Origin: Candidatus Giovannonibacteria bacterium RIFCSPLOWO2_12_FULL_43_11c
Lineage (GTDB): Bacteria > Patescibacteriota > Minisyncoccia > JACPKW01 > UBA11713
Direction: 5' to 3'
Length of the DNA stretch: 46,471 nt
NCBI GenBank assembly: GCA_001780775.1
Contig: MFIO01000003.1
Span: forward strand, 1-46,471
Program-made: the position numbers and the translations under genes
Part shown: positions 1 through 46,471 of the stretch, piece by piece
Numbering within the stretch: position 1 is the first letter of the stretch
Layout of the letters: every line of letters begins with the position of its first letter
Notes under the pieces: model-generated
Told to the model about the DNA's origin: nothing
Databases searched by the model: none
What the model saw: the letters and a program-made list of their open reading frames with translations, nothing else

Positions 1-361
1 CATAATAAGTCGTTCCCCTTATTCCTATATCTCCTACTTTAAGGTCTTCTTTTCCAAGAGCAGTAAGAAGAACACTGAGTTCATCGCCGTTGCTCCCTAT
101 GCCAAGGTTCCTATTAAACGTATGGCACCATTGCTGGCCACCTCCGCCGCCGGAAGTCGGTAGGCCGCGCAGAGAGCTATTAACATTATTAACAACTGTC
201 GCATCCGCACCGAATGACTGCAGTAGGGCTAGAATAGACTGAATTTGAGGCTCGGTAAGAGCCGCACTCGCGGTAAGCGGAGCCACTATTGAAGCCCCCG
301 CAACGAAGAAAACCGCGCTTATAAATAAAAATGAATATAGCCTTGTTTTTCTAATTATCAT
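1..361 (-). CDS. Surface/secreted protein with signal peptide and peptidoglycan-binding-like N-terminus (partial, runs off left edge)
   Basis: Minus-strand reading MIIRKTRLYSFLFISAVFFVAGASIVAPLTASAALTEPQIQSILALLQSFGADATVVNNVNSSLRG... is closely parallel to the N-terminus of the 1199-aa protein at 40467..44066 (ALTESQIQSILSLLQSFGADAATVNNVNSSLRG). Confidence 0.75.
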   Translation of the reverse strand, partial: MIIRKTRLYSFLFISAVFFVAGASIVAPLTASAALTEPQIQSILALLQSFGADATVVNNVNSSLRGLPTSGGGGGQQWCHTFNRNLGIGSNGDELSVLLTALGKEDLKVGDIGIRGTTYY

Positions 362-383
362 ATTCAAAAGTCGCTAGTCTTAT

Positions 384-420
384 AATAGCTGTATTATAGC
401 ACTATAAATTGGGACACAAA
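384..420 (-). promoter_or_regulatory. Candidate promoter for the left-edge surface protein gene
   Basis: Minus strand reads TTGTGT-(15)-TATAAT with an extended TGC before TATAAT, just upstream of the ATG at 361. Spacing is short; prediction by eye. Confidence 0.4.
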
Positions 421-424
421 GGAG

Positions 425-470
425 AAAAAATAAAACATGACCCAGGACGTTCTTCGAACGTCCTGGGTCA
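425..470 (-). terminator. Rho-independent terminator of the 494..991 gene
   Basis: Perfect 15-bp inverted repeat TGACCCAGGACGTTC-TTC-GAACGTCCTGGGTCA (438..470), followed on the minus strand by ATGTTTTATTTTTTC. Confidence 0.8.
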
Positions 471-493
471 TCTGCTTTTGATTTTAGGCCAAT

Positions 494-991
494 TTAGATT
501 TTCATTTCGTGCATACCCTCCCAATCGAGCAGATACATATGAATTTCTGCCTCGTAGTTTTTGCTCTTAAGATAATCAATGAGTACCTGCCGGGCTTTCA
601 AGAGTTCCTGTTGGAGAAAATAAATTTCCCCTTCAGAAGTTTCAAATTTTTTGGCATACTTGCCACAACTCACATGAACTCCGAGATTAACCCTGTGGCA
701 ATCGTGGAGCACCAGCAAATCAAGAATGTCATTGAGGGTCGATGTAAGTTCGCCATCATTCTGCGGGGAGGCAAGTTTTTTCGCTCCTCCAGCAAAATAA
801 TTCCTATCCGGGTTGCTATAACCCTCCTGGCGATAAAACTCTTCATAGTGCTCATTGCACCAACGACAGTCCAAACAGAATACATTGCATGCCTCTGACT
901 TGTAGTGTTCAGGCTCAACATGGAACTTGAGCACAGTAACCATCGGTAGAATTTCCAAACTAGCTCTTGTCATCTTTTTTACGTCCTCCAT
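494..991 (-). CDS. Hypothetical protein resembling the small beta-carbonic-anhydrase-like family
   Basis: 165-aa ORF; CLDCR, AGGAKKL and HVSCGKY match the C-x-D-x-R ... AGG-K-L ... H-x-x-C-G layout. Start may be the internal Met at 973, preceded by GGAGG. Confidence 0.55.
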   Translation of the reverse strand: MEDVKKMTRASLEILPMVTVLKFHVEPEHYKSEACNVFCLDCRWCNEHYEEFYRQEGYSNPDRNYFAGGAKKLASPQNDGELTSTLNDILDLLVLHDCHRVNLGVHVSCGKYAKKFETSEGEIYFLQQELLKARQVLIDYLKSKNYEAEIHMYLLDWEGMHEMKI

Positions 992-1039
992 AAAAAATTT
1001 CTATATAAATATAGCAGACAATGAAATTTTTTGCAATAA

Positions 1040-2197
1040 CTAATACCCCTCCAATTTTTTAGCCTTGTCGTGATCGCGTATTTTCATCAAAGCTTTGGCC
1101 TCAATTTGCCGGATACGCTCGCGGGTGACGCCGAATTCCTTGCCGACTTCTTCTAAAGTATGCGAAATCCCGTCATCCAAACCAAAACGCAAGCGCAAAA
1201 TTTTCTGCTCCCTCGGAGCAAGATCGTTTAGAATCTCGTGAAACTGGTCCTTTAAGAGACGGCGTGCGGCTTCCTGCGACGGGGATAATATTTTTTCGTC
1301 TTCTATAAAATCTCCGAGTAAGGAATCTTCGTCATCTTCGCCGACTGGCTGTTCCAAGGATACGGTCTCCTGCGAAATTTTCTGAATGTGCCTTATTTTA
1401 TCAACCTCAATATTCATCTCGGAAGCAATCTCTTCTGCCAATGGTTCGCGACCCAAATCCTGCGTCAGCCTACGGACAACTTGCTGATATTTCGAGATAG
1501 TCTCAATCATGTGCACCGGGATACGAATGGTCCGCGCCTGATCAGCAAGCGCTCTTGTTATCGCCTGCCTGATCCACCAAGTGGCATAAGTTGAAAATTT
1601 AAATCCCTTTCTCCAATCGAATTTTTCAACGGCCCGGAAAAGCCCCAGATTTCCTTCTTGTATCAAATCAAGTAGCGTCAAATTCGGGGAGCGCCCGACA
1701 TATTTTTTAGCGATTGAGACCACTAAGCGCAAATTCGCCTTGGCAAGCTTATTTTTCGCTTCCTGGTCCCCTTTCTCTATTTTTCTCGCGAGCTCTTTTT
1801 CCTCATCCGCGCTGATAAGGGAAATTTTTCCAATCTCCCTCAAATACATCTGCACAGAATCCGTGCTGAACTCTACGGTCGCTTCCTCCTGCGCCTTCGC
1901 CCCTTTTTCTTTGACCTCCAATTTTTCTCCCTCTAAAACGTATATTCCAATCTCTTCCAATTTTCTATATAAATCATCGAGAAAAATAATATTATCCTCG
2001 ATATGCGGGAACAAATTCAAAATCTCCGAGTACGTTATAAAACCGCGCCCCTTGCCTTTTTCCAGAAGCCCTTCCACTTTCCCTTCCGCGAATTCTTCCG
2101 ATGCTTTTATGGCTCTTGGCTTCCTTGGAACTTTAGCTTTCTTTAGAGTTTTTCCGCCAGAGACGGACTTTATTTTTTTAATTTTGCCTCTTGCCAT
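1040..2197 (-). CDS. rpoD: RNA polymerase primary sigma factor (sigma-70)
   Basis: Regions 2-4 recognisable ([85 protein letters not shown]). Confidence 0.97.
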
Positions 2198-3912
2198 AAA
2201 TAATTAAGTTTGCGAGACTCGTCTTGGAAATCTTTTAAATATTGGGCAAGTTTTTCGCCTTCTCCCGCGGCTTCTGTTTTTCTTATTTCTTCCGAAAGCG
2301 ATTCGAGTTTCGCCCTTACCACTTCTCTTTCGAGCTCTGAAACAAGACTTTTCACCTCCTCCTCCATGTTATCCGCGTCCCCGTATAACAACTCCGCTTC
2401 CAGCGAAAGTTTCGAGAGTTCCGTTTCAAAATCGCTGTTTCCCGCCAAGACCGATTCGAGCATAAGCGAATTCTCCTTTGAAAACAAGTTCTTCAAATTT
2501 TCTCCAACACCAAAAGGTAAGCCAGCTTTCCACTTTAACATACCTAAAATCCTTTCTTCAACTAGATGGCGGCGAGTTTTCGGATCGACATCAACAAACT
2601 TGACCTCCTTAGTAAAAGAATTGCCGCCTCTCCCCAAAACCGAAATCTTCTTAATCTCTTCCCATAGTGGCTCCTCTTTCAACTGTAAAACTTTTGAGGT
2701 TTCCTGAATCCAGTGCGCTTTTTCAATCTCGCTTGAGAACCGCGCGATATACGGGAGGACGGCCGTCCTTGCCTCCGTCCTTATTTTATGCAAATCTCCT
2801 CCAAATTTTTTCCCTAAATTGTCGAGAAAAAAAGCGATCACCGGCTTAGCATTTTTTATCGCACCCGTCCAAAGCACAGGATCCAAAGCCAAAGTCTCCG
2901 CGGGGTCCTTCCCTTCAGGAACATTAATAACATGGACCTCAAATCCAGAATCCAAAGCTAGCTCGTAAGCCCTCTTTGAAGCAGTCTCTCCGGCTTCATC
3001 ATTATCAAAAGCTAACAGTAACTTCGAAGCAAGGCGCTTTATCAAAAAAAGGTGGCTGGATCCAAGAGCCGTTCCGGAAGTCGCGACGGTATTTGTTATC
3101 CCGGCCTGGTGGGACATCAAAGCGTCCATTTGCCCCTCGACGACAATACAGGAATTTTCTTTTCTTGCATCATTTTTCGCGCGATCCCAGAGATAGAGAA
3201 TTTTTGATTTATCGTAGAGAACTGTGTTCGGCGTATTGATGTATTTCCCCTCGTTTGTTTCCTTATTGAATATACGCCCGGAAAAACCGACAACTCGTCC
3301 GGAGGTATCGGCTATCGGAAACATTATTCGCGACCTGAAGCGGTCATAGAATTTTGTTCTTGCGTCTGGATTTGAGCTCAAAATAGCAAGCCCGGCCTTC
3401 GCCGCTTCTTCCGGCTTATATCCCTTTTGCGACAAATGCTTCAAAAGATTTTCCCATCCGTCTGCGGCAAAGCCCAACCTGAAGTCTTTTATAGTTTCTT
3501 CTTTAAGCCCTCTTGAGTACAAATATTTATTGGCCTCACTATTCTCAAGAAGCTCTGAAGAAAAATATTTCGTCGCATCCTCAACGAGATTTAAAAGCCT
3601 TTTCCTTTCTCCGGAAATCCTAGGATCTTCCCGCTTCAAAACCACTCCCGCTCTTTGCGCGAGCATATCGAGCGCTTCGGGAAACTCAATCCCCTCTATC
3701 GTCATCACAAATCTAAATACATCCCCTCCGGCATTACATCCGAAACAGTGCCAAATCTCCCGCGCCGGAGAAACATAAAAGGACGGCGTCTTTTCATTAT
3801 GAAAGGGACAGACCGCCTTGAAATTAGCGCCTGCCTTGGAAAGCCGGATATATGAGCCGATCAAATCGACAATATCCACCCGTTTTTTTATCTCCTCGAT
3901 CGGGGATGACAT
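2170..3912 (-). CDS. dnaG: DNA primase
   Basis: CHC2 zinc finger [30 protein letters not shown] and Toprim region [15 protein letters not shown]; overlaps the rpoD start. Confidence 0.97.
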
Positions 3913-4277
3913 TATTTAAAACAGACGGCTTCGATATTATTGCCGTCCGGATCCAAAACAAATGCTGCATAATAATCCGGGCTGTATTCTTCCCTGATTC
4001 CCGGCGCGCCATTATCTTTTCCTCCTGCCTCGAGCACGGCTTTATAAAATTCGTCAACCATGGATTTGTCTCCGACAAGTATTGCGGCATGCTCGCCTCC
4101 CAGATTCTCCTTTCTTTCAACGATCCAAAAATCTGGCATTCCCTTCACGCCAAATCCCGTCACCTTGTGTTGGGGCAAATCCATAACCACTTCATACCCA
4201 AGCGGTGCAAGGGCTTTCACATAAAAATCCTTGCTTTTCTCGTAATTCGAAACGTGTATGCTAACATGCGCGATCAT
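3912..4277 (-). CDS. VOC/glyoxalase family protein
   Basis: 121 aa; HVSIHVSNYEKSKDFYVKALAPLGYE ... AAFVLDPDGNNIEAVC typical of VOC proteins. Confidence 0.9.
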   Translation of the reverse strand: MIAHVSIHVSNYEKSKDFYVKALAPLGYEVVMDLPQHKVTGFGVKGMPDFWIVERKENLGGEHAAILVGDKSMVDEFYKAVLEAGGKDNGAPGIREEYSPDYYAAFVLDPDGNNIEAVCFK

Positions 4278-4286
4278 ATAGCAAGA

Positions 4287-5051
4287 TTATACAACTTCCC
4301 CCTCGAATTCGCGAGTAGCCGCACGATACGCGCAGTAGTCGCACTCGGGAGAGGATTTTGGAATCTCTTTAGACGAAAGGCATGTGTGAATTTTGTTTAT
4401 AACGCCAGAAACCCAATCATCTTTGCCTTTATACGGGATTATTTTTATATCAAATTCCAATTTCCCGTCGAAGGCTTCTTTATCCGCGTCTCCATTTGCG
4501 TATACAAAATACCCAGTGTCTGAAACTTTAAAATTATTTTTGCGGAACAGCCACTGATACATTTCCATCTGCCACTTGTATCCGATCTGCCAATCCGCGT
4601 CCAAGCTGACTTCGCCATCCTTAGACGTTGCTTTGTAATCAACGATGCTCACTTCGCCTTTTGAATCGTGCCAAACATCGTCAATCGCGCCCGTTATGAT
4701 TAGATTTGTATCTTTATCGTGATACTGCATTCCTCCGCCTAAGGCATCGCGCCACTCATCTAATTTTTCGTGCGGAAAAGGAACTAAGTCTAATTTGTAT
4801 TTTTTCATCAAGGGATGCGCCGTCGCTTTCGCGCGGTGCATGTCGAATTCTTTTTTTAGCAATTTGTCTACTGCGGAATTTAGAGAAAACGGATACCCCG
4901 GCGGCTGGGCAACGCCCAAGCGGCGATCTAAATAAAAACATCTGGGACAATTTAGAAATAGGTCAATCTTTGATCTGGATATCTTAAAGGGAATATCTGA
5001 ATTCGGGTCATACAAATTCCTTTTCCGTTTCGCGTTATAGAATTTGGACAT
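4287..5051 (-). CDS. PD-(D/E)XK nuclease-superfamily protein (PDDEXK_1/RecB-like)
   Basis: ISRSKIDLFLNCPRCFYLDRRLG, GAIDDVWHD...SIVDYKATS, and C-terminal Cys cluster CDYCAYR. Start set at internal Met (MSKFYNAKRK); the ORF extends to 5147. Confidence 0.8.
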   Translation of the reverse strand: MSKFYNAKRKRNLYDPNSDIPFKISRSKIDLFLNCPRCFYLDRRLGVAQPPGYPFSLNSAVDKLLKKEFDMHRAKATAHPLMKKYKLDLVPFPHEKLDEWRDALGGGMQYHDKDTNLIITGAIDDVWHDSKGEVSIVDYKATSKDGEVSLDADWQIGYKWQMEMYQWLFRKNNFKVSDTGYFVYANGDADKEAFDGKLEFDIKIIPYKGKDDWVSGVINKIHTCLSSKEIPKSSPECDYCAYRAATREFEGEVV

Positions 5052-5195
5052 TGTATTTAAAGTATATAATATAGATGTATGGTTAGCCATTCCATAGAAG
5101 ATGAGGGGAAAGACGACCGCTGGGGGCCTATCTTTACACGTAGCCATTATTACGGCGATATTGTCCGGAAGCTATTCGTCTCGGGAGACGCGATT

Positions 5196-5510
5196 ATGAT
5201 ATTGACTTATCCATTTTTTATGGACAGAATATTCTTTTCCACATCTATATCCATCTTTGTGATAGTGTCGGTGGGAGTCATTGCCGGATTTTTGAACCCG
5301 CGGCAGAAGTGGGCAAATATTTTGACGTTTATTATCTCCGTAGTAGCTCTGTCGGTTTTTGAATACCATGCCGTAACGGCACTCTCCGGAGAAAATAAAA
5401 ACTCATTCGATTTATTTTTCTGGATTAACCAGATACTCGCGATAATTTTTTTCTTTGCTTTATATTACAGCGCCAAAACAATTCGCGGATTTTATACTAA
5501 TAAAACTTAA
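5196..5510 (+). CDS. Small multi-pass membrane protein, unknown function
   Basis: ORF 5079..5510; hydrophobic segments (IFVIVSVGVIAGFL, ILTFIISVVALSVF, ILAIIFFFALYY). Start probably the internal Met near 5196. Confidence 0.6.
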   Translation: MILTYPFFMDRIFFSTSISIFVIVSVGVIAGFLNPRQKWANILTFIISVVALSVFEYHAVTALSGENKNSFDLFFWINQILAIIFFFALYYSAKTIRGFYTNKT

Positions 5511-7267
5511 GCCGCCGCGAATCCTCCTGCCTGTATTTCCCAAAGCCGTTGATAAGTTCCTTTCTGCGTTTTGAGCAATTCTTCGTGCTTTCCTTCTTCG
5601 ATAATTTTTCCTTCGTCAATAATAACAATCCTATCCATCTGCGTAATCGTGGATAGACGATGCGCAATAACAATTGTTGTGCGGTTTTGCATTAATTTTT
5701 TAAGCGAATCTTGAATAAACATTTCGCTTTCGCTGTCTAAAGACGAGGTCGCCTCGTCCAAAACAAGTATCGGGGAGTTTTTGAGAATCGCCCGGGCGAT
5801 TGCCACACGCTGGCGTTCGCCGCCGGAAAGCTTGATTCCGCGCTCCCCGACCAATGTATCGTAGCCGAGACGGAATGAAGAAATAAATTCATGCGCGTGG
5901 GCCGCCTTGGCGGCCGCAATTACTTCTTCATTGTCAGCCGTAGGCTTCGCATATCGTATATTTTCCATCAAACTCCTGTGAAATAGAATTGGGTCCTGAG
6001 GAACGAGTGCGATACTATCCCTCAATGAATCCTGCGTTACTTCGGCAACATCTTGCCCGTCTATTAAAATTTTTCCGCTACGGATGTCGTAGAAGCGAAA
6101 AAGAAGCTTCGTTATGGTCGATTTTCCTCCGCCCGAAGGACCTATCAGAGCAACCCGCTCTCCCGGCTTGATTTTCAGACTAAAGTTTTCGAGTATTGCT
6201 CCTTCCTCGTGATATCCAAAAGAAACATTCTCAAAATTGATTTCCCCATTTTTCATTTCAAACGTCTTTGCTCCCGATACATCAGCAATTCCGTGCGGCA
6301 GTAGTAAAAGTTCCGTCATCTCGTTTGCGTCCGCGAGCGCTTCGTAAATATTGCGGATATTCCGGCCCGTGCTCCAGAGCTTATCGAATATGCGCAATAA
6401 ATACATCTGCAAAAGCGCAACATCGCCAACCATAATGGTTCCGCGGCTCCACATGATTACCGCGAAATACATAACAAGAAATTCCGCAATGATCATGAAA
6501 ATGCTTTGTATTATATCTCCTACGGTTCCTATATCCCAACTCTTTTTTCTTGCCTTAAATTGCTCGTCAATAACTTTTGCAAAACGTTCGTACTCAAAAG
6601 GGTATCGGGCAAAAGATTTTATATTTACATTATTCGTAATAGTGTCGGCAAGCTGGCCTGTTGTCTTGGTATCCACTTCTGCGCGGTGTATGTCATACGG
6701 CAACCTGAATCGAGAAAAGATAAACACGTACAATAAAACTGCAACACACCACGCCGTCATAATTAATCCAAAAATTCGATACTGCCAGAGGAGGACAAAA
6801 AGAATCATAGCGGTATCCAAAAATGATCTGCCTAAATCAAAAACTAATTGATCTGTGATTTGCTCAAACGCGCGCTCGAAACGCTTTACTTTCGTAACTA
6901 AACTCCCAACAAAATTTGAAGTGAAAAAACCATATGAATGCTTCTGTAAATACTGGTAGCAAGTGTTCATCAGATCTCCCATAACTCTCGCTTGGAAAAA
7001 ATTATTGACGAAATTCATGATTCGCCAAAATAGAATTCTCGTGATATTAGCTATTAAGACAAGAACAACCACATGTATAGCCGGCGAAAGATTATCTTGA
7101 GTACTCGAAGAAGTGAGCAAATTAATCAGGTCTCGGTACAAAAGCGGGATATACGTTTGAATAAACGTCACGACAAGAATGCTGGCGATAAGTACTATTA
7201 CCTGCCAGCTGTATTTGCGGCTATGCCGCCAAAATATTTTCAGCGTTTCTTTCGTGAGCTTATACAT
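5507..7267 (-). CDS. ABC transporter, fused permease/ATP-binding protein
   Basis: Walker A GPSGGGKST, signature LSGGERQR, Walker B ILVLDEATSSLD, H-loop IAHRLSTI; N-terminal TM domain. Confidence 0.95.
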   Translation of the reverse strand: MYKLTKETLKIFWRHSRKYSWQVIVLIASILVVTFIQTYIPLLYRDLINLLTSSSTQDNLSPAIHVVVLVLIANITRILFWRIMNFVNNFFQARVMGDLMNTCYQYLQKHSYGFFTSNFVGSLVTKVKRFERAFEQITDQLVFDLGRSFLDTAMILFVLLWQYRIFGLIMTAWCVAVLLYVFIFSRFRLPYDIHRAEVDTKTTGQLADTITNNVNIKSFARYPFEYERFAKVIDEQFKARKKSWDIGTVGDIIQSIFMIIAEFLVMYFAVIMWSRGTIMVGDVALLQMYLLRIFDKLWSTGRNIRNIYEALADANEMTELLLLPHGIADVSGAKTFEMKNGEINFENVSFGYHEEGAILENFSLKIKPGERVALIGPSGGGKSTITKLLFRFYDIRSGKILIDGQDVAEVTQDSLRDSIALVPQDPILFHRSLMENIRYAKPTADNEEVIAAAKAAHAHEFISSFRLGYDTLVGERGIKLSGGERQRVAIARAILKNSPILVLDEATSSLDSESEMFIQDSLKKLMQNRTTIVIAHRLSTITQMDRIVIIDEGKIIEEGKHEELLKTQKGTYQRLWEIQAGGFAAA

Positions 7268-7276
7268 ATATAAACC

Positions 7277-9385
7277 TTACAGGGTTTTATGGCGTAAAAG
7301 CATCGCGTTAAAAGCCACAATCACGGTTGAAAGAGACATCAAAACCGCCGCGAACGCGGGTTCGAGAAATATTCCTTTGAACGCCAATGCCCCGGCCGCG
7401 AGCGGAATCGCGACGATGTTGTATCCCGTCGCCCAAAACAAATTTTGAATCATCTTTGTATATGTTAATTTAGATAAACGAATAATTTTTGCGATATCGC
7501 GCGGGTCATTACGCACCAAAATTATTCCGGCCGATTCAATCGCAACATTCGTGCCAGCACCAATGGCAATGCCAAGATCAGCTTGAGTGAGCGCCGGGGC
7601 GTCATTCACTCCATCTCCGACCATCGCCACTTTTTGCCCCTTCAATTGCAAAAATTTAACTTTTTCCGATTTCTCTCCAGGGAGAACTTTCGCAAAATAT
7701 TCATCAATGCCAAGCTCTTGGGCCACCCATTTTGCCACGTCTTCCGTATCTCCGGTAATCATGGCTGTTTTAACGCCCATGTCGCGGAGAGTCTTAATTG
7801 CTTCGCGCGATTCCTCGCGGATAACGTCAGTAAGCGCAATTATCCCGAGTATTTTGCCGCCATTAATCACAACATTTATATTTTTACCCTGTCCTGCAAG
7901 CGTGCCAGTTTCCGTTTTTATCCTGCTTGAAAACACCAGGCCGCGATCTTCCGCAAGCGATAAACTGCCGACAAATACTTCCGCTCCGCTTATTTCCGCC
8001 CTGACGCCCTTTCCCGGGATTCTCTGAAAATTTTTTGCTTCCGGAATTTCAATTCCTTTCTTTTTTGCCTCTAAAATCATTGCCTTCGCGAGCGGATGCT
8101 CGGAATGGCTGTTCGCGGAAGCGGCGTACTGAAGAACTTCAAGCTCATTTCCTTCGGTCTCCGGAATAATTTTATCGATCCCGAATTCTCCGCGGGTGAG
8201 CGTCCCTGTTTTATCAAAAAGAACCACATTGATATTTCGCGCCGCCTCAAGAGCAAGCCTCTGCTTTATAAGAAAACCGTTCCGCGCGGCTTTTGTTGTT
8301 GAGATAGACGCGATAAGCGGGATTGCCAGCCCCAGGGCATGCGGACAAGCAATAACAAGAACCGCCACCATGCGCTTTATGGCGAACGCTGGGTCAGCGA
8401 ACGCAAGCCAAGTCGCGAAAGTAATTCCACCAGTTACTACCGCGATAATGGTTAAATAGTAAGCGGCGCGATCCGAGAGCATCTGAAGGCGCGATTTGGA
8501 ACTTTGCGCCTCGGCTACAAGCCGCATGACACCAGCCAAAAAAGTTTCATCGCCTATTTTCGCAACTGTGATTTTTAAAGACCCGTCGCCATTGGTCGTG
8601 CCGGCGATGACCGCGCCACCCTCTTTTTTCGGCACTGGCTTTGATTCTCCCGTAGCGACGGATTCATTGACGTCCGATATTCCTTCTTTTACGATTCCGT
8701 CTGCCGGAATCCTGCCACCCGGCCGGACAAGCACAACATCATCTTTCTTTAATTCAGAGAGTGGAATGATCTCTGATTTTCCGCCTCTAATTACCTCCGC
8801 CTCATCCGGCAATAATTTCGAGAGTTCTTTGAGAGCGCTTTGCGCGCCGGAGACGGCGCGCATCTCAAGCCAGTGGCCGAGAAGCATGATTGTAATCAAT
8901 GTCGCAAGCTCCCAGAAAAGCGTGTCCGCTTGTCCAAGAAAAGTTACCGCGACGCTATAGAAATACGCGACCGAGATCGCAAGTGCGATTAAAGTCATCA
9001 TACCCGGAAGCCTGGCTTTAAGTTCGCGATAAGCGGAAGTGATAAATACCCAGCCGCCGTAGAAAAAAATAATCGAAGCAAATGCGAATGACAGATACGC
9101 GGAGCCCGGAAACGCCAGAGCTTGATAGTGGAGAAGATTTTGCGCGATGTCGGAATACGCGACTATTGGGATGGACAAAATAAAGCTCACCCAAAACTTC
9201 GCTTTGAAGATATTCGTGGAATGTCCGGCGTGTTTATTGTGCTCATCGTGGCTTGATTCTTTCGCTACTTTTTGTTTCGCCGGCACTAAATTCATACCGC
9301 ATTCCGAACACATGCCTGGCTTATCCTGCGTGATTTCCGGATGCATTGGGCAGGTGTATATTTTTTCTGAATTGCTGTGGTTCAT
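7277..9385 (-). CDS. copB: Copper-translocating P-type ATPase (P1B, CPH type, CopB-like)
   Basis: YTCPMHPEITQDKPGMCSECGMNL metal-binding domain, CPH membrane motif (VIACPHALGLAIPL), DKTGTLT, GDGVNDAPAL. Confidence 0.93.
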   Translation of the reverse strand: MNHSNSEKIYTCPMHPEITQDKPGMCSECGMNLVPAKQKVAKESSHDEHNKHAGHSTNIFKAKFWVSFILSIPIVAYSDIAQNLLHYQALAFPGSAYLSFAFASIIFFYGGWVFITSAYRELKARLPGMMTLIALAISVAYFYSVAVTFLGQADTLFWELATLITIMLLGHWLEMRAVSGAQSALKELSKLLPDEAEVIRGGKSEIIPLSELKKDDVVLVRPGGRIPADGIVKEGISDVNESVATGESKPVPKKEGGAVIAGTTNGDGSLKITVAKIGDETFLAGVMRLVAEAQSSKSRLQMLSDRAAYYLTIIAVVTGGITFATWLAFADPAFAIKRMVAVLVIACPHALGLAIPLIASISTTKAARNGFLIKQRLALEAARNINVVLFDKTGTLTRGEFGIDKIIPETEGNELEVLQYAASANSHSEHPLAKAMILEAKKKGIEIPEAKNFQRIPGKGVRAEISGAEVFVGSLSLAEDRGLVFSSRIKTETGTLAGQGKNINVVINGGKILGIIALTDVIREESREAIKTLRDMGVKTAMITGDTEDVAKWVAQELGIDEYFAKVLPGEKSEKVKFLQLKGQKVAMVGDGVNDAPALTQADLGIAIGAGTNVAIESAGIILVRNDPRDIAKIIRLSKLTYTKMIQNLFWATGYNIVAIPLAAGALAFKGIFLEPAFAAVLMSLSTVIVAFNAMLLRHKTL

Positions 9386-10620
9386 ATCGAGTTGTTAGTT
9401 TCAGGCTGGCAAATGCCGCAGGTATCACACAAATTTTCGCCTCTTCGAAATACAGTCACTGCTTTTTGAACTGGGAGAATCGAGAGAAAATAGCGGAAAT
9501 CAACAAATCTGCGTAACAGCCAGCCGATTGATCCATAAAGAGTAATAAAGTCAAGGGACACGGATGCCCATCCGGGGCCGACAGGAAGCGCATAATATAC
9601 TTTTTTCTGCCGATACGTTTTCAAGGGTTTATTCATAATTAAGCGCGAGATATTTTCCGCGGCCGCTTGCCCATCATAAATAGCAGTTTGAGCCATCCCG
9701 GAATTTGCAGTAGCGGCACCATCTCCAACAATAAAGACATTTTCAAATCTTTTCGCGCGGAGAAATTCATCAACGATTACCCTTCCTTTTTCGTCCAACA
9801 AAAGGCAACCAATACTCTTATATAAGTAATTTGACTTCACTCCAGCAGTCCATATAACAGTTTCAGTTTTCATTGTCATCCCCCGAATGCTTATTTGTTC
9901 TATTTCTTCTTTAGTCATCGATCTGTTGGTAAAAATATTTACTCCAATATGCCTCAATCTGTGAGCAATTTTTTTTGATATACGTTCAGGAAAAGCAGGC
10001 AGTATACTTGGCGCTGCCTCGATAAGATCAATTGAGATCAATGATTGATCAACTCCATATTCTTGAGCCAATCTCTTCATGAATATGGCAAGCTCTCCCG
10101 AAAGTTCGATCCCGCTCGGCCCCGCGCCAACAACTACAACTTGCAGCAAACATACTTTTTCATCCTGATTATTTTTCAGTTTTTTGCATTCGATAAAAAG
10201 ATCGTGCAAATGCATTTTCAAACGCATTGCTTCGGAGATCGATTTAAAACTGAAAGAAAATTTTTCCAGGCCGGGGATGTTGAAATAGGCGGTTTCAGAA
10301 CCAAGCGCTAAAACCAAATAATCAAATTTATAATCGGCGCCGGACGCACCCCTTGCAATTTTTTTCAGAGGATCAACGCTTTTGATTGCATCGAGAGCGA
10401 ACGCAATATTTTTTTTCTCAAATATCTCGCTAATCGGTATGCACACTTCTAGGGGCGACCGTCCAGTTACGACGCGGTAGAGCGCGGGCTTATATTCAAA
10501 ATGTGATTTGTCTGAAATAAGCGCGATCTCTGTATTGGAAATATTTTCTTTTTCCAGAGTGAGAGCTGCGGATATGCCTCCGAAACCGCCCCCAACAATA
10601 AGTATTTTGTTGTTGGTCAT
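9382..10620 (-). CDS. NAD(P)/FAD-dependent oxidoreductase (NDH-2-like) with CxxCxxC tail
   Basis: ILIVGGGFGGISAALTLEKE, VVVVGAGPSGIELSGELA, ENVFIVGDGAATANSGMAQTA; C-terminus CDTCGICQPETNNSI; stop TGA overlaps the copB start (ATGA). Confidence 0.88.
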   Translation of the reverse strand: MTNNKILIVGGGFGGISAALTLEKENISNTEIALISDKSHFEYKPALYRVVTGRSPLEVCIPISEIFEKKNIAFALDAIKSVDPLKKIARGASGADYKFDYLVLALGSETAYFNIPGLEKFSFSFKSISEAMRLKMHLHDLFIECKKLKNNQDEKVCLLQVVVVGAGPSGIELSGELAIFMKRLAQEYGVDQSLISIDLIEAAPSILPAFPERISKKIAHRLRHIGVNIFTNRSMTKEEIEQISIRGMTMKTETVIWTAGVKSNYLYKSIGCLLLDEKGRVIVDEFLRAKRFENVFIVGDGAATANSGMAQTAIYDGQAAAENISRLIMNKPLKTYRQKKVYYALPVGPGWASVSLDFITLYGSIGWLLRRFVDFRYFLSILPVQKAVTVFRRGENLCDTCGICQPETNNSI

Positions 10621-10622
10621 GG

Positions 10623-10808
10623 CTATTTTGCGATATAAGCTTCGGGATTTTTCTCAAATTCCTCTTTGCAGTAGCCGGAACAAAAAGCGTACGTCTGTCC
10701 TTTATAGACTGAACTAATTTCATCGCCTGCCCGCATACCGCAAACCGGATCTTTGGAAAATTTTTTAATAGAGTCCTTTTTAAATTTACTGAAGAAAGAT
10801 TTGAACAT
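10623..10808 (-). CDS. YHS-domain protein
   Basis: 61 aa; [40 protein letters not shown] is a canonical YHS domain. Confidence 0.93.
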
Positions 10809-10815
10809 TGCGCTA

Positions 10816-10947
10816 CTATAATTCTTTAATCATGCTGGAGTTATGCATCCAGACATAATACCAGGCAAATATCCAAGCGAAGGCAAGCATGTAGATGGCG
10901 CCCAGCACGCATTTCCAACCGTATGATTTGAGAGATAGTCGTTCCAT
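10816..10947 (-). CDS. 43-aa predicted single-pass membrane protein (absent from supplied ORF track)
   Basis: Translated by eye: [43 protein letters not shown]; fills the gap between YHS and the HWH-motif gene on the same strand. Confidence 0.6.
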
Positions 10948-10976
10948 ATATTTTATTTATTAGATTCAATCGACCA

Positions 10977-11405
10977 TTAGTCAAAGCTTAATTCGATTTT
11001 GTCCCTGTCGCGCATGACGTAATTCTCGTATTCGGCATTCTCTTTCCCGTTTACAGTCATCTTCATATCCGTGCCGAATGACCGCATATCCTTGCCCCAG
11101 TTTTTGAAAAACTGGCCAAGGGTTATATCCTGCTTTCTGGCAAGACCCTGAAATTCAAGGTGGATAAGCGGCGGATCGTCATGCGTGTGCATCGGCTGAT
11201 GAACCGCGCCGATACCTATATTTTTCGGAATTTCTTGCATTTCTCCCTTTATGTATATCACTAGCTCCGGATGCCAATGGAAACCGTTTCTGGAAATAAT
11301 ATCTGACTCCTGAACCGACGGCCGCGTTGTAACATACCAGATAAGGCCTCCGACTACTGCAATAGCCAGACCGCCCCCCAAACCCCATGAAACAATTTTC
11401 TTCAT
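10977..11405 (-). CDS. Membrane-anchored His-rich protein, putative metal-associated
   Basis: N-terminal TM; GFHWHPELVIYIKGEMQEIPKNIGIG ... HQPMHTHDDPPLIHLEF. Confidence 0.7.
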   Translation of the reverse strand: MKKIVSWGLGGGLAIAVVGGLIWYVTTRPSVQESDIISRNGFHWHPELVIYIKGEMQEIPKNIGIGAVHQPMHTHDDPPLIHLEFQGLARKQDITLGQFFKNWGKDMRSFGTDMKMTVNGKENAEYENYVMRDRDKIELSFD

Positions 11406-11425
11406 ATTTCTTAATTATACCTTAT

Positions 11426-12373
11426 TTATATCCCACAGTCGCTTTGCTCGCGTTGCGGCGCGACTGTCTCCCCTGTATCAACGCCACACCCGTTTCCACC
11501 ACGCTCTCCGCGTGGCTGGACAATTTGGGAAGCAATTTTTGCGTATCCGGAAGCGCTGGAGTAATTGATTCCTAAAATTTCTTGTGGATTAACATTTTTC
11601 CAATCAACCTCTTTATTTTTCATGTAAGTCGCTATTGTAAGATATTCGTTCGGAAACCAGAAGGAATTAACCGTCAAAGCGGTCCTCCACATATCCTCTT
11701 CACCAACACCTTGGGAAGCCATGAGTTCTAAAAGTCCGAGCATGGCCATGCCGTGATTGCAATCAGGAAAATGCGTCGAATTATCACAGCACGGCCTGTA
11801 TATACCTCGAGATACTTTATCTATCAGTGCTTGCTCCGCAGATGTGAGCGCGAAGAATATATGGCGGCTATAGTGATCCATTGGGTTACCTTCCGCAATT
11901 GTCCATCCGGCCGTTGAAGCAAAATTTTGCGCGCCTCCGTATGCGCGATTCATCATTTCTCCTGAATCCAGAATCGGATTTTTGTTCGCGAGCCCAAGCG
12001 CCCAGAATAAATTCAAGAGATAGCCAGCATTTTCTTCCGTAATTTTAAGTTTTTCATCGTTTTGTCCGATTAGCAGGTTCTTGTATTCTTCGGTAAATGC
12101 GTCCCTTTGATCGTATATGGCTTTGAACTTGTCGGCATCGATCGCTCCCGCGCTAACAAGTTTTGCTCCGAGATCGCCCCAAGTAACTGGAAGAATGACG
12201 CCTTCGGACGGTAATACTTTTTCCTCCAACTCCGTTCTCACAACTTTTTCCGGAGCGCTGGAATTTTTCATCTCTGCCGTATATATCCAGGCGCCTGCGA
12301 TAATCAGCGCCGAAAGAAGAATGCTCGACGGCAATAAATGATCTATTGTTTTTTTCTCCGTTTCATTTTCCAT
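11426..12373 (-). CDS. Hypothetical membrane-anchored Cys/His-rich protein
   Basis: ORF 11426..12397; Met at 12373 (MENETEKK) is the better start. Contains YRPCCDNSTHFPDCNHGMAMLGLLELMASQG. Confidence 0.7.
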   Translation of the reverse strand: MENETEKKTIDHLLPSSILLSALIIAGAWIYTAEMKNSSAPEKVVRTELEEKVLPSEGVILPVTWGDLGAKLVSAGAIDADKFKAIYDQRDAFTEEYKNLLIGQNDEKLKITEENAGYLLNLFWALGLANKNPILDSGEMMNRAYGGAQNFASTAGWTIAEGNPMDHYSRHIFFALTSAEQALIDKVSRGIYRPCCDNSTHFPDCNHGMAMLGLLELMASQGVGEEDMWRTALTVNSFWFPNEYLTIATYMKNKEVDWKNVNPQEILGINYSSASGYAKIASQIVQPRGERGGNGCGVDTGETVAPQREQSDCGI

Positions 12374-12377
12374 AGAT

Positions 12378-13136
12378 TTATTTAAGCATCTGCACAAGCT
12401 GGTTAAGGTAGATGTTTATTTTTGTTTGGAATTCTCCTCCGCCCATCGCAAGCTGGTTTGTCTCAGCAAGGTATAAGATGAAAATGCCCATCAAAAAGAA
12501 GGTTGTACCCGATACCAAGTCGGCTATCGCAAGATTGATTTGCCTGCCGCCAATTGAATAAGACAAGCGCTTATTCGATTCCATAAGTTTATTGGTAAAG
12601 TCATTTTTATCCAGGAGATATGCAATCAGAAAAAGCGGGGCGACCATTCCGAGAACATAGGCAAGAGCATAAACTCCTCCCCAAAAAATGGAATTAGGCA
12701 ATATCGACAAAGCGATAACGCCGGCCAAGACCGGAGCGCAACACATAGTCGCAAACCCGGAAAAAATGCCCAGCGTAAATACAGAACTAGCGTTATTAAT
12801 TCTTAATTTCGGATGAACCGAAAACGGCATCGAAAAATGCCGTCCCAGCAATATTGACGCGCCGAGAAATAAAAAGAATATTCCGCCGGCAATGAATATC
12901 GGATCGTGATATTTACTGATCAATTTCCCCAGTCCGGCAGCCCCCATGCCAAGCGGAAGAAACACCGCCAGAAGACCCAGGAAAAACATAAAAGTCATCA
13001 AGAACACCTTTCGTTTTTCCCTGAAAATAGAACCCAAATATGATGGCAATAAGACGGTGATACAACAGGGAGCAAACAGCGCTGCTATTCCAGCGATAAA
13101 TGCGGTTATGAGCGACGCGATAATTAATGTCTCCAT
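12378..13136 (-). CDS. ccdA: Cytochrome c biogenesis CcdA/DsbD-type transmembrane protein
   Basis: TM1 with FAPCCITVLLPSYLGSIF and paired FATMCCAPVLAGVIALS; multi-pass. Confidence 0.88.
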   Translation of the reverse strand: METLIIASLITAFIAGIAALFAPCCITVLLPSYLGSIFREKRKVFLMTFMFFLGLLAVFLPLGMGAAGLGKLISKYHDPIFIAGGIFFLFLGASILLGRHFSMPFSVHPKLRINNASSVFTLGIFSGFATMCCAPVLAGVIALSILPNSIFWGGVYALAYVLGMVAPLFLIAYLLDKNDFTNKLMESNKRLSYSIGGRQINLAIADLVSGTTFFLMGIFILYLAETNQLAMGGGEFQTKINIYLNQLVQMLK

Positions 13137-13138
13137 GT

Positions 13139-13741
13139 TTAATTAAGTTTTTCCATTTCTTTAATCAATTTGTCGTTGGCAAGGGCCATATTAGGGTCAT
13201 CCAGCGTAAACCTGATTATCCCATTTTTATCAATAATAAAATAAGTATGGCCAGGGAAACCGCCTGGGTGCATGGATGAGTCTAGATATAACACATCGTA
13301 CGCCTTAGACACGGAACGCGCGGTGTCAAAAAGAATTTTGGATTTTGCAATATTTGGCGACTTGCTTACAATCTCAAGCCATTGGCTTTTTGAGTCAGCT
13401 ACGATTGAGAAAGTAATGATGCTTTCGGCGTCAAATCTGTTATCATTGCCAAGCTCCGCTATCTGATCCCAGCAGGCCGGATAACACATTGATCCTTCGT
13501 TAAAGAAAAGAACGACGTTTTTACCGAGATAATCGCTCAATTTAACAATTTTCCCGTCAATGCTTTCGAGTTCAAAGTCGGGAGCTTTTTTGCCCACCGC
13601 TTCTTTGAAAGAAATTTTTTCTTTAGAATCCGGATTAATCGTGCCTTCTATCACAGAACGTTCTTTGCCGCCGGCAAACAAAATTAATCCGCCGATGACA
13701 ACCGCCCCCACAATACCTATAATTATAGTTTTTTTATCCAT
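13139..13741 (-). CDS. Peroxiredoxin/redoxin-family (AhpC/TSA) membrane-anchored protein
   Basis: APDFELESIDGKIVKLSDYLGKNVVLFFNEGSMCYPACWDQI ... GHTYFIIDKNGIIRFTLDD; N-terminal TM. Confidence 0.88.
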   Translation of the reverse strand: MDKKTIIIGIVGAVVIGGLILFAGGKERSVIEGTINPDSKEKISFKEAVGKKAPDFELESIDGKIVKLSDYLGKNVVLFFNEGSMCYPACWDQIAELGNDNRFDAESIITFSIVADSKSQWLEIVSKSPNIAKSKILFDTARSVSKAYDVLYLDSSMHPGGFPGHTYFIIDKNGIIRFTLDDPNMALANDKLIKEMEKLN

Positions 13742-13764
13742 AACGTTAGTAGAAATTAGTAAAT

Positions 13765-13785
13765 AAAAAATCCCTTTTTAAGGGA
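13765..13785 (-). terminator. Rho-independent terminator downstream of 13827..14225
   Basis: Minus strand TCCCTT-AAA-AAGGGA followed by TTTTTTA. Confidence 0.7.
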
Positions 13786-13826
13786 ATCTGCGGACGCACA
13801 ATAAAAAACCAATTCGACGAACGGTT

Positions 13827-14225
13827 TTAGATCGGCGTCATATAAACAGTCGGGCTATTTTCGTGAAGCGCTAGCCAGCGAATGAATTTGCGCTGAAACG
13901 GGAAAGAAAATGATTCAAAAAATCGCCTTCGATAATAATCCGCCGCAAGCGCTGGCAGAGAAAGGTAAATGCCAATATTAATTCCAGCGGCGATAACTAA
14001 TATCAAAGCGAAAATAACTGCAGTCGAAAAACTTCTAAAAGCATCAAAATGAAAACCGATAAACGATAGAACACCGCTCACTTTCTGACAATCAAATCCC
14101 AAACTGGCCACGGCGGCAATACAGCCGTTGTGACCATGTTCTGCGTCATAGCCCATTACCAACATGCTAAAAACAGCTACCCCAATGAAGCTCAAAATAA
14201 GAAATGTCGTAAACGCTGTTCTCAT
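13827..14225 (-). CDS. Hypothetical membrane protein
   Basis: 132 aa; TM segments, AEHGHNGCIAAVASLGFDCQ between TM1 and TM2. Confidence 0.7.
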   Translation of the reverse strand: MRTAFTTFLILSFIGVAVFSMLVMGYDAEHGHNGCIAAVASLGFDCQKVSGVLSFIGFHFDAFRSFSTAVIFALILVIAAGINIGIYLSLPALAADYYRRRFFESFSFPFQRKFIRWLALHENSPTVYMTPI

Positions 14226-14295
14226 AATGATTGTATTATATTTTCAAACAAACAGAAAAGCAACAGCAAAAATGTCGCCGCTCAAAGTCAGTTTG

Positions 14296-15588
14296 TTATT
14301 TCGCATAAACAAAATACAATCTTCCGCCAAAATCATCCGTGAAGAAAAAGGAATTTTCATCATATTGAAATACATGGACCGGACGCCCAAAACGCTTATC
14401 CCCTTCACCAAGGAACCCATTCATGAAAACTTCCTGTTTCCCATCCATCGTCACGCGTAAAATATTATATCCGTTTCTAATTTCCACTTTATGAGACCCG
14501 TGCTGGGCAACAAGAAAGGCTTTGTTTATAAAGGGGTGCGCGTTTTCAAAGTAAGTAATACCGAGGGGTGCGGTATGGGGACCGAATGACACAAACGACA
14601 TAGGGACATTTTCGCAGGAAATTGGCACGCGCTTCCAATTCCAGCTTAATTCTTTATTTTTCTTGCCGTTTGACTCGTAACAATAAGGCCAGCCGTAATT
14701 TTCTCCTTCCGTCAGCTTATACATTACGTCGTCGGGCAAATCAGCGCCCAAGTGATCCACGCCGTTTTCCGTTGCATATAAGGCACCTTCGGCCCAAGAA
14801 ATTCCCACGGCATTTTTTAAGCCGTCCACATATGTTCGCGCGTTTTTGCCGTCCGGATCCATAGCAAGGATCATCGCGCGTTTATCGCCTTGTGCTTCTT
14901 CGCAGACATTGCAGCCGCTACCAACAGATACATATAAAACGTCTTCGTGAAATAATATCGTTCGAGTAACATGCCAAACAATGCCTAAAGCAGTTGGATT
15001 TTGTTTATTTGGAAATAGGCTGATCAATTCCGGCTTAGCCGTCGGGGCCATATCCCCGGATTTATACGGATACCGGATAAGTTTCTCAGTAAGCGCTATA
15101 TAAATCCAGCTCTTGCCCGCACGATCGGTATAGAACTCTACGCTATTTGGGCCCCGAAGTCCGGAGAGGTAAATAGATTTTGATTTAAATTTGTGAGTTT
15201 CAGCGTCAAAGTCTTCCAAAATAATAATCCGCCCCTCTCGGCTGAGATTCCAATCAACCATATCGGGAATAAAAATTCTATTGTCCGGACTCATCGCGAT
15301 AAAACGAGCTTTCCCTAAATCCTCTGCCGCGACGGCTAGGTCGAACTCTGAAGCAAGCGAGTATGTTGCGACTGTCCCATCCGCAAATGCAACTGTTCTC
15401 GGCTCAAGCTTGATCGGCGTTGAATTATCAATTTTATTGCCTAAAAGTCCCTCAAAAAAAGTATCTTCTTTATCATCTAAGTCCGCTTCCTTACGCAATC
15501 CCAAATACCCCGCTCCTCCTAAAACCAAAACTACCGCGATAATTGCGATAAATGCCGATATTCTACTAAATCCTTCCTGACCTTCCAT
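14296..15588 (-). CDS. PQQ-dependent sugar dehydrogenase / glucose-sorbosone dehydrogenase-type beta-propeller, signal-anchored
   Basis: 430 aa; GNGWP-like GENYGWPYCYE, GSGCNVCEE, HGSHKVEIRNGYNILRVTMDG, FFFTDDFGGRLYFV. Confidence 0.85.
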   Translation of the reverse strand: MEGQEGFSRISAFIAIIAVVLVLGGAGYLGLRKEADLDDKEDTFFEGLLGNKIDNSTPIKLEPRTVAFADGTVATYSLASEFDLAVAAEDLGKARFIAMSPDNRIFIPDMVDWNLSREGRIIILEDFDAETHKFKSKSIYLSGLRGPNSVEFYTDRAGKSWIYIALTEKLIRYPYKSGDMAPTAKPELISLFPNKQNPTALGIVWHVTRTILFHEDVLYVSVGSGCNVCEEAQGDKRAMILAMDPDGKNARTYVDGLKNAVGISWAEGALYATENGVDHLGADLPDDVMYKLTEGENYGWPYCYESNGKKNKELSWNWKRVPISCENVPMSFVSFGPHTAPLGITYFENAHPFINKAFLVAQHGSHKVEIRNGYNILRVTMDGKQEVFMNGFLGEGDKRFGRPVHVFQYDENSFFFTDDFGGRLYFVYAK

Positions 15589-15727
15589 ATTGCAATTTTA
15601 ATACAGACGCTCTCTCGCGGCAATATGCGAAATACCTCCTCCTGGGGTAGTTTTCTGTTTGGTGGTATGATTATTGTACAGCTTTATTATCAATGCCACT
15701 TTACTTATCAGCTAATTTAATATACAT

Positions 15728-16942
15728 ATGCTAAAAAAGATCCTCTTCGTGCCCCTTTTGGCGGTCATGCTCGTCGGAGCCACTGGCCCTTTTTCTCTGC
15801 AGGCCGCCGGTGCTTCTTCAAAGGTGGATGTATTTATTAGTTTTCAAAATACTCCCGGTGCCGCCGAACACGCTTTAGTTGAGCGTGCCGGAGGAACGGT
15901 ACGATACAGCTACAGTATCACTCCCGCCGTGGCGGCAAGCATTCCCGAGACAGCGATTCAAGGATTGCTAAAGAACCCAAAGATAACTTCCATAGAATCG
16001 GACGATCTGGTATATGCGGTTGATGCGGAACTTGATAATACGTGGAGTGTCAAAAAAATCGGCGCAGGAACCGTTCACATCGCTGGCAATACTGGAGCGG
16101 GAGTAAAAATCGGCATCATCGACTCCGGCATCAATTACAATCATCCTGATTTGGATGGGGTATATGCTGACGGATACGATTTCGTTCAAAATGATAACGC
16201 CCCGATAGATGTCTACGGCCACGGCACGCACGTTGCCGGTACGGCATGTGCTGAAAGCAATGGCTTTGGCGTAGTTGGCGTTGCCCCGAATTGTGCCCTG
16301 TATTCCCTGCGTGTTCTCAATGACGATGGGGTAGGTTCGTGGAGCAAAACGATTGCCGCTATGCAGTGGGCAGTGGACAACGGGTTACAAGTCGTTAACT
16401 TGAGCTTAGGGAACTCGAAGAATCCCGGCACGGCCGTTAAAACCGCCTTTGACAACGCCGAAGCCTTCGGAATAGTCATCGTAGCCGCGGCTGGAAATTC
16501 CGGAAACATAGTTGGCAAGGGTGACAATATTATTTATCCTGCCAAGTACGCTTCCGTCATAGCCGTTGGAGCAACCGATTCGTCGGATAAAAGAGCGAGC
16601 TTCTCAAGCACCGGAAGCGATCTTGAGTTGATGGCTCCCGGGGTATCAGTACTCTCAACCTGGAACGATGATGTAAGCTATCTTGATCCGCAGCCGTTCT
16701 GCATGGGTAGCGTTTGCTACTACAAATATGGATCCGGAACTTCCATGGCCTCGCCTCACGTTGCTGGAGTTGCCGCTTTGATAATCGCGAGCGGCATAGT
16801 CACCGACACAAATTTCAACGACCGCATGAACGACGAGGTGCGAGCCAAATTGGATGCTACTGCAACTAATTTGGGAGTTGCGGGTAAAGACACGCAGTAC
16901 GGTTACGGATTGGTAAATGCGGCTGCTGCGGTAGCACCGTAA
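15728..16942 (+). CDS. Secreted S8 family serine peptidase (subtilase) with N-terminal propeptide
   Basis: Catalytic triad motifs GIIDSGINYNHPDL, GHGTHVAGT, GTSMASPHVAG; signal peptide and I9-like prodomain. Confidence 0.96.
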   Translation: MLKKILFVPLLAVMLVGATGPFSLQAAGASSKVDVFISFQNTPGAAEHALVERAGGTVRYSYSITPAVAASIPETAIQGLLKNPKITSIESDDLVYAVDAELDNTWSVKKIGAGTVHIAGNTGAGVKIGIIDSGINYNHPDLDGVYADGYDFVQNDNAPIDVYGHGTHVAGTACAESNGFGVVGVAPNCALYSLRVLNDDGVGSWSKTIAAMQWAVDNGLQVVNLSLGNSKNPGTAVKTAFDNAEAFGIVIVAAAGNSGNIVGKGDNIIYPAKYASVIAVGATDSSDKRASFSSTGSDLELMAPGVSVLSTWNDDVSYLDPQPFCMGSVCYYKYGSGTSMASPHVAGVAALIIASGIVTDTNFNDRMNDEVRAKLDATATNLGVAGKDTQYGYGLVNAAAAVAP

Positions 16943-17060
16943 ACACAGTTGCATATCAGGAACCTTTTCTTACTTTTTATAGGCACTCGGGTCGTCGCTT
17001 GCTCGCGGCTACTCGGGTCGCGCCGACCATATTTTTGACGGAAATTTGAATTCCGAATTT

Positions 17061-17150
17061 TGGCGGAGGGTGAGAGATTCGAACTCTCGAAGGGAGTTAC
17101 CCCTTACGCGCTTTCCAAGCGCGCGCACTAGACCGCTATGCGAACCCTCC
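17061..17150 (-). tRNA. tRNA-Ser (anticodon GGA), CCA encoded
   Basis: Minus strand GGAGGGTTCGCATAGCGGTCTAGTGCGCGCGCTTGGAAAGCGCGTAAGGGGTAACTCCCTTCGAGAGTTCGAATCTCTCACCCTCCGCCA; acceptor GGAGGGT/ACCCTCC, long variable arm. Confidence 0.95.
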
Positions 17151-17168
17151 GTTTTTATTAAGATACCC

Positions 17169-17834
17169 TCAACGACTTTTTTGCGCAATAATCGCAACCC
17201 TAGAGAGATTCGCCGGGAAATCGGCCGGTTGAAAATTGATGCGCTCTATTTTCTCGAGCCCGGATTTCCGGCAGAGATATTTAATTTCTTCCGTAGAGTT
17301 GGGCTTAAATTTATACATAATTTCAAATACGCTGACCATCGGATTTTTCTTGACTCCGATGTTTAAAAACATTCCTCCGGGAAGCAAAAGGGTGGACAAT
17401 TGGGGAATCGCTTTTTTTATATCAACGTGTTCGAGAACGCCCGAAGTTATCACAGCCTTAAAAAATTCGCCCGAAACCGAAACTTTTTTCCCGCCCTCCA
17501 ATTCGTATAGGTCTCCCGGAAAATTCAGGTCGTTCTGAAAAAATTTTACGTTATTTAATCCTTCTTTTTTGGCAATTGCTTTCGCCTCCTTTAGCATTTT
17601 TAAATCGAGATCGGAGGCGTAAATTTCAATTTTCGGAAATCTTTTGGCCAGATAAAACGCCGCGAGCCCGGTTCCGGTTCCGGCATCGAGCACAATATCC
17701 CCGTCCGCGAATTCAAATGGGATGCGATCAAGAAAATTCTCCATTCCCTTTTTAAATCCAGTGATGGCTAGGAATCCGTCGTAAAAACTCGCCAGAGCGC
17801 CGTATTGAGACCTCTTCGCTTCGCTAAACGTCAT
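17169..17834 (-). CDS. Class I SAM-dependent methyltransferase
   Basis: DIVLDAGTGTGLAAFYLAKRFPKIEIYASDLD; VITSGVLEHVD. Confidence 0.88.
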   Translation of the reverse strand: MTFSEAKRSQYGALASFYDGFLAITGFKKGMENFLDRIPFEFADGDIVLDAGTGTGLAAFYLAKRFPKIEIYASDLDLKMLKEAKAIAKKEGLNNVKFFQNDLNFPGDLYELEGGKKVSVSGEFFKAVITSGVLEHVDIKKAIPQLSTLLLPGGMFLNIGVKKNPMVSVFEIMYKFKPNSTEEIKYLCRKSGLEKIERINFQPADFPANLSRVAIIAQKSR

Positions 17835-18526
17835 TATTTTATAATTGTACCAATAAATTCCTTTCCGCGAAATAGATTATCGAAATTTTCGAGGTCTGTT
17901 CCTTTAATAATTACGGTTGAAAGTTTTTTTCCTTGGGCTAGCTTTGCGCCGACCGGATCAACGGGCGCGTGCGATCCAGGCTTCCAAGCCGCGGGGATTA
18001 ATTTTCGGTACTCCCTCCAGGTTAAGTTTTTAATCTCCTTGGCATTCTTATCTTTCTTCGGGTCAGCGGTATATACATGCGCGGGGCTTCCAGCAATAAC
18101 CGCTTCCCTGGCTCCGAAATCGTCCGCCAATTGCAGGGCCACATAATCCGTGGACCATCCAGGGCGCCAACCGGATGCAATCGTTATTTTATGCTTCAAT
18201 TTCTTTATTTTGAATCTCGCATCCAATACTACCGGATCGGCCTCTTTATAAAAGATTGTTCTTAAAAGGTGCGCATTGAGTCGCGTCGCGTGTATCCCGA
18301 TCCAATCTTTGTCTTCATCTTCGAGGCGCAAAATTTTCGAAGACGCTTTTTGGTAATCCCGCGCGATGCTCCCTCCCCCTGCGACAATTATGAATTTTTT
18401 ATTCTTTTTAACCCACTTTAAAATAAATCTTCTGAAATTCTTTAAGAACGAAACGTCAATCTCCCCCGGATGCATTATCGATCCTCCGAGCGCGATGATA
18501 ATTATTTTTCCGAATTTATACCTCAT
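17834..18526 (-). CDS. UMP kinase, archaeal-type (amino-acid kinase fold)
   Basis: IIIALGGSIMHPGEIDVSFLKNF, VAGGGSIARDYQKA, GIHATRLNAHLL, ASGWRPGWSTDYVALQLAD, VYTADPKKDKNAKEI. Confidence 0.82.
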   Translation of the reverse strand: MRYKFGKIIIIALGGSIMHPGEIDVSFLKNFRRFILKWVKKNKKFIIVAGGGSIARDYQKASSKILRLEDEDKDWIGIHATRLNAHLLRTIFYKEADPVVLDARFKIKKLKHKITIASGWRPGWSTDYVALQLADDFGAREAVIAGSPAHVYTADPKKDKNAKEIKNLTWREYRKLIPAAWKPGSHAPVDPVGAKLAQGKKLSTVIIKGTDLENFDNLFRGKEFIGTIIK

Positions 18527-18527
18527 G

Positions 18528-19085
18528 CTATAAAACTGCTTTGGTTATGAGTCCAAGCGCGACCAACCCCGCAAAATTCAGAGCAAAAGATAAAATAAGG
18601 AAATATTTCGTTTTTACACCGGCCGCGCCAAGCATGACAAGTCCTAATTCGTCCGGCAAAGGCGAAGCAATAATCAGCGCCCCGACGAGCGGCAGAAACC
18701 TTTTGTAAGCTCTCGAATAAAACAGCGCGTGCAATTTTGTGTGATGGCCTTCTTTTATAAATTTCATCAGGTTTTCTGCCAATGTATCGCGGACAAACCT
18801 GAAAATTACGAAATCGCCCAGCAAGGCACCGATAGCGCCAAAAAGAGCAACAATAAAAATGGAGTTCATCTCGACTATTTCAACTAAAACAACGATAGCC
18901 GGAACAGTCGTGAAAATAGAAGTAAAAAAGATGCCAGCGATAAAACTCCCTATTATATGCGACTCCGTGCTGGCCAATACGTGATTTATAATTCCGCTTT
19001 CGGTTATAAAAATTGCCACAAATACTGAAAGGACGATTGTCCCTATGTCCCTGCCAAGCGCGTCTGATTCTTTACGGACCATCAC
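18528..19085 (-). CDS. Integral membrane protein, DedA/SNARE-associated-like
   Basis: 185 aa multi-pass; FGAIGALLGDFVIFRFVRD, LVGALIIASPLPDELGLVMLGAAG. GTG start overlaps the htpX stop. Confidence 0.6.
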   Translation of the reverse strand: MMVRKESDALGRDIGTIVLSVFVAIFITESGIINHVLASTESHIIGSFIAGIFFTSIFTTVPAIVVLVEIVEMNSIFIVALFGAIGALLGDFVIFRFVRDTLAENLMKFIKEGHHTKLHALFYSRAYKRFLPLVGALIIASPLPDELGLVMLGAAGVKTKYFLILSFALNFAGLVALGLITKAVL

Positions 19086-19984
19086 ATCTCTCGTAATTTT
19101 TTAATGCGGTCTTCGATCGGCGGGTGGGTCATAAAAAGTTTGGAGAACCAACCGATTGTTTTTTGCTTGCCTTGGTACGGGTCGTCGAGCCAGAGATGCG
19201 CTGTCGCGTGAGAAGCTTGGCGCATTGGAGTGTTGTCTTGAGCAAGTTTTTGGAGCGCGGAAGCCAATCCTTCTGGATATCTTGTTAAAAGAACTCCCGA
19301 CGCATCGGCCAGATATTCCCTTTTACGCGATACTGCAAGCTGAATTAAAATCGCTGCGATTGGCGCAAGAATTGCTAAAATAATTCCAATCAAAAGAAGA
19401 ATTAATCCGGCTTGTCCGCCATTCCGATCATTATTCCCGCGAAATCCAAAGCGCATCGAGCGCAAAAATATATCGGAGAGAAGCTGAATTACACCGACCA
19501 AAACGACGACGACCGTCGAGACAAGCATGTCCCTGTTTCCTATATGGCTCATCTCATGCGCTAAAACCCCCTCGAGTTCCGTTTTATTCATAATCTGTAA
19601 AATCCCCGAAGTCACCGCGACAATCGCGTGTTCCGGATCGCGTCCCGTCGCGAAAGCGTTAGGCTGGGGCGCGTCTACTATATAAATTCTCGGCTTTGGG
19701 ATTCCAGCGGTTATCGCAAGATTTTCGACAATATTGTGCACCTCGGGCGCGTTTTCTTTTGCCAAAGGTTTAGCGCCCGTCGTTCTAATAACTATTTTAT
19801 CCGAAAACCAATATGAAAAAACGCTCATTAAAACACTCAAGACAAACGCAAAAAGAAAAATGACGGGGTTGCCGTAAACCTGCGAGAAAACCCAGCCGAT
19901 GGTCGTCACAAAAATTAAGAAACCCGTGATCAAAAGCCACGTCTTCCGGATATTACTATCTCGGTGCGTCCAAATCGTCGCCAT
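19082..19984 (-). CDS. htpX: M48 family zinc metalloprotease HtpX
   Basis: ELEGVLAHEMSHIGNRDMLVST (HExxH), N-terminal TMs, THPPIEDRIKKLREM. Confidence 0.96.
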   Translation of the reverse strand: MATIWTHRDSNIRKTWLLITGFLIFVTTIGWVFSQVYGNPVIFLFAFVLSVLMSVFSYWFSDKIVIRTTGAKPLAKENAPEVHNIVENLAITAGIPKPRIYIVDAPQPNAFATGRDPEHAIVAVTSGILQIMNKTELEGVLAHEMSHIGNRDMLVSTVVVVLVGVIQLLSDIFLRSMRFGFRGNNDRNGGQAGLILLLIGIILAILAPIAAILIQLAVSRKREYLADASGVLLTRYPEGLASALQKLAQDNTPMRQASHATAHLWLDDPYQGKQKTIGWFSKLFMTHPPIEDRIKKLREM

Positions 19985-20524
19985 CTATTTAATAAATTTA
20001 AAAGTGGAGAGAATTTGATTGAAAGCATTCTCCAATTCCGGCAAGATTTTATTTCCCGAACTGGTTAAAATAATTTCGTACGAATGATCGCCGGATGCAT
20101 TATTAAAATAGGCTATCATTTGCTCAGCGAGATACGGTAAATTGCTGGTTTTTTGGATGTCGATAAAACGTATTTCTGCCTCCACCCCATCCACCATTAC
20201 CTTTCTTGGCGGTCTATATTCTTGCAAACCTTTGTATACTGGGCTATCAACATCAATCGCTATGAAGTAAGGAGTTCCCTCTATCCTGGTCGTAAAAACA
20301 ACGGTTACGGGGCCTTCGGTATTATCTATGCTAAATTCCGGCGGATATTTCACCAAAAACCCGTATTTCTCGTTTCGGTAGGTTTTCCAATTTGCAGTTC
20401 CGTCGGATGGAACGTTTTGTTGATTTTCGACTATGGGCGCTTCGGCTTTTTTGGTTGCGACATAGTAGCTCCCTACGCCAAGCAGGATGATGACTGCGAG
20501 AATGAGAATATATTTTTGATTCAT
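19985..20524 (-). CDS. Signal-anchored protein, PsbP-like or hypothetical
   Basis: TM near the N-terminus, then TYRNEKYGFLVKYPPEFSIDN ... LENAFNQILSTFKF. Confidence 0.7.
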   Translation of the reverse strand: MNQKYILILAVIILLGVGSYYVATKKAEAPIVENQQNVPSDGTANWKTYRNEKYGFLVKYPPEFSIDNTEGPVTVVFTTRIEGTPYFIAIDVDSPVYKGLQEYRPPRKVMVDGVEAEIRFIDIQKTSNLPYLAEQMIAYFNNASGDHSYEIILTSSGNKILPELENAFNQILSTFKFIK

Positions 20525-20526
20525 AT

Positions 20527-21090
20527 TTAGAAAGAAACCTTAACCGGTTCGCGCTGGGCGGGGGTTTCGTCGAGATCAAAGAATTCTTCTTTCGTGAAGC
20601 CGAAGGCGCCAGCGATAAGATTCGAAGGAAAAACTTCAACCGCGTTGTTTATCGCCAACACATTCGAATTGAAAAATCTGCGCGCCGCTTGTATTTTATT
20701 TTCTGTGTCGGAGAGTTCCCTTTGCAATTCCAAAAAATTGGTATTCGCTTTCAAATCCGGATACGCTTCCGCGACCGCGAAAATACTCTTGAGCGCCCCG
20801 GATAGCATATTCTCTTTTTGAGCCTGCTCGTGTGGGTTAGCGCTTCCTGAAATCGCGGCCGCCCTCGCTTTCGTCACATTTTCAAAGGCTTGCGATTCAT
20901 GCTTCGCGTAACCCTTAACCGTTTCTACTAAATTGGGAATAAGGTCATATCTTCGCTTCAATTGAACGTCTATGTCGGACCAGGCCTCTTTAACTCTATT
21001 TCGCAGCGTAACCAGACGATTGAACGTCCAAATCAGCCATAGAACAATAACCGCTATTATTCCTATTATTAGCCACAAAGTTGTACTCAT
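20527..21090 (-). CDS. lemA: LemA family protein
   Basis: [44 protein letters not shown] is a canonical LemA motif. Confidence 0.96.
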
Positions 21091-21108
21091 ATACTCATTA
21101 TATCACAC

Positions 21109-22758
21109 TTAAAACCCGTCGTGCATCCCTCCGGGCATTTGGGGTGCGGGTGGGAGATCTTTTTTTGGAATTTCTGTAATTGCGGCGCCGACCATCAGGA
21201 AGTTAGACGCAACGGAAACCGCGTTTAATAAAGCCGACTTGGTAACTTTGAGCGGGTCAATTATCCCCGCTTCTTTAAGGTCAGTGATGTCTTTCGTTAA
21301 TGCATTAAACCCAAGCCAATTGCTTCTTAATTTATTTTTTTCCTGGATCAAGGCAGCTATAAGCTTACTCGGAGATTCACCGCTGTTTACAATAATTGCC
21401 TGCAGTGGAGCGGCAAGCGCCGCATTTAAGATACGGACAGCCGCCTGCGCTTCGGAAAATTCGTGCGCTTTCGGACTCTCTCTTTGCAAATGAATGTTGA
21501 AAAGCGCCATTCCTCCCCCGGGAACTATTCCCTCTTCCATCGCCGCTTTTGTCGCCGCAACAGCGTCGTCCACCCTCTGTTTTACTTCCTTCTGCGCAGA
21601 TTCGGTAGGAGCGCCTATTTTCAAAACGGCTACACCACCAGAAAGTTTGGCAACCCTTTCCTGAAGTTTTTCCTTGTCATAATCGGAAGTTGATTTCTCA
21701 ATTTGCGCTCTTAGCTGTTTGACTCTTTTTTCGATATCGCTTTTATTCCCGGCACCTCCGACAATAGTCGTATTATCTTTGTTTGAAATTACTTTCGAAG
21801 CTTTACCAAGGACCGAAAGTTCAACTTTATCCAACTTCAATCCCGCCTTCTCGGAAATTACCTTCCCGCCAGTTATGATAGCTATATCTTCGAGCATCTC
21901 TTCACGCCTGTCCCCGTAACCCGGAGCTTTAATCGCGAGTGCGTTGAAAGTCCCACGAATTTTGTTTACAACCAAAGTTGTAAGCGCATCGCCTTCCACT
22001 TCCTCCGCAATTATTATCAATTCCTTCTTTCCCTTCTGCGCTACTTTTTCCAATAGCGGTAAAATTTCCTGAATCGAAGAAATTTTCTTGTCGGTAATTA
22101 ATATATCCGCGTTTTCATATACGGACTCCATTTTCTCCGCATTCGTGATCATATACTGCGAGATATATCCCCTATCAAAATTCATTCCTTCGACAATTTC
22201 GTAGGAATTTTCTATGGTATTGGAATCGTCCACCGTGACAACCCCATCTTTCCCGACTTTATTCATCACCTCGGCGATAAGTTTTCCGAGATGCCTATCC
22301 TTGGAAGATAGCGTTGCAACTTCTTCGATTTTTTTAGGATCGTTGATCGCTTCTTTCTGCGTCTCAAGCGCTTTTATTATTTCATTGCCAGCACTCCTAA
22401 GTTCCTCGGCAAGATGAATAACATCCAAACCCTGCTCTTCTACGGCTCGAATCCCTTCTTCAATCATCGCGTGCGCAAGTATAATTGCAGTCGATGTTCC
22501 ATCGCCGACGGAATCGTTCGTCTTCTCTGCCGCCTGCTTTATGAATTCGGCGCCGAGATTTTCATATTTATCTTCGAGTTCAATTTCCTTAGCAACCGTA
22601 ACGCCATCGAATGTAACCTGCGGGGCGCCGTAACCCTTTTCAATAACGACGGCGCGCCCTCGGGGGCCAAGCGTCATGCGTACAGCCATCGCCAATTTGT
22701 CTATCCCTCTCTTTAAAGCAAGGCGCGCTTTATCATCAAACAATATCTGCTTTGCCAT
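21109..22758 (-). CDS. groL: Chaperonin GroEL
   Basis: VRMTLGPRGRAVVIEKGYGAPQVTFDGVTVAKEIELEDKYENLGA; C-terminal MPGGMHDGF. Confidence 0.98.
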   Translation of the reverse strand: MAKQILFDDKARLALKRGIDKLAMAVRMTLGPRGRAVVIEKGYGAPQVTFDGVTVAKEIELEDKYENLGAEFIKQAAEKTNDSVGDGTSTAIILAHAMIEEGIRAVEEQGLDVIHLAEELRSAGNEIIKALETQKEAINDPKKIEEVATLSSKDRHLGKLIAEVMNKVGKDGVVTVDDSNTIENSYEIVEGMNFDRGYISQYMITNAEKMESVYENADILITDKKISSIQEILPLLEKVAQKGKKELIIIAEEVEGDALTTLVVNKIRGTFNALAIKAPGYGDRREEMLEDIAIITGGKVISEKAGLKLDKVELSVLGKASKVISNKDNTTIVGGAGNKSDIEKRVKQLRAQIEKSTSDYDKEKLQERVAKLSGGVAVLKIGAPTESAQKEVKQRVDDAVAATKAAMEEGIVPGGGMALFNIHLQRESPKAHEFSEAQAAVRILNAALAAPLQAIIVNSGESPSKLIAALIQEKNKLRSNWLGFNALTKDITDLKEAGIIDPLKVTKSALLNAVSVASNFLMVGAAITEIPKKDLPPAPQMPGGMHDGF

Positions 22759-22760
22759 GT

Positions 22761-23060
22761 TTATTCTTGAATTATTGCGAGAATATCTTCCTCCCGCGCT
22801 ATTAAATATTCTTTATCGTCAATCTTGATCTCGGTCGGCCCGTATTTGGAAAATAAGACCTTCTGGCCAACTGAAACCGAAACCCGAATCAAATTTCCTT
22901 TCTCGTCCCGCTTACCCTCGCCTACTTCTATAACAATCCCTTGTTCCGGACGTTCCTTTTCGGCCGTATCTGGAATAACGATGCCCGATTTGGTTCTCTC
23001 CGCTTCTTTGCCAAGCGGTTCTATTAAAACTCTGTCTCCTAATGGCTTTATTTTTATCAT
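22761..23060 (-). CDS. groS: Co-chaperonin GroES
   Basis: IKPLGDRVLIEPL ... KVLFSKYGPTEIKIDDKEYLIAREEDILAII. Confidence 0.98.
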   Translation of the reverse strand: MIKIKPLGDRVLIEPLGKEAERTKSGIVIPDTAEKERPEQGIVIEVGEGKRDEKGNLIRVSVSVGQKVLFSKYGPTEIKIDDKEYLIAREEDILAIIQE

Positions 23061-23070
23061 AAACTTAACA

Positions 23071-23097
23071 TTAGCACTCTTAGCCTATAATTGCTAA
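23071..23097 (-). promoter_or_regulatory. Degenerate CIRCE (HrcA operator) upstream of groES
   Basis: TTAGCACTC-N9-AATTGCTAA versus consensus TTAGCACTC-N9-GAGTGCTAA: left arm 9/9, right arm 7/9, correct spacing. Confidence 0.75.
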
Positions 23098-23100
23098 TAG

Positions 23101-23931
23101 CTATTCTATTCGTACGTCTTCAAAAGTCAAGCCCTGGCTTCCGAGAAGCTTTTCATTATAGTCGTAATCTTTTTTAATTAAGTCCGCTTCTTCCTTGAGA
23201 CCCGCTGCCTCGAGCGAAGCTATTAACGCAAGGGTGTCTTTGGGCAGACAATGCCCGCCGAAGCCACGATATCCTCCGAAATTTGGATCAAGATGAGAAT
23301 TTCCAATGCGGTGATCTGCCGCCATGGCTTGTCGAACATTATCGTAATTTGCTCCGAGTTTTTCCGCGAGACTCGCGATAACATTAACTAAATTAACTTT
23401 TCTCGCGTAGTGTACATTCGAAGCGTATTTAACAAGTTCCGCCTCCGTGGCTCCGATTTCTGATTTGAAAGGGGCATCCGGGAGAAGTGAGAGTATTAGC
23501 CCAGAGACATCCTCGCTTTCGGCCGTTGATCCGATAATCTGCCGGTTGGGCTTGATAAACTGCTCCCAATTAAATTTTGCATCGAGGAATTCGGGATTGA
23601 ATAATATTTTGTGCATCCGATATTTCTTTTGAAAATTTTCCGTGGTTCCGGGAGGAACGGTAGATTTGATCACTACTATTTTATTTTCCACCAATTTTTT
23701 AAATACGGATTCGAGCGCTGATAGATCCGACGATCCGTCCGAAGCCGGAGGAGTCGGCACGGATACAAAAACAATATCCGCTTGATTTATATCATCGCTA
23801 AAATTTTTTTTTGGATCCGTATCAAATAAAAAAAGACCTTCTTTGCGCTTGAGCCCCCTTATCTCCTCAAAATATCTGGCGACCGGCGCCCCCACCATCC
23901 CAATTCCAATTACTCCGATTTTTTGTTGCAT
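23101..23931 (-). CDS. UDP-glucose/GDP-mannose dehydrogenase family protein, short form
   Basis: GVIGIGMVGAPVARYFEE, KSTVPPGTTE, NPEFLDA, YGGYRGFGGHCLPKD-like FGGYRGFGGHCLPKDTLAL; 276 aa, C-terminal domain missing. Confidence 0.85.
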   Translation of the reverse strand: MQQKIGVIGIGMVGAPVARYFEEIRGLKRKEGLFLFDTDPKKNFSDDINQADIVFVSVPTPPASDGSSDLSALESVFKKLVENKIVVIKSTVPPGTTENFQKKYRMHKILFNPEFLDAKFNWEQFIKPNRQIIGSTAESEDVSGLILSLLPDAPFKSEIGATEAELVKYASNVHYARKVNLVNVIASLAEKLGANYDNVRQAMAADHRIGNSHLDPNFGGYRGFGGHCLPKDTLALIASLEAAGLKEEADLIKKDYDYNEKLLGSQGLTFEDVRIE

Positions 23932-23973
23932 AGCTTATAGATTTTATAACTTATCCAAACCACTCGCAAGTTT

Positions 23974-24007
23974 CAAAAAAAATCGGGTGTAGGAAGCTAC
24001 ACCCGAT
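23974..24007 (-). terminator. Rho-independent terminator for the 24021..24398 gene
   Basis: ATCGGGTGTAG-GAAG-CTACACCCGAT, followed on the minus strand by TTTTTTTT. Confidence 0.9.
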
Positions 24008-24020
24008 CACTATAGATCAT

Positions 24021-24398
24021 CTATGAGAGGTTTGCCTGGAGAATAACAAACTCTAGTCCGAAAATCCAACCGCTTAAATTTGCCATAGCGTTCTTGGCTT
24101 CAAGCAGTGAAACAGGGTCGTTTTTCCTCGCATCAATAGCTTTTTGAAGCACCTGCATATTTTCCACACACTGTTTCATAACACCGGCAAACGCCTCGAG
24201 ATCGGCCTGTGTCGTTAAGATGGAGGAGAGTTGCTTCTCAATAGATTCGGCTTTCATTTTGGAAGATTCAAGAAAATCAGCTGCCTTATCTAAAGAAAAA
24301 GTTCCCTTCATTACATCGTGAGTAAGCGTGTCCCTTATTGCATCCATATGAATTGCGGCATGTTGTACGAGAACATGAAAATAATCACAAAAGTTCAT
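24021..24398 (-). CDS. Hypothetical helical protein
   Basis: ORF 24021..24410; Met at 24398 has GGAGG at good spacing. Own terminator. Confidence 0.65.
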   Translation of the reverse strand: MNFCDYFHVLVQHAAIHMDAIRDTLTHDVMKGTFSLDKAADFLESSKMKAESIEKQLSSILTTQADLEAFAGVMKQCVENMQVLQKAIDARKNDPVSLLEAKNAMANLSGWIFGLEFVILQANLS

Positions 24399-24568
24399 GG
24401 AAGCCTCCATTTAATCGTTCATCTCAAAAGATACAATAAAAAGTATTTGCAGTCAAACTTTTGCGACTTTTTTAAAATATCAATCCTAACCTTTCAAATA
24501 TACGCTTACCTTGCGATAGCAAGTTATTTGCATATTTAAAAGAACAACTGTAAAATGGGGGGTATATT

Positions 24569-25132
24569 GTGAAATTGGAAGGAATGAAACTAAAACCAAT
24601 ATCCCAAAAAATACTATTGCTACTGTTAACGGGGCTAGCTCTCGGGTTAACCCGCTCGCCTAGACAATATTTTAGAATTCTAAAATCTGCAAAAAGCGAT
24701 TGGGATAGAATAAATCAAAAAAATTTACACCGTGCTATAAAAAAGTTATATAGATCGAAACTCATTGACTCAAAAGACAATTCAGATGGCTCGACTACTA
24801 TTGTTCTGACGAAATTTGGTAAGGAAGTAGCCCTTACATATCGAATCGATGAAATAAAAATTCCGGCAATGAAAAAATGGGATAAAAAGTGGCGGTTAGT
24901 TCTTTTTGATATACCTGAATCTAGAAAGAAAGCTCGTGATGCTCTATCAAGAACTTTGAAAAAAGCTGGCTTTGTTCAGTTTCAAAAGAGTGTGTTTATT
25001 AATCCATTCGAATGCAAAAACGAAATTGATTTCATGCTTGAATTTTTTAACATTAAACCTTATGTTCGCCTAATAACTGCGGACAAAATTGATGATGAGA
25101 TTAAATTTAAGCGGCATTTTCACTTAAGCTAA
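24569..25132 (+). CDS. PaaX-like / Cas2-like regulator (wHTH plus Cas2-like domain)
   Basis: N-terminal wHTH-like region and KKWDKKWRLVLFDIPESRKKARDALSRTLKKAGFVQFQKSVFINPFECKNEIDF, characteristic of PaaX central/Cas2-like domains. Confidence 0.8.
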   Translation: MKLEGMKLKPISQKILLLLLTGLALGLTRSPRQYFRILKSAKSDWDRINQKNLHRAIKKLYRSKLIDSKDNSDGSTTIVLTKFGKEVALTYRIDEIKIPAMKKWDKKWRLVLFDIPESRKKARDALSRTLKKAGFVQFQKSVFINPFECKNEIDFMLEFFNIKPYVRLITADKIDDEIKFKRHFHLS

Positions 25133-25176
25133 AATGCATATATCATGCTGTAGCGAGTTATTTGCAGATTGAAATG

Positions 25177-27984
25177 TCATTTCCTCAACCACTTTCCTGT
25201 TATAGAATCCTTTGATTTCGCAATTTCGTCTGGGGTGCCAGTGGCAACAATGTGGCCGCCTTTATTCCCGCCCTCGGGGCCGAGATCGATTATCCAATCG
25301 GCATTTTTTAGGACGTCGATATTGTGCTCAATAACTAAAACGCTATTTCCCTTATCAACAAGCGCGCGCAGAACAACCAAAAGCTTTCTGATATCTTCGA
25401 AGTGAAGTCCAGTGGTCGGCTCGTCTAAAATGTACAAAGTTTTGCCTGTTGCTTTTTTTGCGAGCTCCGTCGCGAGTTTTACTCTTTGAGCCTCTCCCCC
25501 GGAAAGAGTCGTCGCAGCTTGTCCGAGCTTCATATACCCAAGCCCGACTTGATTCAGCGTTTCAAGGCGCCCGAATATCTGCGGAATATTCTTAAAAAAT
25601 TCAAGAGAATCTTCAATAGAAAAATCCAGCACCTGCGAAATATTCATTCCATTATATTGGATCGCGAGGGATTCTTTGTTATAGCGTGTCCCTTTGCACT
25701 CTTCGCATTCGACATATATATCAGGCAGAAAATACATCTCAATTTTTTTCACTCCTTGTCCCTCGCAAACTTCGCACCGCCCGCCTTTGACGTTGAATGA
25801 AAATCGTCCCGCTTTATATCCGCGCGAACGCGCTTCGCGGGTCTTTGCAAAAATTTCCCGGATGAAAGAAAAAGTCCCGGTGTACGTTGCTGGATTCGAG
25901 CGAGGAGTACGCCCAATTGGGGACTGGTCCACCACGACAACTTTATCCAAATTCTCAAGTCCTTTTATTTCGCTGTATTTTCCAGGGTTATCTCTGGAGC
26001 CGTAGAAATGCTTCAAGAGCGCTTTGGCTAAAATATCGTTCACCAAAGTAGATTTGCCGGATCCGGATACGCCGGAAACGCATATTAACTTCCCCAACGG
26101 AATCTCGATATCGACATTTTTTAAATTATGTTCCGAAGCGCCAGCCAACGTCAGGAATTTTTTGTCTTTATCTTTGAGATCTGCTTTTTTCAAAATAAGA
26201 GATTTCTCTCCCGAAAGATAATCCGCGGTCAGGGTTTTTGATTTCAATAGTTTTTTGTAATCCCCTTCGAATATTATTTTTCCTCCGCTCTTGCCCGCGC
26301 CCGGCCCCAAATCCAAAATCCAATCCGATTCGCGCATAGTTTCTTGATCATGTTCAACAACCAAAATCGTATTCCCGTAATCGCGAAGTTTCTTTAAAGT
26401 TTCTATCAGCCGCGCGTGATCGCGCGCGTGAAGGCCGATCGAGGGCTCATCTAAAACGTAAATGACGCCGGAGAGCCCTGAGCCAATCTGGGTTGCCAAA
26501 CGCACTCTTTGCGCCTCGCCTCCGGCCAGGGTCGTCGAAGAACGGTCGAGCGTCAGATACTCTAGCCCAACGTCAATTAAAAATTGCAATCTCGCGGAAA
26601 CTTCTTTTAAAAGCGGGCGCGCCACTTCCGCCAAATCCTTCTTTTTCGAAAAATCTGAAAATATTTTTTTTATGAAAGTAAGCGTCGCTTCGGATGCTTG
26701 GGAAGAAATATCTGAAATATTCTTGCCTGCGATTAAAACCGCGAGGGCTTCTGGTTTGAGACGCTTGCCTAAGCAAGCCGGGCACGGCTCGAAGGTCATA
26801 TACCTCTCAACCTCCGCGCGGGTCCACTCGGACTCGGTTTCCTTCCACCTTCTTTCCAGATTCGGAATCACGCCCTCGTAATTCCCCCCTGTCTCACCGT
26901 AAAGCAGCAAGTCTAAAACATTCTTCGGCAAATTTTTAATCGGAGTTGATAAAGAAAAAGTATGCTTCTGGGCCAAATCGGAAAGCATATACCAGTACCA
27001 CGATTGCCTTCCCACTCTATGTGAAGCTCTCGCCCAAGGAAAAATCGCTCCCTCTTCAATCGTCAAATTTTTATTAGGCAAAACAAGATCGGGATTGACT
27101 TCGAGCGTATGCCCAAGGCCAGTGCACCTCTCGCAAGCGCCATATGGAGAATTGAAAGAAAAAAGGCGCGGCTCAATCGGAGGCAAGGATATTTCGCAAA
27201 CCGGGCATGCGAATTGCTCCGAAAAAAGATGCATGCCCGCATTCTCAACCGAAACCATCGCGATCCCTTCGCCTTTCCGAAGCGCCGTCTCCAAAGAATC
27301 CACGAGACGCGATCTCTCCGTATCCTTATCCAAAATTAATCTATCCACGACCACTTCCAAAGAATGCTTCTTTTTTAGATTAAGTTTCTCCTCAAAAGCT
27401 TCTTCCAAACTCATAACAATGCCGTCCAGCCTGACTCTAAGAAAACCTTCTCGCGCCAAAATTTGAAGTTCTCTTTTGTGTTCCCCTTTGCGATCGCGGA
27501 CAAGCGGACCCAATATTAAAATTGAGGACCCTTTTTGAAATTCAAAAACTTTTTTTACCATCTGGTCGATGGATTGCTTCATAACTTTTCTTCCGCATTT
27601 GGGGCAATGTGGCTCGCCAAGGCGCGCGAATAAGATCCGGAGATAGTCGTATATTTCCGTAATGGTTCCGACTGTCGAGCGCGGATTTTTGGAAACCGAT
27701 TTCTGGTCTATCGCGATCGCGGGCGAAAGTCCGGAGATTTCATCCACGTCGGGTTTCTCTGCGATTCCCAAAAATTGCCTGGCGTAGGAAGAAAGCGATT
27801 CGACGAAGCGGCGTTCCGCTTCAGCGTAAATAGTATCAAATGCGAGCGAGGACTTCCCTGAACCGGAAAGACCGGTTATGACAACGAGTTTATTTTTCGG
27901 AATAGAAACATCAATATTTTTGAGATTATGCACCCTCGCGCCCTTTATCGTTATATAGTCCTTTCTTTTCTTTTCGCTCTTCAT
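25177..27984 (-). CDS. uvrA: Excinuclease ABC subunit A
   Basis: [36 protein letters not shown]; two ABC signatures and zinc modules. Confidence 0.98.
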
Positions 27985-28042
27985 AAAGTCCTAATTATAT
28001 TGCGGAAGTCAAGAGATTGCAAGATATGATATTATTTGACTT

Positions 28043-29332
28043 ATGCTAACGCGATCGGACTTCAAAAAAGCGCCGTCAAAGCCGGGGATTTATTTCTTTT
28101 TGGATAAGGCTGGGAAGATTTTATATATAGGGAAAGCGGTAAATTTGAAACTGCGCCTCTTGAGCTACGCAGATACAAAAACTCTCGGGCCCGCGAAAGA
28201 AAAGATGGTCAAGGAATCCATGAGGGTCAAATGGCTCGAGCTTGAATCAGAAGCAGAGGCACTGATCGAAGAAGCCATCGCGATTAAACAACATAGACCG
28301 CGCTACAACATAGTTTTCCGAGACGACAAACAATATTTTTTCGTGGCGTTCACAAAAGAACGGTTCCCGAGAATCTTTCTAACGCACCAGCCCAGGAAAA
28401 CCGAAGTCCGACTTCAAGGGCGCAACCGAAGTCGGACTTCGGTTGTTGGGCCATTCACAGATGGAGCCTCCTTGAAAAACGTCCTAAGAAACCTCCAGCG
28501 CGCGTTCCCCTATTGCACCTGTAAAGAAAAACACAAGCGTCCCTGCGTGCGCTCGGAAATCGGCCGGTGTCTCGAAATCTGCTGTTTGAAAAATCCGCCG
28601 GAGAACGACCCACGCGAAAAAACATACAAAAAAAATATTCGCGCGATAAAAAATATCCTTCGAGGCAGAAGGCGAGACGTTTTAAAATCACTGGAGCGCG
28701 AGATGAATCAATTTTCAAAAAAACAAAATTTCGAAGAGGCCAAGAAAAAAAGAGACCAGTTTTTCGCGCTTGAGAATGTTTTCAGGCACGCGCCGATTAT
28801 CAAGCGTGAACTGAATCCCGAGCACGCGAAGGCGCTGGTTTTGGCCAAAGACCTGCTTAGTCTTCCGGATTTGCCCCGCAGAATCGAGGGATACGATATT
28901 TCGAATATCCAAGGCACAAATGCCGTAGGCTCTATGGTCGTCTTCGAGTCGGGTGAGCCGAAAAAAGAAGACTACAGACTATTTAAAATCAGGTACAAAA
29001 AAACACCCGATGATACAGCAATGCACCAAGAAGTTTTACTGCGGAGATTGAAACACGATGAGTGGCCACTTCCGGATTTATTTCTAATCGACGGCGGGTT
29101 GAGCCAATTAAACGCCGCGAAGAAAGTTTTGGAATTATATAAATTGAATATCCCGGTCGTCGGGCTTGCAAAAAGAGAGGAAGAATTATGGGTATCCTCC
29201 TTGCGCAAGTTTCCGCTTAAACAACTCTCCCCTATTCTGCTCCATCTTTTCCAGCACATCCGCAACGAATCCCACCGCTTCGCCATAAATTTCCATAGAA
29301 AAAGGCGCTCGAAATCGTTGCATCTAAGATAG
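28043..29332 (+). CDS. uvrC: Excinuclease ABC subunit C (short form, 3' end rearranged)
   Basis: N-terminal GIY-YIG (KPGIYFFLDKAGKILYIGKAVNLKLRL), UvrBC motif NFEEAKKKRDQ, RNaseH-like IEGYDISNIQGTNAVGSMVVF; ends HIRNESHRFAINFHRKRRSKSLHLR. Confidence 0.93.
   Translation: MLTRSDFKKAPSKPGIYFFLDKAGKILYIGKAVNLKLRLLSYADTKTLGPAKEKMVKESMRVKWLELESEAEALIEEAIAIKQHRPRYNIVFRDDKQYFFVAFTKERFPRIFLTHQPRKTEVRLQGRNRSRTSVVGPFTDGASLKNVLRNLQRAFPYCTCKEKHKRPCVRSEIGRCLEICCLKNPPENDPREKTYKKNIRAIKNILRGRRRDVLKSLEREMNQFSKKQNFEEAKKKRDQFFALENVFRHAPIIKRELNPEHAKALVLAKDLLSLPDLPRRIEGYDISNIQGTNAVGSMVVFESGEPKKEDYRLFKIRYKKTPDDTAMHQEVLLRRLKHDEWPLPDLFLIDGGLSQLNAAKKVLELYKLNIPVVGLAKREEELWVSSLRKFPLKQLSPILLHLFQHIRNESHRFAINFHRKRRSKSLHLR
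29247..29322 (+). repeat. uvrC 3'-tail repeat, copy 1 (in the uvrC reading frame)
   Basis: ttttccagcacatcCGcaacgaatccca...ttcgccataaatttccAtagaaaaagg matches 29848..29926. Confidence 0.9.
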
Positions 29333-29369
29333 TGGTTTTAGAAGAGGAATTGTGCTAATATAAATCATG
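29329..29369 (+). repeat. TA-module leader/promoter repeat, copy A (before hicB)
   Basis: atagtggttttagaagagg-aattgtgctaatataaatcatg; first 19 nt identical to 30257 onward; TAATAT is a candidate -10. Confidence 0.75.
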
Positions 29370-29624
29370 CAAAAAAGGACTCGAAAATTTCTTGAATATC
29401 GTATCCTTATAATTCCTGATACTCGAACAGGAACAGGAAAGAAATGCTTTACGGCTTATGTTCCCGTTTTGGGTATTGCAGCCGACGGAGATACCGTTGA
29501 AGAGGCTCGTATAAACGCCGAAAAACTTGTTTTTTTCCATCTGGAATCTCTTAAAAAAGAAGGCAAGCAATTGCCACTCGATACAGAAGCAGATTTTATA
29601 ACAACCGCAAAAGTTTCCGTATAA
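29367..29624 (+). CDS. hicB: HicB-family antitoxin
   Basis: FTAYVPVLGIAADGDTVEEARINAEKLVFFHLESLKKEGKQLP; immediately upstream of hicA. Confidence 0.88.
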   Translation: MQKRTRKFLEYRILIIPDTRTGTGKKCFTAYVPVLGIAADGDTVEEARINAEKLVFFHLESLKKEGKQLPLDTEADFITTAKVSV

Positions 29625-29625
29625 A

Positions 29626-29844
29626 ATGTCGAGTCGGGAAGTTTTTCCCAAAAATGTTATTAAGGCTCTCCAAAAAATTGGCTTTATCATTGTAAACAAG
29701 AAAGGCAGTCATTTTCGGCTTGGCCGTTCTGACGGAAGGCGCGTTACGATAGCGGTGCATCCAAAACCGCTCGCTCTTGGAACATTGGGATCAATTTTGA
29801 GACAGGCGGGAATAACTAGAAAAGAACTGGACGAACTGCTCTAG
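29626..29844 (+). CDS. hicA: HicA-family mRNA interferase toxin
   Basis: VIKALQKIGFIIVNKKGSHFRLGRSDGRRVTIAVHPKPLALGTLGSILRQAGITRKEL (catalytic GSH). Confidence 0.93.
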   Translation: MSSREVFPKNVIKALQKIGFIIVNKKGSHFRLGRSDGRRVTIAVHPKPLALGTLGSILRQAGITRKELDELL

Positions 29845-29847
29845 TAT

Positions 29848-29926
29848 TTTTCCAGCACATCAGGAACGAATCCCATAGATTCGCCATAAATTTCCAAAGA
29901 AAAAGGAGATCAAAAACATTGTTGCA
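29848..29926 (+). repeat. uvrC 3'-tail repeat, copy 2
   Basis: Translates as FQHIRNESHRFAINFQRKRRSKTLLQERFRNYSI*, a plausible undisrupted UvrC C-terminus. Confidence 0.9.
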
Positions 29927-29983
29927 AGAAAGATTTAGAAATTATAGTATCTAAATAAGATTGCGGTACTTAAGGAGGATAAT

Positions 29984-30154
29984 ATGTCTAGGAAAAGTAA
30001 AATTGCCAAGGATAATAAAAGGCTTCAAGAAATGGAAAAGCGGATAAGAGCGGGAGTAAACTATTCGCTAGCTATCCTCGGCATGCAATTTGTATGGCAC
30101 GGGTCAGGAAAGTTTTTGAATATACGCTCATCACCATCGAAGAGTCATCGTTGA
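29984..30154 (+). CDS. 56-aa small basic protein, unknown (absent from ORF track)
   Basis: Strong SD TAAGGAGGATAATATG; MSRKSKIAKDNKRLQEMEKRIRAGVNYSLAILGMQFVWHGSGKFLNIRSSPSKSHR*. Confidence 0.5.
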   Translation: MSRKSKIAKDNKRLQEMEKRIRAGVNYSLAILGMQFVWHGSGKFLNIRSSPSKSHR

Positions 30155-30256
30155 AACCGCTGTCTTCCCCTGCCTATTTATCCCGCCGTTCTTTCAAACG
30201 AGGAATGTATGCTCTCAAAAGCCTGCATTCCTCCCCTTTCCAAAATCGCTAAATAT

Positions 30257-30297
30257 ATAGTGGTTTTAGAAGAGGGAATATGATAAAATATAAACAT
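30257..30297 (+). repeat. TA-module leader/promoter repeat, copy B
   Basis: atagtggttttagaagagg-gaatatgataaaatataaacatg; compare 29329. Confidence 0.75.
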
Positions 30298-30493
30298 GGC
30301 AACACAATTATCTTCTTTAGAGAAAATAGAAGAAAGTATTCAGAAAGCAAGCCCTGAAGAACAAAGGCGACTTTTGATAAAGCTACCGCATCTTTTAAAG
30401 CTGGATGTAAGTGACTTGATTCTCTTAAAGATTGCTGAAAGTTCTTTTGATTTTTGGAACAATCCAGATGATACAGTTTATGACTCTCTATAG
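30296..30493 (+). CDS. Putative antitoxin of a MazF/PemK-type module
   Basis: 65 aa; EKIEESIQKASPEEQRRLLIKLPHLLKLDVSDLILLKIAESSFDFWNNPDDTVYDSL; overlaps a MazF-like ORF. Confidence 0.6.
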   Translation: MATQLSSLEKIEESIQKASPEEQRRLLIKLPHLLKLDVSDLILLKIAESSFDFWNNPDDTVYDSL

Positions 30494-30725
30494 GTCCGGA
30501 GATGTATTCATTGCAGCAATAAGCTCTCACTTAAGAGCGGGGGGTGGATATGATTATAAACTGAATCAGAAGGAACAAGGTATTGCGGGCCTTCCTTTGC
30601 CATCGGTAATAAAACTAGGAAAAATTTTAACTATAGATCAGCGACTAATTCGAAAACGGATTGGTTATCTACCTAACGAAGTTACAAAGAAAATAATTAA
30701 AGAGATTTGCAAGATTCTTAGTTAA
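30480..30725 (+). pseudogene. MazF/PemK-family toxin, apparently N-terminally deleted
   Basis: MTLYRSGDVFIAAISSHLRAGGGYDYKL...GLPLPSVIKLGKILTIDQRLIRKRIGYL matches the MazF middle and C-terminus; the usual GDIVLVPFPFTD...RPALVL N-terminal block is absent. Confidence 0.65.
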
Positions 30726-30774
30726 AGAAAATGTATTATTGACCAATCAGGTTAAATAAACTATACTCAAATCA

Positions 30775-31005
30775 ATGTCATTTCTCGGATCAGCTATGCC
30801 CTATCTTATGATCGGGACGGCCACACTGTTAGTAATTGCAATATTATTCCAGCAAAAGGGCTCTGGGCTTTCTTCGGCTTTCGGCGGAGAAGGAAACATT
30901 TACACGACCAAGCGGGGACTCGAGAAAATATTATTCAGGATCACGATAGTTCTTGGAATATTGTTTTTAGTTTTGTCTCTTTTGAATTTACTACTTCACA
31001 AATAA
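30775..31005 (+). CDS. secG: Preprotein translocase subunit SecG
   Basis: ILFQQKGSGLSSAFGGEGNIYTTKRGLEKILFRITI. Confidence 0.92.
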   Translation: MSFLGSAMPYLMIGTATLLVIAILFQQKGSGLSSAFGGEGNIYTTKRGLEKILFRITIVLGILFLVLSLLNLLLHK

Positions 31006-31006
31006 T

Positions 31007-32719
31007 TTGTTTTCATTATATTTCAATAGAATTCACTACATTCTGCGCAAAATGTCGGCGCCTGAGCGCGCCATTTTTTTGGTGTTAGCCGCGACGATGA
31101 TAGTAGGTTTCTTGGGAACAGCTTACAAATTAAATCAGAGCGTTTCTGTTCTTCTGCCGGATAAAGGTGGAAGTCTTTACGAAGGGATAATTGGTCAGCC
31201 TCATTTTATAAATCCAGTTCTCGCGATAGCGGATCCGGACAGGGATATGACAAGCCTAGTTTACGCCGGATTAATGCGCCAAGACGGAATGGGCGGACTT
31301 GTTCCCGAGTTGGCAGAACGCTATGAGATTTCAGAAGACGGACTTTCATATACTTTCTATATAAGAAAAGGTGTGGAGTTCCAAGATGGCAAAGACGTAA
31401 CCGTGAATGACATTATTTTCACCATAGAAATCGCCAAGAATCCAATAGCAAAAAGCCCGATGCGGGCCGGCTGGGAAGGCGTTGAAATCGAAAAAGTTGA
31501 CGATAAAACTTTGAAATTCTGGCTGAAGCGCCCCTACGCGCCATTTTTGGAAAATGCTACCATGGGAATCTTACCAAAACATATTTGGAAGGATATACCG
31601 ATTGAACAATTAAGCCTTTCAGAATTAAATTTGTCGCCAGTAGGCGCCGGTCCTTATAAAATATCCAAAAGCTCCAAAAATGGATCGGCCCTCACAAGCT
31701 TGACCTTAAATTCTTTCTCAAATTACGCTTTAGGAGAGCCGTACATTGGTAAAATTGTGTTTAATTTTTATCCTTCCGAGATAGAATTATTAAACGCCTA
31801 CCAAAATGGCGATATAGATTCCATATCCGCTATATCCCCACAAAATCTTTCGAAAATAACCAGACGGGACGGAGATATAAAAAGCCTGAATCTCCCAAGA
31901 ATATTCGGCGTTTTTTTCAACCAAAACGAAAAATCCGTCTTCCTTGAAAAGTACGTCAGACAAGCTTTGGAGATGTCCGTAGATAAAAAACGGATCGTCC
32001 GCGATGTCCTCGGCGGATATGCCAAAGAAATATCTTCTCCAATACCGGAAGGCAGTTTCGGAGCCCTGAAATTGCCGGAATCGGAATTTAACCCGGACAA
32101 AGCCAAGGCTCTCTTGGAAAAAAACGGCTGGAAATTCAACCAAGAAAAAATGCTTTACGTTAAGGAGGAGAAAAAACAGGCAACCAAAGAGCTAAGTTTT
32201 TCAATCTCGACATCAAACGCGCCAGATCTCGTGCGAACGGCAAATATTTTGAAATCTAGCTGGGAAAAACTGGGCGCGAAAGTTGATGTAAGGGTTTTTG
32301 AAATATCTGACTTGAACCAAAATGTGATCAGGTCACGAAAATACGACGCGCTACTTTTTGGCGAGGTAGTCGGGCGTGACATCGATCCATTTGCTTTTTG
32401 GCATTCTTCTCAGCGAAACGACCCCGGTTTGAACATAGCGCTATATACCTCTTCGAAAGTAGATAAATTACTCGAGGAAGCGCGTGGACTTGTATCCAAA
32501 GAAGATCGGGCAAAAAAATATGAGGATTTCCAAAAAGAAATACAAGCTGACGCGCCAAGCATTTTCTTATACTCCCCATTGTTCATTTATATTATCCCTA
32601 AAAAAATAAATGGAATTGATACAGAAGATATAGTGGTTCCATCTGAACGCTTCGCAAATATTTACAGATGGTATATCGACACAAAATATGTCTGGAAAAT
32701 CTTACGAAAAAACAGTTAA
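31007..32719 (+). CDS. ABC transporter substrate-binding protein, family 5 (peptide-binding type)
   Basis: PELAERYEISEDGLSYTFYIRKGVEFQDGKDVTVNDIIFTIE ... RQALEMSVDKKRIV. Confidence 0.92.
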   Translation: MFSLYFNRIHYILRKMSAPERAIFLVLAATMIVGFLGTAYKLNQSVSVLLPDKGGSLYEGIIGQPHFINPVLAIADPDRDMTSLVYAGLMRQDGMGGLVPELAERYEISEDGLSYTFYIRKGVEFQDGKDVTVNDIIFTIEIAKNPIAKSPMRAGWEGVEIEKVDDKTLKFWLKRPYAPFLENATMGILPKHIWKDIPIEQLSLSELNLSPVGAGPYKISKSSKNGSALTSLTLNSFSNYALGEPYIGKIVFNFYPSEIELLNAYQNGDIDSISAISPQNLSKITRRDGDIKSLNLPRIFGVFFNQNEKSVFLEKYVRQALEMSVDKKRIVRDVLGGYAKEISSPIPEGSFGALKLPESEFNPDKAKALLEKNGWKFNQEKMLYVKEEKKQATKELSFSISTSNAPDLVRTANILKSSWEKLGAKVDVRVFEISDLNQNVIRSRKYDALLFGEVVGRDIDPFAFWHSSQRNDPGLNIALYTSSKVDKLLEEARGLVSKEDRAKKYEDFQKEIQADAPSIFLYSPLFIYIIPKKINGIDTEDIVVPSERFANIYRWYIDTKYVWKILRKNS

Positions 32720-33344
32720 GGAATTGAGTCCTGTTTTATATGAGCATTTCGGCGAGCAAGAGCGCGCAGTATATAGAGTTCTGCGCGGAGAAGTTGACAA
32801 AAATTCTAAGGTTCGCTATGATGAAACTACTATTTTCCCAGGTCTTCTAGGCCGGGAACTCCCTAAAACATTTGGGCACTACCATCCAAAAAATTCGATC
32901 GGTGTAGGTTTCCCGGAATTATATAAAGTTTTGGAAGGACGTGTGTGGTACTTGATTCAAAAGCCGAGAGAATCAAATCTCAAGATAATTGATGAAATTT
33001 ATTTAATCGAGGCCAATTGTGGCGAGGAAGTTATAATTCCCCCTGGGTTCGGGCATGTAAGCATCAATCCGGAAAACAAAAATGCAAAAATGGCCAACTG
33101 GGGAGCAGAGTTCGAAAATGATTATAATACTTATAAAAATTTGCGTGGCGCTTGCTATTATTTTTTAAAATCAAAAAACGAACTTGCGAATATTGAAAAA
33201 AATTCTTATTACGAAGCCGTTCCCGAACTCGTTAAGATTCGGTCTAAAAAATTATCTAAAAAATTAAAAAATCTTGAATTTTTAACTAAACCTGAAAAAT
33301 ATTTGAATCTTTTAACCGTAGAAAATTGCTTTGAAAGAATTTAA
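32688..33344 (+). CDS. Cupin-type glucose-6-phosphate isomerase (archaeal-type GPI)
   Basis: FGHYHPKNSIGVGFPELYKVLEGRVWYLIQ ... VIIPPGFGHVSINP. Confidence 0.85.
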   Translation: MSGKSYEKTVKELSPVLYEHFGEQERAVYRVLRGEVDKNSKVRYDETTIFPGLLGRELPKTFGHYHPKNSIGVGFPELYKVLEGRVWYLIQKPRESNLKIIDEIYLIEANCGEEVIIPPGFGHVSINPENKNAKMANWGAEFENDYNTYKNLRGACYYFLKSKNELANIEKNSYYEAVPELVKIRSKKLSKKLKNLEFLTKPEKYLNLLTVENCFERI

Positions 33345-33417
33345 AGAAGAGAGATGCCAGCCATAGATTGGTAAAGCGGAACTGGTAGATTTAGCCGCCT
33401 TTGGCGGCCGCACCTGG

Positions 33418-33498
33418 GGGCAGGTGGTGGAACGGCAGACACGTACGGTTCAGGGCCGTATGCCGCAAGGCGTGGGGGTTCAAATCCCCCCCTGCCCA
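33418..33498 (+). tRNA. tRNA-Leu (anticodon CAG)
   Basis: GGGCAGGTGGTGGAACGGCAGACACGTACGGTTCAGGGCCGTATGCCGCAAGGCGTGGGGGTTCAAATCCCCCCCTGCCCA; acceptor GGGCAGG/CCTGCCC. Confidence 0.93.
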
Positions 33499-33519
33499 CA
33501 AAATTAATAACTAACAAAT

Positions 33520-35286
33520 ATGATGACACCAATAAAACAATTAGAAAGGAGGACGGGATTCAGGCGTAGAGAAGATCGGCGGCCGAGGCTCGAACCGCAA
33601 GTAAAGCAGATTGCTTCGAGCGGTTTAAATTTGCGATTCGTACCACTCGGCGGATGCGGCGAGGTTACGCGCTCCTGCTACGTCTATGAGTATAATGACG
33701 ATATCGTCATCGTCGATATGGGCCTGCAATTTCCGGAAGAAGATATGCCAGGAATCGATTATATAATTCCTAATATAGATTATCTGCGACCAAAAAAGAA
33801 AAATATACGCGGAATTATCGTTACTCACGGACACTTGGATCACATAGGCGCAATTCCTCACCTTTTAGAGCCGCTTGGCTCTCCAGTTGTCTACACAATG
33901 CCATTAACCAAGGGTCTGATCCTAAAACGACAAGAAGATTTTAGAAGTTCTCCGCGTCCAAAAATTGAACTCGTAGACGAAAATTCAAAATTGAAGTTAG
34001 GAAATTTTGACATTGAGTTTTTTCACGTAAACCACAACATCCCGAATTCATTGGGAATTGTGTTAAAAAGCCCGGCAGGTATTGCAGTTCACACCGGAGA
34101 TTGGAAATTTGACCACACCCCCGTAAACGAAAAGCCAGCAGATATAACAAGACTCAAAGAAATAGGATCCGAAGGCGTTATGCTGATGGTTTCCGACTCA
34201 ACGGGATCACAGAAATCCGGAAGAACAATTTCCGAAACAGAAATTCAAAGAAATTTGGAAGAAATATTTTTAAAGACTGGGGGGCGGCTTATTGCGGCGA
34301 CATTTTCTTCCTTATTAACCCGAGTTCAGCAATTAATCTGGCTTTCGGAAAAATATGGAAGAAAAGTGCTGATTGAAGGAAGTTCAATGAAATCAACCGT
34401 CGCAGTAGCCCAAGAGCTTGGATATCTAAAAGTTAAGGGCGGAACGATAATTGGAAAAGAAGAGCTTTCGCATGTCGCTTCAAAGAATCTCACAATAATT
34501 TGCACGGGAGCGCAGGGCGAAGACCGGGCCGCGCTTATGCGGATCGCAAACAATGAACATAAATATCTCCAGCTCGAGAAAGATGATTCAGTAATTTTCT
34601 CTTCGTCAGTTGTCCCGGGGAATGAAGCTTCAGTGCAAAGATTAAAGGATATCCTCTATAAAAAAGCGAAGAAAATTTATCACTCCGAGACGATGGATAT
34701 TCACGCCTCTGGGCACGCGCAAGGAGACGACCTCAAAGAAATGCTCGAAATAATCAATCCGAAATATTTCATTCCCATGCACGGAACATATTTTATGCTT
34801 AAACTGCACGCGGATATAGCAATAGAGTCAGGAATAAAAATCCCAAATATCGTAATAGCAGAAGACGGGGAGATAGTCGAGATGAATAAAAACCAGATCA
34901 AGAAATTAAACCAGAAAGTCCCAGTGAACCTTGTTATGGTAGACGGGCTTGGCGTCGGGGATGTTAAAGAAGTTGTGCTTCGCGACCGGCAGATGCTCGC
35001 GGAAGATTGAATTTTCGTCATTATCGCAGTAGTTGATTCACAAACCGGAAAAGTCAAAGGTTCGCCGGATATAATTTCGCGCGGATTCGTTTATCTTCGC
35101 GAATCAAGAGAGCTTCTCGCGCAAGCTCGTCACCTTATCAAAAAAGTGATTGAGGAATCATCCGCCAAGATGCATCCTATCAATTGGACATTTTTAAGGG
35201 ATGAGATAAGAGAAAGTTTGGGCAAATTCCTATTTCGCAAAACCGAACGAAGGCCAATGGTATTGCCAGTTATAATTGAGGTGTAG
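33520..35286 (+). CDS. rnj: Ribonuclease J interrupted by an in-frame TGA at 35008..35010
   Basis: RNase J metallo-beta-lactamase motifs (VTHGHLDHIGAIP, HTGDWKFDHTP, SGHAQGDDLKEML). Same frame continues after the TGA: IFVIIAVVDSQTGKVKGSPDIISRGFVYLRESRELL...RPMVLPVIIEV*. Confidence 0.92.
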
Positions 35287-35295
35287 AATAGAAAT

Positions 35296-36300
35296 ATGAC
35301 AGGCAAAACAAACCTGCCTGCCGGCAGGCAGGTCGCAGTAAGTGGGATTAAAGCATCCGGAGTTCTACACATCGGGAATTATATCGGGGCAATCGAACAA
35401 TTCGTTCGCCTGCAAAGTAAATACAAAATGTTTGTTTTTATTGCTGACCTTCACGCGATCACCGTCCCCCAAGACCCTAATGAGCTTCGGGAAAATACGT
35501 TAAATGTCGCAGCTTTGTATATCGCCTGCGGACTTGATCTTAAAAAAACGATTCTTTTTGTGCAATCGCATGTTCCGGCACATGTTGAATTGGGTTGGAT
35601 ATTAAATACACTTACGCCGTTGGGCGAACTTGAACGTATGACCCAGTTTAAAGACAAAAGCCAAGATAAAGGAGTTCTCGCGGGACTATTAAACTATCCG
35701 ACATTAATGGCCGCTGATATTCTTTTATACAGGCCTGACATTGTTCCAGTCGGGGAAGATCAAGTTCAGCATGTCGAGCTTACTCGAACTCTTGCGCGAA
35801 AATTTAACAGTCGCTTCGGCAGTACGTTCAAAGAACCAAAAGAGCTCTTGCGAAAAGAAGGCGCGAGAATCATGGCGATCGACAACCCAACAAAAAAAAT
35901 GTCTAAATCGGCGGGGTCGAATAATTACATAGCGCTGACCGATGAGCCGGATATAATCCGCAAAAAAATTAAAACAGCCGTGACTGATTCCGGATCGGAG
36001 ATTAAATACGACGTTAATAATAAACCGGGCATTTCGAATCTTCTTTCGATATATAGCGCGTTTTCGGGTGAATCGATCGCAAGCCTCGAGAAAAAATACG
36101 CCGGAAAAAATTATGGAACATTCAAATCAGATTTGGCAGAACTTTTAGTACAGAAACTCTCTCCCATTCAGGAAAAATATAAATCTCTTTTGAAAAACAA
36201 AAAATCTCTGATGAAAATTCTAGACGCCGGCGCAAAATCCGCCAACAAAGTTGCCGAAAAAACGATGGCCGTGGTCCACCAAAAAATAGGATTAATTTAA
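35296..36300 (+). CDS. trpS: Tryptophan--tRNA ligase
   Basis: SGIKASGVLHIGNYIGAIEQF (HIGN), KKMSKSAGSNNYIAL (KMSKS). Confidence 0.96.
   Translation: MTGKTNLPAGRQVAVSGIKASGVLHIGNYIGAIEQFVRLQSKYKMFVFIADLHAITVPQDPNELRENTLNVAALYIACGLDLKKTILFVQSHVPAHVELGWILNTLTPLGELERMTQFKDKSQDKGVLAGLLNYPTLMAADILLYRPDIVPVGEDQVQHVELTRTLARKFNSRFGSTFKEPKELLRKEGARIMAIDNPTKKMSKSAGSNNYIALTDEPDIIRKKIKTAVTDSGSEIKYDVNNKPGISNLLSIYSAFSGESIASLEKKYAGKNYGTFKSDLAELLVQKLSPIQEKYKSLLKNKKSLMKILDAGAKSANKVAEKTMAVVHQKIGLI
35312..35333. repeat. 22-bp perfect palindrome inside the trpS N-terminal coding region
   Basis: ACCTGCCTGCCGGCAGGCAGGT, translated in frame within NLPAGRQV. Confidence 0.95.
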
Positions 36301-37676
36301 GCTAATTTCGCCCCTTTTGAGAATAAGAAGCTCATTACTTCTTCTTTTTTTGCGTCAAAAACAGTTTTGGATTTCGCTTCGAGGACGAAGCGCAAAAGAT
36401 CCTCTGTGCCTGAAGGACGGATATTGAACCACCATTCCGGATATCGGAAGGTAACGCCGTCGAAATAATCCCGTTCCCCATCTTTAAATTTTTCTTCGAA
36501 CGCAGATTTCATCTCTCCCTTATTCTTAACTTCGAAGTTAATTTCCCCGGAATGAAAATAGCGGAAATATGGACGCATCATCTCCGATAAAGGCTCCTTT
36601 GAAGAAGACAGCACTTGAAGAATTTTTATCGTCGCGAAAAGAGCGGAGTCAGAGTAGAAAAAATCCTTGAAATAATAATGTCCTGATACTTCCCCGCCTA
36701 AAATCGCATCTTCTATTCTCATCTCTTCTTTTATAAATGAATGTCCAACGCGCGATCTGAAACATTTAATGCTCTCCACCTCCAAATCTTCAACGAGAGC
36801 GCGAGAAGAACGGCAGTAATCGTATACTACTCTATCGCCAGGATGCGCAAACTTTTTAGAAAGAAGCCATAAAATTCCATCCCCGCGAATCACCTCGCCT
36901 TTTTCATCAAGCACAAAAACGCGATCTCCATCGGGGTCAAAAAGAAAGCCAACATCGGCTTTTTTATTTAAAATAGTCTCTCTGATCAATCTCTGGGCTT
37001 CGGGCAAAAACGGATTAGGCTCCCTTACTAAGAGCGAGGGATCTGGTTCCATGAAAAGAGTTTGAAAATTAACATCTTTCAATAACGGCAAAATCTTTGA
37101 AAGCACTAATCCGACCGCTCCCCCGCCAACGTCAAAAACCGCGTTAATTTTTTTATTCATCTTAATATTTTTTGTCAGAAATTCAACATAGTCATCCAAA
37201 AAATTAACTCTTGTCAGTGTACCCCTTGGACCGCCGTATTCCGCAACCCCGCCTTTTATTATTTCCTTGATTTTATTAAGTCCCGTTTTTTCACTCTGTG
37301 TTTCTATTCCTTTATAAATTTTAAAACCATTAAACTGAATGGGGTTATGCGAAGCTGTCACCATAATTCCCCCGTCTGCCTTGCTTTTTGCGACAGAAAA
37401 AAGATGCATAGGCGTTGTCGCCTGTCCAACATAGATGACACCAATCCCTCTTGCCAAAAGTTTCTCAATTACCATCTCCGCGATTTCCGGCGACGTCGAG
37501 CGGACATCCTCGCCTACAACACAATTTCGACCACCGCCAGATTTTAGAAATTCGGCAAATGCTTCAGCGATCAGCTCAATAGTATTATGGTCAAGTTTTT
37601 CAGGGTAAAACCCCCTTATGTCATAGGGTTTAAAAACCTCTTCGTGAAAAGCCTTTTTCTTTATATGGACATCCAT
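36297..37676 (-). CDS. Phosphomannomutase/phosphoglucomutase
   Basis: FKPYDIRG, MVTASHNPIQFNGFK, FLFDPDGDRVFVLDEKGE, RPSGTEDLLRFVLEA. Confidence 0.94.
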   Translation of the reverse strand: MDVHIKKKAFHEEVFKPYDIRGFYPEKLDHNTIELIAEAFAEFLKSGGGRNCVVGEDVRSTSPEIAEMVIEKLLARGIGVIYVGQATTPMHLFSVAKSKADGGIMVTASHNPIQFNGFKIYKGIETQSEKTGLNKIKEIIKGGVAEYGGPRGTLTRVNFLDDYVEFLTKNIKMNKKINAVFDVGGGAVGLVLSKILPLLKDVNFQTLFMEPDPSLLVREPNPFLPEAQRLIRETILNKKADVGFLFDPDGDRVFVLDEKGEVIRGDGILWLLSKKFAHPGDRVVYDYCRSSRALVEDLEVESIKCFRSRVGHSFIKEEMRIEDAILGGEVSGHYYFKDFFYSDSALFATIKILQVLSSSKEPLSEMMRPYFRYFHSGEINFEVKNKGEMKSAFEEKFKDGERDYFDGVTFRYPEWWFNIRPSGTEDLLRFVLEAKSKTVFDAKKEEVMSFLFSKGAKLA

Positions 37677-37708
37677 TGCTATATATTTTAACATAATGGG
37701 ATTCGATT

Positions 37709-38611
37709 ATGTCATTAAAGATAGGAATTGTCGGCCTGCCTAACGTAGGCAAATCAACGTTGTTCCAGGCGCTGACAAAAAAAGAAGTTGACCGTTCGAA
37801 CTATCCTTTTGCCACGATAGACCCAAACATCGGCATCGTGGAGGTTCCGGACGTGAGGCTGAAAAAACTCGCGGAAATTTCTCATTCGAAAAAAATTATC
37901 CCAGCGGTCGTTGAATTCGTCGATATCGCTGGGCTTGTCAAGGGTGCCGCCGAAGGAGAAGGTTTGGGAAATAAATTTTTAACGCATATCCGTGAGGTGG
38001 ATGCGATTTTGGAAGTAGTGCGGGTATTCGAAGATGACGGGGTTATACACGTAGCCGGCAAGCCAAATCCGGCATCAGATATTGAGACTATACAAATAGA
38101 ACTCGAATTAAAAGATATTGAGACCAAAGAAAAAGCAAAAGATAAATCGCAATTGCAGCTGCTTTCCCAAAAACCGGTTCTTTATATTTTTAATGTCGCG
38201 GAAAAAAATAATCTTGAGATACCGGAGATGCCTAATTCTTTAACGCTCGACATCAAAAAAGAATTTGAGATATCTGAGCTCGAGGAAAAAGACAGAGAGG
38301 AATTAGAAGTTGAATCTAGGCTGCCGGAATTGATACGAAAAGCGTATGAATTTCTGGGCCTGATAACCTTCTTCACAACCGGCGAAGACGAATCTCGCGC
38401 GTGGACTATTCCTAAAAATTCGACTGCCCAACGGGCAGGACGAGCTATCCACAGTGATTTTGAAGAAAAATTCATACGCGCAGACATCATTTCTTACGGA
38501 AAATTCATGGAATCTGAGTCTATATCCAAAGCCCGTGAAACCGGCTTGTTAAGAACCGAGGGAAAAGAATACGTAGTGAAAGACGGCGATATTATTGAAT
38601 TTAAAATATAG
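37709..38611 (+). CDS. ychF: YchF-family GTPase/ATPase, shortened coiled-coil region
   Basis: KIGIVGLPNVGKSTLFQALT, NYPFATIDPNIGIVEVPD, DIAGLVKGAAEGEGLGNKFL, C-terminal TGS LLRTEGKEYVVKDGDIIEFKI. Confidence 0.95.
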   Translation: MSLKIGIVGLPNVGKSTLFQALTKKEVDRSNYPFATIDPNIGIVEVPDVRLKKLAEISHSKKIIPAVVEFVDIAGLVKGAAEGEGLGNKFLTHIREVDAILEVVRVFEDDGVIHVAGKPNPASDIETIQIELELKDIETKEKAKDKSQLQLLSQKPVLYIFNVAEKNNLEIPEMPNSLTLDIKKEFEISELEEKDREELEVESRLPELIRKAYEFLGLITFFTTGEDESRAWTIPKNSTAQRAGRAIHSDFEEKFIRADIISYGKFMESESISKARETGLLRTEGKEYVVKDGDIIEFKI

Positions 38612-38629
38612 GTCTGATATACTTTTCCC

Positions 38630-39031
38630 ATGCAACCAGAATCCAAATTATACGAGATTGCCTACGTCTTAAAGGGAGAAACTGAAGAGGAAGCCATAAA
38701 TAATCTCGACAACCTGAAAAAATACGTTGAGGGAAATGGCGGGATGAATCTTGAAGAATCCAAGCCGTTTAAGCGCCGCCTTGCCTACCCATTAGGAAAA
38801 GTTAGGGAGGCCTTTTCAGGAAATATCAAATTCTTCCTGAAGCCGGTTGCCGTTAAAAATCTTGAAGAATTTTTGAGGCGCGAGAGTAGCCTTTTGAGAT
38901 TTCTCTTGACTGTTTCAAAACGTCAAATAAACAAACCATCTCGGCCTAAGAAAATCAGGAGAGTAGCTGAAATAAGCAATAGCGACATCAAGGAAATTGA
39001 TAAAAAATTAGAGGAAATATTAGGACAATAA
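38630..39031 (+). CDS. rpsF: 30S ribosomal protein S6
   Basis: YEIAYVLKGETEEEAINNLDNLKKYVEGNGGMNLEESKPFKRRLAYPL; upstream of ssb-rpsR. Confidence 0.93.
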   Translation: MQPESKLYEIAYVLKGETEEEAINNLDNLKKYVEGNGGMNLEESKPFKRRLAYPLGKVREAFSGNIKFFLKPVAVKNLEEFLRRESSLLRFLLTVSKRQINKPSRPKKIRRVAEISNSDIKEIDKKLEEILGQ

Positions 39032-39032
39032 G

Positions 39033-39491
39033 ATGAATTTAAACAAAGTATTTTTAATAGGCAATCTGACGCGCGACCCGGAAATGCGGGCTCTGCCCTC
39101 TGGTCAAAGCGTGGCCTCGTTTGGAATTGCCACCAATAGGATTTACAAGAAAGACGGCAAACAAGAGAAACAAACCGAGTTTCATAACATCGTGGCGTTT
39201 GGTCGCCTAGCGGAGATTTGCTCCCAATACCTTACGCGCGGCAAGATGGTTTTTGTAGAAGGGCGGCTTGTAAACAGAAATTGGGAGGCCAAAGACGGCA
39301 CAAAGAAAAATCGCACGGAGATCATAATGGAGAACATGCAAATGGGGCCGAGGGGAGACTGGAAACCAGCCGACCCGCCTGCCGGCGAGGCAGGAGCTTC
39401 AGCGAAGGAGGGAGGTCAATCAAAAAAAGAAGATATCGAGACAATCGAATATCCGAGCGATGACATTAACCCAGATGAAATACCGTTCTGA
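39033..39491 (+). CDS. ssb: Single-stranded DNA-binding protein
   Basis: NKVFLIGNLTRDPEMRALPSGQSVASFGIATNR; acidic tail INPDEIPF ending at TGA. Confidence 0.97.
   Translation: MNLNKVFLIGNLTRDPEMRALPSGQSVASFGIATNRIYKKDGKQEKQTEFHNIVAFGRLAEICSQYLTRGKMVFVEGRLVNRNWEAKDGTKKNRTEIIMENMQMGPRGDWKPADPPAGEAGASAKEGGQSKKEDIETIEYPSDDINPDEIPF
39378..39394. repeat. In-frame GC-rich hairpin in the ssb linker
   Basis: CCTGCC-GGCGA-GGCAGG encoding part of ADPPAGEAGAS. Confidence 0.85.
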
Positions 39492-39699
39492 AAACATAAA
39501 AAAACAGTGCTATTTCTGCACATCCAACATGAGGGGGGTAGATTACAAAGATGTACTCACATTAAAGCGTTTTTTGGATCCTCAATTCAAAATAATGCCA
39601 AAAAAGAGGTCTGGTCTTTGCTCGTTGCATCAAAGAAAGCTCGCAAAAGCGGTAAAAAGAGCAAGGATAATCGTTTCCCTTCCATTTATAGTCAGATAG
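39475..39699 (+). CDS. rpsR: 30S ribosomal protein S18 (zinc-binding type)
   Basis: KKQCYFCTSNMRGVDYKDVLTLKRFLDPQFKIMPKKRSGLCSLHQRKLAKAVKRARIIVSLPFI; Met at 39475 preferred over 39460. Confidence 0.93.
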   Translation: MKYRSENIKKQCYFCTSNMRGVDYKDVLTLKRFLDPQFKIMPKKRSGLCSLHQRKLAKAVKRARIIVSLPFIVR

Positions 39700-40363
39700 A
39701 CGCGTTAAATTCGTCCAATATCTTCTCCAGCCATAGTGAAATGGCTCTGTTTTTTGATATTCCTTCCTCAAGAATTGCGCGAGCTTTAGAATTGTCTTTA
39801 ATTTTAAATCTATAAAGTTCGTGGAGTTTCTGGTAAACCATTAATTGTGATGGATCTAGCGCTATTGATTTGCGGTAACTCGCTTCGGCTTTAACATAAT
39901 CGTTCAAACCATACGTATATAGATCTCCCAAATTATGTTGGGGGATAAAATCGTCCGGACGCAAATACGAAGCGTATTCCCAAGCCTCTTTTGCGCCGAT
40001 AAAATCCCCTATAAAGTTTCTTTGCAACCCCAAATTAATCCAGTCGCTCTCCGAACTAGGGTTCTCGCGAAGAGAAGCGATTATTTCTTTAATAGCGTTC
40101 ATTGCCATAACCTTTGATTCAGCCGACAAATTGGCTTTAATCTCGGGCGGGTAGGCTAGGGTTGGAACGGGCTTTTTGTTTACCGGAACAGGAATTACCG
40201 TAATTTCCGGGGTGGATGAGGCATTATTATTTGCATTTGTCTTATTGGTTATAGACACTGCGTATTTGGAATTTAGATCCTGCCAAACAAAATATCCTCC
40301 CGCAAACATGATCAATATAGAAACGGCCAATGCTAGAATTAATTTTCTATCAATTTGAAACAT
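39692..40363 (-). CDS. TPR-repeat membrane-anchored protein
   Basis: N-terminal TM, then SDWINLGLQRNFIGDFIGAKEAWEYASYLRPDDFIPQHNLGDLY...EASYRKSIALDPSQ. Confidence 0.85.
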   Translation of the reverse strand: MFQIDRKLILALAVSILIMFAGGYFVWQDLNSKYAVSITNKTNANNNASSTPEITVIPVPVNKKPVPTLAYPPEIKANLSAESKVMAMNAIKEIIASLRENPSSESDWINLGLQRNFIGDFIGAKEAWEYASYLRPDDFIPQHNLGDLYTYGLNDYVKAEASYRKSIALDPSQLMVYQKLHELYRFKIKDNSKARAILEEGISKNRAISLWLEKILDEFNASI

Positions 40364-40392
40364 AACTTATTCTATATTCTTCAAGACAAAAT

Positions 40393-40418
40393 CAAAAGCC
40401 CCCTTTCGGGGGCTTTTG
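40393..40418. terminator. Bidirectional rho-independent terminator
   Basis: CAAAAGCCCCC-TTTC-GGGGGCTTTTG between the TPR gene and the end of the large surface-protein gene. Confidence 0.88.
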
Positions 40419-40466
40419 TCAGGTTCTAGGTCACAAGCACTAGATCCTGTCTGCCATAGAAGCAGA

Positions 40467-43400
40467 TTATTTCGACAGCACTTGGGCATTCATGTTGGAA
40501 GTCGGAAGACCTGACAACAGGTAGCCGTTAGAGAAGTCGTTGTTAGCAATTCCGGCAGTCGTGGTCGAGTGAGGAGTCCAGATGAAGTCGTCATCGACGA
40601 ACCCATCGACTGTCGCAGCCTGATCCATCTGGGCAGAAGCCGCAGAGAATGAAGTCGCGTCGCCTTGAAGCTGGGTCGAAACCGAAGCTCCAGAAACTGA
40701 ACCCGCTACCGTTCCTCTAACCTCGAAGTAATACGTTGATCCCGAAGGAATCGTAAGTACTTTTGAAGTTGCCGACGAATCTTGAACAACGAAGTTTATG
40801 TCGGTTGAAGCATCAACCCAAACTCCATTTGTTCCATTCAATTGACCAGCGCCTGTGTTCACACCAGTTACTGGGCTTGAGAACGCTGAATCAGTATATC
40901 CAAACACATTTATGCTCGATACTATTGCAGTCGTTGTTGCCATTCTGATTGTGAATTTATAGACACCAACATTACCAGCGTTTGCCTTAACCGAGAACCT
41001 CATTAGAGGCTGATCACCGTTCGCAAGAGATGAAGGTTGCCATCCGGATACCGCGGCGAAGCTTGGATAAGCTTTGAAGAGGCGAACACCTTCTGAAGCA
41101 GTGTCTGCTCCGGTAGGCGTTACGTTGCCTCCCGAAGAAACTCCAACTCCATAGTTTCCATTGATTCCAGTGTTTTCGCCATCGTAATCAACTTTCACGA
41201 AGTCACCGGAAGAAATGATATCACAAGAGTTACAGATGGTTGCCAAATCTCCTTTAACAACAAGGACCTTGTTTCCGTCCTTAGGAATTCTGAAGGCGTT
41301 AGATGCGATCGCGGACGATGTCGCGAAGTCTCCTTGGGTAACCGAGAATTGAGCACTTCCAATTTGAACTCCGTCAGTTGTCCACAAAGTAACTGACCTG
41401 TTTAGCAAGTCGTTCGGCGTGTTTGATCCAGTTCCAGAGAGCTGTAGCGCAACTTGGCGAAGATCAATGTCCTCGTTAGAAGCATCGAATCTGATGCGTG
41501 TAAGTTCAACGTTGGTCATACCGGAGTTTGCTGGCTTATAGGCCGGACTCGAAGAGTCAAGAATTACAGCGAGCGATCCTCCAGAAGCAGCAGTCATAAT
41601 CTGACCCGCAGAGTCGGAAACAGTTTGAGCAATTGTCTGCCCGCTTGTAACTCCGCTAACACCTGTCCAATCGTTGGAGTGAGCAGCATTGTCAGCGTCA
41701 TCACCGCCTAGACCCCACTGATACTTACCGGTAGATCCTGAACGCAAGTCGCATTTCAGATTAAGAGTCTTGGATGTTCCTTTCGTAAGAATCAAGCCTG
41801 ACCCGTCGAAAGTGAAGTTTGTCGAGGAAGACACGGAACTCGGGTTAACAATGTTCGAAGAGTTAACCACGGTCGCTCCATCATATAGTTTGCAATTAGT
41901 AACATCGGTAGCACTTCCAGTTACCGCGTTGTAGGCCAACGGGACTGCGGTTACTCTGACATCCTCGCCCGAAGCAATCGCGTCGAAGGCATAGCGAGCG
42001 AACTCGAATTGAGAAGCGCCAGCGATTACAGTCTGCGCAATCGGAGTGGTCTGCGTTGAAACTGTAAGAGCTCCGGACTTAACAGTCATAGCTGGAAGAG
42101 TAAGAGCAGAAGCCGGAGCAGGCGTAATGGTATTTCCCGTGGTCAAACCGCGGACTGTCGCCCAGTCAACACTCGGCGTAGTTGAGGCAGTAATGGTCGT
42201 GTTGTTGTTCATATCCGTACCAATTTTGCCCTTAAGTGTGTAGGTATGCATCCCTGTTGAGAAAGTAACGGAGTCTGTAAAGACAATCGAACCCTCTCCG
42301 GATCCGGTAGTGTTAGCGCTATCAGCGGCAGTCCCGTCAACCGGTCCAGCAACGATAGCACCAGTTTCATCCACTAGGATTGCGTTTGTTATGTCATCAA
42401 TGTCGTCAGTATCGTTTGATCCCAAAGTAACGTTGAATCCAATTCTTCCGACAGAGATTGCCTCTCCTTTAACATCAACCGATAGAGCGCCCAACGGCTG
42501 GTTGGCGAGATTGATACCTATGTTTTGCGCGTTAACTGCGGTCGCGACAGAAACGTTCATAGTTCCTGTCGAAACAGTTACAGTCGCGCCGTCATACCAT
42601 GGATCTTCTCCGCTGGTAAACGCCGCAACTTGAGGAGCGGCAGATGAACCAGTCTGCGGAGGAGTAATTCCGAACTTGAAGTTGTCTCCCATCAAACCGA
42701 TATCGGTCCTCTTGGCGATATCGAAGGCAATCGTCCTCGAAGATCCTCCGAGAATGTCGCCTTTAATCGAGATATCAACCGAGAATCCTTTGTCAATCAA
42801 AATTCCATTTCCTGGGAATTTAGCTGTGTAGTATTTTCCGTCAGAGCTTACGACTGTGTCATAAGCGGTGCCGTCTACATAAGTCTTTACGTTAGCAAGG
42901 TCGCTAGAACCCGCGGAACCGATCTGGTTCCAGATGATGTGCGACAACCAGACTTTTTCAGCAGATCCGGCGGTTACTTTCACTGAAGAGAAAGTGTATG
43001 CCAATGTTCCAACTTCCTTGGTTTGGGCAGCGCCTGGATCAAGAGATCCGCGAGCCATGGTTACTGAACCAATGGTCAATGCGCCATTGATCGTATTAGC
43101 CGCTCCAGTTATAGGAAGCGAGCCGGAAACTGTCGCGGAAGTGTTGATACCGTTTACCGAGAACATCGCTATGTTACCGGCATCATCTGCCAAGTTCGTA
43201 AGTGTGTCCATGTTAGCGGCGACAGTCAAAGTCCTAGTCTGGCCTGCTTTAACAACGAACGCGCCACCAACTACTGCTTGGTGAGTTGAATTTAATGTTT
43301 TAGAGATGCCCATCTGCACACCGTTTTCGTCCAAAAGGACAACTCCGACGAAAGCGCCGTCAGCTGCAGGACCAGTTCTTTCAACGGTCACGCCGTTTAC

Positions 43401-44066
43401 GGTGACATCTCCGTCATTCGCGGCGGTAAGTTTAATTACAGTGAATGGGACTCTAGCGGCTCCACCTGGTGCAATGTAGTTTGCCGGCTGTGTTCCTGGC
43501 ATAACTTGGAGTCCTGTGCCAACTCCTGGAATAGGAGTAGGACCGGGGGTAGGAGTCGGGCCGCTAGCTACGAGCGAATTGTATTTTGCCTGCGATAGAG
43601 GGCCAAACAATCCAGCGGCCGGAGCAACTCCGTTCGCGGCTTGCCACTTGGCAATAGCGCTCTTAGTCGCTGGGCCGAAGTAAGTAGTCTCGCCTCCAGG
43701 AGAACCAGCTCCGGAAGCAGCTACTTTAAATGCTGTTGAGTTTAGATATTGCTGCAAGCATCGGACATCAGCGCCCGTTAAACCTTGTTTTAGACTTCGG
43801 GTGAAGCCGCAATTTCCAGTCGAAGAAGGCGGAACTGGGGTTGTCGGCTGGCCCCTCAACGACGAGTTTACGTTGTTGACGGTAGCTGCGTCAGCTCCGA
43901 ACGACTGCAGTAAGGAAAGTATCGACTGAATCTGTGATTCCGTTAAAGCCGCGTTTGCGACTAACGGAACTGCGAGTGAAGCTCCCGACAGAAATAATGC
44001 TGTCGAGAAGCTTAAGAAAGTGACGGCGATTCTATTCGCTACACCTTTCTTGTTTCTGTTTATCAT
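40467..44066 (-). CDS. Large secreted surface (S-layer-like) protein with N-terminal peptidoglycan-binding domain
   Basis: Signal peptide; GNCGFTRSLKQGLTGADVRCLQQYLNSTAFKVAASGAGSPGGETTYFGPATKSAIAKWQAANG (PG_binding_1-like), then long Thr/Ser/Gly-rich beta-type repeats. Confidence 0.9.
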   Translation of the reverse strand: MINRNKKGVANRIAVTFLSFSTALFLSGASLAVPLVANAALTESQIQSILSLLQSFGADAATVNNVNSSLRGQPTTPVPPSSTGNCGFTRSLKQGLTGADVRCLQQYLNSTAFKVAASGAGSPGGETTYFGPATKSAIAKWQAANGVAPAAGLFGPLSQAKYNSLVASGPTPTPGPTPIPGVGTGLQVMPGTQPANYIAPGGAARVPFTVIKLTAANDGDVTVNGVTVERTGPAADGAFVGVVLLDENGVQMGISKTLNSTHQAVVGGAFVVKAGQTRTLTVAANMDTLTNLADDAGNIAMFSVNGINTSATVSGSLPITGAANTINGALTIGSVTMARGSLDPGAAQTKEVGTLAYTFSSVKVTAGSAEKVWLSHIIWNQIGSAGSSDLANVKTYVDGTAYDTVVSSDGKYYTAKFPGNGILIDKGFSVDISIKGDILGGSSRTIAFDIAKRTDIGLMGDNFKFGITPPQTGSSAAPQVAAFTSGEDPWYDGATVTVSTGTMNVSVATAVNAQNIGINLANQPLGALSVDVKGEAISVGRIGFNVTLGSNDTDDIDDITNAILVDETGAIVAGPVDGTAADSANTTGSGEGSIVFTDSVTFSTGMHTYTLKGKIGTDMNNNTTITASTTPSVDWATVRGLTTGNTITPAPASALTLPAMTVKSGALTVSTQTTPIAQTVIAGASQFEFARYAFDAIASGEDVRVTAVPLAYNAVTGSATDVTNCKLYDGATVVNSSNIVNPSSVSSSTNFTFDGSGLILTKGTSKTLNLKCDLRSGSTGKYQWGLGGDDADNAAHSNDWTGVSGVTSGQTIAQTVSDSAGQIMTAASGGSLAVILDSSSPAYKPANSGMTNVELTRIRFDASNEDIDLRQVALQLSGTGSNTPNDLLNRSVTLWTTDGVQIGSAQFSVTQGDFATSSAIASNAFRIPKDGNKVLVVKGDLATICNSCDIISSGDFVKVDYDGENTGINGNYGVGVSSGGNVTPTGADTASEGVRLFKAYPSFAAVSGWQPSSLANGDQPLMRFSVKANAGNVGVYKFTIRMATTTAIVSSINVFGYTDSAFSSPVTGVNTGAGQLNGTNGVWVDASTDINFVVQDSSATSKVLTIPSGSTYYFEVRGTVAGSVSGASVSTQLQGDATSFSAASAQMDQAATVDGFVDDDFIWTPHSTTTAGIANNDFSNGYLLSGLPTSNMNAQVLSK

Positions 44067-44098
44067 GATTAATTTAATTTTTTACTAATAAGTAAAGT

Positions 44099-44132
44099 AT
44101 AGATTTTTTGATCTCGACAGACCAAAATCTAT
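44099..44132 (-). promoter_or_regulatory. Leader stem-loop close to the surface-protein start codon
   Basis: ATAGATTTT...AAAATCTAT 9-bp stem with an inner GGTCT-GTCG-AGATC stem on the minus strand. Confidence 0.55.
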
Positions 44133-44180
44133 GCATTAATAACACGTTAATAATTTCTGATCTTAGGAGCCGAGCGATTT

Positions 44181-44217
44181 TCCTTAGACACTCCGCCTTG
44201 GGCGGAGAGCATAAGGA
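44181..44217 (-). promoter_or_regulatory. Leader stem-loop upstream of the surface-protein gene
   Basis: TCCTTA-(4)-CTCCGCC-CAA-GGCGGAG-(4)-TAAGGA on the minus strand. Confidence 0.6.
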
Positions 44218-44379
44218 TCGACCGGACTCGAGACTCCAGTTAATTATCTAAGGTTATATGATTGAGACGAACCTAATATTAATTTCTGTCATGCATCCAT
44301 TGATATTCATTTGTCAAGGTTCTGACTAACAAAGCAAATCACCCATCGTAGAGGTGATAAGCCAATATTGTCTTTAAGT

Positions 44380-44409
44380 ATTATAGGCAAATGCAACTAA
44401 ACTACACAA
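44380..44409 (-). promoter_or_regulatory. Candidate strong promoter of the surface-protein gene
   Basis: Minus strand TTGTGT-18-TATAAT, preceded by very AT-rich DNA (44440..44690); implies a leader of roughly 300 nt. Confidence 0.5.
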
Positions 44410-44722
44410 GGGGGAAAAGAGTTTCTTTTTGTGGATAACAGCACTTAAGTTTCACTGGGAGTTCAATATAAAATAATAAATAAGCATATCCGTCAATAAA
44501 CTGCTAAAACTCTGTAAAAACATCTTTTAAATAAGAAGTATTTTTATACAATTTTATTATAATTTTGTAAAACATTACGCTGAATTATTTAAATTGCCAA
44601 AATATCAAAAATATATTCTAATTTTACAATTTTTAAGATACGTGGGGTGTATTAACTGTGCTTTCTGTGTTGAAAAATAGTTCAAAAGGTGTTAGAATTG
44701 GGTTAAATTCGATTCTTTCCGG

Positions 44723-44737
44723 AGCTGCGGGGTCATC
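44723..44737 (+). repeat. 15-bp copy of the tRNA-Gln 5' end (tRNA remnant or att-like repeat)
   Basis: agctgcggggtcatc is identical to 45070..45084, which covers the tRNA-Gln start. Confidence 0.8.
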
Positions 44738-44813
44738 CCTACGGGCCGTAGGCTAATGGTCTACGACTCGTGGAGTAGGATATGATTCTTACGAGAAACA
44801 TTGCCTATAAATT

Positions 44814-45065
44814 ATGAAATTCCATGTTTATGTTCTGAAAAGCGAGAAAGATGGTAAATTCTATGTTGGTTATACATCAGATATAGATAATCGACTGAAA
44901 GCTCATAACGCAGGTAAGGTAAAATCTACCAAACATCGTAGGCCCTTCGTTTTAATAAAAGTTGAAAGCTTCGATACCAGAAGAGAGGCAATGTGGAGAG
45001 AATGGCAATTAAAATCAAAAGAAGTTGGTTCTGTTGAAAAAGCAAAATTAAAAGAAAATTCGTAG
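44814..45065 (+). CDS. GIY-YIG domain endonuclease-like protein
   Basis: 83 aa; FHVYVLKSEKDGKFYVGYTSDIDNRLKAHNAGKVKSTKHRRPFVLIKVE...EAMWREWQLKS. Confidence 0.92.
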   Translation: MKFHVYVLKSEKDGKFYVGYTSDIDNRLKAHNAGKVKSTKHRRPFVLIKVESFDTRREAMWREWQLKSKEVGSVEKAKLKENS

Positions 45066-45072
45066 CCACAGC

Positions 45073-45146
45073 TGCGGGGTCATCTAACGGTAGGATACAT
45101 GACTCTGAATCATGTCATCTAGGTTCGAATCCTAGCCCCGCAGCCA
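45073..45146 (+). tRNA. tRNA-Gln (anticodon CTG), CCA encoded
   Basis: TGCGGGGTCATCTAACGGTAGGATACATGACTCTGAATCATGTCATCTAGGTTCGAATCCTAGCCCCGCAGCCA; acceptor TGCGGGG/CCCCGCA. Confidence 0.93.
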
Positions 45147-45148
45147 AG

Positions 45149-45190
45149 GTTGGAAGTATCGAGGCGACCAATGAGCCTCGAAAAACCAAC
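45149..45190. other. Nested inverted repeat immediately 3' of tRNA-Gln
   Basis: GTTGG-(5)-TCGAGGC-GACCAATGA-GCCTCGA-AAAA-CCAAC. Confidence 0.7.
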
Positions 45191-45237
45191 TGACTCCACC
45201 CCGTCACAGGCATACCGGCTGAGCGCCGTATTCAGAG

Positions 45238-45269
45238 ACGAAAAACCACCAACGTCGGTGGTTTTTCGT
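45238..45269. terminator. Bidirectional terminator between tRNA-Gln and the serine recombinase
   Basis: ACGAAAAACCACC-AACGTC-GGTGGTTTTTCGT perfect 13-bp stem with A/T tracts. Confidence 0.9.
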
Positions 45270-46471
45270 TTACTCGATTGTGACCACTCTGTCTTTAAGC
45301 ACCAACCGATTTTTCAGGTGCGATAGTATTTGCCGCTTTTCGTCTGTGCTCCCCATGCTCAATACATGTTTCGCGTAATTTTTCAGATCGACGTCATGTA
45401 AATGTATTTTTTGATTTGAGCCGCCGATCATCTGCTGAAATTTCTGATGGCAATCAATATCTTCTTTGAGATGCTTTCGCAAACCCAGCTCGTCGATACT
45501 CAGCGTATCAATTAGTCCGGAAAGCTGCACTATCAAATCTTCTTCGCGAAGATAGCTGATCGGGCAATTGATGTTCTTGGTTCTGGTGCATCCGTAATAT
45601 ATATACGTTGCCGAGCCGCCGCGTTTAAGCTGTTTGTGCTTTTCCTGCGCCGTCACGCCGGAACCGCACAACCCACATTTCATAAGCCGCGTGAAGGCGA
45701 AATCCTTCGACATGTAGCGGAATTCGCTCTCTCGCTTCATTACCTCCTTCGCTCTCAGGAATAATTCCTTGCTTATGAGCGGCTCGTGGCGCCCCTTGTA
45801 CCAATTGCCGCTTTTAACCGGATACTCGAACTCTCCGCAATGGAGCGACGTATTGAGGATTTTCTGGACGTTGCTCAGCCATATCGGTCTACCGTTCACC
45901 GTCGTGAATCCGATCTCTCGAAGCCATCGATACACTTTTCTTCCGCTCCAGCCGTCATTACCGACTTTCTCGAACATCTGTCTGACTACCGGTCCGCGCA
46001 CTGGATCGACCATGATGTATCCTTTTCGATCCGTACGCATTTCGTTGAGATATCCTGTCGGTGCCGGGGCTGGCCATAGTCCCATTTCACATTTCGCACG
46101 TAGCCCGCGCTTTACATTCAATCCTTTCTGATCATTCTCGAGCTTGCCTTGTGCACCGAGAATCATGAGCAGAAACTTCTCGTTCGGATTGTTTGTAAAC
46201 CGCTGGGTGAACGTTCGGATCTCAACGATCACTTTCTGGTCCAGCAAGTCAACGAGCACACCGAGGTCTCCGGCGTTTCTCGACAGCCGGTCCGGCGCCC
46301 AGGTTAATATCCCGTTGAATTTCCCAATACGCATCCCGTCGACCATTTCGTTAAATACCTGGCGCTGGCCGACGGCTTTTGCCGAATGGGCTTCGCGCTT
46401 TATTTCGATCACACGAAGCCCGTCGCGCTGGGCAAGCTGGAGCATCTCCTTGGTCTGGCTATCGATGCTCA
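45270..46471 (-). CDS. Large serine recombinase (resolvase N-term, Recombinase, zinc ribbon), partial at right edge
   Basis: SIDSQTKEMLQLAQRDGL continues in frame to the window edge; ILTWAPDRLSRNAGDLGVLVDLLD, zinc ribbon CGLCGSGVTAQEKHKQ...YYGCTRTKNINCP. The catalytic-Ser N-terminus lies outside the window. Confidence 0.93.
   Translation of the reverse strand, partial: SIDSQTKEMLQLAQRDGLRVIEIKREAHSAKAVGQRQVFNEMVDGMRIGKFNGILTWAPDRLSRNAGDLGVLVDLLDQKVIVEIRTFTQRFTNNPNEKFLLMILGAQGKLENDQKGLNVKRGLRAKCEMGLWPAPAPTGYLNEMRTDRKGYIMVDPVRGPVVRQMFEKVGNDGWSGRKVYRWLREIGFTTVNGRPIWLSNVQKILNTSLHCGEFEYPVKSGNWYKGRHEPLISKELFLRAKEVMKRESEFRYMSKDFAFTRLMKCGLCGSGVTAQEKHKQLKRGGSATYIYYGCTRTKNINCPISYLREEDLIVQLSGLIDTLSIDELGLRKHLKEDIDCHQKFQQMIGGSNQKIHLHDVDLKNYAKHVLSMGSTDEKRQILSHLKNRLVLKDRVVTIE

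Follow-up and report, generated by a model that had tools for sequence, protein, structure and literature searches.

An in-frame TGA at a conserved glycine of RNase J in a Giovannonibacteria genome is probably an isolated nonsense base

In several RNase Js, the C-terminal domain drives dimerization. Here we consider an RNase J gene (rnj) from Candidatus Giovannonibacteria bacterium RIFCSPLOWO2_12_FULL_43_11c. It has the full domain order of bacterial RNase J (RNase J1 or RnjA; TIGR00649, PDB 3zq4), including the C-terminal domain (PF17770), but that domain lies 3' of an in-frame TGA, which cuts off the 91 C-terminal residues. In Gracilibacteria and Absconditabacteria, UGA is established to encode glycine (NCBI table 25; PMC8629427), and here, too, the codon occupies a glycine position in the genome of a CPR bacterium. 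The locus also resembles the isolated nonsense bases that are found in MAG consensus sequences, and recent pseudogenes: there is a single stop, the frame is conserved and has not decayed, and TAG and TAA nonsense occurs elsewhere. Most likely, the TGA is of this kind: a lone nonsense base in a gene that is otherwise ordinary, rather than evidence for a novel genetic code.

The window that we analyzed is the whole stretch of 46,471 nucleotides from contig MFIO01000003.1, and rnj is at 33520..35286 on the + strand. The TGA (35008..35010, +) lies within GCG GAA GAT TGA ATT TTC (34999-35016). The frame is continuous across it, which rules out a frameshift instead of a substitution. After the TGA come 91 sense codons (35011..35283, +) and then a TAG (35284-35286). 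As encoded, the protein has 496 amino acids; with the TGA read through, the gene has 588 codons, and the product around the site is AED-X-IFVIIAVVDSQTGK, where X is the residue at the TGA. The 496 amino acids upstream are enough to be recognized as RNase J (TIGR00649, 479 bits, cut-off 400), and the core domains are complete 5' of the TGA (PF22505, PF00753, and PF07521; metallo-beta-lactamase, beta-CASP, RMMBL). The 91 amino acids downstream, on their own, match PF17770 (RNase_J_C) with E = 4e-23 and 82.8 bits, and they end exactly at the C-terminus of the family. A match of this kind excludes a chance origin of the downstream frame. The sequence-only reading, which had interpreted this frame as the conserved end of RNase J, was correct. 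The read-through protein also aligns along its whole conserved length to RNase J1 from B. subtilis (3zq4), which has glycine at the TGA site. The next gene 3' is an intact trpS (35296..36300, +; TIGR00233, 367.6 bits), 9 bases past the TAG of rnj.

We also searched the organism's own genome (G000; 796 kb in 35 contigs, 99% complete) for a second intact copy of RNase J and found none. The sole other match (G000:C8:4610-4912) is a short beta-CASP-type match with 37% identity.

Relatives of this bacterium do not share the TGA. RNase J is uninterrupted, and its C-terminal domain is kept, in all six of the family relatives that we compared. In the nearest relative in our comparison set (G002), the uninterrupted gene is 93% identical. 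Across 52 other RNase J loci, including those from the six family relatives, the residue that aligns to the TGA is always glycine, as had been expected from knowledge of the family. (These loci are from Giovannonibacteria, Sungbacteria, Doudnabacteria, and Firmicutes, with a few genomes represented by duplicate records.) The glycine codons are GGC in 28 cases, GGT in 11, GGG in 7, and GGA in 6. The sequence-only reading had proposed a one-base change from GGA to TGA; the glycine is well supported, but the GGA precursor is only assumed, as G002 has GGC. More broadly, we surveyed 387 genomes from the class, 368 of which had a strong match to RNase J. Among the best 150 matches listed, there is an internal TGA in the window and nowhere else. 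Another 2 of the 150 have a TAA, which from the length of the open frame versus the matched length is apparently at the edge of the match.

The region beyond the TGA remains under strong constraint and has not decayed. Relative to G002, the 91 codons 3' of the TGA have three amino acid differences, with dN = 0.019 and dS = 1.10, as compared to dN = 0.014 and dS = 2.0 for the 92 codons 5' of the TGA and dN = 0.034 and dS = 1.34 for residues 38-496; all of these dS values are near saturation and are rough. If the TGA is real and is not read through, then we estimate that its age is less than about 5% of the time since the split from G002. Since the downstream domain is conserved and undecayed, any truncation would be very young.

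UGA is a stop codon in this organism. We relied on RF2 and on tRNA content, which also serve to call UGA a stop in PMC8629427. RF2 is intact, without an internal stop (404 bits, cut-off 370). Looking for a tRNA-Gly(UCA) had been suggested as a check, and ARAGORN reads a UCA anticodon in none of the 43 tRNA genes of this 99% complete genome. The glycine tRNAs have the anticodons GCC, CCC, and UCC, and the tryptophan tRNA has CCA. Two expected tRNAs, tRNA-Ile(GAU) and tRNA-Ala(UGC), were not found among the 43 either, and they may be in an unassembled rRNA operon; tRNA-Ile(UAU) is present (L013). Given these other absences, the missing UCA tRNA is not conclusive by itself, and RF2 and stop usage decide the question. 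In stretches totalling 543 of the 796 kb, TGA terminates 149 of 578 non-overlapping ORFs, or about a quarter. For 75 TGA stops, the end of the G002 gene could be aligned, and in 72 of these cases the G002 gene terminates at the same place (with TGA in 56 cases, TAA in 12, and TAG in 4). Within the window, TGA had been reported to terminate ssb, htpX, an NDH-2-like gene, and a methyltransferase, and we confirmed these stops.

If UGA had been reassigned to glycine throughout the genome, as is known from two clades, Gracilibacteria and Absconditabacteria, then the presence of this codon in a CPR bacterium where glycine is conserved would be accounted for. But unlike the genomes that use table 25, this one has RF2, lacks tRNA-Gly(UCA), and terminates about a quarter of its genes with UGA, in register with its relatives. 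Also, there is just one clear mid-gene TGA, in rnj itself, among 98,511 aligned codons (328 genes with orthologs in G002), so the other in-frame TGAs that this code would leave, and which had also been suggested as a check, were not seen. On the basis of RF2, the tRNAs, and stop usage, we rejected genome-wide reassignment, which is refuted in practice. The sequence-only reading had already judged it unlikely. We found nothing in the literature on recoding in Giovannonibacteria.

Nonsense changes in this genome are specific neither to TGA nor to rnj. To survey the same 543 kb for in-frame stops, we used non-overlapping ORFs and a third-position filter, and we discarded by eye the rows that reflected short ORFs, starts that were too far upstream, or low-identity ends. 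Across the aligned codons, there are two clear mid-gene stops in G000: the TGA in rnj and a TAG in an ABC protein (C4:7778-7780; L162:7778). The TAG replaces the conserved glutamate of the ABC signature (LSGG-stop-LQRVAIARA), and the frame is intact on both sides. The corresponding codon encodes glutamate in both G002 and G006, and the interrupted protein reads as FtsE (TIGR02673, 273.8 bits, cut-off 264.85). In the reverse direction, G002 also has two mid-gene stops: ruvB is interrupted by a TAA, and a nucleotide-sugar dehydrogenase gene by a TGA. (These two stops are at L174:17223, − strand, and L145:15046, + strand.) The counterpart of the dehydrogenase is intact in the window (23101-23931). 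So each MAG has about two mid-gene nonsense changes per 98,000 aligned codons. We infer that this rate would require no more than about 1.5e-4 errors per base of consensus. A change from G to T at the first codon position fits all four stops, although the original codon is assumed in two of them. With uniform mutation, 24% of possible nonsense changes are by this route, so the pattern is suggestive (about 0.003, from four cases only). The nonsense bases in rnj, ftsE, and ruvB comprise all three stop codons and are spread over more than one MAG, as would be expected from scattered consensus errors or sporadic nonsense alleles but not from programmed recoding.

Could UGA be recoded just in rnj? 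With local readthrough, the gene would yield both a short RNase J and the full-length one. The frame past the TGA is intact and still constrained, and two isoforms would make sense, given that the TGA falls where the C-terminal domain begins. But the TGA is not present in any relative that we examined, and neither a suppressor tRNA nor tRNA-Sec was found in the organism's own genome. There is no hairpin 3' of the UGA (99% of shuffled sequences fold more strongly than these 60 nt), and readthrough would leave the TAG in ftsE unexplained. We consider local readthrough to be quite improbable, and we give similarly little credence to the more specific idea of a lineage-specific, regulated readthrough that makes both forms from one gene. 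As for selenocysteine, the match to the tRNA-Sec model (RF01852) comes from an ordinary tRNA-Ser, whose anticodon is UGA, and the model also matches in all 14 controls. No SECIS hairpin was found after the UGA when the 60-nt fold was compared to shuffled sequences, and the relatives' residue is glycine, not cysteine, which is contrary to selenocysteine insertion. We rejected this candidate. Translation can restart near stop codons, and the gene might be split, with the C-terminal domain made as a separate polypeptide by restarting past the TGA; the ATT directly 3' of the TGA is a possible rare start. This seems very unlikely: the frame has no ATG, GTG, or TTG close to the break, and the earliest such codon is the GTG in LIKKVIEE, more than 40 codons in. 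Starting there would leave out half of the domain, and the relatives carry a single uninterrupted gene. Overall, recoding is almost certainly not the cause of the TGA. A lone stop base in one MAG can mimic recoding, and here the look-alike was dismissed by considering tRNA content, release factors, stop usage, and relatives.

Instead, rnj is probably an ordinary RNase J gene with an isolated one-base nonsense change, which most likely arose because one base of the MAG consensus is incorrect. A GGA-like glycine codon (GGA being the assumed precursor) would have become TGA by a change at one base. The wrong base could stem from sequencing, from assembly, or from a minor strain variant that the assembler took up, in which case the living population would make normal 588-amino-acid RNase J. 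The sequence-only reading had listed base error, truncation, and local readthrough as options. Because we saw no sign of readthrough machinery or of conservation of the TGA, and other housekeeping genes of this MAG and of G002 contain TAG or TAA nonsense, we favor a base error or a recent nonsense mutation, and readthrough is improbable. A consensus error or minor variant is more likely than a fixed truncation, and we infer that the consensus is incorrect at this base, as opposed to recording a genuine recent mutation. What counts against an error is that the same picture is expected from a nonsense mutation that is real but very recent, and from an allele that is segregating.

If the mutation is real, then the cell would make a 496-amino-acid RNase J, which has the catalytic metallo-beta-lactamase/beta-CASP core and lacks the C-terminal domain, and this might be tolerated. 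The core domains are complete 5' of the TGA, and the 470-residue chains of solved archaeal-type RNase J structures match residues 26-443 only. RNase J from M. tuberculosis does not require its C-terminal domain for dimerization or activity and stays dimeric without it (PMC10119312), and S. epidermidis RNase J1 without the domain is a monomer with raised endonuclease activity (PMC7864078). These results favor a real truncation. In contrast, for B. subtilis and T. thermophilus, the domain is reported to be necessary for activity and oligomerization, according to work cited in PMC10119312, which disfavors it. By analogy with the characterized enzymes, a truncated RNase J that works in part is possible, so we keep a real mutation as a less probable explanation that still deserves substantial weight. 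It would have to be very young, as all six relatives have kept the domain and constraint on it is unrelaxed in this genome, and the nonsense in ftsE in the same MAG would demand a second tolerated loss. If the allele is real, then it would offer a natural test of whether a reduced CPR genome can do without the C-terminal domain of RNase J. In favor of a real mutation, the genome also encodes RNase Y. The RNase Y gene is apparently split over two contig ends: most of it is at C33:7-1332, and a possible N-terminal piece, which is a weak match (19 bits), is at C32:40105-40323.
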